From Spiroplasma endosymbiont of Crioceris asparagi (GTDB lineage: Bacteria > Bacillota_I > Bacilli_A > Mycoplasmatales > Mycoplasmataceae), in assembly GCF_964020035.1 (NCBI RefSeq), contig NZ_OZ026475.1, positions 248,001-312,000 on the forward strand: 64,000 nt of DNA. The letters are read 5' to 3'. Shown here one piece after another: positions 1-64,000 of the stretch (within the stretch, counting starts at the first letter, position 1; each line of letters starts with the position of its first letter). The position numbers and the translations under genes are program-made. The notes under the pieces are model-generated. The model saw only the letters and a program-made list of their open reading frames with translations. It was not told the origin of the DNA and searched no databases.

Positions 1-2
1 CC

Positions 3-620
3 ACACATTTAGCTTTAGGAACTTGTGGAGATATTTTAACAAATAAAGCATATGGAGTTAACATTACTAGTTCATTTGGCTATTTAAAAGGAATGATAGA
101 AGAGATTTTTGATCAATATCAATTAAATAGTGCCTTTGTATATTTCGAACCATTTAAAACTGATAATAAAAAAATTCATAAATATTTAAGTGCAAAAATA
201 AAATATCGCGATAAAGTTATTGGTTTTATTTTTAAATTAGATCCACGTTATAATGAATCATTAAAAGTAGATGATATATATTTAGCAGAATTAGACATGG
301 GATTAATTTCACAAATGTTTGATAAAAAATTAATTATTAATCCAATTAGTAAATTTCAAGCAACAACCAGAAATATAACTTTTGTTGAAAGTGAAAAAAT
401 AAGTTATCATGATGTGATTAAAGAAACATGCAATAGCATTAATAATTTAATTAAAGTTTCATTAGATGATATTTTTGAAAATAAAGTTACTGGTAAAAAA
501 ACTATCACTATTAAACTTATATTTAATAATGAAAATCATCAATTATCAGATGAGGAAGTTAAAGATGCTTTAAGTGAAATATTAACTAACTTCAAAAAAA
601 ATAAAGTTGAGGTGATTTAA
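3..620 (+). CDS. pheT: Phenylalanyl-tRNA synthetase beta subunit, C-terminal part (5' end outside window)
   Basis: This is the last 205 residues of the beta chain of the cytoplasmic alpha2-beta2 enzyme that charges tRNA-Phe. The reading frame is open from base 3, so the gene starts before the window. The end of the catalytic-like module is visible first. The final ~90 residues match the anticodon-binding FDX-ACB fold: a start resembling 'ATTRNITFV', a 'DDIFENKVTGKKTITIKL' stretch and a 'LSDEEVKDAL' helix. The stop shares its last base with the start of the next gene, so the two are translationally coupled. Identification is by family knowledge of PheT C-termini and is secure. Confidence 0.93.
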   Translation, partial: THLALGTCGDILTNKAYGVNITSSFGYLKGMIEEIFDQYQLNSAFVYFEPFKTDNKKIHKYLSAKIKYRDKVIGFIFKLDPRYNESLKVDDIYLAELDMGLISQMFDKKLIINPISKFQATTRNITFVESEKISYHDVIKETCNSINNLIKVSLDDIFENKVTGKKTITIKLIFNNENHQLSDEEVKDALSEILTNFKKNKVEVI

Positions 621-1132
621 TGATTTATACAATTAACGAATTGCTAAAAAATAAAAAGATTGTCATTTCACAAGAAGTGGTATTAGATGCAACAATTAAT
701 GAAAAATATCATCACCCATTAGTTAGTCAACTTAAGTCATTAAAAATTGATGGTCAATTAACTTATCAACAAGATATTGATTCAATTTTTATTGATATGA
801 AATTAGAAGCAAACAATGATTTTATTGATGCAAGAGATGGTAAAATTTTTAATGAAACTTTAAAGTTAGATTGAAAGGATGATTATCTTTTTTTAAATTC
901 AGAAAATAATCCTGAATCAAACTTTATTATCGGCGATAAAGTTGATGTTTTAGATTTAGCAATCAATGAAGTGTTTTTAAATATTCCTATCAATTTTTCA
1001 AAAAATTATGGTAATATTAAAGTCGTGAATGAAAATTTTTATTTACTAAGTGAAGAAGATTTAGAAAATGAATATTCATCAAATTTAGAAGATCCCCGTT
1101 GGGATAAGCTAAAAGAATTAAAATCAAAATAG
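620..1132 (+). CDS. YceD/DUF177-like protein upstream of rpmF
   Basis: A 170-residue protein whose ATG overlaps the pheT stop by one base (TAATG). An in-frame TGA at 872-874 reads as Trp in a 'LDWKDDYLFL' stretch. In most bacteria a DUF177 (YceD) gene sits immediately before rpmF and is linked to 23S rRNA accumulation. The position, length and acidic C-terminus ending 'DPRWDKLKELKSK' all fit. The family's usual cysteine pair is not visible, which is common in mollicute versions. The function is therefore assigned by position and overall pattern, not by a catalytic motif. Confidence 0.75.
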
Positions 1133-1148
1133 GTTAGGAGTTAAGACA

Positions 1149-1328
1149 ATGGCAGTTCCATTTAGAAAGACAAGTAAAGCGGCTAAAAACAAAAGAAGAA
1201 GCCACCTTAATTTAAAATCAATCGCAATTGTGTCATGTACAAATTGTGGAGCAATGATTAAACCACACAGAGTATGCAAAGAATGTGGTTACTATAAAGA
1301 AAAAGAAGTTATCAAAGTTGAAGATTAA
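1149..1328 (+). CDS. rpmF: 50S ribosomal protein L32
   Basis: A 59-residue basic protein beginning 'MAVPFRKTSKAAKNKRRSH', the standard L32 start. The zinc-ribbon part has two Cys pairs, CTNC and CKEC, about 13 residues apart, with 'KPHRVCKECGYYK' between them. It follows the YceD-like gene by 16 bases with a GGAG ribosome-binding site and ends just before a hairpin terminator, so it is the last gene of the pheT-yceD-rpmF transcript. Length and motifs match the family. Confidence 0.96.
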   Translation: MAVPFRKTSKAAKNKRRSHLNLKSIAIVSCTNCGAMIKPHRVCKECGYYKEKEVIKVED

Positions 1329-1330
1329 TG

Positions 1331-1356
1331 AAAATACGCCAATGCGTATTTTTTTT
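1331..1356 (+). terminator. Rho-independent terminator after rpmF
   Basis: Perfect 9-bp stem AAAATACGC / GCGTATTTT with a CAAT loop, followed by a T run. It starts two bases after the rpmF stop codon. Confidence 0.88.
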
Positions 1357-1369
1357 ATATACTTAATGT

Positions 1370-2014
1370 ATGAATATACAACAACAACTAGAAAATCTTC
1401 AATTAGCTAAAAGCAAAAAAGATGTGAAATATGAACAACTTACACAAACTTATTTACACCAAATTTTAGCAGAATATAAAAGTGATCATAAAGTTTACAA
1501 TTATCTAAATTTAAATGAGTCAACTGAACTAAAAGATAAAGCAGGTGTGTATTTAATGTTTGCCGAACAAGAAAAAAATATTATTTTTACATATGTTGGT
1601 GAATCGACAAAAATATGAAACAGATTTAAAAGACATCTAGATGAAATTAAAAAAGGTAATAAAAAATTAAGTTTATATAAAAAAATCAATTATCGAATTA
1701 ACACACATAACTTAAAATTAGAAGATATTAAGTTTATTGTTATTGCAGATAATCTTGAAGATGAGAATCAACGATTAGCTTTAGAAGTCTGAAACATTTA
1801 TAAAACAAAAACCAAAAATTATTCTATGAACAGCAAAATTTGTTCGCGAAGACTTAAATGTCCTTTGGGTCATGGGGTTTGTCGTACAAAAATGCAATTT
1901 GTTATTGATGATAATCAAATTAAAATGATTATCAGTGGCATTAGCAAATCAAAAAAATGTAAAGAACGTTTTTTAATTACAGAAACAGGAAATATTATTT
2001 TGAAAAACAAATAA
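1370..2014 (+). CDS. GIY-YIG nuclease-domain protein
   Basis: A 214-residue protein, continuous when TGA at 1616-1618 is read as Trp. Around residues 56-85 it has 'AGVYLMF' followed by 'FTYVGES' and then 'RFKRHL', which is the GIY...YIG pattern and conserved Arg of that nuclease fold. The stand-alone layout is unlike UvrC, which is far longer. A Cys-rich stretch ('CSRRLKCPLGHGVC') about 60 residues from the end could bind metal. It stands alone between two terminators. The substrate is unknown; tRNA, DNA repair or a selfish role cannot be told apart from the sequence. Confidence 0.68.
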
Positions 2015-2023
2015 TATTTTTTT
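1990..2023 (+). terminator. Terminator overlapping the end of the GIY-YIG gene
   Basis: An 11-bp AT stem (AAATATTATTT / AAATAATATTT) with an 8-base loop runs into a T tract. The stop codon lies inside the downstream arm. Confidence 0.7.
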
Positions 2024-2065
2024 TCTTTTTTGTAACTTTTTGTTGCAAAGTGGTTAATATATGTT

Positions 2066-2104
2066 TTAATAATAATAAGTGTGGTAGAAAGTGGGAGATA
2101 GTGG
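2066..2104 (+). promoter_or_regulatory. mraZ promoter with MraZ-type operator (three GTGG boxes)
   Basis: GTGG occurs at 2081, 2091 and 2101, exactly 10 bp apart, just before the mraZ ATG. A further GTGG lies at 2050. MraZ is known to bind short G-rich direct repeats, about one helical turn apart, ahead of its own gene. A TAATAAT stretch near 2069-2075 is a possible -10 box. The boxes also include the ribosome-binding GGGAG, so bound MraZ would cover the start region. Autoregulation is inferred. Confidence 0.72.
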
Positions 2105-2105
2105 T

Positions 2106-2534
2106 ATGTTATTAGGGTCGTTTGAACATTCAATTGATGATAAAGGTCGTTTAATTATTCCTTCAAAAATAAGAAATAAATTGGGCGAACTTGTATATGT
2201 TTCAAAAGGATTTGAAGGTTGTTTAGAAATTAGACACCCGGAAAAATTTGAACAATGATCTACAGAAATACTTTCTAGTTCGAATACTAATTCATCTACA
2301 CGTTTATTAATGAGAGAAATCTTTGCAAATGCAGCAGAAGTTGACTTTGATTCAGTAGGGCGTATCAAAGTACCAAACAACTTATTACAAAATGTTGGTA
2401 TTACTAAAAATGTTATTATCCTTGGGTTAGGAAATAAATTAGAAATTTGAGATAAAGAAAAATACAGCAAATATCTAAAAGATAACAGTTCAAAATTAGA
2501 AGATGTTGCCGAAAAATTTGGCGGAGCACAATAA
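2106..2534 (+). CDS. mraZ: Transcriptional regulator MraZ
   Basis: A 142-residue DNA-binding regulator, first gene of the division cluster. It starts 'MLLGSFEHSIDDKGRLIIPSK', the hallmark of the first MraZ (AbrB-like) half. A second matching half, 'AEVDFDSVGRIKVPNNL', follows. Two in-frame TGA codons read as Trp. The length is typical. The start is fixed by GGGAG eight bases upstream, and the gene ends one base before rsmH. It probably represses or tunes this operon through the GTGG repeats overlapping its promoter. Confidence 0.96.
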
Positions 2535-2535
2535 C

Positions 2536-3468
2536 ATGGAACACATTTCTGTTTTATTGGATGAAGCAACAGACTTACTAAATATCAAACAAGGCGGAGT
2601 ATATGTGGATGCCACTCTAGGGCGAGCTGGCCATTCTCAAAAAATATTAAATAGTTTAACTAATGGTAAGCTATTTTGTTTCGACTTAGATACAGAAGCA
2701 ATTAAAAAAAGTGAAATTTTACTAAATAAAATAAGTAAAAATTATTTAATTTTTAATGAAAATTATAAAAATTTAAAAGCATGTTTAGCTATGCAAAATG
2801 TTTTTAAAGTTGATGGTGTTTTATATGACCTTGGCGTTTCTTCACCACAACTTGATGATCAAAATCGAGGATTCTCATATCGTTTCAATTCTAGAATTGA
2901 TATGAGAATGAATCAAACACAAAAACTTGATGGACATTATGTTGTCAATAATTTATCAGAACAAGAATTAACTAATATTTTTTTTAAATATGGTGAAGAA
3001 AAGTATGCTAAGTCAATTGCAAAAAACATTGTAAAAAAAAGACTAGAAAAACCAATTGATACAACATTTGAATTAGTAGAGATTATTAAATCATCAATTC
3101 CCAAACGAGAAATGATTAAAAAACATCCAGCTAAAAAAGTATTTCAAGCAATTCGAATTTATGTAAATGATGAATTATCATCATTAGAAACATCATTAGA
3201 AGATGCATTACAAATTTTAAACGTTGGTGGTCGAGTAGTGGTAATTACATTCCACTCCCTAGAAGAGAACATTGTCAAAAAAATATTTAAAAAATATACT
3301 ATTTTTAAAGAAGACGAAATCATTAATAAACTACCAATTACAATTGAAAACAACAAACAATTTAAGTTGGTGATGAAAAAACCATTTACCCCAAATTTAA
3401 CAGAACAAGAAACAAACAAGAGATCTAGAACAGCCAAATTATGGGCGATAGAAAGAATTAAGGAATAA
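2536..3468 (+). CDS. rsmH: 16S rRNA m4C1402 methyltransferase RsmH (MraW)
   Basis: A 310-residue SAM-dependent methyltransferase that methylates N4 of C1402 in the 16S decoding centre. The start at 'MEHISVLLDEATDLL' matches the family. An upstream in-frame ATG would run back into mraZ and was discarded. Visible motifs: 'GGVYVDATLGRAGHS' (SAM site, about residues 22-36), 'GVLYDLGVSSPQLD' and 'RGFSYRFNSRIDMRMN'. Near the end come 'RVVVITFHSLEENIVK' and a 'NKRSRTAKLWAIER' tail. Length and gene order (mraZ-rsmH) are standard. Confidence 0.97.
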   Translation: MEHISVLLDEATDLLNIKQGGVYVDATLGRAGHSQKILNSLTNGKLFCFDLDTEAIKKSEILLNKISKNYLIFNENYKNLKACLAMQNVFKVDGVLYDLGVSSPQLDDQNRGFSYRFNSRIDMRMNQTQKLDGHYVVNNLSEQELTNIFFKYGEEKYAKSIAKNIVKKRLEKPIDTTFELVEIIKSSIPKREMIKKHPAKKVFQAIRIYVNDELSSLETSLEDALQILNVGGRVVVITFHSLEENIVKKIFKKYTIFKEDEIINKLPITIENNKQFKLVMKKPFTPNLTEQETNKRSRTAKLWAIERIKE

Positions 3469-3470
3469 GC

Positions 3471-4754
3471 ATGAAATCAGAAATATACGCAGCACTTCAA
3501 ATAACTAAAAAAGAAATCAGATTTATTGTGGGAAAATACAGACCCAATTTTGGTTTAAAAGTTATTTATAAAGAAAACACAGTTCAAAAAGGGATGAGTT
3601 GATTAAACGACAAAGATGAAGTAAAAGATGTTAATTTAGTATCTCACCGTGTTAAAAAAATGATCAATAATTTTGAAACAACTTTTAAACAAAAATTAGA
3701 AAATATTATTTCTGTATTACCAACTAAAACTTTAAAAATTAAAGATGCTAATCCATCTATTTTTGATAATTCACGTGATAGACGTGTTGTTTCACGTGAT
3801 GATATTGCCAAATTAGCTAATGAAGCAAAAAAAGCTAATTATGAAGAAAATCGTTCAATTGTACAAAATAAAGTACTTTATTATGTGATCAATGAAATGT
3901 CAAAAAGTTATAAAGCACCACTTGGAGAATTAGTTAATTCATTATCAATGGTTTCAAAATTATACACTATTGAAAATGCAGTTATTAAATCTCACAATGA
4001 AGTAATTAAACAAGCAAACAAAGAAGTTCTATCAACAATGTTAGAAAACTATTCTTTAGCAAAACAAGTTATTAATCAAGAAGAATTTGGAAAAACTAAT
4101 GCTTTAGTTAATTGAGATAATGAAAAAGTAAACATTGGTTTTTATTCAGAAGGTGTACTAATTAGAGATTTACAAATTGATTTTGGTGTTGATGACATTA
4201 TTAATAAAGTAGCTTCAAAACTAAATTGTAAAAAAGATGTTTGCAAAAAATATTTAAATTCATTTATTAACTTTTCAAATGATGAATTCAATAATGAAGT
4301 TATTTATCGTAAATATGTAACTGCTAATAAACAAACTTTAGAATTAACATTAGCACAATTAAAAGAAATTTTTAAAGCAGAAATTAATGAAATAATTTAT
4401 AAAATTGATAATCAAATAATTAAGTTTTTTAAAAATGTTAATAAAAGTTTTAAAGTGTTTTACACTGGAGAGGCAACTGAAATTGCTGGTTTTGAAAACT
4501 TATTATCAGTATCAGATTTACAAAATCAATCATATATTTACTTTTCAAGAATATTTGGGGCAAAAGAAATGTGAACAATCACACTAGCTGGTGCAGTTAA
4601 AAACTTACACAAAATTAATAAAACAAAAGTTAACTTTAAAACCAGTGTTGAAACTATCAATAAAGAAGCGCCAATTATGGTACCAAAAAGAAAAAGTTTT
4701 TTTTCATGAAATAACAACAAAGAAACAACATATAATAATGCATATGGAAACTAA
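3471..4754 (+). CDS. Divergent FtsA-like actin-family division protein
   Basis: A 427-residue protein between rsmH and ftsZ, where ftsA stands in related genomes. The start is ATG two bases after the rsmH stop; TGA codons (for example 3600-3602 and 4113-4115) read as Trp. FtsA-like features are weak but in order: an N-terminal 'AALQITKKEIRFIVGKY' beta-hairpin, a 'VVSRDDI' stretch near residue 105 where FtsA has its 1C subdomain, and 'FYTGEATEIAGFENLL' late in the protein, resembling the phosphate-2/adenosine region. The C-terminus is basic and Trp-containing, as expected of a membrane-binding helix. ATP-binding residues are poorly conserved, so assignment rests largely on context. Confidence 0.68.
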
Positions 4755-4770
4755 TAATATAGGAGTTTAA

Positions 4771-6084
4771 ATGTACAATAATTTTAATCAAGTTGCAAAA
4801 ATCAAAGTGATTGGTGTTGGTGGCGGTGGTTGCAACGCTATTAATAGAATGATGGCAGAAAATGTACAAGGTGTCGAATTTATTGTTGCTAACACAGATG
4901 CACAAGTTTTGGCTCAATCAAATTGTTCTAAAAAAATTACTATTGGTGAAAAAATTTCTAAAGGTTTAGGGGCAGGTGCTAATCCCGAAATTGGTAGACT
5001 TGCTGCTTTAGAATCAGAATCTGAAATAAGGCAAGCATTAGTTGGCGCTGATTTAATTTTTGTTGCTGCTGGAATGGGTGGTGGTACTGGAACTGGTGCT
5101 GCTCCCGAAATTGCAAGAATTGCTATGGAGACAGGAGCACTAGTTGTTGCCATTGTTACAAAACCATTTAGATTTGAAGGTAAAATGCGTAATTCTTATG
5201 CAATTAATGGTCTAATTGAGTTACGTAAATATATTGATTCAATAATTACAATTTCTAATGATCGTTTATTAGAAATCATTGGAAACTTACCAATTAAAGA
5301 TTCTTTTAAAGAAGCTGATAATATTTTAAAACAAGGTGTTCAAACAATTACAGATTTAATTGCAATTCCTGCAGTTATTAACTTAGACTTTGCTGATGTG
5401 AAAACTATTATGAAAGAAAAAGGGAATGCCTTATTTGGTATTGGTTTAGGAACTGGTCCAGATAAAGCGATTGAAGCTGCTAACAAAGCAATTAATTCTT
5501 CACTTTTAGAAACTACAATTAGAGGAACTAAAGATGCAATTATTAATGTGACAGGTGGTCCAACCGTTTCTTTAAATGATGCATATGATGCAGTTGACAT
5601 TATTCAACAAGCTTCTGGAGAAGATATTAATATTATTTTTGGAATTTCAATTAATGAAAGTTTAGGTGATGAAATTATCGTTACTGTGATTGCAACAGGA
5701 GATGATGAAGAATATCAATTAGCTAGAAAACAAGTGAAACTAGAAGTTGAATCTCGCTTAGTAAAAACATTAGAAGCAAACATCAATGCGGAAAAAATTT
5801 TGCCAAGAGCACAAGAACCTATTAAGCAAGGGCCAACATTACAAGAAGCATTTGATGCACGTCTCCAAAATACTGCAACTTTAGAAAATCCCATTATAGA
5901 TATTCAAGATACTGGTGAAGACTATGAATATGATGATGACGATGATGATATTCCCAAATCATTAGATGTTAAGCATGTCGATACTAATACAATAGCGCAA
6001 TTTACTAATCAAGAATCTAATGAAGATCATGATGATGATGAAGAAGATGAAGACTTTCCCACATTCTTAAGAAAGAACTGATAA
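4771..6084 (+). CDS. ftsZ: Cell division GTPase FtsZ
   Basis: A 437-residue tubulin homologue that forms the division ring. The GTP-binding signature 'GMGGGTGTGAAPEIA' lies near residue 105, preceded by 'IKVIGVGGGGCNAINRM'; the T7-loop stretch 'LDFADVKTIMKEKGNALFG' is near 205. After residue ~320 comes a long, strongly acidic linker (runs of D and E) ending 'FPTFLRKNW'. TGA at 6079-6081 is read as Trp, so the true stop is TAA 6082-6084, one codon later than the standard code would give. AGGAG precedes the ATG. sepF starts two bases after the stop. Confidence 0.98.
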
Positions 6085-6085
6085 T

Positions 6086-6325
6086 ATGGATGAAAATAAT
6101 ACATTTGATACCAGCAGATTAACACATTTTAAACCAGAAGCTTATAGTGAAGTAAAACAAATTGTGCACACATTAAAAAAGTTTAAAAGTGTAAGTGTGA
6201 ATTTTGATAGTTTAAGTAAAGAAGAAAAAACTCGTGTAATTGATTTTATGTTAGGAGCAATGTTTGCCTTAGATGGGGCATATCATAAAGTTACTAAATC
6301 AATATATGTATTTGATATTAAATAA
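6086..6325 (+). CDS. sepF: Cell division protein SepF-like
   Basis: A 79-residue protein matching the SepF core: 'FKPEAYSEVKQIVHTLKKF', 'VSVNFDSLSKEEKTRVIDFM', 'GAMFALDGAYHKVTKSIYVF'. Its position one base after ftsZ supports this. SepF crosslinks FtsZ filaments and in other bacteria anchors them to the membrane with an N-terminal amphipathic helix. That helix is missing or very short here, since the family usually has 120-150 residues. A terminator follows at once, closing the division operon. Confidence 0.88.
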   Translation: MDENNTFDTSRLTHFKPEAYSEVKQIVHTLKKFKSVSVNFDSLSKEEKTRVIDFMLGAMFALDGAYHKVTKSIYVFDIK

Positions 6326-6328
6326 ATA

Positions 6329-6353
6329 AAAAACTGGTCATGCCAGTTTTTTT
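6329..6353. terminator. Terminator between sepF and the convergent membrane gene
   Basis: AAACTGG / CCAGTTT stem with a short TCATG-type loop, A-rich on the left and T-rich on the right, so it can work for both converging transcripts. It overlaps the stop codon of the minus-strand gene. Confidence 0.82.
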
Positions 6354-6786
6354 AATATGTAAAATAAATGATCAATGCGGCAATTACTAATAATAGGGCA
6401 ATTAAAATTAGTTTTTTACGTAAACGTTTTTTTTCACCATTACTTTCATTAATTGCTCAATTGTAACGTCTTCGATGATCATTATACATTTGGGCATTTT
6501 CACGATTAGTTAAATAACCCACAATAAACCATAAACCTAAAGATAATAAACCAAATAGTAGGGTAAGTTCTTCAAATAAAACTTTATTTTTAAAAATTGC
6601 TGAAATCCCAAAAGCTATACCTATACAACCCAAACTAATAACGACAACTGCGATTAAATCAATAACACGGATTTTTTTTGCACTTTTATAAGTTGTAATA
6701 TTATCAGGAGTTTCACTTTTTAAAATGATATCTAAGGCTTTATTTTTTTCCAAATCATTATTTGAATTTTTCATTTTATTTCCCAT
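6352..6786 (-). CDS. Small membrane protein, three predicted TM segments
   Basis: A 144-residue unrecognised protein. After a hydrophilic 45-residue N-terminus come two hydrophobic segments ('LIAVVVISLGCIGIAFGISA' and 'LLFGLLSLGLWFIVGYL'), a charged loop, then a C-terminal segment ('LILIALLLVIAALIIYF') after an arginine/lysine cluster. One TGA is read as Trp in the charged loop. The ATG at 6786 has AAGGA just upstream; a second ATG at 6773 is possible but has a poorer site. It is convergent with sepF and divergent from the opp region. No function is proposed. Confidence 0.72.
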
Positions 6787-6892
6787 TTTTTCCTTTTTAT
6801 TGTAAAATTATAAATATGTTTTGTTTAACTTAATAATATCATTAAATATTATTGGTTAAATTTAAATAATTTTTATTGAAGGAAGATGAATA

Positions 6893-7006
6893 ATGATTAA
6901 AACATTTAAGCAAACTACGCAATCTATGAATCAACAAGCGTTACTAAGACCGTTTTATTTTGTTATTGGCACATACAATACAACTTCCACTGCTAAGACA
7001 AATTAG
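6893..7006 (+). CDS. Possible 37-residue small protein or leader peptide upstream of opp
   Basis: A short open frame with an excellent ribosome-binding site (GAAGGAAG, 6 bases before the ATG). It begins 'MIKTFKQTTQSMNQQALL' and has no TM segment. It ends 57 bases before oppB with no terminator between them, so it would be in the same transcript. It could be a regulatory leader or a chance ORF. An AT inverted repeat (about 6831-6852) lies just upstream. Only the strong site supports translation. Confidence 0.4.
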   Translation: MIKTFKQTTQSMNQQALLRPFYFVIGTYNTTSTAKTN

Positions 7007-7063
7007 AAACATAAAAATTATTATTTAGTTTTGAAATTATAATTAAAGGAAAATGAGGAAATT

Positions 7064-8290
7064 ATGAACCAGGATTTTAATAAAGATATCCGTTCTAATT
7101 TACATGATGAAAATAACACCTCTTTTGAAAACCATATTATGGGGATTGAAATTAACTCAAGTTTAAGCAAGAAAGGTGAACTATTATCAAAGATAAAAAA
7201 ATTCTTTATTAATGTAAATTACGGATTTAATGAATTTAATCAAAAACGACCATTAGTTGGGTATTCACTAAAAAGAATTTGTGCTGCCTTTGTAACGTTA
7301 TTTTTAGCATTAGCAATTTTGTTTGTATTATTAAAAATGGTTACTCCTGATAGTGCATTTATGTCTGATATTAACTTTGACAAAAGTGAGATTAAACCAG
7401 GTAATGATGCCTACATGAAACTTCTAAATAAACGTAAAGAAAGTGTGGGATTAACAGGACCAACAATTCAACAAATTCTGCGTTACTTTTATAATATTTT
7501 GCCAATCTTTGAAAAAACTATTTATTTAATTGATGCAAAAGGTGAACAACACGAAACTCACCAATTAGTATATTTTGGTTTAGTATTTAGTTCTAAATTT
7601 GGAACCCCATTCCAACAAGATGTTTGAGGATTATTTAAAAAAGCAATTCCTACTTCATTTAAATTTGGATTTGTTGCGATTGCTGCTACGTATTTAATTG
7701 GAATTCCAATTGGAATATTAGCGGCCAAATTTAAAGATAAATCAGTTGATGGTATTATTAACGGATTCTCAGCATTCCTAATTGCAGTGCCACCACTAAT
7801 CATTGTAATGTTTGTGTTCTTGTTCTCTGTAAAATTATTTAATATTTCAACAATATATTCTCCCGATAAGATCATGACGTTTATTGTGCCAGTATTTGTA
7901 ATTGTATTAATGTATATTCCCCAAGTTATTGTGCAAACAAGAAGGTATGTAGTTGATGAAATGTCATCTGAATATACTAAGTTTGCTATGTCAAAAGGGA
8001 TGTCACAATCAAGAGTGTTCTTTATTCACATTTTTAGAAATGCCGGAATTCGAGTTATTCGAGATATCCCAGTATTTCTAATTGCCACATTATTTGGTTC
8101 TTCAATCTTTACAGAACAACAATGATCAGTTGATGGGATGAGTCAATACATTGTTGGGGGAGTGGCAATGCGTGAAACCTTCTTAGTTATGGGTTATGTT
8201 ACAATTGCTGCCTTAGCAGGAATTATCTCTTCATTAATTGCCGACTTAATCATGGCATTAATGGACCCAAGAGTAAAATTAACAAAATAG
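7064..8290 (+). CDS. oppB: Oligopeptide ABC transporter permease OppB
   Basis: A 408-residue integral membrane subunit, whole when two TGA codons are read as Trp. An N-terminal cytoplasmic extension of ~65 residues precedes 'RPLVGYSLKRICAAFVTLFLALAILFVLL' (first TM, shown here as the family's usual N-terminal helix). The binding-protein-dependent transport (BPD) core follows from about residue 200, with the coupling-helix region 'EYTKFAMSKGMSQSRVFF' that contacts the ATPase. Downstream genes oppC, D, F and A complete the importer. AAAGGAAAATGAGG precedes the ATG. The long N-terminus is unusual but seen in other mollicute OppB proteins. Confidence 0.93.
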
Positions 8291-8317
8291 TATAAAATTA
8301 TATGAAAGGAAAACAGT

Positions 8318-9316
8318 ATGAGTAATTTTGAGTTAAATCATAAAATTGATATTGATAATCTAAGTCCATCTTTATTTGAAGTTGTAGGAATAGATAAAAA
8401 AGAAAATGAACAAATTTATTCAAAACCATATAGCTATTGAAAATCGGTTTTAAGAATTTTATTCACATCTAATACATTCATAATTTCATTTGCCATACTT
8501 GCGGTAATTCTTTTACTTGCCATCTTTGTGCCAATTGGTAAAATGTGATGACCCGATCCAGATGATACCAAACATATTTTTGAAGGTGAAAGCTTAGCAC
8601 CATCATGACATCATTGATTTGGTTTAGGTAAATTTAATGAAGATTATTGAACAACTATTTGAATTGGAACAAGAGAAACTTTAATATTTGCCTTTATTAT
8701 TGCTGTTATTCAAATTACTGTCGGAATCATCGTTGGTTCAATATGAGGTTATAACAAAAAATTAGATATTGCTTTTATTGAGTTGACAAGATTTTTGACA
8801 TTAATTCCAACACTAGTTTTATGATTGATAATTATCTTTATGTTTAGTTCGTTAGGTGAACAATTTAACAATTCAATCTTTGTGGTTGTGTTTGCAGTTT
8901 CGTTAACCGCATGAATTCCAATTTCACAGACAATTAGGGTGCAAGTAATTATGGTTAAAAATTCCGAGTACAATGTCGCTTCCCAAACATTAGGAACTCC
9001 AGGAAGAAAAATTTTATCTCGTAATATTTTTCCAAAAATTTTACCAGTTGTTATTCAAACCGCATCATTTTCAATACCTGATGCAATTGCAATTGATTCA
9101 ACATTAAACTACTTTGGATTTTCATTTATTAAATCAGATGATTATCACAGAACATCATTAGGAAAAATATTAAACTTAGCATTAGCAAATAATAACTGAG
9201 AAGAAAATGTGTGATGATTGTTATTCCCATTAATTATGATTGCTGTCATTTCAGCACTATTCTTCTTAGTTGCCAAAACTTTGGCTGACTCATTAGATCC
9301 AAAAAACCACCGTTAA
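8318..9316 (+). CDS. oppC: Oligopeptide ABC transporter permease OppC
   Basis: A 332-residue second membrane subunit. A soluble N-terminus is followed by a TM helix ('NTFIISFAILAVILLLAIF'), an extracytoplasmic loop rich in Trp (most encoded by TGA), then the BPD transport core. The EAA-type coupling segment 'VKNSEYNVASQTLGTPGRK' is near residue 210. The final residues 'ADSLDPKNHR' are the typical OppC end ('..DPR'). The ATG follows AAAGGA by eight bases and lies 27 bases after oppB. Its partner in the channel is OppB. Confidence 0.93.
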
Positions 9317-9333
9317 TTTTAAGAAAGGGACAT

Positions 9334-10998
9334 ATGAAAAAAATACTATCAGTTGAAAATTTAGTCGTTAAATTTAGAGTAAGATCTAAAATTTTAACTG
9401 CGATTAGAAATATCAACTTTGATGTATATGAAGGAGAAACTGTTGCCATTGTGGGTGAATCAGGTTCTGGTAAATCAGTGTTTACAAAAACCTTTACTAA
9501 TATGTTGGAATCAAATGGATGAATTGCTAATGGTTCAATTATTTATTATCCTCCCGAAACTGAAAACGCAAAAATTTCTTATACAACTGATTTAACAGAT
9601 TTTCATCATAATTTATTAGATCGTGATTTTAAAAAATGAATTATTAAAAAAACTAAATCATTTATAAAAGAATTAGAAGATTTTAAAAAACAAATTAATA
9701 ATTTAGATGAAACCGCAACCAATCAAGAGATTAAAGATTTACAAGCAAAAATTGATTTATTAAAACCTAATTTAGGGTTTGGAAAAAAATCAGATAGAGC
9801 GTCAGTTAAAATTCAAAGATATGAATTTAAAATTAAAGAACTAACTAATATTTTAAACCTAGCAAAAGATGTTGAAGCTAAAGCAAAAGAAATCCAAGCA
9901 ATTGATGAAGAGATTGAAGATTATAAATCTCAGTTATCATTCTTTATAAGCGCACCACGAAGAGAAAGGGTGTTTTTAGCAGAAGTTATTGAAGGCATTA
10001 AAAAAATGTTCAAGGAGAGCGTTCCATTTGATTCAGAACTTAAAGTTAAATTAGAAGAATACTTTAATAACAAAACTAATCTAACCCAAGTTGAAAGAAT
10101 TATTAAAGGAATTTACAAAAATGTCATTGTTAATGGAGAAACATTTGATGAAGATCAATATCGTTTATTCGTTTATAAAGCAAAATTTTTCAAAATGTCT
10201 GACTTTATGAAAAGACAAGCTGTTAAAAAAGATATTTCTAATTTGCGTGGAGCAACTATTGCCACAATCTTTCAAGATCCAATGACATCTTTAAACCCAT
10301 TATTAAGTGTCGGATTTCAAATTTCTGAAGTTTTACGAAAACATTCAAAAATGTCTAAATCAGAAGCAAGAAAAGAAACTATTGAAATTCTAAAAAAAGT
10401 AGGAATTCCTAATGCTGAGAAACGTTATCATGATATTCCCGGAAAATATTCTGGAGGAATGCGTCAAAGGGTTGTAATTGCGATTGCCCTTGCATGTAAA
10501 CCTAAAATCTTATTATGTGATGAACCGACAACTGCACTTGACGTAACTATTCAAGCACAAATTTTAAATCTAATTAAAGACTTACAAAAAGAATACAACT
10601 TTACAACTATCTTTATTACACATGACCTTGGAGTTGTTGCAAATATTGCTGATAGAGTTGCAGTTATGTATAGTGGACAAATTGTTGAATATGGAAAAGT
10701 AGATGAAATATTTTATGATCCCCAACACCCATATACTTGAGCACTATTATCATCACTTCCTCAACTTGGTAAAAAGGGTGAAGATTTATATTCAATTGCT
10801 GGAACCCCTCCAAGTTTATTTAAAAAAATTAAAGGGGATGCATTTGCACCACGAAATCCATATGCATTAAAAATTGATTATCTATATGAACCACCAATGT
10901 TCAAAGTTACAGATACTCATTATGCAAAAACATGATTATTGCATGAGAAATCTCCCAAAGTAGAAAAACCAAAACAATTAGAGAAACTAAAAAAATAA
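9334..10998 (+). CDS. oppD: Oligopeptide ABC transporter ATPase OppD with a large insertion
   Basis: A 554-residue ABC ATPase; typical OppD is about 330-350. Walker A GESGSGKS is near residue 38, then ~230 extra residues, many predicted charged and helical, before the Q-loop '[11 protein letters not shown]' (~310). The signature 'YSGGMRQR' (~372), Walker B '[11 protein letters not shown]' (~392), H-loop 'ITHDLG' and the oligopeptide-transporter C-terminal 'HPYTWALLSSLP' follow. All catalytic residues are intact, so it should hydrolyse ATP. It is 17 bases after oppC and 9 before oppF. The insertion sits in the alpha/beta region between Walker A and the Q-loop. Confidence 0.93.
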
Positions 10999-11007
10999 GG
11001 TGAAAAC

Positions 11008-13269
11008 ATGGAAAATAAAAAACCACTAATTTCAGTTAGAAATATGGTAATTGAATTCAGAAATAAAGGTAAAAAATTTGAAGCCATCAAAGGTGCCAAC
11101 CTAGACATCCAAAAGGGTGAAATTTTTGCGATTGTTGGAGAATCAGGTTCTGGTAAAACAACAATTGGTCGTGCCATTATGGGAATTCAACCAATTAAAA
11201 GTGGTGCTGTTTTCTTTGAAGATCAACTTGTTTTTGGAAGTCCTTTACACTTACATAAACTAAATAAAAAAATTCATCATCATTTAAAACAAATGGTGAT
11301 TAATTCACACATTACTTCAAGATTGTTAAACAACTACATCAATGAAGTTAAAGTCGATTATTTTAAATATATTAAACACTTAAGTTTTAATGTTAAAACT
11401 AAAGAAACTCGTCCCTTAACAGAAGCAGAATTACATAAAATAAAATATGCTTCTACAAAAACTGCTAATGTGACATTTAAAAAAATCTATTACTGACAAG
11501 AAGGAATTCTAAAAAGTTTATTAGACATTATTAGAATGCAACAAAAAACTATTCGTTTCCTTGATTATATTGATAAACAAGCTAAGGATTTAACTCCTGA
11601 AATGTATGAATCAATTCGTTTGAAATTACGTAATACACATATTATTGTGCGTGACACTAAATCCGTAGCTAATAATATTTTCAAAAAAATTGAAAACATT
11701 ATTGAAGTGAGAAAACAATATGCTAGCAAACAACTTGAGTTAGAACCAGCATTGAAAAAGATTTTTAAATTAATTGAAATTATTATTCAAGAACAATTAG
11801 TCTTAGAAGACTTTTTTCAAAAAGCGATTGATTCTCAAGAACAAAATATGGCACTTTCAGCACCACATTCTAAACGTAAAAGTTATATTGAAAAATACAA
11901 CGCTTTAATTAATGTTCCTCGTGACAAAATGTATAGTTCATTAATGAAATATAAACAAGAATATGAAGCCACAGATGCGCGTGATGATTATTTTAACCAA
12001 GCAACCTATGATGAGGTTTGTGAAGAATTAAAAAATCTTTACACAAATGAGACAGTAAATTTTAGAGCTCTAATAACTTATGTAAGACAATTTGAAAAAT
12101 CATTAGCAAGTGATAAACCAATTAACATTGCTAAATTAGATGCTTTAGTTGCTTCATTTAAAGAAAGCGATTTGGAACGTAAAGTTAAACATTATCATGA
12201 AGAAGTATTAAAACCAAAATTAGCTTTTGATGCATCATTTAAAGAATTACAAAGACAATGTGAATTTGCCTGAAAAATTGTTCGCAAGAATATTATGGTA
12301 GATAGAGATATAATTAACTTATGATACAAAGTGGAACGCAAAACTTTGGATTTAACTAGCGAAGAAATTAAAGATTATCAACAACTGCTGGATTTTTTAG
12401 AAATGCCATCACTTGATCAAGTCTTAAAAAATTTAAAAACATTAATTCCTTTAAATAAAAAGGGTGTTAGAAATAATAAAAAAATTATGCAAATGGTGTT
12501 CCAAGACCCAGCTTCTTCATTAAATGATCGTATGCCAATTGAACAAATTATTGGTGAGGGATTAGAGAATTTCCCCGAAATTTATAAAAATGATGAAACT
12601 CGTCAGTTGTATGTTGACCAATACAATAAAGACCTTAAACCAAATCAAGAACCAATTACTTTACAACAAGTTGATGATAAAAAAGTTAAACAATTCATCA
12701 CCTTAAACATGTTGAAAGAAGTGGGAATGTTACCCGAACATATGTCAAGATATCCTCATGAATTTTCTGGTGGTCAACGTCAAAGGGTGGGAATTGCCAG
12801 AGCAATGGTAATGAAACCAAAATTAATTGTGGCTGATGAACCAATATCAGCACTTGATGTGTCAATTCGTGCGCAAGTCTTAAATATGTTTAAAAAATTT
12901 CAAGAAGAAATGGGATTGACTTTTATCTTTGTTGCTCATGACTTGTCAATTGTAAGACATATTTCTACAAGAATTGCAGTTATCTATCGTGGAATAATTG
13001 TGGAAATGGCAGATTCAGAAGAATTGTTTAATCGACCAATGCACCCATATACAAAAGCATTGTTATCTGCAATTCCTGAACCAGATCCAAAAGCACAAAA
13101 TATTAAAAACAACTTTGTTTATGATGAAGAAAAAGAACACTATGATTATTTAGTTGATTTCCCAAACTTTAAGCAAATTATTAACAATCACTTTGTTTAT
13201 GCAAACTTAAGAGAACAAAGAGAAATTATCAATTCATTAATGGATAGTTCTACCAAAAAAGGAGAGTAA
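11008..13269 (+). CDS. oppF: Oligopeptide ABC transporter ATPase OppF with a very large insertion
   Basis: A 753-residue ABC ATPase, more than twice the usual OppF length. Walker [10 protein letters not shown] is near residue 44. About 430 residues then intervene, strongly charged and helical, with coiled-coil-like runs of K and E, before the Q-loop '[13 protein letters not shown]' (~495). The signature 'FSGGQRQR' (~585), Walker B '[12 protein letters not shown]' (~606), H-loop 'VAHDLS' and '[17 protein letters not shown]' are intact. It pairs with OppD as the second nucleotide-binding domain. Its stop codon shares one base with the oppA start. Confidence 0.93.
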
Positions 13270-15833
13270 TGAAAAAATTAATTGTTGGATTAGCTGCAGT
13301 AATTGCTGGAGCTATTGGAATAAAATTTTTAATAAGTTCAACTGGAATTTCTTTTAGTGCTTTAATGGCGCGAAGAGTTTCAACTGACGAATACAAAGGT
13401 TATTTTCAATTTAATCCAATTTCATTGTCTTCTGGTAAAACAATGCAAGCTAGTGATTTTGAACAATTAGCTGATCTTCAATCACCATTAGTTGGAGTTG
13501 ATGAATTGGGAAATTCAAAAACAGATCTTGCACTTAAAAATGTTTACCTAACTGCAAATGCGAACAAAGTTGAACAAAAAGTTGGATTTAGACAACTTGG
13601 AAAAGATGCTGCAAATAAAAAAGAATCATGAACATATGCAATTGATCCTAATGCTAAATGAGTTGATAATGATGGTAATTATGTTACTGATGATAAACTT
13701 GTTGACAATAATGGACAAATTTCTGGAAAAGATTTTGTCAATATTTTCTTATATGTTTTAAATCCTAATGTTGATAGTGATATTTCTTCATTTTTTGCAA
13801 ACTTTATTGATGGATTTAGTGAACTTAAAGATTATGTGGCTACTCATGATGTGTCAGGAGTTAAAAAGAAAAATAGCGTTGGTGCAGAAGAAAAAGATAA
13901 AGATAAAATTGTTACAGAAAACTGAGAAAGAATTAAACAAGCTTATGAAGTCGCAACAAAAGGTAAAGATTCATTTGATGGTAAATTAAAATTTACTGAT
14001 GATAGTGGAGAACAAACATTTGATCTTGGAATTGTTTATGGAAAAATTAATGGAACTGATGCTGGCGGAGTTAATATAAATACTGCCACTCCTGGTTCTA
14101 ATATTGATGGTGCTAGTTATGTAAGATTTATTAATCCCGATGGAATCACTACGCCATTCTTTGAAGGTATTATGAGTTATGTAATTTTTGCACCAATGCC
14201 AAAGAAAGCAATTGATGAAAAATATATTTTAAATTATGGATTACCCGGAGAATTCTCAGCAACTTTATATACTGGTGCTTATACTTTAACTAATTATTCT
14301 CCAAACAATAATTTATCATTTAAGAAAAATGAACATTATGTAAATGCGGAAGACATTAAAATAAAACATATTCAAAAATTTTATAAAGCTAATGTTACAC
14401 CATCTGATTTAAGAGTTTCCTTTGAAGCTGGTGATTTAACTGAAGATTCATTAAGTGTGACTGATGGTGGGGGATGAAATAAATACGTTGGTAGTGATTA
14501 TAAAAATCCGAAATTCGAAGCTGTCTTTAGCCAAGAACCAGTACAATCTTCATCATTTGGAATATTCTTTAACCCAATCAACACTGATACAAATGGTAAT
14601 GGTAATAAAAAAGAAAAAGCAGAATTATTATCTTCATCATTAATTCGTTCATATTTCACAACAAGATTTAATAGAGATTATAGTGCTAAATACTACTCTT
14701 CAAAATTTGATGCTAAAGGGGCAGACTCAGCAGCTGGAATTAATTTTTGAACTGCTTCAAATTTCATCAATGATGGTGAAAAAGATTATTCTGATTATAT
14801 GAAAGATGAAGTTGCAACAGAAGCTAAAAAAGATAATTCAGTTTCAAATATAGAATCTTTAAAAAATAATCTAGAACAAGGACATAATTTTTTCCAAAAA
14901 GAGGATGGAAAAAAATATATTGAAGAAAGAGCAAAAAAATCTAACAAAATATCAAATGATTATACTCAAGATATTATTGATGAAGTTAAAAATATTGATC
15001 CTTCTGCGACAACATCTAATCCATTAGAGTTAAAATTATTGTTAAATGTATCACAAAAATATGCTTTAAATATGAGTGTTACAAATAGTATTAGAATGTT
15101 TAATAAAGTTGCTGCTAGAGAAAATGTACCTTTAAAAATTGATATTAATGAATCAAAAGATCAATCTGATTTCATGAATAAGAGATCTAGTGGTAGTTAT
15201 GATTTATTAATTACAGGATGATCACCAGATTATGCTGACCCTTTAACATATGCAGTCTTTGGAGCAACTGGAGATATGAATACATATTATGGGATTGCAA
15301 GAATCCTTGATAGTCATAAATTACCAGTCCTTCAAAAAATATATGATAAAAAATGAAATGCTCAAGGAACATGAGATTTCTCAAAAAATAGTATTGATGA
15401 TCGTGAAGATTTATTAAGTTATGATGAAATTAAAGGTGCATTTAATAAAACAATAAATGATAACTATGCAAGTGATAATAATACTTGAAAAGCAAATATT
15501 ACTAAATATGTAAATCAAAATTTAAAATATAGTCAATTAGTTTACCTTGCTTCAAAAATTGCTGATATTCAAGCTAGATATAAAGCCTTTGCTCAAATTG
15601 AAGCCTATGCATTATATTCTTCATGTATTACCTTGCCAATTGATGACCAATTTTTACCAGCATTAGTAAAAATTTCATATGTGCGACCATTTGAATATTC
15701 AACTGCTAAATATGGAACAAGTCAATATCAACATAGAAATTGAACAATTTTGAATAAGTTACCAAATAAAAGTGATCTTCAAAAATGATTACAAGAATTT
15801 GAAGATAAAAAAAAGAATAATAAACCACAATAG
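13269..15833 (+). CDS. oppA: Oligopeptide-binding protein OppA (membrane-anchored, no lipobox Cys)
   Basis: An 854-residue extracytoplasmic substrate-binding protein, inferred from its place at the end of oppBCDF and from SBP family 5 features: 'DLQSPLVGVDELGNSKTDLAL' region near the N-terminus, and late 'DLLITGWSPDYADPLTYA', the classic peptide/nickel-binding motif. The N-terminus '[20 protein letters not shown]' is a hydrophobic signal/anchor, but no cysteine follows it, so it is probably held by an uncleaved TM helix. It is longer than typical OppA (~550), as in other mollicutes. Many Trp codons are TGA. A terminator overlaps its stop. Confidence 0.88.
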
Positions 15834-15845
15834 TGGTTTTTTATT
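15822..15845 (+). terminator. Terminator of the opp operon
   Basis: AAACCAC / GTGGTTT stem with AATA loop and T run. The oppA stop codon lies in the loop and right arm. Confidence 0.85.
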
Positions 15846-15897
15846 TTAAAATAAACATTAAGATATAATTAATTATATTAATAGAAGGGGTCAAAAA

Positions 15898-16851
15898 ATG
15901 AATGAGTTTTTATTAAATTCAGTATGAGCTGTGTTAAATTCAAAAATAATAACTAAACGTGATAATTCAGTGGAATGCCAATTAAAACATTTTAAATCAC
16001 TTAAAAGAATTGTTAATATTCATGATGTTGATAAAACCCGACTATTAGATCTTGGTGAATATCATGAATGGCAACAAATTGAATTGTTTACTTCAGATGA
16101 TATCGAGCTTGCAGGAATGTATTGAATTAATCCAATTAAAACAGATAAGTGAATTATTTCACTTCATGGTTTTAGTTCTAAAAAAGAAGTTGCTGCAACT
16201 GCTGCAAGTTTTTTTAAAGCAATGGGATACAATATTTTTGCATTTGATTTTAGAAATCAGGGGATGAGTAGTGAAGACTTTGTGACTTTTGGCGTGAAAG
16301 AACAAGAAGATTTATTAACAGCACTTAAATATTTACGAAAAGAGTTTCATCCCACAACTGTTGGACTAATTGGTTTTAGTATGGGAGCTTATGCTTTAAA
16401 TGCTTTTGCTTTAAACAATGAACCAGTGTTTCAAGAATATAATATTAAGTTTGGTATTTCTGATTCAACATTTGCTAATTTATCACCAGCAATTTCAAGA
16501 TTAACAGAAACATTTGGTCATCATTTGAAGGTTAGTCGTAAAATAATTGATAATATGTTAGTTTGAGTAAAAAACAGATATATGATTAATACTGAAATGT
16601 TAAATTTAAGTAATTTTAATTTAAATAATGTGACTTCTTTCCCAATTCTTTATCTTCACTCAAAAGATGACAAAATTACTTCATATAAAGATAGTGAAAA
16701 ATTTATAAAAGAGCGAAAAAGTGTTAAAGTTTTAGGAAAGGATAATATTGTTTTATTCACAAAAGTTGGTCACATTAAAGCAATTTTTGATGTCACTCAA
16801 CAATATGTTGATGCAGTTAAACAATTCTTACAAGAAAATCAGGTAAATTAA
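15898..16851 (+). CDS. Alpha/beta hydrolase (serine hydrolase)
   Basis: A 317-residue putative lipase/esterase or peptidase of the alpha/beta hydrolase fold. The 'SLHGFSSKKE' oxyanion region, 'NIFAFDFRNQGMS', and the nucleophile elbow GFSMG (Ser near residue 160) are clear. The acid is likely Asp in 'LHSKDDKITS' and the histidine in 'FTKVGHIKAI'. This order resembles mollicute lysophospholipase-like hydrolases. GAAGGGG precedes the ATG. The stop overlaps the start of the degenerate ABC protein by one base, so the two are coupled. The substrate is unknown. Confidence 0.85.
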
Positions 16852-18107
16852 TGGAAAAAAAGATCGTTGTTCAATTAAATAATATTTTGAAAATTCACAA
16901 TGGAAGAACTATGACATTGAGAGGAATTAATCTTAATGTTTATGAAGGAGATGTCATTGCTTTAGTTGGTCCAAATAACTCAGGTAAAAATATTTTAGGA
17001 AGAGTTATTGGTGATGAAATTAAACCAACAGCAGGAAGTGTGGAATACTTTTTTGATACACCTGACATCTTATCTAATGTAGGATACCACTTTCGTAAAA
17101 ATATTTGACCTGATGGTTTTAGAGTGCAAGAAGTTATTAAGTTTTATCGAGATATTTATGGAATCAAAGATGAAGCATGAATTTCACAGCTATATGAAGT
17201 ATTTCGAATTAAATCTCATTTAAAAGAGTATTTAAATCAAAGCGATCAAAACTGATTAGAAGTGTTTTCAATGTTCCTTGCCTTTATGCATAAACCAAAA
17301 TTATTAATCTTAAATCCAATTACAACTACTATTTGGGTAGATATTAGAATTGGGATTCTAGATTTCTTAAAAAAATATCGTGAAGAAAATAATGCAACAA
17401 TTATTTTAACTTCACCATCTGATGCAATGTTTGATGCATTATGTAATCGTGTAATCACTATGCATCATGGGCAAATTTTTAGAGAAGATTCAGCGATTAA
17501 AATTAAAGAATCAGGAACTTCATTAACTGATTATTCATTAAAGGTTTATGCAGACATTAAAAAGAAAGATTTAAAATTAAAAAACCAAGACCCTGTCTTG
17601 GATGCGATTTTAAGTAAATTTGAAATGTATGAAAAAGTCTTTGATAAAGCCTTCAATGAATTATGTAAAAAACATAGTGATGAAGAAATTGAACAAATGA
17701 AACTTTTTAACGATATTAAATTAATTCAAATTAATTTGAGTACAACAAGAAAATCAATTGAAAAATTAGCGTTCTCATTAATTTCAATTAATAGCTTAAA
17801 GTTTACTAAAAAAGAAATTAAAGAATTAGTGAATTCAATTGATAAATTTATTAAACCAGTTAAAAAACTTGATCCAACCAATTTATATTTAAATGAATCA
17901 ATTGCTTTTTTAGAAGAAATTAAAGATGTAATTACATTCTGTAAACATGAGTTAATTCAAATCTTTAATGAAACCGCGTTAATTCATCGTTATTCTTCTG
18001 ATAATAAAACGTCATTACGTGAAAAACGTAAACTAAAAAAACTAAAACGTAAATATATTAAAGAAGAAAAACAAAAAATTATGAACAAAATTAAAAAAAT
18101 TACATAA
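16851..18107 (+). CDS. Degenerate ABC-type ATP-binding protein (probable pseudo-ATPase)
   Basis: A 418-residue protein with the ABC fold outline: 'MTLRGINLNVYEGDVIALVG', a helical region, 'PKLLIL', then 'NRVITMHHGQIF'. Nearly all catalytic elements are changed. Walker A is GPNNSGKN (no Gly at position 4, Asn for Ser/Thr). There is no Q-loop Gln and no recognisable LSGGQ. Walker B reads LLILNPIT (no Asp-Glu), and the H-loop reads TSPSD. About 190 extra residues, helical and very basic at the end, follow. It overlaps the hydrolase by one base and is 11 bases before two permease genes. It is probably a non-hydrolysing partner. Confidence 0.8.
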
Positions 18108-18118
18108 AGGAAATTCCA

Positions 18119-19102
18119 ATGCTTAATAATAAATGAGATATTTTTAAAGATATGATGAAATTCCAGTGAAAAAACAATCTTCGCAACATGATTAGTGTTT
18201 TTACTGGACTTTTTGTCACAATCATTTTGTTATTTACATGATTAACATTTAAGGTAATTGTCGATAAAAATGATTCTAATAAAAACATGGAATTATTTTT
18301 ACAATATGATCCCTTCATTTTGTCATCAGCGATCGGGATTAGTACAATCATTAATTGTTTTTTAAATATGGCCCGTATTATGCACGAGTTTAAAATTAAA
18401 AACTTTTTTCGTAGAACATTTGCAACAAACATTTCTAAAAAATTCTTAATTATTTGTATGGTTGCTTATAACCAAATGTTTAACATGATTGTAAGTTTAT
18501 TATTATTTTTATTTGCAATGTGTTATGTCAGCCAACGAGATGAGTTAGCGTCTGTTAATTGATTAATATTTATTGGTGGGTATTTATTATTGGCATGTAT
18601 TTGCAACTTGTTTGGAATTTATGTAGCATTTGCTGTTAAACGTTTTGATATGGTATTGATTGTAACTAATGCCTTTTATTACGCATCAACATATTTTTTA
18701 GGATTAGGGATTCCTTATGGGAGTTTAATTAATCAAAATAGTAAAATAATGTTGTGAATAAGTTATATCTTTCCCCAAAAATATCCATTGTCAATTATGC
18801 AAGCAGGGTGACAAGGGCACTTTGGTTTTGATAATATGAAACAACAAACCCGTGATGAAATTGGTGATATTGGAATTGGTTATTGGGGTCATAATTGAAT
18901 TCCATTTGTAGTAACAGCGTTATTATTTTTATTTGCTATGTTGTTATTAAGATGAATTATTAAAAGTAAATATAAAATCGAAAGAACTAATAACTATGAA
19001 AAATATGCACGTGTTTCAAAAGAATCAGCAAATAAAATTTATTTATTAGAAAGAGCAACAACAATTGAAGAGTTAAAACGTATTAAAGAGAGTCAAGGAT
19101 AA
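18119..19102 (+). CDS. ABC-2-like membrane protein (permease 1)
   Basis: A 327-residue membrane protein with about six hydrophobic segments, starting at a GGAAATTCC-spaced ATG just after the ATPase. It shares with the next gene the motif 'FPQKYPLSIMQAGWQG' in the loop between the last two TM segments, and a similar C-terminal helix ('ATTIEELKRI' against 'AESIEKLNQI'), so the two are paralogues. The layout (ATPase plus two membrane proteins) fits an ABC-2 type exporter. The substrate cannot be read. Confidence 0.75.
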
Positions 19103-19103
19103 A

Positions 19104-20069
19104 ATGGTCAAAGAACAACAAGATAAGTATTTTAATCGTCATAGTAATTTTTATGTATTAAGAAAATTAGTTTGACTACATACAAAAACATTTTTTAGAA
19201 TGCCATGAAACATTTTTGTGGGACTTTTTGTGATGTACTTAATTTTGGTGATGTGATTAATTTTTAAACCAGATAACGTGTTTGTTATTCCTTCAATCGT
19301 GGCTGTAAGTATTACAAGAAATACGGTATCAAATTTATATCGTGTGTTATTTAGATATAAATTTACATCAATTGATAAACGTATTATGTATTTACCAACA
19401 TCAATATATACCAACTTTATTGCTGTTTGTTTATTTTCATTTATTTTTAACTTTATTAATTCAGCAATTTTAATGTCGGTGCCAATAATTTTTCAATCAC
19501 AAATTACCGTTCATTCTACTAATTGATTGATGTATTTATCTGGATCATTATTACTATGAATTACTTGTGTTTTAACGTTGTATATAATTTTCTTTTGAAT
19601 GGGGATAAAGTATACCCAACTAGCTCAAGGAATTGTAATTGTCTTATATGTTGTTGTCTTTAACTTAATGGGTTGTGCGTTCCCATATGATTTAATAATG
19701 CAACATAAAGGATTAAATGCATTTTTATATTTATTCCCCCAACGTTATGCAATCAACATAATGCAAGCAGGGTGAATTAATGCCACTGATATGATTATGC
19801 CAGCCAACATCACTACTTCTAACTTACCAGCAGTAAGTTTTGGATTTGCAGGACAATTATGAATTCCATATCTTGTATCAATTGTGTATATTATTTTAAT
19901 GGTAGGAATGTTATATATATTTTTCATCTTTAAATCAGAAGCACAATTTCACGTTTATACTAAAGCCCAAAAACAAAATAAAGAAAGTTATTTGTATCGT
20001 GTCAAACACGCTGAGTCAATTGAGAAATTAAATCAAATTCACGATGAGTGGAATAACTCCCATAAATAA
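19104..20069 (+). CDS. ABC-2-like membrane protein (permease 2)
   Basis: A 321-residue paralogue of the preceding permease, starting one base after its stop. About six TM segments are visible; the shared loop reads 'FPQRYAINIMQAGWIN'. The N-terminal 'LVWLHTKTFFRMPWNIFVGLFV' matches the region 'MMKFQWKNNLRNMISVFTG' of its partner in arrangement. The pair probably forms a heterodimeric channel with the degenerate ATPase. A short gap with no clear terminator leads to the amino-acid permease. Confidence 0.75.
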
Positions 20070-20134
20070 TTTTTGTTTACTAACCCAAAAATGATATAAT
20101 TTTAAAATTATAACTATTATTTAAAGGAACGTTT

Positions 20135-21670
20135 ATGAAGAATAATCAAAAGAATAAGTTCAATTTATCAGAAATGATTTGAATTGGTTTTAACTATACA
20201 TGTGGAATATCATTTACTGCTGCTTTTGCAACATTTATGATTAATTCTAATGGTGAAGGTCTAGGACTTGGGGCACACATGATTTGAATCTTTTTAATTG
20301 AAGGTTTAATTGCTGCCACTTGTGCATGAGCATTTTCTAGAATGTCACATATTCATAAAGGAGAAAATGGGGCAGCCTATATTTATGTCCGAACTTCTTT
20401 TGGAAAGTTTGCTGGATGAATGATTTCTTTCTTACAATATACAACAATGCCGATGATTGTTACTTCACAAATTGTGTCAATGATTCGCATTAACTTTGTA
20501 GATACCGGATCAGTGTTTAACACACAACAAATCTTTGGGGCATGATCTTTCTTAGTTTGAGATATTGTGGGAATCATTGTTTATGCTTTAGCTTCATGTA
20601 CAATTTTCTTCAGTATGAGAGCCATTAAGAAATTTTTAAATATGTCTGGTTACATTAAATGAGGATCAACTTTTTTATTAGTAATTGTTTTAGTTTATTT
20701 ATTTATACATGATAGCCAATTTGGTAATAATGTTGCTCATAATTCAAAAATATCAGTGTCATCATTTTCAACAGCCTTTACTTCTGGATTCTTCTTCTTT
20801 ATGGGTTTTGAAACATTTTCAACAATGGGAAAAAATGTTGAGAACCCAGAAAAGAATATTGGAAAAGCGATTATGTGAATTATGTTTTTAGTAACACTAT
20901 TTTATGTTTCAATGACAATATTATTTTTAGGAACATTTATTAAATATGGATCAAATCCTAATATTGAAGCATTTTCTCTAATTAACAATAATGCTAAATA
21001 TCTTAAGTGATTAGGGGCGATCATAATGTTAGTATGTACTTTATCTTTAAAAATGAATTCTGCTGTGCAAAACTCATTGTATTCAGGAACCATTTTAGAA
21101 CCATTTGCTAAAGAGGGAATGATTAACCCTAAATATCAAGAAGTTAATGAATATGGGATTCCCTTTAGAGCGTCATTACTTAACTTGATATTAACTACAT
21201 CATTTGCGGCAGTGTGATTAATAATTCCTGACATTATTCAAGGATGTATTGGTTCTACAGATCCGATCTTTAATTTCTCTGATATTACAGGTGAAACCGC
21301 TTTAATCATGATTATGATTTATATTGCAGTTATTTATACAACCTTGCATTTAACATTTACTAAAAAAATGAAAACCAATTTATTCGAAAAAATTATTTGA
21401 ATATTTGCATTAATATTTTTAATTTTCCAATTCGAAGAATTTTTTAGAAACCTAATTACAGAAATAGTTGATGCTGCTCGTTATCATACACATAATTGAG
21501 TTGGTAAAATTATCTCAGCATCATTAGAAATAATTTATGTAATCTTGGCAATCACTTTTGGAATAATTTGATATAAAGTAAGATACTTACCAATTTATAA
21601 AAAAAGAATGGCAGAGAATCCTCAACTACAAGTTGAACTTGATGAAGCCTACCAATTAATAAATAATTAA
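20135..21670 (+). CDS. APC-family amino acid permease
   Basis: A 511-residue protein with about twelve TM segments. The first repeat begins 'LSEMIWIGFNYTCGISF', close to the APC superfamily TM1 pattern around an unwound GXG-like stretch; 'GENGAAYIYVRTSFGKFAGW' is the conserved TM2-3 region, and 'FFFFMGFETFSTMGKNVENP' is the TM6 region with the conserved Glu. It has its own promoter-like TATAAT at about 20094-20099 and AAAGGA before the ATG. A GC-stem terminator follows. It is probably a proton- or cation-coupled amino acid importer, useful where amino acid synthesis is absent. Confidence 0.88.
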
Positions 21671-21695
21671 AAAAACACCCGCGGGTGGTTTTTTA
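21669..21695. terminator. Terminator between amino acid permease and minus-strand lipoprotein
   Basis: CACCC / GGGTG stem with flanking A and T runs. It serves the permease on the plus strand and could serve the convergent lipoprotein. Confidence 0.8.
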
Positions 21696-21696
21696 A

Positions 21697-22230
21697 TTAT
21701 TTTGCTTTCTTTAATGTAAAGTTAAATTCAATATGTAATATTTGTTTATTTGTATCTTTGATTTTAAAGTTAGTTATAAGTTTAGTAATAGCATCATATT
21801 TATATGTATTTGTATCATCTATAATTTCTCCATTAGGTTTGATTTTAATGGGAACATTTTTTCCACTTACCATAAATGCCGCATCAAAATTTATTAATTT
21901 GTTTCAATTATTATCATATGCAAGATTATTTTTTTGAAAAGCTTCTTTTATAGCATTGTTAATTTCAGTTTTATGATCTTCAATTTTTTTATTATCTTGG
22001 TCATTAGTATTTTCATTATTTGATGGAGCAAACAAGTCTGCAAATTTTGCTTTAAATAAATTAGTTAATAAAATATTTTCATCTGGGAAATCGTCTTTAT
22101 TTAAAGTTATTTCTCCTAAATTAATAGTTTTTGTTATTCCTTCATCTTTTTTGTCGCCACAAGCAATGGTGGTAACTCCTGTTGTTGCCACCAAACCTAA
22201 TGAACCTAAAAGTGTTAACAGTTTTTTCAT
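21697..22230 (-). CDS. Lipoprotein, hypothetical
   Basis: A 177-residue surface lipoprotein. The signal peptide 'MKKLLTLLGSLGLVATTG' ends in a lipobox with Cys24 ('TTIAC'), followed by a charged linker. The mature part has a 'NIKLITNFKIKDT'-like region and a beta-rich end ('ILHIEFNFTLKKAK'). One TGA reads as Trp at 21901-21903. GGAG lies before the ATG. It is convergent with the permease, and divergent from the repeat lipoprotein that starts at 22434. Function unknown; host interaction is the usual guess for this class. Confidence 0.85.
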
Positions 22231-22324
22231 CTTTTTTTCTCCTAGTATTATTATAATTTATAGTTGCATAATTAAAAAAGATATTTGTAACTTATTTTTT
22301 ATATAAATATTTAAAAAAAAAGCC

Positions 22325-22340
22325 TTTTTTTTTTTTTTTT
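22325..22340 (+). repeat. Homopolymer of 16 T upstream of repeat lipoprotein
   Basis: Exactly 16 consecutive T, preceded by AGCC and followed 11 bases later by TATAAT (22352-22357), the likely -10 box of the lipoprotein gene at 22434. Such a run is prone to slippage and lies where the -35 region should be. Confidence 0.8.
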
Positions 22341-22351
22341 GTTTAGTAGGT

Positions 22352-22357
22352 TATAAT
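22352..22357 (+). promoter_or_regulatory. Likely -10 box for the lipoprotein at 22434
   Basis: A perfect TATAAT followed by ATTAAAGA-like sequence. The same TATAAT-N-ATTAAAGA arrangement recurs at 28565 before another lipoprotein gene, which supports it as a real promoter. Confidence 0.65.
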
Positions 22358-22433
22358 CATTAAAGAGTGATTTAAAAATAACTCGCAAAAAAAGATTTTA
22401 AAAGATTTTAAATATATTAAAAAGGGGAAAAAT

Positions 22434-24398
22434 ATGAAAAAATTAATAGGATTGTTAGGATCTTTAGGTCTAGTTGCCGCAGCTGGTGTTACAGTTGTGT
22501 CATGTGGAAATAAAGACAAAGACAAAGACGAAAATGGATTAGCAAAATTGCTAAGCAATGTTAAATTTGATGAAACATCAAAATTATCAGATGTAAAAAA
22601 AGAAATTATTGAAATAGTAGGCGATGCTAATAAAGATAATATTGATGTTACATCAAATCATAAAGCAGAAGCAGATGCTGACAAAGATGTTTTAGCAGTA
22701 GGAGATGTAGTTACTGTTACAGCAAAATCAGACTTCGATGTTATGGGTGGTCAAGATGGTAAAGAAAGATTAGCATCAGTTAAAAAAGACGAAACTTTTA
22801 ACATTACAATTTTAGATTCAACAAAAAAAGTTACAGCTGCTGAAATTAAAGCAGTTGAAGCCGTTACAAAAATCAAAGATTCAGCAGGCATTGATGATGT
22901 TAATGGTAAATTAAAAGCTGTTGTTGATTCAAATGATTATAAAGATAAATTATCTTCATTAACAGCAGTACTTAAACAAGATTCACAAACTGATGTTGTT
23001 GTGGCTATTGAAACAAAAGGTGATTACTGAATTTCTGGTGATAAAACATTTGAACTTATAGGAGCAATCAAAAAACAAGAAGATAAAAAAATAACAGCTG
23101 ATGCAATTTCACAAAATAACGCTATTAAAGCTATTAAAGGTTTAGAAAATTTAGATGCTGTTAATGCAGCATTAACAGCCGCAATTCCAAACATTGATGG
23201 TGTTAAATCATTAACTGCTGTTCTTGATGCTAAACCAACCGATGTTGTAGTAACTATTGAAGCAGCTGATGGTTATACAGTTGATGGTGTTAATACATTT
23301 AAAATTATTGGAGCAATCAAAGAAAATAAACCTACACCAGAAGTTAAAAAAATAACAGCTGATGCAATTTCACAAAATAATGCTATTAAAGCTATTAAAG
23401 GTTTAGAAAATTTAGATGCTGTTAATGCAGCATTAACAGCCGCAATTCCAAACATTGATGGTGTTAAATCATTAACTGCTGTTCTTGATGCTAAACCAAC
23501 TGATGTTGTAGTAACTATTGAAGCAGCTAATGGTTATACAATTGATGGTGTTAATACATTTAAAATTATTGGAGCAATCAAAGAAAATAAACCTACACCA
23601 GAAGTTAAAAAAATAACAGCTGATGCAATTTCACAAAATAATGCTATTAAAGCTATTAAAGGTTTAGAAAATTTAGATGCTGTTAATGCAGCATTAACAG
23701 CCGCAATTCCAAACATTGATGGTGTTAAATCATTAACTGCTGTTCTTGATGCTAAACCAACTGATGTTGTAGTAACTATTGAAGCAGCTAATGGTTATAC
23801 AATTGATGGTGTTAATACATTTAAAATTATTGGAGCAATCAAAGAAAATAAACCTACACCAGAAGTTAAAAAAATAACAGCTGATGCAATTTCACAAAAT
23901 AATGCTATTAAAGCTATTAAAGGTTTAGAAAATTTAGATGCTGTTAATGCAGCATTAACAGCCGCAATTCCAAACATTGATGGTGTTAAATCATTAACTG
24001 CTGTTCTTGATGCTAAACCAACTGATGTTGTAGTAACTATTGAAGCAGCTAATGGTTATACAATTGATGGTGTTAATACATTTAAAATTATTGGAGCAAT
24101 TAAAGATAGCCAACCAAAACCACCAGCTAACAAAGACATTGCAGTTGATAATGATAAAGCAACAACCGTTATCAAAAAAACTGCCACAATAACAATTACA
24201 AACTTTCCAGATTTACAAAATGTAGTTGTTGCTTCCGAAAATGAAGCAATTGCAACAGTTGTACCACCAACTCAAGATGGAACAATTGTTATTACAGGAA
24301 TGGCTGAAGGAACAACAAATATAACAATTACAGCTAGCAATGCTAATGCAACAAAAACTATTGCTGTTATAGTTACTAAAGCACCCAAAACTTTATAA
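22434..24398 (+). CDS. Surface lipoprotein with tandem 87-residue repeats and Ig-like end
   Basis: A 654-residue lipoprotein. Signal 'MKKLIGLLGSLGLVAAAG', Cys24 ('VVSC'). A unique N-terminal module (about residues 35-130) ends 'ETFNITILDSTK'. A diverged repeat unit follows, then four nearly identical 87-residue units, each containing 'ITADAISQNNAIKAIKG' and 'TFKIIGAIKENKPTP'. The last ~90 residues ('VTVIKKTATITI' type strands, 'ITGMAEGTTNITITA') resemble a bacterial Ig-like group 2 domain. Units resemble the domain repeated in mollicute variable surface lipoproteins. An in-frame TGA at 23028-23030 is Trp. Copy number probably varies by recombination. Confidence 0.88.
23085..24110 (+). repeat. 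Four tandem 261-bp coding repeats
   Basis: Units begin at 23085, 23346, 23607 and 23868 (261-bp period, 87 codons). Units 2-4 are almost base-for-base identical, while unit 1 differs at a few sites. A diverged fifth unit precedes them at about 22827-23084. Confidence 0.93.
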
Positions 24399-24425
24399 TT
24401 ATTAAAATAATATCAAAATAAAACA

Positions 24426-24452
24426 AATGTATCTTATGATACATTTTTTTTG
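24426..24452 (+). terminator. Terminator after 22434 lipoprotein
   Basis: AATGTATC / GATACATT stem, TTAT loop, then eight T. Confidence 0.85.
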
Positions 24453-24510
24453 TTATTTTTTATAAAAACATAATTCTATTTTTCTCAAATAAGGAGGCAT
24501 TTTTGCTTGC

Positions 24511-24526
24511 TTTTTTTTTTTTTTTT
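24511..24526 (+). repeat. Homopolymer of 16 T upstream of the 7-repeat lipoprotein
   Basis: Exactly 16 T preceded by TTGC and followed by ATGCACACTAATAG. The following ~45 bases resemble those after the T run at 32197. It lies 100 bases before the ATG at 24627. Confidence 0.8.
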
Positions 24527-24626
24527 ATGCACACTAATAGTAGAAACACTGATCTATTAGAATATTAAAATTTAAAAACAATAATAAAAAATAAAGAATA
24601 AAACAAAATAAAGAAAAGAGAAATAA

Positions 24627-27020
24627 ATGAAGAAATTAATAGGATTATTAGGTTCTTTAGGTCTAGTTGCCGCAGCTGGTATTACAGTTGTGTCATGTGG
24701 AGATAAAGACAAAAAAGATAACACTATAACATTAAAAATATTATTAAGTGACCTTAAAATAAATGATAGTCAAACCAAAAAAGATGTTAAAGATCAAATA
24801 GCATCAAAATTAATGGGGGCTACACTCGATAAAGATTATTCAGTCACATTTAATCCGAAATCATCTATTAGTAAAAACTTATCAGATGATGATAAGTTAA
24901 CAAACATTAAATCAATTACTGTTAAAGCACTACAAGATTTTAAAGTAAATGAAAAACAAGTAAAAAAAGATGATTCTTGTGATATTGATGTAACAGATGC
25001 GAATAGAATTAAAGATATTTCTAAATTGCATCCAAAAGCAATTGGTGGTGGGAAAACTGCACTTACTGAAGATGAAGCTAAACCACAAGCAATTGCTGCC
25101 GTTATTAAAGCTGCATCAACTGATGATAATCTTAAAAAATTAGCAAAAGAAGATTTAGATACTAAAGAATTTAAAGCTAATACAAAAGATGCTGATGGAT
25201 CAATTACAGTATTTGTTAAAAAAGCGAGCGAAGATAAGTTTAAAGGTGAAGTAAAAGTAACTATTACAAAATTTACTAAAGATAAAGAAGATAAAGAAGT
25301 TAAAGCAGATGACATTAAAAATAATGCTGATGTTAAAAAAATCAAAGACTTAGCTGACTTAGCCGCTGTTAACAAAGCACTAGATGATGTTGCTAAAAAA
25401 ATTGATGGTGTGGATACATTAGTAGGAAAAGTTGATGACAAACCAACTAATGTAAAAGTAACTATTAAATTAAAAACTGGTTACAAACTTACAGGTGATG
25501 ATACTTTTGTAATTGAGGGTGCAATTAAAGCAGCAGATAAAGAAGTTAAAGCAGATGACATTAAAAATAATGCCGATGTTAAAAAAATCAAAGACTTAGC
25601 TGACTTAGCCGCTGTTAACAAAGCACTAGATGATATTGCTAAAAAAATTGATGGTGTGGATACATTAGTAGGAAAAGTTGATGACAAACCAACTAATGTA
25701 AAAGTAACTATCAAATTAAAAACTGGTTACAAACTTAAAGGTGATGATACTTTTGTAATTGAAGGTGCAATTAAAGCAGCAGATAAAGAAGTTAAAGCAG
25801 ATGACATTAAAAATAATGCTGATGTTAAAAAAATCAAAGACTTAGCCGACTTAGCCGCTGTTAACAAAGCATTAGATGATATTGCTAAAAAAATTGAAGG
25901 TGTGGATACATTAGTAGGAAAAGTTGATGACAAACCAACTAATGTAAAAGTGACTATTAAATTAAAAACTGGTTACAAACTTACAGGTAATGATACTTTT
26001 GTAATTGAAGGTGCAATTAAAGCAGCAGATAAAGAAGTTAAAGCAGATGACATTAAAAATAATGCTGATGTTAAAAAAATCAAAGACTTAGCTGACTTAG
26101 CCGCTGTTAACAAAGCACTAGATGATGTTGCTAAAAAAATTGAAGGTGTAGATACATTAGTAGGAAAAGTTGATGACAAACCAACTAATGTAAAAGTAAC
26201 TATTAAATTAAAAACTGGTTACAAACTTACAGGTGATGATACTTTTGTAATTGAAGGTGCAATTAAAGCAGCAGATAAAGAAGTTAAAGCAGATGACATT
26301 AAAAATAATGCTGATGTTAAAAAAATCAAAGACTTAGCTGACTTAGCCGCTGTTAACAAAGCATTAGATGATGTTGCTAAAAAAATTGAAGGTGTAGATA
26401 CATTAGTAGGAAAAGTTGATGACAAACCAACTAATGTAAAAGTAACTATCAAATTAAAAACTGGTTACAAACTTACAGGTGATGATACTTTTGTAATTGA
26501 GGGTGCTATTAAAGCAGCAGATAAAGAAGTTAAAGCAGATGACATTAAAAATAATGCCGATGTTAAAAAAATCAAAGACTTAGCTGACTTAGCCGCTGTT
26601 AACAAAGCACTAGATGATATTGCTAAAAAAATTGAAGGTGTGGATACATTAGTAGGAAAAGTTGATGATAAACCAACTAATGTAAAAGTAACTATCAAAT
26701 TAAAAACTGGTTACAAACTTACAGGTGCTGATACTTTTGTAATTGAAGGTGCTATTAAAGCAGCAGATAAAGAAGTTAAAGCAGATGACATTAAAAATAA
26801 TGCCGATGTTAAAAAAATCAAAGACTTAGCTGACTTAGCCGCTGTTAACAAAGCATTAGATGATGTTGCTAAAAAAATTGATGGTGTGGATACATTAGTA
26901 GGAAAAGTTGATGATAAACCAACTAATGTAAAAGTAACTATCAAATTAAAAACTGGTTATAAACTTACAGGTAATGATACTTTTGTAATTGAAGGTGCAA
27001 TTAAAGCAAAAACTTTATAA
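24627..27020 (+). CDS. Surface lipoprotein with seven tandem 82-residue repeats
   Basis: A 797-residue lipoprotein with Cys24 after 'MKKLIGLLGSLGLVAAAG'. The first ~90 mature residues form one module; a second (about residues 137-220), with 'EAKPQAIAAVIKAAS' and 'GEVKVTITKF', resembles the C-terminal domain of the lipoprotein at 46964 and, loosely, the spiralin core. Seven 82-residue units follow, with 'DIKNNADVKKIKDLADLAAV' near their start and 'TFVIEGAIKA' near their end. The protein stops abruptly inside the seventh linker ('AKTL'). Repeat identity implies recent expansion. It is very Lys- and Asp-rich, without in-frame TGA. Confidence 0.9.
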   Translation: MKKLIGLLGSLGLVAAAGITVVSCGDKDKKDNTITLKILLSDLKINDSQTKKDVKDQIASKLMGATLDKDYSVTFNPKSSISKNLSDDDKLTNIKSITVKALQDFKVNEKQVKKDDSCDIDVTDANRIKDISKLHPKAIGGGKTALTEDEAKPQAIAAVIKAASTDDNLKKLAKEDLDTKEFKANTKDADGSITVFVKKASEDKFKGEVKVTITKFTKDKEDKEVKADDIKNNADVKKIKDLADLAAVNKALDDVAKKIDGVDTLVGKVDDKPTNVKVTIKLKTGYKLTGDDTFVIEGAIKAADKEVKADDIKNNADVKKIKDLADLAAVNKALDDIAKKIDGVDTLVGKVDDKPTNVKVTIKLKTGYKLKGDDTFVIEGAIKAADKEVKADDIKNNADVKKIKDLADLAAVNKALDDIAKKIEGVDTLVGKVDDKPTNVKVTIKLKTGYKLTGNDTFVIEGAIKAADKEVKADDIKNNADVKKIKDLADLAAVNKALDDVAKKIEGVDTLVGKVDDKPTNVKVTIKLKTGYKLTGDDTFVIEGAIKAADKEVKADDIKNNADVKKIKDLADLAAVNKALDDVAKKIEGVDTLVGKVDDKPTNVKVTIKLKTGYKLTGDDTFVIEGAIKAADKEVKADDIKNNADVKKIKDLADLAAVNKALDDIAKKIEGVDTLVGKVDDKPTNVKVTIKLKTGYKLTGADTFVIEGAIKAADKEVKADDIKNNADVKKIKDLADLAAVNKALDDVAKKIDGVDTLVGKVDDKPTNVKVTIKLKTGYKLTGNDTFVIEGAIKAKTL
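25293..27011 (+). repeat. Seven tandem 246-bp coding repeats
   Basis: Units start at 25293, 25539, 25785, 26031, 26277, 26523 and 26769 (246-bp period, 82 codons). They differ at scattered single bases only, for example Asp/Glu in 'KKI(D/E)GVDTL' and Asp/Asn/Ala in 'LTG(D/N/A)DTF'. Confidence 0.95.
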
Positions 27021-27033
27021 TTATCAAAATAAC

Positions 27034-27062
27034 AAAAATGTATCATATGATACATTTTTTTA
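27034..27062. terminator. Bidirectional terminator between convergent lipoproteins
   Basis: A perfect 18-bp palindrome (27038-27055, ATGTATCAT and its complement) flanked by A and T runs. The minus-strand stop codon at 27060-27062 is just beside it. Confidence 0.85.
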
Positions 27063-27575
27063 TTTGGTTGTTAATTTAAATCACACATTAGTTTTGTAAA
27101 AATAATCTAGTTCAGTTAACAAGTGTTGATCATTAATATAACAAAAATTTATTTTAACTGTTTGAAATTTTTCTAAAGCATACATCGTTGTTGATGACAT
27201 AGGTAAATTATCATGATGAGTTGTTTTATCATATGAATAAGTAAGTGTTTGATGAGCAATTTCATATATAAAATCAATCTTTAAATGCACATGATCAAAG
27301 GTTTTATCATAAGCTTTTTTAATATTTGCTTCGAGATTATAAAAAAATCTTTGTGCTTCATTATTTAAAAATTTTTGATGATTTTTACTACCAATAATTA
27401 TTTGTAATAATAGGTTACTAACTAAATTAATAGACATTCCAGTTTGATATTTTTTTAATACTTTTAAAGTTCCTAATTGATAATTGGGGATTTTACTTTT
27501 TTGGCAACTTACCAATAGTGGAGAACTTGTAAATATTACAAATCCCAGGCTAAGAGTTATTAATGTTTTTTTCAT
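27060..27575 (-). CDS. Lipoprotein, hypothetical
   Basis: A 171-residue lipoprotein: 'MKKTLITLSLGFVIFTSSPLL' and Cys24 ('LVSC'). An in-frame TTG six codons upstream is rejected because the ATG has GGAAAGGAAC at proper spacing and gives a normal signal peptide. The mature part is helical at first, then beta-like ('DHVHLKIDFIYEIAHQTLTY'). This resembles the 'FVFDLAFKVAGHQEAINYSY' stretch of the next gene upstream, so the two are probably paralogues. One TGA near the end is Trp. Confidence 0.82.
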
Positions 27576-27633
27576 ATAAAAGTTCCTTTCCAAGAAAATT
27601 TTATGATTAATAACTTAAAAAATAAAATAGTCA

Positions 27634-27664
27634 AAATAAAAATGCATTAATTATGCATTTTTTT
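27634..27664 (-). terminator. Terminator of the 27647-28474 lipoprotein
   Basis: AAATGCAT / ATGCATTT stem with a 5-base AT loop and T-rich sequence on the minus-strand side. It includes the stop codon of the upstream lipoprotein, and makes co-transcription with the 27060 gene less likely. Confidence 0.7.
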
Positions 27665-28474
27665 ATTTTCATTGATAACTGTAAAATTTATTCTTGATTG
27701 AAAAAATAAATTTCTTCCACTGGTTTTTTTATAATGTCAAACATTGACATCTACTAAACTAAAATCACCAATATTATATTCTTGATTATTATCTTTTTGT
27801 GTAACTTGATTATCATAAGAATAGTTAATTGCTTCTTGATGACCAGCAACTTTAAATGCTAAATCGAAGACAAAATGGTCTTTTTTAACTGAAAGATTAT
27901 TCATGTTTAATGCGTTTGTGAAATTATCAATAAAACGTTTTTCTTCGTTTACGGCATCTTTTTGTGCTTCTGCATCAAAGTGTTGAAGAATAAACATTGC
28001 AACATCTGAAATCGTGATTTTATCACCATTTCAAGATAAAGGAGGGAAGTCATAAAGGGGATCATTGGGGTCTTTATTATTAACACATTTTGTCAATGTT
28101 GTTGTATATGTATCATTGCCCTCATAATTGTAGGGATTATTAAACTTAAATATTAAATCAACTGCAGTGTTATCTGCTTTATTGATTTTTCCATTAAGAC
28201 TTTTTACGCGTGGTTTCAAATATTCTTTGTAATCATCGGTAACTTCATATTTATGTTTAATTTCATTAAATTTTTCGTCAAATAGAACAAGAGGTGGATA
28301 AGCTTGTTGTAAATCTCTTTTAATTAAAGCAACATATTGATCAATAAGTTCTTTAGTACTAGATTGATCATCTTTTTCATTATTATTTTTATTATTATGA
28401 TTACAAGAAATTAAAGTTAATGTTGTTGTTGATGAAACAACTAATGTTCCTAGTAAGCTTAAAATTTTCCTCAT
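27647..28474 (-). CDS. Lipoprotein, hypothetical, two related halves
   Basis: A 275-residue lipoprotein, continuous once three TGA codons (including 28028-28030) are read as Trp. Signal 'MRKILSLLGTLVVSSTTT', Cys24 ('LISC'), then an Asn/Lys linker. Two halves appear to share a pattern of helix then 'VDLIFKF' / 'FDLAFKV' followed by 'YEGNDTYTTTLT' / 'INYSYDNQVTQ', suggesting an internal duplication. It is divergent from the 28630 lipoprotein, with 155 bases of promoter region between. Function unknown. Confidence 0.82.
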
Positions 28475-28629
28475 TTATTACTCCATGTAATAGTTATTAT
28501 ATATTATTTATAAGTTATTAATCTTTGAATAAGTTACATATTTCTCTTTTTAGGGGTTATCCTTTATAATGATTAAAGACACTTTTAAAATAAATTAAAA
28601 TTATTTTAAACATATAAATAGGAGAAATT
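28475..28629. promoter_or_regulatory. Divergent promoter region between two lipoprotein genes
   Basis: On the plus strand TATAAT lies at 28565-28570 and is followed by GATTAAAGACACTTT, much like the sequence after 22357. AGGAG precedes the ATG at 28630. On the minus strand AT-rich sequence with ATAATATATA-like stretches could hold the other promoter. There is no 16-T run here. Confidence 0.55.
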
Positions 28630-29511
28630 ATGAAAAAATTATTAGGGTTATTAGGAGCTTTTGGTCTTGTTACTGCCGCTGGTGTTACAGTTGTTTCATG
28701 TGGACATAAAAAAGCGGAAAACGTGGAAAACATAAAAACATTAGCAGAATTATTAAGTGGAGTTACAATTGTTGATACACAATCAAAAGATGATGTTTTA
28801 AAAGCAATTAAAGCTAAATTAGGAAATGCAAACCTTAAAAGTGATTATGTAGTTGAATTTAGTAATAAAGATGTTGCTACATTAACAAAAGCTGAAACAA
28901 TTACTATCAAAGCATTACAAGATTTTAATATTGGTGATGCCATAGTTAAAGCAAATGATAGCTTCAAAATTACAGTTGCAGATGCCACAAAAGTAGAAAC
29001 AGTTAAGATTGCTGATATTCAAGCTGAAGCAGATAAAATAAAAGGTAAAAAAAATTTACCAGAAGTGCAAACAGCATTAAATGACATTGTTGCTTTAGAA
29101 AAATTTAAAGATAAAATTCAATCATTAACAGGTGAGAATATTGATGGACAACCAACCAACGTTAAAGTAACTATCGTTTTAAAACCAAACTACAAACTTG
29201 ATGTTAAAACAAATACAATTACAATTACTGGGGCAATACAAGATAATACTCCTAAAATAAAAATTAACGCTAAAGATATTAGTGATAAAATAACAATTTC
29301 AGGTTTTAAAACTATTGCAGAAGTCCAAAAACAACTAGATAAATTTGTTACTGGGACACCAGATTTTCCGGGAGTGATTCAATCATTAACAGCTAAAACT
29401 GATCCTGAAGAAAAAATTAATGTTATAGTAAAAATTAAATTAAATGAAGGATATGAACTTATAGGTGCTGATTGATTTAGAATTATAGGAGCAATTGACC
29501 CAAATAAATAA
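28630..29511 (+). CDS. Lipoprotein with two Lipoprotein-associated repeats
   Basis: A 293-residue lipoprotein with Cys24 after 'MKKLLGLLGAFGLVTAAG'. An N-terminal module ('LAELLSGVTIVDTQSKDDVL') is close to that of the 24627 protein ('LKILLSDLKINDSQTKKDV'). Two diverged repeat units follow, with 'QSLTGENIDGQPTNVKVTIV' and 'QSLTAKTDPEEKINVIVKI'. The first is near-identical in pattern to units of the 46964 lipoprotein. The end is 'WFRIIGAIDPNK' with Trp as TGA (29473-29475). It is a short, non-amplified relative of the two large repeat lipoproteins nearby. Confidence 0.85.
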
Positions 29512-29542
29512 AAATTATAAATTTAACAATTAGCTACAAAAT

Positions 29543-29569
29543 AAAAAAATGCATTATGTGCATTTTTTT
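29543..29569 (+). terminator. Terminator after 28630 lipoprotein
   Basis: AAAAATGCA / TGCATTTTT stem, 5-base loop and T run. Confidence 0.83.
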
Positions 29570-29659
29570 ATTTTAAATTATTTAAAACTGGTGAAAAAAG
29601 GCAAATTGTTTTTTTATGTCTAAATTTTAAAAATTAGTGAATTTTATTTTAATTTAGTG

Positions 29660-29685
29660 TATAATAATAAATAGGTATTAATACC
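29660..29685 (+). promoter_or_regulatory. Promoter with a 12-bp palindrome for the DUF2130 gene
   Basis: TATAAT at 29660-29665, and a perfect palindrome GGTATTAATACC at 29674-29685, just where transcription should begin. The palindrome could be an operator. No regulator is identified. The transcript would have a ~250-base leader holding the 33-bp repeats. Confidence 0.5.
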
Positions 29686-29761
29686 GGAAAAAAGAAGCAA
29701 TATTATTTTCTAAATAATAGATTTAGAAATGTTCGCAATTTTTTCAAAAATTATAACAAAA

Positions 29762-29860
29762 ATATTTTTTGTTTGTTTAATTAAAATGAAATACATATTT
29801 TTTGTTTGTTTAATTAAAATGAAATACATATTTTTTGTTTGTTTAATTAAAATGAAATAC
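29762..29860 (+). repeat. Three tandem 33-bp repeats in the leader of the DUF2130 gene
   Basis: Unit ATATTTTTTGTTTGTTTAAT followed by TAAAATGAAATAC, at 29762, 29795 and 29828, identical in all three. There are no spacers, so this is not a CRISPR array. The repeats lie about 70 bases before the ATG at 29929. Confidence 0.9.
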
Positions 29861-29928
29861 GTCGCATTTTCTGTAAAAATAATTTTAAATATTAATACCA
29901 AAAAAAGTAAAGAAAAGAGGTCTCCATA

Positions 29929-31263
29929 ATGGACATTAAATTAACATGTCCTAAATGTGAAAAAACATTTAGTGCAAACGAATTATTTGAACATAATTCA
30001 AACGAATACAATAAATTTATCAATGAAAAAGTAAATAAAAAACTATCTGAAGTTGTTTTAGAAAAAGAAAAACAAATAAATAAAGATAAATTTTTAGAAA
30101 TTGAAAATCTAAAAATTAAATTAGAAAAAGAAAAAAGTGATTTTGAAAGAAATCTTCAAAAATTAAAAACGGAAGAAATTCAAGACAAATTAGAGATGAT
30201 ATCAAGCTTGAAAAACAAAATTAATTCTATGGAAGAAACAAAAAAACTAGAAATAGAAAATTATAAAGCCAAACTTGATGCTGAAAGAACAAGATTTCAA
30301 AACGAATTAATATCTAAACAGCAAAAAGAAAATCAAGACAAATTAGAGATGATATCAAGCTTGAAAAACAAAATTAATTCTATGGAAGAAACAAAAAAAC
30401 TAGAAATAGAAAATTATAAAGCTAAATTAGAGGCAGAAAAAGAAAAATTTGATCAACAAATAAAAATTAAACTTTTAGAAATGGAAGATAAAATAAAATC
30501 TCCTTTATTAGAACAAATAGAAATTCTTAAACTTGCAAATGAAAAGCATAAAATAATAAATTCTAAAGTTAAGGGTGAGAATTTTGAACATGAAGTAGAG
30601 GCAGAATTAAAAAAAGTTTTTGGTTTTGTTGATAAAATTGAAAAAATAAATGATTCTTCACAAGAAAAAGCAGATTTTTTACAAACTGTTATTGTTGATA
30701 AAAATAAAATTGGAAAGATAGTATATGAAGTAAAAAATGCTAAATGAAGTGATGGTTGAGTTGAAAAACTTGTAAAAGATTGCGCAAGAAAAAATAGCAA
30801 ATACGGAATACTTGTAGCAACATCATTTAAAGAAAAATATGGTTCAATACCATTTATAAAATCAACAGAGTACGACAATATATGAATTACTGATGACGAA
30901 GGGTTTATATTTGTTGCACAAATATTAAGAAAATTAGTTGAAGTTGATAGTAAGTTTGAAAAATATGCATCAAATGTTGGTGATGGAAAAAATGAAGAAC
31001 AATTAAATGAATTATTTAAAATTAAAAATTCTCTTTCTGATTATTTAAAAAATGATTTAAAAGTTTTAATTTCTGATTTTGAAAAAGAATTTAAAAAAAT
31101 GACTAAAGTTAGAAACTCTTTAATAAAAAATTCAAACGATATAACAGTGGTTGAAGAAAAATTAAGAAGAAAAATTAATAGTCAAATAATCAAAAAACTT
31201 GAAACAATTTCAGGTGAAACGTTTGAATATGGCAATGACGATGAAGATAACATCGAAGAATAA
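29929..31263 (+). CDS. DUF2130 protein with coiled coil
   Basis: A 444-residue protein. An N-terminal zinc-ribbon-like 'CPKCEKTF' (Cys8, Cys11) leads into a coiled coil of ~190 residues rich in K, E and L. A nuclease-like domain follows: 'VKGENFEHEVEAELKKVFG' and 'GKIVYEVKNAKW', which is the E..(D/E)xK-type pattern of the DUF2130 family. The C-terminal ~120 residues are helical and acidic at the end. The coiled coil holds a 90-bp perfect duplication (30181 and 30334). GAGG precedes the ATG. The family's role is unknown; a DNA- or RNA-directed nuclease is suggested by the fold only. Confidence 0.82.
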
Positions 31264-31290
31264 GATTAAATATAGAAAGAGAGGATACTT

Positions 31291-31425
31291 ATGATAAATT
31301 GACATGCAAAAAAATATGAAGATTATAGAAGCGATTGTATTTGTACAGAATGCACAAAAATTAGAGTTTTGAATATTATTGCGACAGAAATGATTAAATT
31401 AACACATTCTATTAAATACAAATAA
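31291..31425 (+). CDS. 44-residue Cys-containing small protein
   Basis: A short frame 27 bases after the DUF2130 gene, with AGAGAGG six bases before its ATG. It has one TGA (Trp at codon 4) and a 'CICTEC' cluster near the middle that could hold zinc. It is followed by a strong AT hairpin. Co-transcription with the DUF2130 gene is likely. Not recognised; its small size leaves some doubt that it is real. Confidence 0.5.
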
Positions 31426-31433
31426 CAATCAAA

Positions 31434-31464
31434 AGAATAAAAATTAAAGAAATTTTTTATTCTT
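31434..31464 (+). terminator. Hairpin after the small Cys protein
   Basis: AAGAATAAAAATT pairs with AATTTTTTATTCTT (one bulged T), loop AAAGA. It has a short T-poor tail, so it is a possible but not strong terminator. Confidence 0.45.
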
Positions 31465-31612
31465 ATAATGGGGCAACTAGTGTTTTAAATCAGTGCAATT
31501 CTGATATGCTCCGCCAAATAGTTGTTATTAAAGATATGAATGATCTAAAATTGTCGTTTATTCTTTTTAAACAAACTTTATTAATATAAAAAATGAAAGG
31601 AGACGCTATATA
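31464..31612 (+). promoter_or_regulatory. Structured 5' leader before the DUF3892-like gene
   Basis: TATAAT at 31464-31469 may be a -10 box. The next 60 bases hold paired segments: CAACTA (31474-31479) with TAGTTG (31519-31524), and ATCAG (31489) with CTGAT (31501). GGGGC (31470-31474) can also pair with GCTCC (31508-31512), which would interleave as a pseudoknot if those bases are transcribed. The 148-base leader is long for this genome. It matches no riboswitch class I recognise. Confidence 0.35.
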
Positions 31613-31837
31613 GTGAAATCAAATTTAAAAAATTTAAGAGTTATTAGTGAAACTAACACCGGCTTAGATAAAAAATGATCTAATCGTCGTGGAACTTCTT
31701 TAACAAGAAACCAAGCGATGAAAATGTCAAAAGAACTTTTGAAATCAGAATATGGTCTTGAAAAAGTTCGCACTAAAAATGTGGAATATATAAGAGCATT
31801 GCCAACAAAAGGCAAAAAAAATAATAGACTAGATTAA
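31613..31837 (+). CDS. Small protein resembling DUF3892
   Basis: A 74-residue basic protein with GTG start, AAAGGAG twelve bases upstream, and one TGA (Trp). The run 'LTRNQAMKMSKELLKSEYGL' followed by 'VEYIRALPTKGKKNNRLD' resembles the end of the DUF3892 family, where an 'eai.ma..g...gv' helix is followed by 'YiRs.P..t..NNLd'. The usual final 'NLP' is missing. The match is by eye and modest. The function of that family is unknown. Confidence 0.5.
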
Positions 31838-31882
31838 ACTAAAAAGATAAAAAGTAGAAAATCAATAATCTATTATTAATAC

Positions 31883-31924
31883 AATTGTACCTTCTTGTGT
31901 TCTGAAATACAATAAGGCACAATT
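31883..31924. repeat. 42-base inverted repeat (hairpin) of unknown role
   Basis: Three paired blocks with single symmetric mismatches: AATTGT/ACAATT, CCTT/AAGG, TTGT/ACAA, and a 10-base loop. No T run follows, so it is not an ordinary terminator. It lies 45 bases after the DUF3892-like gene. Confidence 0.6.
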
Positions 31925-31986
31925 TATATAAAATATATAAAATTTTAAGCTTATAACAAAAATATACTTATCTTGTTTGATAACTA

Positions 31987-32023
31987 AAAAAGTTTTCGGA
32001 ATTACAACCAAAAACTTTTTTAT
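31987..32023 (+). terminator. Terminator-like hairpin
   Basis: AAAAAGTTTT pairs with AAAACTTTTT around a 14-base loop, ending in T-rich sequence. It may end the transcript of the DUF3892-like gene, or of a small RNA containing the 31883 hairpin. Confidence 0.6.
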
Positions 32024-32196
32024 TTTTATATCAACAATATTTTTTAGGGTGTGAGAAATAATTGGTGGGGAAAACCAGTTTACAATTAATATATTAAATT
32101 TTTAACCAATAAAAAAGCAACAAAGTATCTTTCGAATCTTTTGCTACTTATAATAACTTTCAACTAAATCCACTACAGCATTTTGTCTGCATTTGC
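32024..32196. other. Non-coding stretch before PTS promoter
   Basis: No convincing gene on either strand. It contains AT-rich sequence and a weak inverted repeat around 32116-32151 (AGCAACAAAG against CTTTTGCT). The remainder of the gap up to 32295 is the T run and presumed promoter of the PTS gene. Confidence 0.6.
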
Positions 32197-32212
32197 TTTT
32201 TTTTTTTTTTTT
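32197..32212 (+). repeat. Homopolymer of 16 T upstream of PTS gene
   Basis: Exactly 16 T preceded by TTTGC and followed by GTGCATGCTATTAATAGAG. It lies 83 bases before the ATG at 32296. The downstream flank resembles that of the 24511 run. Confidence 0.8.
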
Positions 32213-32295
32213 GTGCATGCTATTAATAGAGCACTGAGATATTGGAATCTTCAAAAAATTGCCTTGTTAATCAAATAAAAGAAAAGGAATTGATT

Positions 32296-34326
32296 ATGCA
32301 AGCACATATTAATGACAAGATTGTTGAACCAGTTAAGTATATCAATAAGTGAGAAGTTGTTGCCGAAGAAATTTTTAATTTAGTCGGAACAAATAAAAAT
32401 TATGAAACATATCAAAATTGCATGACGCGTTTAAGATTTGTTATTAAAGATAAAACTAAAGTGCAAGAAACAGCGTTACTAAATTTAGATATTGTTAAAG
32501 GAATAAATTATCAAGGTAATGAATTGCAAATCATTATTGGAGGAGCAGTTTATAAAGTTAAAGAAGCTTTAGATAGATTTGTTAAAAATGATTTTAAATT
32601 TGAGTTAAAAAATGTCAAAACTCACCAAGAAGGCTTTGATATTTTAGCTTGTGTTAAAGCAATTGTATTACCAATAATTCCTGCTATTATGGCAGCGGGG
32701 ATGCTACAAGCAGTATATGTATTATTATCTGATAGTGTGGCAGGATTATATCCAGCAATTGATATTAAAAAACCATTAATTAATTATTCATGATTTAATG
32801 TGTTATTTTATATTGTGTCCCATGCAGGACTAGACTTTATCTCAATATTTTTCTTATATAACACCGTAAAATATTTTAACGGTAATACTAATGTTGGATT
32901 GTTATTAGGAATCATCTTTATATCACCATATTTTTTTAATCAACTCCCAATTGCTTGAACCACAATTACAGTTGGTGATGTAACATCAACAATAGGAATC
33001 AAACCATACCCAACATCAATTATTCCGATGGTGGCAGCGGGAATAATTTATGTGGTTATTGATAATTGAATTAAAAAGTGAATGCCTTCAGTAGTAGATA
33101 TTATCTTTAGACACTTTTTATCAGTTTTGATTACATCATTAATTATTTTTATTGCTGTTGGTAATGTATTAGGGCTATTAGAGAGTGTTATTGGCTGTAC
33201 TCTAGGATTATTAAGATTTATTCCTTGAGGTATCGGAACAGCGATATTTGGGATTTTTTGACAAGCAATTGTAATTACAGGAATTCATGGAGCGTTGATC
33301 CAATTTCTAATGTTGCCAGCCATTACCAATCCAGGAACTTCAGTACCATTAGTAATGGGATTTGTCTTTGGAACTTTTGGTCAATTAGGTGGAGGAATTG
33401 GAGTTGCTTTGAAAACTAAAAACCAAACTCTAAAACAACAAGCAATTGGGGCCATGCCTGCTAGTTTGTTTGGTATTACTGAACCAATGATTTATGGAGT
33501 TACTCTTCGTTGCGGGTTACCATTTATTACTGCATCACTTGGAGCTGGGGCAGGTGGAATCATCTACACAGGATTCTTTAATGGTGATTGACGTTTACCA
33601 CCAGCCTTTGGGATTTTGGCCTTTGTATCATGTGGAACCACAGCTTCACAATATATTGGGTGATCACTTGGGGTTTTAGGAACCGTTGCTTTATCGGCAA
33701 TCTTAACTTACTTTACTTTTAAAGATCGTCGTGATGAAGTTAAGGGAACTTTAAAATTAACTCATAAATTAAGTAAATGATTTGTTATAGATAATAATTT
33801 AAAAACATATCTTGATGAATTGGAAACTTTTGCTAAAACAAATTTTAAAGATAATAAAAAAATGGAAAAAGCTTTTCAAGAATGAGTTACTAGCAATTTT
33901 AAATATAACCATCTAAGTCAAAAACTAAGTGATTTACAAGCAAAATATGCCAAACTAGCAAATAAGGCTTTTATTAATAAAAAATATCATCTAGTTAAAA
34001 AATATAATAATAAATATAACAAGTTAGAAAATTCTGTCGCTCTTGATAAATTATGAAAAATTAAATTAGCAAAAGAACAAGTGGGGAGTGCATGGTTACA
34101 ACAACTAGAAGTAAAACAACAAGCATATATGGAAATAGTGGCAAACATTATTGCCTTATTAAACCAAAAATCTCCAAGTTCAGAAATTAATAACTTAACA
34201 AATAATTATTATAATATTTGTCATTCATTAGATATTTCATATGACATTAATATTAAACAAAAACCATTATTTAAATATAAAAATTTTAAACTTAAACAAC
34301 AAGAAGTTAAAGAAGTATTAGTTTAG
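32296..34326 (+). CDS. PTS sugar permease EIIBC (glucose superfamily) with C-terminal helical extension
   Basis: A 676-residue sugar transporter. EIIB: the phosphorylated Cys42 lies in 'QNCMTRLRF', followed by 'GNELQIIIGGAVYKV'. EIIC (about residues 110-490) has ~10 TM segments and the substrate-site signature 'GITEPMIYGV'. No EIIA domain is fused. Instead ~180 residues of charged helices follow, with runs of K and N. The sugar cannot be read; this subfamily includes sucrose, trehalose, beta-glucoside and MurNAc carriers. AAAAGGAATT precedes the ATG. A T run stands upstream, and a strong terminator follows. Confidence 0.87.
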
Positions 34327-34340
34327 TTTAATTTATAAAT

Positions 34341-34368
34341 AAAAACACTACTTATGGTAGTGTTTTTT
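34341..34368 (+). terminator. Terminator after PTS gene
   Basis: AAAACACTAC / GTAGTGTTTT stem, TTATG loop and T run. Confidence 0.88.
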
Positions 34369-34450
34369 ATATTTTGTTTTTTTGAAAAACTTGTAGTTTT
34401 TTAAATAATGTTTATAATAATTAAATATAATATTTAAATTAGGGAGAAAA

Positions 34451-36010
34451 ATGGAAAAAAATAAAGAAATTCAAAGAAATGAATTATATAAATCAATTGG
34501 TCATATAGCAAATGATTTAAGAGGTTCGGTTGACGGATGGGATTTTAAACAATATGTTTTAGGAACAATGTTTTATAGATATATTTCAGAAAATCTTTGC
34601 AATTACATAAATAAAGGAGAGCATGAAGCAGGAGTCTTAAATTTTGATTATGCAAAAATAAGCGATGAAATTGCTGTAAAAATAAAGGATGGCATAATTA
34701 AAGAAAAAGGTTTTTTTATATTACCTTCACAACTTTTTTGTAATGTAAGATTAAATTCTTTTAAAAATGAAAATTTAAACGAAACATTACAAGATGTATT
34801 TAAAAGCATTGAAAAATCTTCGAAAGGCACAGAATCCGAAAAGAATTTTAAAGGTTTATTTGATGATATTGATGTAAATTCTAAAAAATTGGGTCAGTCT
34901 GTTGAAAAAAGAAATAAAAATTGATCAAGAATTTTAAATGCTATTGGAGAAATGAAACTTGGTAAATATAAAGAGAATAATATTGATGCATTTGGTGATG
35001 CATATGAATATTTAATGTCAATGTATGCAAGTAATGCCGGAAAATCTGGTGGTGAATTTTTTACCCCACAAGAAGTTTCGGAACTTTTAACACGCTTAAC
35101 ATTGGTTAATAAAAGTGAAATAAATAAAATATATGATCCAGCATGTGGTTCAGGATCACTATTATTACAATCAATAAAAATAATTGGAAAAGAAAACATA
35201 AAAAATGGTTTTTATGGTCAAGAAATAAATGTTACTACATATAATCTTTGTAGAATTAATATGTTTTTGCATGACATTGACTTTGATAAATTTAATATAG
35301 AATGTGAAGACACTTTAATTTCACCACGTCATTTAGATGATCAACCATTTGATGTAATTGTTTCAAATCCACCTTATTCTATAAAGTGAGAAGGTAATAG
35401 CAATCCAGTTTTAATTAATGATTCTAGATTTTTAGGTCCAGGTGTTTTAGCACCAAAATCAAAAGCGGATTTTGCTTTTATTCTACATATTTTATCATCG
35501 CTTTCTGAAGACGGAGTTGCTGCAATTGTTTGTTTTCCAGGAATAATGTATAGAAATGGTGCTGAACAAAAAATTAGAAAATATTTAATTGATAAAAATT
35601 TTATTGATACAATAATATATCTTCCTGAAAATTTATTTTTTGGAACAACAATTTCGACTTATATTATGGTTTTAAAAAAACAAAAATTAGATCATAATGT
35701 TTTATTTATAGATGCATCTAATGAATACATAAATTTTAAAAAAAATAACAAATTAAGTTCTGAAAACATTAAAAACATTTTAAATTGTTTTGAAAATAGA
35801 CAAAATATTAATTTTTTTTCACATTTAGTTTCTTCTGAAGAAATTAAAGAAAATAATTATAATTTATTAATTTCTGATTATGTTGATAAAAAAAATTATG
35901 AAGTATTTACTGATATTAATTTTGTTAATAATGAGCTAGATAAATTGGTGAATGAAGCAAAAATTTTAAGAAATAAAATTGAAGTGTTAATTAATGGAGA
36001 AAAAAAATAA
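34451..36010 (+). CDS. hsdM: Type I restriction-modification methyltransferase subunit HsdM
   Basis: A 519-residue N6-adenine methyltransferase subunit. The N-terminal helical domain includes '[20 protein letters not shown]'. SAM motif I '[12 protein letters not shown]' lies near residue 235, and catalytic motif IV 'SNPPYSI' near 310. Another conserved piece is '[14 protein letters not shown]'. The C-terminal helices contact HsdS. Several TGA codons read as Trp. AGGGAGAAAA precedes the ATG. hsdS starts one base after its stop, and hsdR overlaps hsdS, so the three subunits form one operon. Confidence 0.96.
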
Positions 36011-36011
36011 T

Positions 36012-37190
36012 ATGTTAAATGTTGGTGAAATAATAACTTCAAATATTAATGAAAATATTGAGTTAAAATATTTATGAGAAGTTACTATTTGAGACAAAAA
36101 TTTTAGTAATTTAAAAGATATTGTTTTAAATAAAAAAATAAAGTATAAATATTTTTTAGTTAAAGATATAAAAAAAATAGTTAATAACAATGGAAATGTA
36201 AAAATATTAACAACCAATGAAACCAATTTATTTACAAGAGAAGAATTGGTTTTACCATTTCTTAATAAAGGACAAGTTGTTTGTATACCCGGTGGAGGAA
36301 ATCCCATAGTTCAATATTTTAATGGAACTTTTATAACCACTGATAATAGATTAGCTGTTTCATTTGATGAAAATATTTTAAGAACAAAGTATTTATATTA
36401 TTTTTTAAAAAATAATATAAATACTATTAAAAGCTTTTATAGGGGTTCTTCTTTGTTACACCCGGACATGTCTAAAATCTTAAAAATGCAAATACAAATA
36501 CCCACAATCAAACATCAGGATAATATTATATTTCTTTTAGATAATTTAAATTTATTAATAAATAAATTAAAAAATAATTTAAATTGCGAAATAAATCTTC
36601 GTAAGTTAATTATAAAAAAATATATAGAAAATAAAACAAATAGTTTTAAAGATTTTCTTTCTTTAAAAGAAGTATGTGCAATAAATACAGGAAAAAGATT
36701 AACAAGAGCAAATTTAAATAAAAAATCAAAATATCCTGTTTATCATGCCGGAATCAAGCCGCTTGGATACTATAATTATTCAAATGCGCCAAAAAATACA
36801 ACAATGATAATAAATACTGGCGATGCTGGAAAAATAGGTTTTTCTAAGGAAGATTTTTGATCTTCAGATGGTTGCTATTGGCTAAAATGTAATGATTCTT
36901 ATAACAATAAATTTTTGTATTATTTTTTATTATCAAAAGAAGATTTTCTTAAAAGTAAAATTAGAAAAGGCGGAATACCAACATTAAATAAAGAAGTTGT
37001 TCAAAAATTAAAGGTTCCATTTGTTAGTTATGAAGAACAAAATAATATTGTAACTTTTTTGGATAATTTGTTAGATTATAGTAATGAACTTATTAACAAT
37101 TTAAATTTAGAAATAAAAAATTTAGAAGTTAAGGAAAAATATTATATTAATAAATTATTTTCATATAAAAAGGAAATAAAAAATGATTAA
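36012..37190 (+). CDS. hsdS: Type I restriction specificity subunit HsdS
   Basis: A 392-residue DNA-recognition subunit with two half-repeats. The first target-recognition domain (about residues 15-165) ends 'YRGSSLLHPDMSKILKMQIQ', followed by a helical spacer starting 'HQDNIIFLLDNLNLLINKL'. The second (about 210-350) contains 'EVCAINTGKRLTRANL' and 'GGIPTLNKEVVQKLKVPF', then a matching helix 'EEQNNIVTFLDNLLDYSN'. The two halves bind a bipartite site. It is a single hsdS with no inverted copies in the window, so no phase-variable shufflon is seen. Confidence 0.93.
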
Positions 37191-40176
37191 AAAAAATGCA
37201 ACAGTAATTGAAGAATATGTTTTTCAAAATCAAAAATATAATAATTATTCAGAAAAAGATATTGAAGAGAAATTAATAGAAGTTTTAAAAAATGAATCTT
37301 ATGAACATCTTAAAATAAAAAGTGAAATAGAGTTAATCAAAAATTTAAGAAATAAAATTGAAAAATTAAATAACTTTTTATTTACAGATAATGAATGAAA
37401 AATTTTTTTCACAGAAATATTAGCAAATCCAAATAATGGAATTATAGAAAAAACCAAAATTATTCAAGAAGATTATAAACAAGTTGTAAAACTTGATAAT
37501 GGTAATTTTAAAAATATAAATTTAATTGACAAAAAAAATTTATATAATAATTGTTTACAAGTAATAAATCAATATTCGAATAAAACTGAAAATCATAGCA
37601 GTAGATATGATGTAACATTGCTTGTTAATGGTTTTCCACTTGTTCATATTGAATTAAAAAAAAGAGGTGTTTCTATAAAAGAAGCGTTTAACCAAATAGG
37701 CAGATATCAAAATGAATCTTTTTTTGCTGGAGCAGGGTTGTTTGAGTATATTCAAATTTTTGTAATATCTAATGAAATAAGAACTAAATATTATTCAAAT
37801 ACAACAAGAAAAGACAAAAGTCATAATTATAGTAAAAGTTTTGCATTTACTTCATACTGAACAGACAAAAATAATAACATAATAAATAATATTTTTGATT
37901 TTGCAAAATCATTTTTTAATAAAAACACTATTTTAAATATAATAACAAAATATTGTGTTCTTACTTCAGAAAATATGTTGTTAGTAATGAGACCATATCA
38001 AATAGTTGCTTCAGAATCAATAATAAATAAAATCAATTTTATAAATCATAATAATAATTTTGGTAAAAAAAATTCCGGTGGATATATTTGACACACAACA
38101 GGAAGTGGAAAAACATTAACCTCTTTTAAGACAGCAAAGTTAATAACTGAATTAGATTTTATTGAAAAAACGATTTTTGTTGTTGATAGAAAAGATCTAG
38201 ATTATCAAACAATAAAAGAATACGATAAATTTGAAAAGGGTGCTGCTAATTCAAATAATTCAACTGCTATTTTAAAAAAACAATTAGAAAGTTTTAACTC
38301 TAAAATTATAGTTACAACAATTCAAAAACTTTCAAATTTTGTTAAAAATAATAAAAATCATGTTTCTTTTAACAAAAATATTGTTTTTATTTTTGATGAG
38401 TGTCATAGATCTCAATTTGGAAAAATGCATTTAGAGTTAACAAGTAATTTTAAAAAATATTGTTTATTTGGTTTTACTGGAACACCTATTTTTGCAAATA
38501 ACATAAATAATAAAAATGATTATTATTTAAAAACTACAGAAGAAGTATTTGGAGAAAAGTTGCATTCTTATACGATAGCCGATGCAATTAAGGATCAAAA
38601 CGTTTTACCTTTTAAGGTAGATTTTGTCAATACAATAAAACAAAAAAATGAAGCATTGAATTCTAATTTTTATAATGTAGATAAAGAAAGTGCTTTTTTA
38701 AATTCAAAAAGAATAAAAAACATAACTGAATATATAATAAAAAATTTTGATAAAAAAACATACAAATCATATAATTACAAAAAAATTACAGAATCGAATG
38801 ATTCAAAAATAAAAGTATTAAATGGTTTTAATTCAATTTTAGCAGTATCTTCAATTAATGCAGCAAAAAAATATTATTCAGAATTCAAAAATCAATTAAA
38901 AACTGCTAAAAACAAATTAAAGGTAGCATTAATATATTCTTACTCGGTAAACGAAGAAGAAAATGATGGAATTCTTTATGAAGAAAATAATGAAAGTGTT
39001 TCAGAGTTGGATTATAACTCAAAACAATTTCTTGAAAATGCAATAAAAGATTACAACAATCTATTTAATACAAATTTTGATACAAGCTCAGATAAATTTA
39101 ACAATTATTATAAAGATTTATCGATTAGAGTTAAAAATAAAGAAATTGACATATTAATAGTGGTTAACATGTTTTTGACAGGATTTGATTCTCCAACGTT
39201 AAATACTTTATGAATTGATAAAAATTTAAAATCGCATGGTCTAATACAAGCCTTTTCAAGAACTAATAGAATTTTAAATTCTATCAAACAATTCGGTAAT
39301 ATTGTGTGTTTTAGAAATTTAGAAAAAGAAACCAATGATGCTATTAAAATGTTTGGTAATGATAATAATCTTGAATATGTTTTGTTAAAAAAATTTGATG
39401 ATTATTATAATGGTTTTACAAAAAGTAATGGAGAAAGGGTTCAGGGTTTTGTCGAAATTGCAAATCAATTATTAGAAAATTTTTCTTTAAGTAATGAATG
39501 AAATTTATCTAATAAAGAAAAAAATAGTTTTATTAAAATTTTTGGTAAATATTTAAAAATTAAAAATATATTAAAAACTTATGACGAATTTGAAAATAAA
39601 GAAATTCTTACTGTAGAGCAGGATCAAGAATATTGCGGAAAATACATTGATTTAAGAGAAGAATTAATTTTAAATAAAAATCAATTTGAAAATAAAGAAA
39701 TTAGTGACAATATAACATTTGAAATTGAACTTTTAAAAAATATTGAAATAAATATTGAATACATATTATTTTTAATAAAAAATAATATTAATGATTTAGA
39801 TAATTTAAATTTTAAAAAACAATTAAATAACGCAATATCATCTTCAATGAATTTAAGGACAAAAAAAGAATTAATTAATTTATTTATAATTGAAAATAGC
39901 AAAATCAATAATAATTTTATTGAGTGAAAGACTTTTATAAATAACAAAAAAGAATTTGATTTAAAAAAAATTATTAATACATACGGATTAAAAGAAGACG
40001 AAACCAGAACATTTCTAAAAAATTCTTTCGAATATAGATATATTAAAAAAATTGGAACGGACCTTGATAAAATAATGCCTAGAATTTCTCGTTTTTCTAA
40101 TGAAAATTATTATGTTAAAAAAACAAAAATAATAAAAGAATTGGAGAATTACTTTTATAATTATTTTGATATTTAA
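37183..40176 (+). CDS. hsdR: Type I restriction endonuclease subunit HsdR
   Basis: A 997-residue translocating endonuclease. The N-terminal nuclease domain has 'RYDVTLLVNGFPLVHIELKK' (PD-(D/E)xK type, near residue 140). The SF2 motor has Walker A 'HTTGSGKT' (~304), DECH box (~404), 'FTGTPIF' (~430), 'MFLTGFDSPTLNTLW' (~662) and 'LIQAFSRTNRI' (~686). A C-terminal helical region binds the methylase core. It starts inside hsdS (8-base overlap). In-frame TGA codons are Trp. It appears complete, so restriction should be active. Confidence 0.95.
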
Positions 40177-40210
40177 AATAATATAAATTAATAATTTTTT
40201 TCACTAAATT

Positions 40211-40234
40211 AAACATACTTATGTATGTTTTTTT
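40211..40234 (+). terminator. Terminator of the hsd operon
   Basis: AAACATAC / GTATGTTT stem, TTAT loop, T run. Confidence 0.87.
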
Positions 40235-40279
40235 ATTTTCCTTTACAATAAATTTATAAAAAAATAAGGAATTGAATAC

Positions 40280-40567
40280 ATGCATATATTACTACTAACT
40301 AACAATAGTCAAGCTACTGACATATTAGGGTGATTAGGAACAATTTTATCATCATTGTTTTTATTACCACAAGTTATAAAAATTATTAAAACCAAGAACA
40401 TTTCAGACATTAGCTTTTTAACAATGTTTATTTTAATGGTTGCCCAAGTTGTTTGAATTGCTTATGCAATTATGATTGGATCAACCCAACTTTGCGTAGC
40501 TAATGTAATCCAATGTTTTTTTACAACGATCATAGTAATTTTAAAAACATATAAATTTATAAAATAA
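40280..40567 (+). CDS. SemiSWEET/PQ-loop family transporter
   Basis: A 95-residue membrane protein with three TM helices. 'WLGTILSSLFLLPQVIKII' contains the PQ motif; 'KNISDISFLTMFILMVAQVVWI' is the second helix, and 'VANVIQCFFTTIIVILKTYKF' the third, with the conserved Asn. This matches bacterial SemiSWEETs, which dimerise to carry sugars passively. AAGGA precedes the ATG. It stands alone between two terminators. Some PQ-loop proteins carry other substrates, so sugar transport is inferred. Confidence 0.85.
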
Positions 40568-40630
40568 AATATAAAGCACTTTTATTAAATTTTAATTAAA
40601 AACAATGTATTGATTATTTAATAAAAACAA

Positions 40631-40658
40631 AAAAATAGTTATTTTTAACTATTTTTTT
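40631..40658 (+). terminator. Terminator after the PQ-loop gene
   Basis: AAAAATAGTTA / TAACTATTTTT stem, TTTT loop, T run. The 170 bases from here to 40828 show no gene; ATG 40829 has its own AAGGAG. Confidence 0.82.
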
Positions 40659-40828
40659 GTTTTGTTGTCAATGACAGGAAAAAGCCCATGATAAAATTTA
40701 ATTATAAAAATGCAAACATGTTATTTAAAAAAATAAAAGAAATTTATTAATTATATTAAAAGCTATCATTGAGTTTATAAAACTTATTAAAAAATAAATT
40801 TAATTAATACTTATAAGGAGTGTTTAAA

Positions 40829-41368
40829 ATGTTTATTAAAAATAAAAAAAATATATTTAGTATTAATGAAAAATATTATTTATACAAGTATATTGAATCC
40901 TGAATAGATTTATGATTTCTTTTTTATGAAATAAAATTTTTTTCAATTAATAGTAATTACACAATTGATAAAATGTACATAATTCATTTTTTTTGAATTT
41001 TTTTTGTTTATTATATAAATAAAATTTTTGAGAAAAAAATAATTAAAAATAATAATGAATTTAATATATTTAATTTAATTGAAAAACTGCAGTTATTATT
41101 ATTACTGTTATTTTTAATAAAAACCTTTATTTGTTTTAATTTAAAAACATTTTTAACACTAAATTCAAATTATTTAATGATTTCAATTACCGTTAAATCT
41201 TTTTTAACAGTTGTAACTTTTTTATGATTTCTCAACTCAAAAATAATTGAAAAAAATTCTAAAACTTTATGAATTATAATGTTTTTTTTACTTATTGGAA
41301 TAATAATTTACTTTATTTTTTTCAATTTTTCTCTTAATGAAGCAATAAAAAAATGTAAACTTTGTTAA
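40829..41368 (+). CDS. Hypothetical membrane protein
   Basis: A 179-residue protein with about five hydrophobic segments, extremely rich in Phe, Ile and Asn. AAGGAG nine bases before the ATG and six in-frame TGA codons without any other stop support it as a real gene under the mollicute code. Short basic loops ('KIFEKKIIKNNN') separate the helices. The end carries two Cys ('KKCKLC'). It has no recognised family. It lies alone, with no terminator clearly visible after it. Confidence 0.7.
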
Positions 41369-41563
41369 TAATTTAAAAGTGTTAAAATAAAAATGTAATA
41401 AATAAAATAAAGTTATCCTGTTTAAATTTTTAACTTGAGTTATTTTTACTTGTTTGTAGTTTTGTTTGATTTTTTTCAATTGCTTTTTATGACAATTAAT
41501 TTTCCAAAATCATTTTATAATTTAATATTTTTTAAAGTATTTTAAACTTTTTTAAAAATAACA

Positions 41564-41590
41564 TATAATTAATTTAAGGGGGAAACAACA
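41564..41590 (+). promoter_or_regulatory. Promoter -10 and ribosome-binding site of DeoR-PTS-kinase operon
   Basis: TATAAT at 41564-41569, then AAGGGGG at about 41575-41582 before a TTG start at 41591. The preceding ~195 bases (from 41369) are AT-rich and show no gene. Confidence 0.6.
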
Positions 41591-42328
41591 TTGCTTAAAG
41601 AAGAAAGACATAAAATTATTCTAGAATTAGTAAATCAAAACAATTTTGTAAAAAATATTGATATTTTACATCATACAAATGCTACAATTCAAACAATTAT
41701 TGCTGATATTAATTATTTACATTTAAAGAAAAAATTAATTAAAGTTTACGGAGGAGCTAAATCTTTAAAAACCGAATTTAAAAATTATGAAAGTTTTGAT
41801 GAAGAAAAGAAATCCAAAAATATATTAAATAAAATTAAAATTGCCAAAGCTGCTGCTAATTTAATTGAAGACAATGATTTAATTTTTATTGATACTGGAA
41901 CCACAACTGCCGAATTAATTCCATTTTTAAAAGATAAAAATGTCCAAGTAGTTACTAACGGTTATTCCAATGCTTTACTTTTGCTTGAACAAGGAATTGA
42001 AAATGTGTGTTTAATTGGTGGAACAATCATTCCAACAACACACGCCATAGCTGGTGAAGCAGCATTAAAATTTTTGAATAATTTTCACTTTGATAAAGCC
42101 TTTATTGGGATGAATAATTTAAACAATAATGAATTTTATACAACAAATTTACAAGAAGCTTTAATAAAAGAAAAAGTTATTTTAAATAGTGAAATTGCTT
42201 GTATTTTGATGGATGTTTCAAAATTTAATTCTAAAAATAAAATTATTGTTAATGTTGAAAAAAACATTGTTTTAATAAGTGATGTTAAACCCTCTGATTA
42301 TAGTAAAAAATTTATTTTAGCAAAATAA
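41591..42328 (+). CDS. DeoR-family transcriptional regulator
   Basis: A 245-residue sugar-responsive regulator. It begins 'MLKEERHKIILELVNQNNFV', the standard DeoR opening, followed by a winged helix-turn-helix whose recognition helix reads 'NATIQTIIADINYLHLKKKL'. The sensor domain has 'DNDLIFIDTGTTTAELI' (phosphosugar-binding), 'VVTNGYSNALLL' and 'CLIGGTIIPTTHAIAGEAAL'. TTG is the start, fixed by AAGGGGG and by homology. It precedes the PTS and PfkB genes and most likely represses them until a phosphorylated sugar, such as fructose-1-phosphate, appears. Confidence 0.9.
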   Translation: MLKEERHKIILELVNQNNFVKNIDILHHTNATIQTIIADINYLHLKKKLIKVYGGAKSLKTEFKNYESFDEEKKSKNILNKIKIAKAAANLIEDNDLIFIDTGTTTAELIPFLKDKNVQVVTNGYSNALLLLEQGIENVCLIGGTIIPTTHAIAGEAALKFLNNFHFDKAFIGMNNLNNNEFYTTNLQEALIKEKVILNSEIACILMDVSKFNSKNKIIVNVEKNIVLISDVKPSDYSKKFILAK

Positions 42329-42356
42329 TTTAAGAAGGGAAAAGGAATACAAAACA

Positions 42357-44372
42357 ATGAGCAAAGAATCTAAACAAGAATTAATTGTTCAAAATATTTT
42401 AGATAAAATTGGTGGTAAACAAAATGTAAAAGATGTTTATCATTGTGCTACAAGAATGCGTTTATCATTATTTAACGATGATCTAGCAAAAGTATCTGAA
42501 ATCAAAACAATATCAAATATTCAGGGAGCACTTTGGTCTAATGGCGAATTACAAATCATCATTGGAGCTGAAGTTCCTAAGATTACTAATCTATTAAAAC
42601 AAAAGTTAGGTTTAGAAACCCAAACTACTGCAATCAACGGTGATGGTAAGGGTGAGTTTATTTTAGAAAATAAACACGCAAAATCAAATGTTGCCACATA
42701 TCGTAGATTTTTAAAATCAGTATCTGCCATATTTGGACCATTAATACCATTTTTAATTGGTGTTGGTCTAATAATGGCTTTACAACAATTGCTAAATCGT
42801 GCCGGAGTAGTTAAAATTCCAGATGGCAAAGGTGTTATTGGGGTTGATTACAATATGTTTGATTATGCATTAAACATCATTGCTTCAACAGGATTTAAAA
42901 TGATGGGAGTTATTGCGATTTGATCAACTGTAAGATATTTAGGGGGTAATCCAGTAATTGCATTGGCATTAGGATTAATTATGGTATCTCCAAATATTGC
43001 AATGACCAATATTGATAATCAAGGTAACCCCACAGGATTTCACATTATGTCTTTAGGAAGTTGAGACATTAACTTTAAACCATTTTATTCAACTATCTTA
43101 GTATTTATTGTTATGGGAGTAATTGTGGCATATAGTCAAAGAGCGATGGAAAGATATTTTAATCCAGTTGCAAACTTTGTTTTAAATCCATTTATTATTT
43201 TATTAATCGGATCATTAATGGCATTTTTTATTATGGGTCCAATTATGGGAATATTAGAAAATGTTTTATTAAAAGTCTTTAATTGATTTATGACTTTACC
43301 AATTGGTATTGGAACATTAATTGTAGGATTAACTTGACAATTACTAGTTGTTATTGGGGTTCATAACATTTTATTCTTTGTAGCTGTCGCAGAAGTACAA
43401 CAAGGTAATTCATCATTATTTCTAGCAGCGGCTTTTGCGGCTGCTTGAGCACAAATGGGGGCTGCTGTTGGAGTTGGTTTAAGAAGTAAAAAAGCTGTTG
43501 ATAAATCAGCTGCATATGCCGCTGCATTACCAGGAATAATATCTGGTCCAACCGAATCATGTATTTATGGTGTTAATTTACCTAAAGGACTACCATTCTT
43601 TACTGGTGTACTAGCTGGTGGAATTGGTGGATGATTAATTGGTATCTTTGGAGTAAAACTAGATACACTAGCAGGACTAGGGGGAATCATTGGTTTCTTA
43701 GCATATACTAATAAATTATGACAAGCAATTGTAATTGATTTAGGATCATTTGGATTAGGAATTTTAATTACATGACTTTGTTATCGAGAAACAAAAACAG
43801 AAAAAGCACTTGCTGCAAAAACATTAAGATTATTTGTTAAATCATATAAAAATGATTTAAAAACAAATTTAGAACTTAAAGTTGCACATGAAGATTTAAA
43901 AAAAGAAATTGATTTATTAAAAGAACTAAATATTGAAAGTGCAAATTACCAAAAACTATTAATTAAAAAACTAAATTATGAATTTAAATTAAATAAAATA
44001 AAAGAAATCAATGAAGCAAAACTAGCTAAAATGTTTGATAAAGGTCAAGCATTAGTTAATAGCAAAAATGCTGAAAAAATTTCTAAAGGTAATGAATTAA
44101 TTAAAAATTCTGAACAAGAATTAGTTTATAAAGCTGCAAAAATTAATTATTTAGAAACAAAAATTGCAGAAATTAATAATTTAATTTCATCAACGCATGA
44201 AGAATTAAATTCTAATATTCAAAAACACTATGAACAAATTGTTGCTAAAATTGCTAAAATTGAAGTAATTAAAAATAATAACTATTCAACAATTAAAGAT
44301 CGTTATTTTAATGATTTATACAATGTTGATATTCAACAACAAATTATTAAACCAAGAATAATAGGAGAATAA
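42357..44372 (+). CDS. PTS EIIBC (glucose superfamily) with C-terminal coiled coil
   Basis: A 671-residue transporter. EIIB has phospho-Cys30 in 'YHCATRMRL' and 'NGELQIIIGAEVPKI'. EIIC (about residues 120-490) has ~10 TM segments with 'GVHNILFFVAVAEV' and the signature-like 'GPTESCIYGV'. The final ~190 residues form a charged coiled coil ('EDLKKEIDLLKELN'). The EIIB motif is that of glucose/sucrose-type carriers, not of fructose-type EIIB, although the neighbours (DeoR, PfkB) are usual for fructose. It is 28 bases after the regulator and 2 bases before the kinase. Confidence 0.87.
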
Positions 44373-44374
44373 TA

Positions 44375-45316
44375 ATGAACAACAAGATATTTATCATCTC
44401 ATTAAACCCTGCAATTGATTATGTGTTGAATTTTGAAAATTTTATTAAAAATAAAACTAATAGACCATATAAAAAAGATATGTATCCAGCTGGAAAGGGG
44501 ATTCATGTTTCCATGATTTTAAATAGTTTAAAGTATTTAAATAATGAATCAATTATTTTTATTGGTGGTGATTTTCAAAACTACTTTACTAATAAATTAA
44601 ATGACCAAAATATTAAATATAAATTATTTCAAGCGAATGGTGATATTCGCATTAATTTAAAAATTATTGACAGTGAACAAACTGAAGCTAGTGCATCAGG
44701 TCCAGAAATTTCACAAACTGAAATTAATAAGATGTTTGATTATTTAAAAGAAAATGTCAAACCTGGTGATTATATTATTGCTAACGGAAGTTTACCTTTA
44801 AATATGAGTGAAGATATATATGCAAAGATTACTAGTTTAGCTAATGAATTACAAGCAAAATGTGTAATTGATGCATTTGGTTTATCGTTAACTCAAGCAA
44901 TAAAACATAAACCATTTTTAATTAAACCAAATGTGGAAGAATTAGAAATGACATTAAAAACTAAATTAACTTCTAAAACAGATATTAAAAATGCTTGTTT
45001 AAAGTTAATCGCTTCAGGAGTAGAAAATATATTAGTTTCAATGGGAAGCGATGGTGCGATGTTTGTGAATAAAACACAAGCATTATATTGTCCGATTTAT
45101 AATTGAAACAACAAACTAGTTAATGCAGCAGGGGCTGGTGATAGTATGCTTGGTGGTTTTATAGAAACTTATATTAATAGTAATAACTTTGAACAAGCCT
45201 TAAAATTTTCAATAATATGTGGAAGCGGAACTGCTTATTCACAAAGAATTGCTTCTTCAGAAATGATTCAAGAACTTGCTAAAAATATTAATGATTTAAA
45301 AGTTATTAAGATTTAA
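44375..45316 (+). CDS. PfkB-family sugar-phosphate kinase (1-phosphofructokinase-like)
   Basis: A 313-residue kinase. 'LNPAIDYVLNF' and 'PAGKGIHVSMILNSL' form the sugar site of the FruK/LacC branch. 'DAFGLSLTQAI', 'IKPNVEEL' and the catalytic signature 'NAAGAGDSMLGGF' (Asp as base, anion hole) are intact. It probably phosphorylates a sugar phosphate made by the PTS protein just upstream, for instance fructose-1-phosphate or tagatose-6-phosphate. The start has TAGGAG nine bases upstream. A clean terminator ends the three-gene operon. A 31-base copy of part of this gene recurs at 49269. Confidence 0.88.
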
Positions 45317-45326
45317 AGATTATTAT

Positions 45327-45352
45327 AAAAAAAGAGCGTGTGCTCTTTTTTT
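45327..45352 (+). terminator. Terminator of the DeoR-PTS-PfkB operon
   Basis: AAAGAGC / GCTCTTT stem, GTGT loop, T run. The ~260 bases after it, up to the convergent gene ending at 45612, hold only AT-rich sequence with a few TCGATAAAAAAAT-like repeats. Confidence 0.88.
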
Positions 45353-45611
45353 GTTTTTACAATGACATTTCTAAAATCGATTTAATTATTAAATTAATGA
45401 AATAATAGATCTTTTTAAAATTATTTATTATCATCGAAAGCAAACAATAGATTTATTTTTATAGAAATTAGAAAATTCGTGTTTCATCTTTATTTCATAA
45501 CGTCGATAAAAAAATAATCGAATTTTAAATTTTTTTATGATAATTCTATTATCATTTATTAAGTTGATAAAAAAATCACCCCATAACCTTTATCGACAAT
45601 TCCTCTAAGAA

Positions 45612-46436
45612 TTATTTTAGGTTCTTGCGGGTTTGCATATTTATAAAACTCAAATGCATTTTATCGAGATTTCTTCGCTCAATTATATTGTTAGCAACTA
45701 AAAATTTTTTTACAATTTCAACATTATTATTAAACTTTACATCAGATTTAAATACACCAGTTTTATTAATTAAAGTTTCTATAGGTAGGGGTGTTATATC
45801 TGTTATATCAAACATGTTTTTAAATCTTGAAAATATATAATTAATTTTTTCAATAGCTAAATCTAGGTAAATTTGAGAAGTATACTGAAAATTATTAAAT
45901 GATGGAAACTGCATAAAAAAATTATTTCCAATAACATCTGTAATATTCATCGGTAATTTATTTTCAGCAACGTTATAGAAAACAGTAACTGTTCCATAAA
46001 AAACATAAAATAAATTATGAGCATCTTCAACGGTGCTTATTTTTGTTGAATTATTAGTTATATTAGTTATTTTAATAAACTTAAATTCTAATACGGGTTT
46101 AAACGGGGCTTGTATTGAAGAAATATTTTTATAATGTTCTAGCATGGGATAATATTTTTCATGATAATTAAACGGTTCTAAATTAATGTTTTTTGCATTA
46201 TTTTTTACACACAATCGTTCTCAAATTTTACTAGATGAAGGATTTTGATGTGCTTTATCCAAACCTTTTGGATAAAGAAATGTTCCTAAATTTTGGTTTA
46301 TAATTATTTTATTAATATTAATTATTTCGCTATTGCCAAAAATCAATGAAGGCATTAATAAAATTACTAAAGTCAATGAAGGTATTGAATAAACTGCTAC
46401 AATCACAAAAACTAATTTAGTTATTCTGCGGATCAT
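45612..46436 (-). CDS. Hypothetical exported or membrane-anchored protein
   Basis: A 274-residue protein with one N-terminal TM/signal segment ('LVFVIVAVYSIPSLTLVILL'), then an Asn-rich soluble part. One TGA (46218-46220) reads as Trp, joining two pieces. Features include 'AHNLFYVFYGTVTVFYNVAE' and a Lys/Arg-rich end. The ATG at 46436 directly follows a TAA that ends a small upstream frame, and GGAG lies 11 bases before it. There is no Cys lipobox. Not recognised. Its orientation is opposite to both neighbours. Confidence 0.62.
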
Positions 46437-46532
46437 TTATTCAGGCACTCCATATCAAAAACCAGTTTTTCCAAATCCTCAAACATCATCTTTTTTAATA
46501 ATTTTTTCACTTCAAACACTTGTTGTAGGCAT
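46437..46532 (-). CDS. 31-residue frame coupled to the 45612 gene (gene or remnant)
   Basis: ATG at 46532, three TGA codons as Trp, stop TAA abutting the next ATG. It reads 'MPTTSVWSEKIIKKDDVWGF' then 'GKTGFWYGVPE'. An AGGA lies nine bases upstream. A better start (AAAGGAG before ATG at 46572, 'MSWLGIILV') is in another frame, so the two may be pieces of one frameshifted gene. Trp/Gly-rich composition is unlike random AT-rich DNA. Uncertain. Confidence 0.35.
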
Positions 46533-46572
46533 AGAAAGAGTTCCTAACTAAAATTATTCCTAATCAACTCAT

Positions 46573-46920
46573 TAATTGCTCCTTTATCTTTTTCTTTATT
46601 TCTAACAATAATATTTAAGCATGTTAAAAAACAAAGTAAATTAAATAAGGCAACACATTAATAATTAATATTTTTTTATGCTCAGTTTTATTCTTAAAAT
46701 AGTTATAAAAAATATTTAATTTTGTATAGTAAAGTAACAAAATTATAGATTAAGTTAAATTTTTAGAAATTTAAAGTTTTTTAATTGTTTATTATTTATT
46801 TATAATTTTTTCTTTTAAATACAAAGAAAAAAAGAAAATAACTCTTTCTATATTTTTACAAATTTTCATCATAATTGTGACAATTACTTTGTTAATACAT
46901 TATTAATTAAAAAGGGTTGC
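46573..46920. other. Non-coding region before the mosaic lipoprotein
   Basis: About 350 bases of AT-rich sequence with no convincing gene on either strand. The right end (46914-46920) leads into the 16-T run. TTGC at its edge may be part of a -35 box. Confidence 0.55.
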
Positions 46921-46936
46921 TTTTTTTTTTTTTTTT
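46921..46936 (+). repeat. Homopolymer of 16 T upstream of the mosaic lipoprotein
   Basis: Exactly 16 T preceded by GGGTTGC and followed by ATAGAATAAC. TTGCTT (46917-46922) and TAGAAT (46938-46943) could be -35 and -10 boxes, with the T run forming most of a 15-base spacer. It is only 27 bases before the ATG at 46964. Confidence 0.8.
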
Positions 46937-46963
46937 ATAGAATAACTTTTAAAGGAGAAAAAT

Positions 46964-48619
46964 ATGAAAAAATTAATTGGGGTATTAGGAAGTTTTGGAT
47001 TTGTTGCAACAAGTGTAGTTACGACTGTAGCATGTGGACATAAAAGTGAAAATAAAACACTAAAAACAGATGACATTAAAAATAATGCCGATGTTAAAAA
47101 TATCATAGGTTTAGAAAACTTAGTTGCTGTTAACAACGCATTAGCTGATATTGCTAAAAAAATTGAAGGTGTGGATACATTAGTAGGAAAAGTTGATGAA
47201 AAACCAACTAATGTAAAAGTAACCATTACTTTAAAAGATGGATACAAACTTACAGGTGATAATTTTTTTGTAATTGAAGGTGCCATTAAAGCAAAAGATG
47301 TAGAAGTGAATATTGCTGATATTAAAAAAGAAGCAAATAAAATTCAAAAACAAAAAGATTTACCAACAGTTCAAGCAGAACTAAACAAAATCATTGCATC
47401 AGATGTCTTTAAAGACAAAATACAATCTTTAACAGGGGACGCCGTTAATGATCAACCAACTAATGTAACTGTCACAGTTGTTTTAAAAAAAGGCTTTAAA
47501 CTTGATACTGATAATAATACTTTTGTAATTGAAGGTGCCATTAAAGCAAAAGATGTAAAAGTGGAAATTGCTGATATTAAAAAAGAAGCAAATAAAATTC
47601 AAAAACAAAAAGATTTACCAACAGTTCAAGCAGAACTAAACAAAATCGTTGCATCAGATGCTTTTAAAGACAAAATAAAATCTTTAACAGGGGACGCCGT
47701 TAATGATCAACCAACTAATGTAACTGTCACAGTTGTTTTAAAAGAAGGTTTTAAACTTGATACTGATAATAATACTTTTGTAATTGAAGGTGCCATTAAA
47801 GCAAAAGATGTAGAAGTGAATATTGCTGATATTAAAAAAGAAGCAAATAAAATTCAAAAACAAAAAGATTTACCAACAGTTCAAGCAGAACTAAACAAAA
47901 TCATTGCATCAGATGTCTTTAAAGACAAAATACAATCTTTAACAGGGGACGCCGTTAATGATCAACCAACTAATGTAACTGTCACAGTTGTTTTAAAAAA
48001 AGGCTTTAAACTTGATAATGATAATAATACTTTTGTAATTGAAGGTGCTATTGAATCAAAGGTCATTAATATTGATGCTATTAAAACAAAAGTAAATACT
48101 GCTATAGCTGGTAAGGGATTGGCTAATTTAGAAGAAGTTCAAAAAAAATTAAAAGAACTTAATATTCCTAATGTGACATTTACGGTGACACTAAAAGATA
48201 AAAGTCCAAAAAATGTTGAAGTTACAGTTGTTCCAAATAAAGGATTTACTCTTAATTCAGATACTGATTCATTTGTTGTTGAAAATGCGATTAATTTAAT
48301 AAATGATATTTCTATTATTGGCGGTAAGATGCTTTTTGTTTCTACATTTGATGGTCAAAAAAACCCATATACATTTGAAGATGCTCAAACCAAAGCAATT
48401 GAGTCTGTAATTAAATGTGCTAGAGATCCACATTACAAATATAAAGATCAATTTCAGGATTTACATGAAAATGACTTATGCGCAGAAAAAGACACTTATG
48501 TTCCTGATGGACCTAATATAAGAGGACAAATATGTGTAATAACAAAAGAGGGGTCTAAGTATAAAGGAAGACTATATCTTAATGTACAAGGATACACCCC
48601 CCCCAAACAATTAAATTAA
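46964..48619 (+). CDS. Mosaic surface lipoprotein with 255-bp repeats
   Basis: A 551-residue lipoprotein with Cys24 after 'MKKLIGVLGSFGFVATSV'. The first repeat unit (residues ~35-108) is of the type amplified in the 24627 gene. Three 85-residue units of another type follow ('KKEANKIQKQKDLPTVQ', 'FKLDTDNNTFVIEGAI'), resembling the 28630 lipoprotein. A diverged unit and a C-terminal domain ('EDAQTKAIESVIKCA', 'YKGRLYLNVQGYTP') come last; that domain matches the second module of the 24627 protein. So it combines parts of at least two other loci. GGAG precedes the ATG. Confidence 0.88.
   Translation: MKKLIGVLGSFGFVATSVVTTVACGHKSENKTLKTDDIKNNADVKNIIGLENLVAVNNALADIAKKIEGVDTLVGKVDEKPTNVKVTITLKDGYKLTGDNFFVIEGAIKAKDVEVNIADIKKEANKIQKQKDLPTVQAELNKIIASDVFKDKIQSLTGDAVNDQPTNVTVTVVLKKGFKLDTDNNTFVIEGAIKAKDVKVEIADIKKEANKIQKQKDLPTVQAELNKIVASDAFKDKIKSLTGDAVNDQPTNVTVTVVLKEGFKLDTDNNTFVIEGAIKAKDVEVNIADIKKEANKIQKQKDLPTVQAELNKIIASDVFKDKIQSLTGDAVNDQPTNVTVTVVLKKGFKLDNDNNTFVIEGAIESKVINIDAIKTKVNTAIAGKGLANLEEVQKKLKELNIPNVTFTVTLKDKSPKNVEVTVVPNKGFTLNSDTDSFVVENAINLINDISIIGGKMLFVSTFDGQKNPYTFEDAQTKAIESVIKCARDPHYKYKDQFQDLHENDLCAEKDTYVPDGPNIRGQICVITKEGSKYKGRLYLNVQGYTPPKQLN
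47288..48052 (+). repeat. Three tandem 255-bp coding repeats
   Basis: Units start at 47288, 47543 and 47798 (85 codons). Units 1 and 3 are almost identical; unit 2 differs at several codons (for example VKVE for VEVN, and 'VASDAF' for 'IASDVF'). Confidence 0.92.
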
Positions 48620-48628
48620 CAGAATAAT

Positions 48629-48658
48629 TAAAAAACTAGACATCTGTCTAGTTTTTTA
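48629..48658 (+). terminator. Terminator after mosaic lipoprotein
   Basis: AAAAACTAGACA / TGTCTAGTTTTT stem and T run. Its outer arm and the DNA beyond resemble the terminator at the murQ end (49737-49767). Confidence 0.88.
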
Positions 48659-48728
48659 ATTCTTCAATTGCCTTATTTAAATTACAATACTTTTAATTAT
48701 AATAAACTTAATAAATAAATTTTTTAGA
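48652..48728. pseudogene. Deletion scar: murQ 3' end joined to rpiR upstream region
   Basis: 48652-48684 matches 49761-49793 (the last ~10 codons of murQ) with one difference in 33. Directly after it, 48686-48728 matches 54161-54203 (upstream of the rpiR gene) with about three differences in 43. In the intact cluster these pieces are 4.4 kb apart. This looks like a second copy of the whole cluster that lost its middle. Confidence 0.65.
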
Positions 48729-48771
48729 AGGGATTTAATATTGTATTATAAAAAATAAACAAGAAATATTA

Positions 48772-49203
48772 GTGGGGGATTTTTTCTTAGCAAAACATTT
48801 TGACAACTACGGGGAAGAACTACAACATCCATTTTCAGCCTTGAACTTTGATGATGAAAATGTCTATGCATTGCAATTTAGTTCTGTTAAGTATTTAGAA
48901 AATGGAAAAATGTATAGTCATCACATAAAACCAAAACCATTTTCTTTATGAGATTTTTTTAAAAAACTTTTTGGATTTTATATTGAACCAGAAGTTAAAC
49001 AAAATATTATTTTTGCAGAACAAGGTGATGGATTAAAATATCGATCAACAACTGATGTTAATAAAATATTTATTTTGCCCCAAGAAGATATTATAAATTT
49101 CTTAAGTGAATGTTCATCTAAAAAATGATATGAAATTACTAATATTTTAAAACAAAGAAAATCCAAAAATAAATATATAAATGATTTTATTGATAAGTTA
49201 TAA
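48772..49203 (+). CDS. Hypothetical protein, start uncertain
   Basis: A 143-residue soluble protein, with two TGA codons as Trp. The frame continues upstream for 10 codons without a normal start. GTG at 48772 is used here but has a poor ribosome site. A TTG at 48741 with AGAAGGG upstream would join the frame if a run of six A (48750-48755) had five. So the N-terminus may be frameshifted, or may begin at an ATT/ATA codon. 'FFLAKHFDNYGEELQHPFSA' opens the protein. Family unknown. Confidence 0.5.
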
Positions 49204-49268
49204 AGATAATAATAACTAAATACAACATAAACAAAAAATATTTAAAGCATCTTGTTTAGAGCGGTGCA

Positions 49269-49299
49269 CTTGGTGGTTTTATAGAAACTTATATTAATA
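49269..49299 (+). pseudogene. 31-base fragment of the PfkB kinase gene
   Basis: Identical over 31 bases to 45149-45179, the part of the kinase gene encoding 'LGGFIETYINS'. The flanks do not match, and it lies between two hypothetical genes. The rest of the 49204-49415 gap shows no gene. Confidence 0.7.
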
Positions 49300-49415
49300 T
49301 TTTAAGATCAATACAAAAAAGTGCTAAGACTATTTTTTTGTTTTTATAAAATATTGAATTAAGTAAAAAATAAAGATATTATTATAAAAATTAAAAATTT
49401 ATTTAGGGTGATTAT

Positions 49416-49748
49416 ATGTTAATGTGTGGAATATGCGAAAAAGTATTATGTGATGATGATAGGGTTGTTTATACATGAATAAAAAAACATTATTATAGTG
49501 TTGTATATGCAAATTGCCACTTGGAATGTAAAAAAGAAAGAGATGCGTTAATTTCTAAAAGGAATTCGTACCTTATCCCAGCTTCTATTACACTTTTAAT
49601 TTCACTTTTATTTGGTCTGGCATCATCAAATAATCATGCTTCAATGTTTTGATCAATTATTCCAGTAGCAGTTTTGTGAATTTCGCTTATAGTTATCATT
49701 TGAGTAAATGTTTATTATTCTAAAAAAATCAAACAATTAAAAAACTAG
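49416..49748 (+). CDS. Zinc-ribbon-like small membrane protein
   Basis: A 110-residue protein with an N-terminal Cys cluster ('MCGICEKVLC' then 'NCHLECKKE'), likely a metal-binding knuckle on the cytoplasmic side. Two TM segments follow ('ASITLLISLLFGLASS' and 'IIPVAVLWISLIVIIWV') and a basic tail. Four TGA codons read as Trp. GGGTG lies before the ATG. Its last codons overlap the shared terminator at the murQ end. Not recognised. Confidence 0.66.
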
Positions 49749-49767
49749 TCACGCGTCTAGTTTTTTA
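49737..49767. terminator. Bidirectional terminator between 49416 gene and murQ
   Basis: AAAAAACTAG / CTAGTTTTTT stem around an ACGCG-containing loop. It lies between converging genes and includes both stop codons' surroundings. Confidence 0.8.
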
Positions 49768-50584
49768 ATTCTTCAATTGCTTTATTTAAATTATTATGAT
49801 GTTTTTTTAAAATAATCATTGCTTCATCAAAAGATAAATCAAATAGGGAGTTTAAAATCATTGTTGCTCGATTAATTAATTTTTGATTTGTTAGTTGTAG
49901 ATTAATCATATAGTTATCATAAACTTTACCAAGTTTAATCATCAATGTTGTAGAAATCATATTTAACACCATTTTAGTAGCTGTTCCTGACTTTAATCTA
50001 GTTGATCCCATAACAACTTCAGGTCCCACTAATATTGTAATGTTATTGCTGGTATATTTTTCAAACTCATTTTGTTGACTCATACATAAACTTGCACTAT
50101 AAGCACCAATTTTATGAGCGTATTTTAAAGTTCCTAAACAACATGGAGTTCGACCACTTGCTCCAATTGCAATGACACAATCTTTTTCATTAAAATTATA
50201 TTTTTGCAATTCTTTAATGAAAATATTTTCATCATCTTCAGCACCTTCAATTGGAAAACGAAGTGCATGATCACCACCTGCAATTAAACCAATAATTTGA
50301 TCACTTACTCCAAATGTTGGTAAGATTTCGCTAGCATCTAAAACTCCTAAGCGGCCACTAGTTCCTGCCCCAACATAAAATAATCTTCCACCTTTTTCAA
50401 GTTTCAAAACAATTTCATCAATTATTGAAGTAATTTTAGGCAATTTTTCTTTAATTGCTTTAGTAATAATTTCATCTTCTTGATTAATTATATTTAAAAT
50501 TTCTAATGTCGATTTTTCTTCTAAGTGACGACTATTTTTATTTTGTTGTTCAGTATCAATTTTTTTTAAATCAATTTTTTTCAT
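49757..50584 (-). CDS. murQ: N-acetylmuramic acid 6-phosphate etherase MurQ
   Basis: A 275-residue lyase that splits MurNAc-6-phosphate into GlcNAc-6-phosphate and D-lactate. Near the N-terminus come 'DTEQQNKNSRHLEEKST' and 'EDEIITKAIKE'. The SIS-domain site 'LFYVGAGTSGRLGVLDASEI' is near residue 68. 'GLIAGGDHALRFPIEGAEDD' holds the catalytic Glu region, and 'VVMGSTRLKSGTATKMVLNM' closes the active site. Length and motifs are normal, so it should be functional. It is the last gene of a minus-strand operon, starting two bases after mupG. Confidence 0.96.
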   Translation of the reverse strand: MKKIDLKKIDTEQQNKNSRHLEEKSTLEILNIINQEDEIITKAIKEKLPKITSIIDEIVLKLEKGGRLFYVGAGTSGRLGVLDASEILPTFGVSDQIIGLIAGGDHALRFPIEGAEDDENIFIKELQKYNFNEKDCVIAIGASGRTPCCLGTLKYAHKIGAYSASLCMSQQNEFEKYTSNNITILVGPEVVMGSTRLKSGTATKMVLNMISTTLMIKLGKVYDNYMINLQLTNQKLINRATMILNSLFDLSFDEAMIILKKHHNNLNKAIEELKN

Positions 50585-50585
50585 T

Positions 50586-51635
50586 TTAATCCTTTATTTC
50601 TAAAAAGTTTATATATTTATAACTTGTGTTTGTTAATAAAAATTGAGCTTCTTTTAAATTACATATTAAGTTAGTTCAATTATTGTTTTGTAAATAGGGC
50701 TTCAATCAAATTTGAAGTTCATTTTTATATCTAGGATAATTTTTATTATCAATTGTTAAATCAAAATCTTGAATATCTTGTATTACATTATTTTCTTTAA
50801 TTTCAAGGTTGTTAAAGTTTGTTCTAGATGTTTCACTTCTTATTAAAAATTCACTTTTATCTGGTCTAATTTTATGTCTAGCAAATAATATTTTTCTTTC
50901 TTCATCTGTTAATTTATGATCAATTTTAATTGGAATAAAAACATCTTCATTTATATTTTTTAATGATGAATTAATTAATTGCATTTCTTTAATTGATGCT
51001 TGGGTATCGCCAAAACAAACAATATCAGAATTTAGTTTTCATAATTCTTGAAATTGAATTAAAGAATTTTTATTTCGATGAGCTTCAATGGTAACTAGTC
51101 CTTGAAATAAGGGAAAACGCGGTTCAAATTTAGAACAAGCAAATGATAATATCTCAAGATTATGACTTTTAAAAAACTCATTCTTTTTTTTAAAATCATC
51201 ATATGATAGTCCTGAATAGGGTTTTGGATAAAAGTTGTGAAAAACTCCCATTTCTAGTTTTGCTTTCAAAAGGCTTTGAATATCTTCAACATTAATAGTG
51301 CTTGCATTTAAATAAATTTTAAATTGATTATTTTTTGCAATTTTTTTAATGTCTGAAATTGTAAACCCATAATCTAATCTAATGCCATACAAATTCATTG
51401 TTTTAAAATTAAATTTTTCAAAATATTCTTTAGCAATATCAACAATTACTTTCATATTGTTGGTAAAACAAAATTGCAAAATCTTTTCAAAGTTTTCAAA
51501 ATATTTTTGATTTGCTTCAGGAATATGTAATGACATAAATATATAGTCAAAATTATTTACTTTTGCATCTTTAATGTAATTAATATATTTATCAAGATTA
51601 TCTTCAATTGGATAAATTGAAATGCCTTTTTTCAT
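50586..51635 (-). CDS. mupG: DUF871-family 6-phospho-N-acetylmuramidase (MupG-like)
   Basis: A 349-residue TIM-barrel protein with TGA codons (for example 51036-51038) read as Trp. It opens '[20 protein letters not shown]' and has 'IFMSLHIPE', 'GIRLDYGFT', 'GVFHNFYPKPYSGLSYDDF' and 'FQGLVTIEAHRN', all typical of DUF871. The C-terminal small domain has 'IRPDKSEFLIRSE'. MupG cleaves MurNAc-6-phosphate-GlcNAc inside the cell. Its place between a PTS and murQ supports that role. It overlaps the PTS stop codon by one base. Confidence 0.9.
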
Positions 51636-53206
51636 TATTTTAAATTAACTCCTTTTCATCCAAATAGATAAGTTATTACAAATCCTGCACCATATGTTAA
51701 GACTAAACCCATTAAATAAAACAAATATCCAGTTCATTGGGGAACAACTCCAGTTGCAGACATTAATGGAATTGCCATTAATCCACTAGGACCTAGAGCA
51801 GTACATCCCACATTAATATTCATTATTGCTAAGATCCCAAAGAATAAACCACCAACACAAGCACCTATACAAGATGTTATAAAAGGTTTTACTCTTGGCA
51901 AAGTCACCCCATAAATTATTGGTTCTCCAATTCCTAAGAATCCAGGAACAATTGTAGAAGCAATTTGTTTTCTTAAGTTACTTCCTTTTTGTGCTCTTAC
52001 ATATAATGCTAGTGCAGAACCAACCTGACTTGCGCCAGCCATTGCTAAGATAGGGAATAATACATTAATTCCTTGAGTCTGAATTAGCATTACATAAATA
52101 GGGGTTGCTCCTTGATGAATTCCAAATACAACGGCAATTAGTCAAATTCCTGCTAGTAATGTTCCACAAACTAATAACACTCAAGAATTCTTAGTAACAT
52201 TTTCGAAAATTGCTTCTAAACCACTAAATAAATAACCAGATGTCGGAATTAATAATATTATTTGAATTGCTAACATTGATATCAATACCATTAACGGTAC
52301 TAAAAATATTTTTAGTTGATTAGGAATAAATCTATTATATTGTTTTTCTAATTTAGCAGCAATAATTGCTCCAATTAAAGCTCCAAATAATGAACCATGT
52401 AAACCATTAGATACTCAAGTTTTCATATCAGATGATTTAGAAAAAATTCCTACTGTAAATCAATTACCACCAATGTTGTGAACATTTATTCCCAAGAATG
52501 TTCCGCCATTACCACCAATTGTTAAATCACCTTTATAAAGGTTACCCATTATATTACCAGCAAATGGACCATACATTGCTCCAATTAAAGCTCCCAATAT
52601 TGGAGAACCTCCATAAATTTCTGCAGTTTTTCAACCAATAATAGTTGTTAATATTTGCAACGTAATTGCAAAAAATGAAGTTAATAATGTTATTCACTGT
52701 GAACCAGCTACAGAAGGGTTGTTGTTAAATGAAGTTAAGATAATTGTTCCCATTGCTTGCAATAGACCAGCTCCAATAAAAGCTGGTAAAACGGGAGAAA
52801 ATATTTGGGAAATATTTCCTAAAAAATTCATAACTGAATTTTTTATTTTATTATTTTTACCTTTTTGACGATATCTTACTTTTGTATCAAATGCTATTTG
52901 ATCTAAAGAAGCTTCATTGTTATTAAATGTTTTTTCAGTTTCCGCAACCTTTAGTTGGTTAATTTGTTTTACAAATTCATCATAAACCTCATTAACTTTA
53001 CCAGGTCCTAAAATTATTTGATAACTATCTGAATTTTTTATTAATCCAAGAACGCCGTTAATGTTTCGAATATTTTCATCATTAATTGCATCAGAATTAT
53101 TAACCTTTAATCTTAAACGCGTCATACAATGAGTTCAACTAACAATTGATTGATAATTGATCTCTTTCAAGATTGCTTCAGTTATTTCTACTTTATTATT
53201 TTTCAA
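51635..53206 (-). CDS. PTS EIIBC, likely MurNAc/muropeptide sugar permease
   Basis: A 523-residue transporter of the glucose superfamily. TTG start at 53206, nine bases after GGAGG. EIIB phospho-Cys27 lies in 'THCMTRLRL'. EIIC has ~10 TM segments with the substrate signature '[10 protein letters not shown]' and '[13 protein letters not shown]'. No EIIA is fused, and it has no coiled-coil tail, unlike the two other EIIBC proteins here. Substrate is inferred from neighbours murQ and mupG: MurNAc or MurNAc-GlcNAc, imported as the 6-phosphate. Confidence 0.87.
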
Positions 53207-53305
53207 AATCCTTTACCTCCAAGATTATGGTACAAGAGATTGAAAATTTAAAACGGTAATTAATGTTTAATGATATTTTTTTGCAAAAATTGAATTGTTT
53301 TTTCA

Positions 53306-54142
53306 TTACTTAATAATCTTTGTAGTTTCTAATTTAGATTTAAAATAATTATTATCAATTTCCAGTAAATAATTATAAATAACATCACTTGCTAAAAAAA
53401 TAGAAATTCGTGAAAAAATTGATGAGTTTCTAATTAAAGGATCTAAACTTTCTACTTTTAAATTGATGTCTGCTAAGTCTGTTAAAAGATTTGGTTTTTT
53501 ATTTGTAATAGCAATTATTTTAGCTTGCTGACTATTTTTACATTCTTTTGCTGTTTTAATTACTTCAGCAGTTTTGCCTGAATAAGAAATTAAAAACAAA
53601 ATGTCATTTTTTTCTAAATTCTTTAGATGATAATAAACGTTATTAAAGTCATTTAAAGCAATCGTATTAAACCCTAAACGGTTTAATTTGTTAGATAAAT
53701 CTAAGCAAATTAAATAAGTCCCGCCAACAGCAAAAAAAACAATTTTTTTAGCATTTAAAATACTAAAACAAATATTTTCTACATCTTTAAATGAGCCATT
53801 TAAAATTTTTTCTGTCATTGCAATTGTTTCATAATATAAATTTGCAATTGTAGTAACGCTAGTGGGGTCATTTGTTAAGTTAATATCTAATTGCGAAGTT
53901 TTTTCATCTCAAATTTCTTCTACTAAAAGATGAATATTTTTATAACTATCTAACCCAATTTCTTTAGCAAATCGAGATAAAGTTGAAGGCGAAGTATTTA
54001 AATATTTTGCCATTGCTTCAATGTTATTAAATTCATTAACTTTTTTATCATTTAAAATTTTGTTAGCAATGTAATTGTGCTTATGGTTTTTATCAACACT
54101 AATTACATGAATTTTGTTTATTAAATCGTATTTCTTAATCAT
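53306..54142 (-). CDS. RpiR/MurR-family transcriptional regulator
   Basis: A 278-residue regulator. The N-terminal HTH (HTH_6) is visible: 'NNIEAMAKYLNTSPSTLSRF' and 'AKEIGLDSYKNIHLLVEE'. The C-terminal SIS domain has 'KKIVFFAVGGTYLICLDLSN', 'ILFLISYSGKTAEVIKTA' and 'AKIIAITNK', which bind a phosphosugar. One TGA (53906-53908) is Trp. It is the first gene of the MurNAc cluster, 99 bases ahead of the PTS gene. Expected effector: MurNAc-6-phosphate. It probably acts on AT-rich palindromes upstream. Confidence 0.9.
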
Positions 54143-54154
54143 AAATTTTCCTAA

Positions 54155-54205
54155 AACTATTATACTTTTAATTATAATAAACTTAATATATAAATTTTTT
54201 AAACA
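54155..54205 (-). promoter_or_regulatory. Promoter and possible operator of the MurNAc cluster
   Basis: On the minus strand TTTATTATAATTAAA is nearly palindromic, and a second TATAAT follows before the rpiR start. The same 43 bases recur at 48686-48728. The conserved copy could be an RpiR binding site or simply a duplicated promoter. Confidence 0.5.
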
Positions 54206-54350
54206 CGCATAAGAATTATTTATTAACTAATGTTATAAAACACTTTAATTAATTGTATATAAATGATTTTGTTTTACAAACCTGTTAAAATAATTAACAT
54301 AGCTTAAAGTAATCTGTTAATATAATATTATTATTGATCTAGGAGTAATA

Positions 54351-55613
54351 ATGAAACAATTTAATGTAATAGAGTTTTTTTCGGGAATTGGTGCTCAAAA
54401 AAAAGCATTAGAAATTTTAAAAGAAAATAAAATTTTAGATTACAAAATAGTGGGAACTAGTGATTGGGATGTTTGAGCAAACATTTCTTATAATTTAATT
54501 CATAATAAAAATGACAACAATGAAATAAGTGAAGAAGAAATTGATGATTTTCTTTCTAAATTTACGCATTCATTAGATTCTAAAAATCCTACAAATTTTT
54601 TAAAAATTAAACAATTAGATTTTAAAATAAAAAAATTATTATATGACGCATATAAGAATTCAAACAATATGGGTTCTATAATTAATATTGATGGAAAAAA
54701 ATTACCCAAATGTGACATTTTAACTTACTCATTTCCATGCCAAGATTTATCTAACGCTGGTAAAAACTTGGGTATGTCTAAAGAATCAAACACGAGATCA
54801 GGATTACTATGAGAAGTAGAAAGAATTTTGGAAGAAGCTAATCAAGAAAATAATTTACCAAGATATTTGCTATTGGAGAATGTTAGAAATTTAGTTTCAA
54901 GTAGACATTCAAAAGAGTATATAGAGTGATTAGAAAAATTAAAATCATTAGGTTATTCAACCAAAACCTATTTATTAAATAGCTTTAATTATGGTTCTGT
55001 TCAAAAAAGAATTAGAGTTTTTGCATTAAGTATTTTAGACGGTGATAAAATTAATTTTGTAGATGACTATTTTAAAAATAAAAAATTAATTTCAGAAGAA
55101 AATCCTAAAGATATTTCATCAAATTTAAAATTAAAACAATCTTTAGAAAAAATAATAGATATTAGTTACACGAAATATTTGCACGAAGCTAAAGAAGCAA
55201 TTCCCAATGATACGCCTTCGAGAAAAAAAATATATGATAAAAATCCTAAAATTTTTTCAAATAATAAAGAAGATATTATGGGTGAAAAGACAAAAACTAA
55301 AAACGGTTACTATTCTAGATGAGTGAGAACAATAACAACAAAGCAGGATAGACATCCTAATGCCGGGGTAATTAGTATTAAAAAATCTAAAATTGATGAA
55401 GGGAAAAATAGCTATCGTTTTCTTACGCCAAGAGAAACATTTAAAATTATGGGATTTTCGAATAACGATTTTGATAAAATTAAAGAAAAAGAAATTATAA
55501 GAAATGATGTTTTGTATAGACAAGCAGGAAATTCAATTGTTGTAAATGTTTTAGTTGCAATATTTAATGAAATATTAATTGCAGAAAAAAAATTTGGTGA
55601 ATTAAATGAATAA
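54351..55613 (+). CDS. DNA cytosine-C5 methyltransferase
   Basis: A 420-residue m5C methyltransferase. Motif I 'VIEFFSGIGAQKKALEI' binds SAM; motif IV 'SFPCQDLS' holds the catalytic Cys (about residue 130); motif VI reads 'LLENVRN'; motif VIII 'GSVQKRIRVF'; motif X 'VLYRQAGNSIVVNVL'. All are in standard order, with the target-recognition region between about residues 230 and 330. AGGAG precedes the ATG. It overlaps the next gene by 8 bases. The target sequence cannot be read. It presumably marks host DNA for the DUF262 system downstream. Confidence 0.94.
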
Positions 55614-56256
55614 TTTAGATAATTTTGGAGAAAAAGTTTCAAAAATATGTTTTGAATTAAGTGGTATTAAAGGTATTGAAAAATATAATAATGAGTGATG
55701 AAAAATAAAAACATCTTTTTTTAGTATTGTTGAAAAAGCGTTTTATTTTAATTTTACAAAACAAAAATTTCTAAAAATTAAAATTAAAGAAAAAGATATT
55801 TATTTAGGAGAAAACAAAAATGGAATTAATGTGTCAACTTTTGGACAATATTTTAGAGTCTGACTAACCTTCGGTGTAATTGATTTTGATGAAGAATTTA
55901 ATAATTATAATAAGTTTAGTTCCTTAATAAAAAATATAAAAACAATTAAGTTTTCTAATTATTTTTTAACATCTAATGACGCTACACAATATTTTTTAGA
56001 AATGAAGCCGATTGATATTATACAAAAAAACTTATTTTTATTAAAAGGGAAAAGCTTTTTGGCAGACACAATTATTAAAACAATTTTTACAATTTCAATT
56101 TATATTACAAAATTTTATTTTAATTATTTAGATGAGGTTATGTGTCAATATATTTCTGGTACAAAAAATTATAAAATTTCTACAAAAAATAGTATAATAG
56201 CGGAATATAAAGGACAAAGAAAAATAGTTAAATTAATAAAAATAGGGGAAAAATAA
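55606..56256 (+). CDS. Unknown protein in a restriction-like operon
   Basis: A 216-residue unrecognised protein. It starts inside the methyltransferase (ATGAATAA overlap) and ends one base before the DUF262 gene, so it belongs to the same operon. It is rich in Phe, Ile and Lys and contains a 'FGQYFRVWLTFGVIDFDEEF' beta-like stretch and a helix ('KSFLADTIIKTIFTISIYIT') hydrophobic enough to be buried. No nuclease motif is evident. It may be a specificity, inhibitor or assembly factor of the system. Confidence 0.7.
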
Positions 56257-56257
56257 T

Positions 56258-58750
56258 ATGCATATGAATAAAAATTGAAAAGAAATAAATGAATTTTTAA
56301 TGACAATAAATGGGAATGAGTATTTAGAAGAATTATTAAAAGAAAATAATCTAGACAAAACTAATCACATTTCTGTTGAAGCTAGAAGATTAATGGAATA
56401 TTTGTTTAAGTATATATTAGACTCAAAGGGTTTTAGAATCGAAAAAAACGATCCAACTTTAATTAAATTAATTAATGATTTAAAACAATATTATTTTGAT
56501 GAAAACAATGGAATTGCATGACCAAAAGATGTTGATTTTTCCATTCATCACATTAGGCTAGTTGGTAATTCATATTTGCATCCGGATGATTTCGGAGCAC
56601 TCCGTATTAAAAAGAATGATTTTAATTCTAATTTGCAAATTTTAAAATACATTCATTTTTTAATTCAATTTTTAATTAAAAATTTTTTTAATTCAAATTT
56701 TCAAATAAAAGAATTTGATGACGAAATATATTACGAAAATTTTAATAAAACAAGACACATTTTTGATGTTAAAAAAAATGAAATTAAAATTGAAAATGAT
56801 TCATTAAAGTTAAAAAAACTTACAATTTCAGAATTAATATTAAATGAAAATTTTTTATTTTTTATTCCATCTTACCAAAGAAAATATAAATGAAATGAAA
56901 CAAATTGCGAAGAGCTAATTAAAAATATTATTGCAAAATATAAAACTGACGATAGACAAGAATATTTTGGACCCATGGCAATAACATTAGAAACCGATAA
57001 TAGTGATAAGAAAAATGTAACTTTAAGAATGATAGATGGTCAACAAAGAATTACTACTTCAATAATTTTGTTTAAAGTTTTATATGAAATTATGCTTGAA
57101 AAAAAATGCAAAAACATACCTTTTGATTTGTCTAATATTTTTAAAAGTAAAGATTTATTGGAAATTAAATATAAAAATGCAACCGAAGATGAAATTGAAA
57201 GACAAGCTATTGAAATAATAATAAATAATAACTTGTCGTTTGGATACAAAAGTTATGATTTAATTCGTTATGCTAGTGAAAATTCAAATGCAGCAAAAAA
57301 TTATTTATTTTTTTATAACTATTTAAATAAAAAAGATTTTAGCGAAGAAGATATTATAGAAATATATGAATATTTTGCAAATCAATATGTTGTTTCATGT
57401 ATAGATTTTAAAAAAGAACCTAATGAAGAAATGGAAATATTTGAAAATTTAAATTCAAAAGGAACAGAATTAACTGCTTTTGATATGTTTAAAAACTTTT
57501 TATTTAATATTATTAATAAACAAGATTTTATTAAAAATGAAAATAAAATAGTTTCAAAATTTAAAGAATATTTATCATTTGAAAAAATGAGTCAATCAAT
57601 AAATAGAAAACCGCAAATAAAAATAATAGATGATATGGAAGAAGAATTTTTGTTTTATTTTTGTTTGTATAAATCAAAAAATGGCGATTTAAAAAAAGAT
57701 AAAAAGAGTATTCTAAGAGTTATTAAGAATGATATTTTTAATAAAAAAGAAAATATATCGTTTGAAGAATATAAAAACCTTATTGAAGAAATAGGGAAAT
57801 ATGCATATATTTATTTTTCTTTTAAAATTAAAGCTTATAAAAATGATAAAAATAATTTTTTATATCATTTTGCAAAAAATTTAAATAATCTAGAACATAA
57901 AGAAGTAACACAATTATTTTTATTTTTCTTAGTTGATGTATATGGAAAAAATAAATGATTTGCGTTAAAAAAACAATTTAGTTTTACAAAAACTGATTAT
58001 TTTAAAAAATGTTTATTTCAATTAGAAAAATGATACGTTTCATTAATACAAGTTTATGGTACAGGTCAATCACTAACGAAACCGCTAATCAAATTAATTA
58101 ATTTTTTAAGTTTTTACGATTTTCAAAATAGTTCTTATTTAGAAACATTACCAAAAATTATAGAAAGATGATTTAATTGTGAAGGAAAAGATTCAATAAC
58201 AATTGTAGATGAAGCTCAAAATAACTATTTTCAAGATTCTTATTCTAATTTAAAAACACCTTCAGAAGAACAATTTGAAAATTCTATAAAGAATGGTGAA
58301 ATTAAAGATCAAAACATTGCTTTAATATTATTAAGAAGAATAGAAGAAAAAGAATTAGAAGTAAATGAACAAATTTATAGAGAAAAAAATTCTTTAGAAC
58401 ATATAATGCCTCAAAAACTAAATCAAAAGTGATTAGAAGAATTAAGGGAATTTTATCCAAATAAAAATGACTCATGAATATTAGATAAACATAAAGAAAT
58501 GAATAATTATTTAGGAAATTATGCTTTTTTAGATAAAAATGACAATTCAAAACTTAAAAATAGAGAATTTAGCTTTAAGTTAAAACAAATTTATAGTAAG
58601 TCTAAATGTCCATTATTTACAATGGATTTTGTAATTCCTCAAAATGACGAAATAAAAAATATTTTAAAATTAGAAAAATTTGATTTTGAAATTATTAAAG
58701 CTAGAAACTCTAAAATGGCTCGTATTGCTGCAAATATTTATTATGAATAA
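56258..58750 (+). CDS. DUF4145-like + DUF262 + DUF1524 (GmrSD-like) restriction protein
   Basis: An 830-residue protein. Residues ~25-150 ('VEARRLMEYLFKYILDSKGF', 'FSIHHIRLVGNSYLHPDDFG') resemble DUF4145. DUF262 (ParB/GmrS-like NTP-handling domain) begins near 195: 'PSYQRKYKWN', 'RMIDGQQRITTS' (~258) and 'FENLNSKGTELTAFDMFKNF' (~395). A DUF1524 HNH-like nuclease end has 'SLEHIMPQKLNQKW' (~712) and 'YLGNYAFLDKNDNSKLKNRE'. This is the one-chain GmrSD arrangement of type IV-like restriction. Start: the first ATG, AGGGG eleven bases upstream; a second ATG is two codons on. Many TGA codons are Trp. Confidence 0.88.
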
Positions 58751-58759
58751 AATTTGATG

Positions 58760-58765
58760 TATAAT
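58760..58765 (+). promoter_or_regulatory. Extended -10 promoter of the small RNA
   Basis: TGTATAAT (TG one base before TATAAT) six bases before the first paired base of the RNA candidate at 58772. Confidence 0.65.
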
Positions 58766-58770
58766 AAAAA

Positions 58771-58890
58771 TAGTCTAGCGCAATTAATAGCCTGTTAATG
58801 TTTACATAGCCCTATCATTTAGACATTATTTATTTTATTTGTAAATTTAAGCTAGACTATAAACCCAGTGCTCCGCCCGAGCACTTTTTT
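58771..58890 (+). ncRNA. Likely ~120-nt structured small RNA
   Basis: A promoter lies just upstream. AGTCTAGC (58772-58779) pairs with GCTAGACT (about 58851-58858). Inside, TTTACA pairs with TGTAAA, giving a long imperfect rod. A GC-rich terminator hairpin closes it. No ORF fits, and it shows none of the features I know for SRP RNA, RNase P or tmRNA. M. capricolum is known to make small stable RNAs of similar size (MCS series), but a match to any of them cannot be made by eye. Confidence 0.62.
58867..58890 (+). terminator. Terminator of the small RNA
   Basis: AGTGCTC / GAGCACT stem, CGCCC loop, T run. It is unusually GC-rich for the region. Confidence 0.9.
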
Positions 58891-58921
58891 ATTTGTCAAA
58901 ATAAAAAATAGGGAAAAGAAT

Positions 58922-58949
58922 AAAAAAATCATTTATTAAAATGATTTGT
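58922..58949 (-). terminator. Terminator of exonuclease gene
   Basis: AAATCATTT / AAATGATTT stem with T run on the minus-strand side. The stop codon is inside the loop region. Confidence 0.78.
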
Positions 58950-59490
58950 AATTATAATTATTACGTTTACATAAGATTTCAAAAACTTCCACTGAATAAA
59001 ATAATTTTTTAATAATTTGATAAATCATTTTAGCATCTTCAAACCCATCATGATTTTTAAATTCTAAATTCAAGCCCTCTGCTAAACTTTTTAATCCCAT
59101 TTTAAGTTTAATATCTTTTGGTAATAAAAGTTTAATTGTCTCTTGTGAACAAATATAATTAAATTTTACTCCATGAATATGAAATTTTCATATAGCGCGT
59201 TGCAAATATCTCATATCATGCCAAGCGCTATGAGCACAAATTAAATATGTTCCATTAAAAAATTTTGTTATTTGTTTTCAAAAATTTTTAAAAGTAGGGG
59301 AATTTGCAACTACGTCTGCTGTAATTTTATGAAGTTCACTTCTATGATCATCAAATTTAAACGGTCATGGTTTAATTTTTTGAGAAATCTTTATTTTTTT
59401 ACCATTGTCATAAACATACATTCCAATTTGACAAATACTAGCAGGATTTTTATTTGCTACTTCAAAATCTAAAAACACTATTTTACTCAT
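58936..59490 (-). CDS. DEDDh 3'-5' exonuclease (DnaQ-like)
   Basis: A 184-residue exonuclease, whole only with TGA read as Trp. ExoI motif 'VFLDFEVANKNPASIC' supplies the Asp-Glu pair; ExoII 'LICAHSAWHDMRYLQ' supplies the second Asp; ExoIII 'HDGFEDAKMIYQ' supplies His and Asp. This order fits DnaQ/ExoX-type enzymes that trim DNA or RNA 3' ends. As a free-standing protein it could be a polymerase proofreader or a repair or RNA-processing enzyme. It has GGATTAATATG upstream and is divergent from the tRNA cluster. Confidence 0.87.
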
Positions 59491-59569
59491 ATTAATCCTT
59501 TAATAATTATTAATATAAATATTATTATAGAAAATAATAAAAAAATTTTAAAAAATTTATTTTTTTCTT

Positions 59570-59575
59570 TATAAT
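59570..59575 (+). promoter_or_regulatory. Promoter -10 of the tRNA cluster
   Basis: TATAAT 38 bases before tRNA-Thr, in a T-rich context. Confidence 0.6.
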
Positions 59576-59612
59576 AAATATTGGTTCTCATTAAAACAAT
59601 GGGTTCGAAGCT

Positions 59613-59688
59613 GCTGACTTAGCTCAGTTGGTAGAGCAATTGACTAGTAATCAATAGGTCGAAGGTTCGAATCCTTTAGTCAGCACCA
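59613..59688 (+). tRNA. tRNA-Thr (AGU)
   Basis: GCTGACT/AGTCAGC acceptor, D-arm AGCTCAGTTGGTAGAGC, anticodon stem ATTGA/TCAAT with anticodon AGT at 59646-59648, T-loop GTTCGAATC, CCA encoded. Anticodon AGU is usual for mollicute Thr tRNA. Confidence 0.96.
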
Positions 59689-59697
59689 CTTTTTAAT

Positions 59698-59781
59698 GGA
59701 GGGGTAGCGAAGTGGCTAAACGCGGGTGGCTGTAAACCATCTCCTTACGGTTCGGGGGTTCGAATCCCTCTCCCTCCACCA
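59698..59781 (+). tRNA. tRNA-Tyr (GUA)
   Basis: Class II tRNA with a long variable arm. Acceptor GGAGGGG/TCCCTCC (one wobble), anticodon GTA at 59732-59734, GTTCGAATC T-loop, CCA encoded. Confidence 0.96.
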
Positions 59782-59785
59782 TTAT

Positions 59786-59860
59786 TGGGCTATAGCCAAG
59801 CGGTAAGGCAAGGGACTTTGACTCCCTCATGCGTCGGTTCGAATCCTACTAGCCCAGCCA
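59786..59860 (+). tRNA. tRNA-Gln (UUG)
   Basis: TGGGCTA/TAGCCCA acceptor, AGGGA/TCCCT anticodon stem, anticodon TTG at 59818-59820, CCA encoded. Confidence 0.96.
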
Positions 59861-59871
59861 TATATTTTTTT

Positions 59872-59947
<76 letters not shown>

Positions 59948-59960
59948 TTTTTATTATTAA

Positions 59961-60049
59961 CCCCAGGTGGCGGAATTGGTAGACGCATTGGACTTAAAAT
60001 CCAACGGTTTTAAACAACCGTGCCGGTTCAAGTCCGGCCCTGGGGACCA
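59961..60049 (+). tRNA. tRNA-Leu (UAA)
   Basis: Class II tRNA. CCCCAGG/CCTGGGG acceptor, TTGGA/TCCAA anticodon stem, anticodon TAA at 59995-59997, long variable arm, CCA encoded. Confidence 0.96.
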
Positions 60050-60067
60050 TCTTAATGGACTTGAAAA

Positions 60068-60093
60068 AAAGAATGCTGAAAAGCATTCTTTTT
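60068..60093 (+). terminator. Terminator of the tRNA cluster
   Basis: AAAGAATGCT / AGCATTCTTT stem with a GAAA tetraloop and T run. Confidence 0.9.
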
Positions 60094-60134
60094 GTTTGTT
60101 TAAATGAGAATAAAAAAAGATAGATTAATCTATC

Positions 60135-60896
60135 TTAATTAGTATTAGCTTTTTTAATTGCATCAATGATATTTGTATAAACCTTATCATCTTGGGCAAA
60201 TTTATAATAAATACCTTCTTTATTTATTTTAGGATTATCAAATTTTTTGGTTCCATCATATCCAAATCAATTATCCATATTTTCTTGTGCTTGTGCTTGA
60301 GATGGGGTTGTTGCAATACTTAAGTCAAAGGCATTAGAAATTCAGACTAATTTACCATTTCTTATTAAAATAAACATTGGAGATTGTTCTAAACCTTCTA
60401 AATACTTTTTAACATAATCTTTGTTTTGTTGTTTGTTTTGATTTTTATAAGGGTTAGTTTGACCATTATCTCAATAATCAAACAAACGATCATTTAGTCA
60501 TGAATCAATTTGTTTAGCAAATTTTTCTTGATGTAATGAAGCTTTTTCTTTTGATTTATATGTATAAAGATTTAGAGGGTTAGTTTTAACTTCTTCACCT
60601 CAACCGGTTAGATGTGATTTAGAATCACCATCACTTTTACCTTTATTGTTATTGTAATCTGTAACAGTTTCACCCATTAAATAATTAAAACGAGTTTTAA
60701 ATAAATCATCTTTAATTACTTTTTCAAAGTTTTTAGTTTTGTCATCATCTTTAGCACCAAGCATGGCCACAAATGATTCATGATTATTAATGTGTGATAA
60801 AAAATCTTTATATTCTTTGGCTTGACAAGAAACAAGCAATAGGGGTAAATTAGCACTTACTAATAACAACCCTGACAGCGCTATAATTTTTTTCAT
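60135..60896 (-). CDS. Lipoprotein, hypothetical
   Basis: A 253-residue lipoprotein with signal 'MKKIIALSGLLLVSANLPLL' and Cys24 ('LVSC'). Several TGA codons, the first at 60600-60602, read as Trp. The mature part contains 'SWLNDRLFDYWDNGQTNPY' and 'PMFILIRNGKLVWISNAFD', then 'AQAQENMDNWFGYDGTKKF'. The ATG at 60896 gives a normal signal; a TTG three codons earlier is also possible, with AGGTG before it. The protein faces the tRNA cluster terminator. No recognised family, no repeats. Confidence 0.85.
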
Positions 60897-61265
60897 TTTC
60901 AACAATACACCTACTTAAATTATTTAATATTAATATAACATAATTTAAACTATTTAAAAATATTGTTTATGAGACTATTGCATTTTAAATTTTGATTAAA
61001 TTGTTCAAGAAACAAGTTTTATTATTAATTTTAAAAAAGAAGTTTATAATTATATTGTGGTTATCCACAAAAATTAAAAGAATTTATTAAAAATTAACAA
61101 TAAAGAAAAGAAAAGGTAATTTATTAATAAATACTAAAAAGAAATATTTACTAAACAGAACATCATGTTCTGTTTTTTGTTTATCATAATATTATTATTT
61201 TTTTGTCTTTGAGTAAGAGTAAAATTATTTTATAAATAATTTTAATTAAATAAGGAAGTGATTAA
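60897..61265. other. Intergenic region with a possible short transcript and DnaA-box-like site
   Basis: TATAAT at 61045-61050, then TTGTGG-TTAT-CCACAA (61055-61070), which contains the DnaA-box consensus TTATCCACA, then a terminator at 61153-61178. About 100 bases could be transcribed on their own. No convincing protein is encoded. The part from 60897 to 61040 shows nothing clear beyond the lipoprotein promoter. Confidence 0.45.
61153..61178 (+). terminator. Terminator in the 60897-61265 gap
   Basis: AAACAGAACA / TGTTCTGTTT stem, TCA loop, T run. No gene ends just before it on the plus strand. Confidence 0.8.
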
Positions 61266-62294
61266 ATGAAGAAAAATTTAACTTCAAAAATTTTTGCTAA
61301 TTTTTGATTGGATAATGCTTATAATTCATCGCATATTGAAGGAAATAAATTAACTGCAAATACAGTTGATTTATTGTTATTAGCAAGTGAAAACAACATT
61401 AATGATATTCAATTAAACATTGAACCAAATAGACAAGGGTTTGATAGAAGTGATAATGTTCAAAAAGAGTTATATAAAAATGAAATTATCGGTTTTAAAG
61501 AAGTTATACATTCATTTATTGATAATTTAAAATCTGATCAAACAGATTTGCAAAAACTTGCTAAAGATTTTCATTATTTTTTAATGGGTGCTGTTTTTCA
61601 AGATAACAATAAATCAAATTTAGCAGGAAATTTTAAAACATCTGATTCAATCATTATTTTAAAATCTGCCAATGAAAAAATTTTAACTTCTAATGCTAGT
61701 GATGTAGAAAATGATTTAGACTTTTTATTTACTAACTATAAAAATAAAATGGCAAAAGCAACTAACTTAAAACAAAAATTATTAGCTTTAGCTTATATGC
61801 ATATTGGTTTTGAATCAATTCATCCGTTTATTGATGGAAATGGAAGAACAGGAAGATTATTGTTAGCATACGAAGCAATGAGAAATAACTTACCACCATT
61901 TCATATTTCTAATGAAGGAAAATACGAATATTTTTTAGCACTAGAAGAATGTACTGTTAATCCAAATACAACTAACTTTAATCAAAGAACAGATTTATCT
62001 GATGATAAATTAGAAAAAATGGTTTTTGTTTTCAGTAATAATTTACAAAATCAATTAGGAAGAATTGCTAATTGAGATGATTATAAAATGTTTCAACTAA
62101 CTCCAGATAGGATTAAAAGAATTGATGAATTTATTGAAGAATTAAATAAAACTCTTGCATCTGATCATATAACTTTAGAATATTTATTAGAAGACTTTCA
62201 AATTAACAATTTTGAAATTTTAATAAAAGAAAATGGATTAATTAGAAATGGATATGATATAGACAAATTAGACAGTTTTGAAATGGAGATGTAA
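61266..62294 (+). CDS. Fic-domain protein
   Basis: A 342-residue Fic enzyme that would transfer AMP (or another nucleotide) to a target protein. The core motif HPFIDGNGRTGR is complete (about residues 186-197), with 'YMHIGFESI' before it. Near the N-terminus, 'SSHIEGN' (residues 21-27) matches the inhibitory (S/T)xxxE(G/N) helix, so activity is probably self-restrained. A small C-terminal helical domain of ~70 residues follows residue ~270. TGA codons are Trp. GGAAGTG precedes the ATG. A terminator overlaps its stop, separating it from the next gene. Confidence 0.92.
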
Positions 62295-62307
62295 ATCTCT
62301 ATTTTTT
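62286..62307 (+). terminator. Terminator after Fic gene
   Basis: GAGAT / ATCTC stem, GTAA loop, then a T run. The stop codon is in the loop. Confidence 0.7.
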
Positions 62308-62429
62308 TAACTCTATTTGGACTTAATTTATTGTGTTATAATTTTTTGTAATAAATTAAAAACATAACATTCTTAGAAAATAACAATATTAATATCATTT
62401 TAATAAAATTAAATCAGGCGGTAGACAAT

Positions 62430-63032
62430 ATGAATAAATCTTTAAATAATAATGAAAAAAAGGAAATCATTGCAAAAAGAAGAGACATTGATTCTAAAAT
62501 AATTGAAAATCAATTTTTCGCTGAGAAAATTTTGTATGCAACAAAATTGTTTTTTGAATATGCAAAAACTAATTTAAATAAAACCCAAATTAGTGAAACA
62601 AGTTATTTCAATTTTCTTTCAATTTTGGAATTAGAATCCATTAAAGAAAAAGGTGCCTTTTTCGCTAATCAAAAAATAGTTAAAACAGAAAATGGACTTA
62701 TTCCTTCTAAAATATTTGATTTTATAAAAGGTTTAGAAATTAATAATAATGGTAAAAGACTCCCTTTACATATTTCTCAAATTATTCGTGAAGATAATGT
62801 CAACAAAACATTTTTATCTTTTAATGATCAATTTGTAGTTTTTGATGACTTTCTTTCTAATTTTGATAAAGATTTAATAAATAAAGTTGCTAAAACAGTT
62901 TTACAAGATTCTAATAAATTCATCAAAAATTATTTGGCTTGAAAAAATGCCAAAATTAATCAACAAATTAATATTTTTGACGAATTAAATGATGAACAAA
63001 GAAAAATGGAAATGGAAATCATTTATAATTAG
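62430..63032 (+). CDS. Hypothetical protein, possibly Panacea (DUF4065)-like
   Basis: A 200-residue soluble protein. After a charged N-terminus comes 'AEKILYATKLFFEYAKTNLN', then 'GAFFANQKIVKTENGLIPSK' and 'IFDFIKGL'. This loosely recalls the Panacea domain, where a 'lLYy.q....' helix is followed by 'GPvip.iy'. One TGA is Trp at 62940-62942. The end is acidic. Its ribosome site (GGCGG) is weak. It lies between the Fic gene and a second, clearer Panacea-like gene. The assignment is tentative. Confidence 0.55.
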
Positions 63033-63135
63033 TTTAATAACAATAATTTATTAATTTTAAAATATCAATGTAATTTTTATAACCTAATAAATGTATAAAC
63101 TAAATATTAAAAATAACAATGATTTTGGGGGAAGT

Positions 63136-63666
63136 ATGAAAACTATTAATTGAAAAATTATTAAAAACTTTATTTTAGCAACTTATAAAAATGATGAACA
63201 GTTTATTAAAAACAATAGCGGGACAATAATTTTAGAAAAAGTGACATTTAATAAAAATTATGTTGCAATGAATAAGTATTTATATTTTGTGCAGTTGTCT
63301 TTATTTTTGATGTATGGACAAAATATTTTAGATGTAACATTTAAAGCAAATAAAAATGGATCAGTTGTAAATGATTTTTTCGAAGAAAGTGAAATGTTAT
63401 ATGATGGTTCAGTTTCATTTAACGACATTGATAATCATGTTAAAGAAATTATTATTAAAACAATTGATTGTTTAAAACAATATTCAGTTGAAGATTTGAT
63501 TGAAATGAATCAATATGATGTGGCATGAATAAATGCTTTTAAAAATGATAATGATATTAAATTTGAAAATGTTCAAGAAAAATTTAAAAAATATGGAATG
63601 TATCAACAATATTTAAAAAATATTGGTTTACCAATAGAAGAAAGTATAATTTCTCAAGTTAACTAA
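63136..63666 (+). CDS. Panacea (DUF4065)-like protein
   Basis: A 176-residue protein. 'AMNKYLYFVQLSLFLMYGQN' resembles the opening helix of DUF4065 proteins. Near the end 'YSVEDLIEMNQYDVAWINAF' matches the family's closing 'ls...L..l.H.e.pW..a'. The middle has 'NDFFEESEMLYDG'. GGGGGAAG precedes the ATG. Panacea domains are known as antitoxin modules paired with various toxins. A partner is not adjacent unless it is Fic or the preceding gene. Identification by pattern only. Confidence 0.58.
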
Positions 63667-63671
63667 CAAAT

Positions 63672-63703
63672 AAAAAAACTAGGCAACTGGTTTTTTATTT
63701 TTT
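63672..63703 (+). terminator. Terminator after the Panacea-like gene
   Basis: AAAACTAG / CTGGTTTT stem (one wobble), GCAA loop, T run. Confidence 0.75.
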
Positions 63704-63782
63704 ATTAAGTTGATTTAGTTATTGAAATTGTAACTATAATCTTTTATATTATTATTAATTAGAAAAATAAAGGAAAATTGAT

Positions 63783-64000
63783 ATGGAAGTAATGGCTTCA
63801 TTAATTGTAATATTTTGAATAATTGGATTTACGTATTTTGGTTGTAAAATGGCCAAAAATGGTAATGCCTGAGGTATTTTGCTTGCCTTTTTAGGACTTT
63901 CAATTATTGGACTAATTATTTCTATAATTGTATTTTTTCAATATAACAAAACAAATAATCCATTAACAATTATTGTAAATAATACTATTAATGATAAAAA
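63783..64000 (+). CDS. Small membrane protein, 3' end beyond window
   Basis: At least 72 residues, still open at the window end. Two TM segments are seen ('SLIVIFWIIGFTYFGCKMA' and 'GILLAFLGLSIIGLIISIIV'), with a short loop 'KNGNAW'. AAGGAAAATTGAT precedes the ATG. Trp codons are TGA. Not recognised. Confidence 0.65.

Follow-up and report, generated by a model that had tools for sequence, protein, structure and literature searches.

Gene organization of the locus

The window, as we call the whole analysed stretch of 64,000 nucleotides, belongs to a mollicute genome of 701 kb that is read with genetic code 4 (TGA=Trp). We found four closely spaced plus-strand genes in it, of which the first encodes an alpha/beta hydrolase of the S33/Hydrolase_4 type (15898-16851; Pfam Hydrolase_4, 1.7e-12) with an intact triad S161-D258-H292. 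A single base, 16851, is common to the hydrolase stop codon TAA and to the ATG of the second gene (16851-18107), which encodes a catalytically degenerate ABC ATPase-like subunit of 418 amino acids, composed of a nucleotide-binding domain (NBD, residues 1-224) and an all-helical C-terminal domain (residues 225-418). Two genes for predicted ABC-2/type V permeases follow, permease 1 (18119-19102, 327 aa) and its paralogue permease 2 (19104-20069, 321 aa), and complete what we refer to as the three-gene block. An amino-acid permease gene lies downstream of the block.

Upstream of the hydrolase are genes resembling an Opp-type ABC system. One of them (11008-13269) encodes an OppF-like ATPase whose translation shows intact motifs, AHD among them. 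In this protein of 753 aa, an insertion of several hundred residues separates Walker A from the Q-loop region. Two lipoprotein-like genes (22434-24398 and 24627-27020), whose translations both start with MKKLIGLLGSLGLVAAAG, are built of nearly identical tandem units of some 75-80 residues each, about four in the first gene and about eight in the second.

Degenerate motifs in a predicted ABC fold

By profile and predicted fold, the 418-residue protein is still an ABC ATPase homologue. It matches Pfam ABC_tran (PF00005) with an E-value of 3.4e-8 and 34.6 bits (cut-off 25), and structure prediction gives an ABC NBD fold with a mean pLDDT of 85, for which the EcsA model (Z 25.2), NosF (24.7) and PmtC (23.9) are the best structural matches. 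Of the residues by which an ABC NBD is recognized, however, the LSGGQ signature, the Walker B Asp-Glu pair, the H-loop His and the Q-loop Gln are all lost. The preliminary description, which regarded every motif as altered, was thus right for these four and went too far for Walker A, where the P-loop glycines and lysine are intact.

Walker A reads GPNNSGKN (16968-16991, codons 40-47), with the GK of the P-loop kept and the Mg-ligand Ser/Thr replaced by Asn (N47). In the Q-loop, VGYHFR, Gln is exchanged for Arg82 (17091-17096, codons 81-82). LNQSDQ (17232-17249, codons 128-133) takes the position of the signature, which is LSGGQ in canonical cousins, and the end of Walker B, LILNP (17304-17318, codons 152-156), has Asn for Asp155 and Pro for Glu156. 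The H-loop, TSPSD, has Pro189 for His (17415-17417, codon 189). Lacking the two Mg ligands (N47, N155) as well as the catalytic Glu (P156), the window protein is an extreme member of its family. Adjoining the Q-loop, the stretch WPDGF (17106-17120, codons 86-90) is common to the dead family and its canonical cousins; going by what is known of the ABC fold, the coupling helix of a permease would dock there.

A family-wide loss of Q-loop, signature and H-loop residues

The full-length ATPase, C-terminal domain included, was found in 44 of the 60 genomes searched from the same family, one copy being cut by a contig end, and is absent there from genus g8 and two single species; the other families sampled within the order gave no full-length match. 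A scan of named genomes yielded few matches, among them Williamsoniiplasma lucivorax, Mesoplasma grammopterae, M. lactucae and M. seiffertii. The block itself is intact, with ATPase, permease 1 and permease 2 adjoining, in all 43 genomes read. Its genes overlap slightly or lie up to a few tens of bases apart; the exception is G025, in which the frame read for the second permease is shortened.

We aligned 45 ATPases, representing 43 genomes and two second copies. None keeps the LSGGQ signature, the least conserved motif region, and none keeps the H-loop His, which is Pro in 43; the Q-loop Gln survives in one sequence and is Arg in 42. The most conserved stretch of the family is WPDGF, in which W86, P87 and G89 are invariant. 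Walker A Lys is present in 45/45 and Walker A Ser/Thr in 42/45, and Walker B retains its Asp in 43 and its Glu in 37 sequences. Canonical cousins aligned in the same run, one of them from the same genome, have intact motifs, and misalignment is therefore not the cause of the motif loss.

The expectation that orthologues would lack the same residues is consequently borne out in part. Loss of the Q-loop Gln, the signature and the H-loop His is family-wide, hence ancient and common to the family, whereas most orthologues retain the Walker A Ser/Thr and the Walker B Asp/Glu, whose losses therefore belong to the lineage of the window. Some further long branches, namely G006, G009, G073b and the partial G007, also show part of the losses of Mg ligands and catalytic Glu.

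The conserved replacements (Arg in 42 and Pro in 43 of the 45 sequences), together with Walker A and B motifs that are largely kept in relatives, could point to an unorthodox but real ATPase, which would hydrolyse ATP by way of Arg82, Pro189 and a new LSxxxIV or CNxSW stretch, with the window copy as an exception. We consider this quite unlikely, as Pro offers no side chain that could stand in for the gamma-phosphate-contacting His, the Ser-Gly-Gly of the signature has disappeared, and in the window member the Walker B Asp and Glu are missing as well.

Phylogeny and purifying selection

All 45 dead ATPases form one clade (support 100/99) nested among canonical cousins, and the clade holds at 99 with added outgroups when the dead family is sampled with 21 members. 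Its sister, with an SH-aLRT of 80, is the partly degenerate NBD of genus g8. There, the NBD lies between two permeases, for example in the cassettes G028:C1:724471-726823 (L052) and G061:C1:600716-603122 (L152). Like the block, the g8 cassette has homologous permeases, and its NBD has lost the Q-loop Gln (LNG), the signature (LTPEY) and the Walker B Glu (DR); unlike the block, it keeps the H-loop His, lacks the C-terminal helical domain and has a different gene order. The simplest reading is a stepwise loss among NBDs with the WP motif, in which we infer that signature and Q-loop went first, the H-loop later and, in some lineages, Walker A and B last.

In 67 close pairs of relatives, which do not include the window species, dN/dS of the ATPase (Nei-Gojobori) was 0.04-0.27, far from the value of 1 that the preliminary description had named as speaking against conservation. 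Single ratios are rough, as dS approaches or exceeds 1 in many pairs, yet pairs with dS below 0.4 gave similarly low values of 0.06-0.16. The permeases have a dN/dS similar to that of the ATPase in close pairs of relatives. The relatives of the block are under purifying selection.

The window copy might nevertheless be a pseudogene at an early stage of decay in a shrinking genome. The genome is small, the Walker A and B losses are specific to the window and a few long branches, and another ABC protein of the same genome has lost motifs that its relatives keep. On the other hand, the chance of 418 codons without TAA or TAG at a GC content of 25.6% is about 1e-14, so that the long open frame, already stressed in the preliminary description, is not a product of chance; moreover, the gene has a normal codon-position GC pattern and intact partner genes. 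Its NBD is 0.37 identical to those of nine relatives, close to the 0.34-0.39 of other deep-branching members and in line with the divergence of its permeases (0.35 and 0.31). True decay looks different: G071b (G071:C1:1423472-1424686), a second copy of the dead ATPase, carries in-frame stop codons in the searched stretch. We thus rejected decay of the window copy, on account of its frame length, its divergence relative to the permeases and the dN/dS in relatives, and regard it as very improbable.

Permeases of the predicted ABC-2 class

The permease 1 orthologue adjoins the ATPase in every genome read. Its AlphaFold2 model (pLDDT 79) best matches ABCG1, AtABCG25, Wzm, KpsM, NosY and TarG; all Foldseek matches shown are of the ABCG/Wzm/NosY class, although the best E-value is only about 3e-3. 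The permeases of relatives have Pfam ABC2_membrane matches, whereas the window copies stay below the cut-off and gave no above-threshold Pfam match. Judged by topology and predicted fold, the permeases belong to the ABC-2/type V class. Lipids or lipid-linked molecules are the cargo of many proteins of this structural class, and lipid transport by such relatives is the only hint, by analogy, of what the permeases might carry.

The stretch FPQ(K/R)Y...IMQAGW, to which the preliminary description had drawn attention, is indeed present in both permeases and falls into predicted extracellular helices between TM5 and TM6. This is presumably the usual position of the P-x-x-Y motif in ABC-2 proteins, and the shared stretch therefore shows paralogy and nothing special.

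A loose link to the hydrolase and a variable neighbourhood

The hydrolase triad is invariant in an 11-member alignment (A4), and in 29 of 43 genomes the gene immediately precedes the ATPase, while the other genomes have it at another position. Coupling of the hydrolase to the transporter, which had been suggested from the one-base overlap, is supported by this adjacency; the overlap itself occurs only in the window among the genomes compared. In a profile search, the hydrolase was kept in G003 and G023, both of which lack the block, and an obligate partnership was rejected for this reason. The link between hydrolase and block is real but loose.

In genera g3, g4 and g12, the block is located between the division genes mraW-ftsA-ftsZ-sepF and ileS-lspA, an assignment based on Pfam for the G012 locus (L042) and on the look of the sequences for L036, L037, L039 and L043. 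Genus g11 has Opp-like genes in place of the division genes, and the ftsA-ftsZ-sepF position is not kept in the window or in g5/g10. The location in g3, g4 and g12 invites comparison with FtsEX, from which the block differs in that its permeases are of the ABC-2 type and not FtsX-like, and in that its position near division genes is not family-wide. A role of the block in membrane biogenesis or division is an idea and not a result.

No complete site with a borrowed ATPase

The dead subunit could in principle pair with a live ATPase encoded elsewhere, as the preliminary description had proposed. The canonical cousin G000:C1:471534-472235 would be a candidate: the unusual WP motif next to the Q-loop is present in it too, it comes with a homologous permease, and an orthologue or close paralogue of it exists in nearly all genomes with the block, while G003 and G023 lack both. 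However, this homologous permease adjoins the cousin's own gene, G001 and G009 have the cousin only as paralogue-level matches, and in G004, which possesses the block, an orthologue of the cousin is missing (best match 3.2e-29).

The motifs argue in the same direction. In known degenerate heterodimers one consensus site is kept, because the subunit with defective Walker residues retains a good signature. Here, the signature is missing in 45 of 45 dead subunits, so that neither composite site would be complete with a live partner, and as catalytic residues and signature are both lost, no partner, be it a second copy of the subunit itself or a canonical ATPase, completes a standard site. Borrowing of another ATPase thus appears unlikely.

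Comparison with described systems

ABC transporters with degenerate sites, including heterodimeric exporters, have been reviewed, and ABCG5/G8 among them belongs to the same ABCG/type V class as the block (PMC7756269). Like the block, TM287/288, TAP, BmrCD and ABCG5/G8 combine substituted catalytic or signature residues with a conserved transporter; unlike it, they keep one complete site, whereas the single NBD of the operon has neither signature nor catalytic residues and forms no complete site within the operon. The closest NBD folds are those of EcsA/EcsB of Firmicutes, NosF/NosY and PmtC/PmtD, in which, as in the block, an NBD gene is accompanied by ABC-2-like permeases. EcsA, NosF and PmtC belong to families of active ATPases, in contrast to what we propose for the NBD of the block. 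The window permeases gave no EcsB Pfam match, and the fold comparison does not discriminate on this point.

The ATPase and both permeases stay below the cut-off of every curated NCBIfam model. Our literature searches of open-licence papers found no description of a dead-ATPase family of this kind, and the main text of the Mesoplasma florum and JCVI-syn3A minimal-genome papers contains no mention of it under the terms searched.

A probable conserved complex working without ATP hydrolysis

The reading that we favour, with a probability of roughly two in three, is a conserved ABC-2 (type V) complex that functions without hydrolysing ATP. From the window alone, a conserved ABC protein without hydrolysis had already been proposed, and the family-wide losses of Q-loop, signature and H-loop residues and the low dN/dS in relatives agree with this proposal. 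Our confidence in any particular action of the complex is lower.

Probably, two copies of the degenerate NBD, a stoichiometry that we assume, would sit on a heterodimer of permease 1 and permease 2. The P-loop Lys, present throughout the family, and the Walker B Glu, present in most of it, suggest that nucleotide still matters in most members, and we infer that in most relatives ATP continues to bind to the NBD in cis, in a structural or regulatory role; a non-consensus site may also retain some ATPase activity. In the window lineage, even Mg-ATP binding has probably been lost, which would leave the NBD to clamp the permease pair from the cytoplasmic side. This pair could then be a membrane scaffold, or it could let a substrate such as a lipid pass, either passively or in a gated manner; the same membrane process may involve the helical C-terminal domain and the lipase-like hydrolase encoded next to the block. 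As a tentative picture, somewhat short of an even chance, the block would be a two-permease unit held together by pseudo-ATPases and non-hydrolysing across most of the family, which would either organise the membrane of wall-less cells or provide them with a lipid path, passive or nucleotide-gated. If so, it would be an ABC equivalent of pseudokinase complexes.

In the described transporters a degenerate site stands beside one complete site; the only NBD of the block builds none. If our reading is true, an ABC architecture can be put to use in the absence of ATP turnover and is kept in this form by purifying selection in very small genomes, which would provide a natural system that separates the structural from the catalytic roles of NBDs. 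Automated annotation would label these proteins as ABC transporters, and the ATP-driven transport implied by this label would then be wrong in metabolic models of the organisms concerned.

A second dead ABC protein in the same genome

Outside the window, the same small genome encodes a second, independent dead ABC protein, a Peptidase_C39-ABC protein of the bacteriocin-exporter type (G000:C1:323619-325565, plus strand; L084:40-1986) of 649 aa, or 673 aa with an upstream start. Its NBD lacks the Walker A, signature, Walker B and H-loop residues, which relatives in G001, G018 and G024 keep as GKSGSGKT, LSKGQRQ, DEPLSNVD and DHD. Since an unrelated ABC protein of this 701-kb genome has lost motifs that its relatives retain, part of the loss in the window may reflect a lineage-wide relaxation. 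The putative peptidase residues Cys, His and Asp of the C39 protein look intact.

Follow-up and report, generated by a model that had tools for sequence, protein, structure and literature searches.

Our analysis showed three adjacent genes in the analysed stretch of 64,000 nucleotides (the window), part of a Mollicute genome of 701 kb, that probably encode a cytosine-C5 (m5C) restriction-modification system with an NTP-dependent GmrSD-type restriction arm and a putative target-recognition module, separate or fused. The components are called M (methyltransferase), S (middle protein or module) and R (the DUF4145-like/DUF262/DUF1524 protein). This reading rests mainly on the linkage of M and R in relatives, on the homology of S modules placed before different nucleases, and on the exchange of restriction arms under similar methyltransferases.

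The cassette and its products

The host uses genetic code 4, and TGA is read as tryptophan four times in the M gene, three times in S and eight times in R. Under table 4 all three reading frames are open; under table 11 they are fragmented. The operon-like packing given in the preliminary description was exact under table 4, with the M and S genes overlapping by 8 nt and the S and R genes separated by 1 nt. M and R retain their key motifs. The features are as follows.

54351..55613, + strand: M, cytosine-C5 DNA methyltransferase, 420 aa, with motifs FSGIG, PCQ, ENV, QKRIR and GNS intact (Pfam PF00145, DNA_methylase, 8e-58)
55335..55367, + strand: target-recognition motif of M, TTKQDRHPNAG (alignment of about 50 relatives)
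55606..56256, + strand: S, middle protein, 216 aa, stand-alone form of a putative target-recognition module (profile-profile homology)
55699..55899, + strand: S core, W-x-I-x-T ... T-x-x-Q-Y-x-x-V-x-x-x-F-G-x-I (hhalign-aligned region)
56258..58750, + strand: R, DUF4145-like/DUF262/DUF1524 protein, 830 aa, proposed NTP-dependent restriction subunit (Pfam GmrSD_N and GmrSD_C; AF2)
56375..56644, + strand: DUF4145-like (HEPN-like) helical domain of R (profile matches; helices in the AF2 model)
56840..57505, + strand: DUF262/GmrSD_N (ParB-like NTPase) domain of R, residues 195-416 (Pfam, 1e-29), with DGQQR at 57035-57049
58262..58723, + strand: DUF1524/GmrSD_C HNH nuclease domain of R, residues 669-822 (Pfam, 1e-15), with EHIMP at 58397-58411
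58867..58893, + strand: terminator-like hairpin AGTGCTC-CGCCC-GAGCACT (58867-58885) and T run, 3' of the cassette (consensus match only)

One terminator-like hairpin was found against 0.5 expected from shuffling, and promoter-like sites of the cassette region were not more frequent than in shuffled sequences. In an empty-site comparison within the same genus, the flanking genes had no clear syntenic counterparts. A Pfam search of the own genome yielded a single match to GmrSD_N and a single gene for a cytosine-C5 methyltransferase. A separate type I restriction-modification locus lies at 34451-40176 of the window.

METHYLTRANSFERASE was identified by Pfam as a cytosine-C5 enzyme. Its nearest solved relative is M.MpeI (PDB 4dkj/8c56, 1e-56), which is also the nearest characterised enzyme when M is compared with the Mollicute CpG methyltransferases M.MpeI and M.SssI. 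However, the recognition motif is TTKQDRxPN in M and GPTLTASGANSRIKI in M.MpeI, and the CpG-type motif is not present in M; CpG specificity should therefore not be assumed, and CpG was dropped as the target. In an alignment of about 50 relatives, a motif close to TTKQDRxPNxG was common to nearly all linked-system methyltransferases and was lacking in M.MpeI. A DNA pattern of the TTKQDRHPNAG type was found in 15 of 60 genomes from the family to which the window belongs (reversed control, 0). Word avoidance yielded no candidate site in the own genome (464 kb), and among 736 patterns nothing approached the Bonferroni limit when 21 system-positive genomes were compared with 17 negative ones. Depletion of CATG and GATC was general across genomes and unlinked to the system.

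The preliminary description had seen in R a DUF4145-like N-terminus joined to a GmrSD-like DUF262 and DUF1524 pair. The pair was matched clearly by Pfam, and the invariant motifs IPxYQRxYxW, DGQQR, EHIMP and GN are all kept in R. From the DUF262 domain with its intact DGQQR, R is predicted to use NTP. The N-terminus is DUF4145-like only weakly, with a match of E=0.073 in the window and matches in 4 of 13 relatives (best 0.0013), one further hit being to HEPN_Apea. In relatives this domain carries RNxxxH, a HEPN nuclease-type motif, and GNSYLH stands in its place in the R of the window; an RNase role is therefore unlikely here. The AF2 model of R (pLDDT 80) was closest to the solved folds of DndI (9jfl, Z 21.0 over 524 residues), SspE (Z 18.7) and BrxU (Z 14.2). 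PADLOC placed R near the Orf5, HEC-06 and SspE models only.

The window S protein matched nothing in Pfam, NCBIfam or PADLOC, and the S profile had no match in PDB. A pattern search of another genome collection revealed no relatives of the middle gene, and an AF2 model made from five remote sequences was unusable (pLDDT 36). Weak matches to NCBIfam DpdG in 3 of 21 S modules (best 0.0012) were taken as a lead only and not as evidence. T36 and Q81 are invariant across the 21 modules.

Linkage, module homology and arm exchange in relatives

Of the 60 family genomes, 24 have M and 36 lack it; a strong R homolog was found in 22 of the former and in none of the latter (Fisher 2e-14). One of the 22, G064, holds a decayed copy with every part broken. 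In the 22 systems M and R form one block on the same strand, in most cases with an overlap or with no more than 60 nt between them, an intervening S gene aside. The preliminary description had made its proposal depend on such co-occurrence of the DUF262 gene with the methyltransferase, and in this it is borne out.

The same arrangement of M and R is also found in Metamycoplasmataceae, in Mycoplasmopsis gallopavonis and M. cynos, where the genes are annotated and the system is unnamed. An independent scan of another genome collection showed M beside R in 5 of 5 Mollicute loci; in the other DUF262 loci of that collection an m5C methyltransferase occurred in 1 of 75, of a different kind and without the motif. 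Viral contigs contained 17 DUF262 loci, 0 with this methyltransferase or S, and phages gave five weak DUF262 matches. Cassettes of this kind are common among mycoplasma relatives.

The preliminary description had the middle gene as one part of a three-gene system, and this needs widening: S is a mobile module, also found downstream or fused. It is present in 21 of the 22 family systems with strong R, either as a gene of its own between M and R or downstream of them, or as a part of R, several of the S and fused modules and some of the counts coming from profiles built on those same loci. The three-gene layout of the window is shared by G047, G073 and G135, with long versions of S in G121 and G076 and the decayed copy in G064. 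Elsewhere S takes the form of a protein of about 220 aa after R, of one of about 176 aa located between the two genes in other families, or of the N-terminus of R proteins of 865-920 aa. Profiles of five S forms (MID, DOWN220, MID176, HNH400N and D262longN) scored 42-129 against each other by hhalign for nearly all pairs, the weakest pair being HNH400N and D262longN at 35.5, and the controls, 15 unrelated families for each profile, did not exceed 19.1. This supports shared descent of the S forms across layouts and nucleases.

The module was also found next to M where DUF262 is missing; there it forms the N-terminal part of HNH proteins about 405 aa long. It precedes HNH_2 nucleases in L115 and L120 (above cut-off) and a NOV_C/PD-(D/E)XK nuclease in L112 (2e-8), each adjacent to a methyltransferase of the same kind. 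In the long homologs of G121 and G076 it is followed by a PD-(D/E)XK domain. The C-terminal half of L120 matches the NCBIfam 'putative restriction endonuclease' MAG4270 (NF045952) at 1.6e-12, slightly below cut-off. Since S precedes nucleases of three unrelated types, always with this kind of methyltransferase as neighbour, it is best read as a target-recognition module, and its fusion to self-contained nucleases next to this M has the anatomy of a type II system. In Mollicute DUF262 loci without this M, S was present in 0 of 11, although these loci are also more distant and so constitute weaker evidence than the linkage of M and R. One family system, G032, has intact M and R (66% and 64% identical to those of G073) and no S; either S is dispensable in some systems, or the system of G032 is crippled.

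Restriction arms differ strongly under similar methyltransferases. The M proteins of G103 and G109 are 78% identical and their R proteins 25%; for G118 and G106 the values are 68% and 25%. Over the exchange pairs, M identity is 75-78% and 68% and R identity 23-25%. In the M tree, G057 and G109 are the partners of G103, and G106 and G156 those of G118; in the R tree, G103 and G118 are separated from these partners and fall into different well-supported groups. Because the supported trees conflict and M identity is high where R identity is low, R was replaced under a similar M, at least two times. Such exchange fits with arms that are bound to respect one shared mark, and together with the shared S module it makes it likely that R and M recognise the same site.

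Proposed mechanism and alternative readings

In the proposed mechanism, M would methylate a short site in host DNA and so mark it as self. S would bind the unmethylated form of this site. The DUF262 domain of R would bind and hydrolyse nucleotides to check DNA or release it, and the HNH domain would nick or cut DNA within or close to sites that lack methylation, in the manner of DndI. That enzyme nicks phosphorothioate-free DNA, harms cells in which the modification is missing, and is believed to let go of modified self DNA on ATP hydrolysis (PMC11662687). As the closest fold, it is a working precedent that supports the modification-protects logic for R. The preliminary description had proposed the same logic, methylation protecting and R attacking unmethylated DNA; the comparative evidence favours it, but the logic itself is not new. 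Coupling of DUF262-HNH to modification is already known from DndI and SspE, and what is new is the use of a DUF262-DUF1524 arm with m5C. Three points stand against the proposed mechanism: the absence of S from G032, the undetectable site avoidance, and the cutting of m5C DNA by BrxU, which has the same fold, so that the fold by itself does not decide between the two logics.

It is about an even call whether the cassette also represents a wider modular class of m5C restriction-modification in Mollicutes, in which one kind of S, separate or fused, directs interchangeable GmrSD-type NTPase-HNH, plain HNH and PD-(D/E)XK arms to the unmethylated site of a conserved M. GmrSD-type proteins, mostly known from type IV, would then also serve in restriction where base methylation protects. 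Our literature search, which covered subscription journals thinly, found no description of a system of DUF262 and an m5C methyltransferase; REBASE may list the pair. The earlier statement that no described system has these three parts stands as far as this search reached, but the three-part layout is one of several of a broader system.

Another possibility is that the restriction-modification system is the same, that R reads the site, and that S regulates or stabilises R, for example by delaying it until M has acted. Type II systems often include a small protein, encoded in the operon, that controls R, and G032 does without S. However, fusion to HNH, PD-(D/E)XK and DUF262-HNH is more in keeping with a domain that reads DNA than with a controller, and we regard a regulatory S as unlikely.

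We give somewhat less weight to self-sensing of the SspE type, in which host m5C sites bound by R would stimulate its NTPase and license a nickase against foreign DNA, so that the mark would activate R and not just shield the host. SspE is among the closest folds of R and its activity depends on host phosphorothioate modification (PMC9646914), and this explanation would account for the strict linkage of R and M. However, the closest fold is DndI, an arm that is toxic unless the protecting modification is present, and S fused to plain HNH or PD-(D/E)XK resembles ordinary sequence-specific enzymes.

R could also follow type IV logic and attack foreign DNA with other modified cytosines, M being separate or making host DNA different, and the two being neighbours through defence islands. 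GmrSD and BrxU are type IV enzymes, several relatives have, upstream of M, a helicase that matches the PADLOC type IV mREase, and BrxU, whose fold is R-like, accepts and cuts m5C DNA (PMC8565348, as reported in PMC12707154 and PMC10952713). But chance in islands does not yield a same-strand, often overlapping linkage in 22 of 22 against 0 of 36, nor does it explain why the S module tracks M, and an R that cuts m5C would hit the host sites made by M unless the contexts differ. This reading is quite improbable.

It is hardly credible that the middle protein is the true endonuclease, or its remnant, with the DUF262 protein as accessory: PD-(D/E)XK does follow the same N-terminal module in G121 and G076, but the window protein stops after the S module, has no nuclease motif or family match and no match to a known type II endonuclease, and the constant partner of M is the DUF262 gene and not the middle gene.

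If the preferred reading, restriction of DNA unmethylated by M, is right, an entire lineage of DUF262-DUF1524 genes, a type that annotation mostly assigns to type IV enzymes against modified DNA, works the other way round and with ordinary m5C. Many neighbours annotated 'DNA (cytosine-5-)-methyltransferase' and 'DUF262 domain-containing protein' in mycoplasmas would be accounted for as well, and the swapped nuclease arms would offer a natural set for studying how reading of self and non-self is coupled to cutting. On the practical side, it may matter for DNA delivery into Mesoplasma, Spiroplasma and mycoplasma laboratory strains.

Comparison with known systems

The cassette resembles IscS-DndBCDE-DndI (PMC11662687) in having a single DUF262-DUF1524 HNH arm with DGQQR and, as proposed here, a modification that spares self DNA. 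However, the Dnd mark is phosphorothioate made by a multi-protein machine, whereas here m5C is made by one enzyme; the small S gene and the DUF4145-like N-terminus, both present in the window cassette, are absent from the DndI system and from DndI respectively. SspABCD-SspE (PMC9646914) likewise ties a DUF262-DUF1524 arm of similar fold to DNA modification, but its mark is again phosphorothioate, SspE is modification-dependent, and it has no S gene. No dnd or ssp genes were found among the three proteins of the cassette, save that R matches SspE models. The window system therefore shares with DndI/SspE-type defence the coupling of a DUF262-DUF1524 protein to a modification enzyme and not the phosphorothioate.

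With the type IV enzymes GmrSD and BrxU, R shares DUF262 and DUF1524, the DGQQR and HNH motifs and the NTP dependence of the class. However, those enzymes stand alone, with no cognate methyltransferase, and cut modified-cytosine DNA, whereas by gene content R has M in the same block in 22 of 22 family genomes with strong R. The MAG4270 family (NF045952) of Mollicutes is similar in that the HNH-type relative L120 carries the S module beside the same kind of methyltransferase, but in relatives of this type S is fused to a plain HNH without the DUF262 NTPase. Type I systems (HsdRMS) also have separate M, S and R functions and an NTP-using R, which is predicted here; unlike them, the window system has m5C and not m6A, a DUF262-HNH protein and not a helicase-nuclease as R, and an S that has no sequence relation to HsdS with its two TRDs. 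The linked methyltransferase and restriction protein of type II systems are both found in the window cassette.

Split methyltransferase genes and inverted repeats

Two of the loci compared, L116 and L082, each carry a pair of inverted repeats:

L116 (genome G180), 5764-5791 and 7124-7151: 28 nt, 100% identical
L082 (genome G186), 5163-5183 and 9033-9053: 21 nt, 90% identical

At both loci the methyltransferase is broken near residue 345, and its C-terminal 60–75 residues lie on the opposite strand, past the segment that the repeats bound. In L082 this segment also contains the putative target-recognition module (S) and the DUF4145-like/DUF262/DUF1524 protein (R). A 243-aa tyrosine-recombinase-like gene adjoins the split arrangement, which is probably an invertible on/off switch.

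The N-terminus of R and neighboring genes

The RNxxxH motif of the DUF4145-like domain is kept in most relatives (R N-terminus, L070–L081), where its sequence suggests a possible HEPN RNase arm. The window copy (56375-56644) is degenerate and reads GNSYLH.

A PLD-nuclease/helicase of 930–1016 aa is encoded on the same strand upstream of the methyltransferase in about 12 of the 60 family genomes (L070, L071, L074, L076, L077, L080, L081, and L089–L092), but it is absent from the window. PADLOC matched it to a type IV mREase (1e-75); such a helicase adjoining an m5C methyltransferase is an odd pairing.

Other loci in the window are as follows:

34451-40176: type I R-M locus, separate from the cassette, with hsdM, hsdS, and hsdR by reading; apparently intact
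46964-48619: lipoprotein-like gene with several near-identical internal repeats
28630-29511: lipoprotein-like gene

Putative restriction arms and related systems

In L083 (G121) the one methyltransferase is followed first by an S-PD-(D/E)XK protein, then by a DUF262 gene that is broken, and last by another S module. As read from the genes, this is a single methyltransferase with two predicted restriction arms behind it, one of them apparently decaying. In L097 and L098, S and DUF262 adjoin a different short methyltransferase-like protein (258–264 aa, motif PPCESWS), so S and R may also work with modification enzymes of other kinds. Of the 21 S modules, 3 showed a weak match (best 0.0012) to DpdG, which belongs to the system that modifies DNA with 7-deazaguanine.
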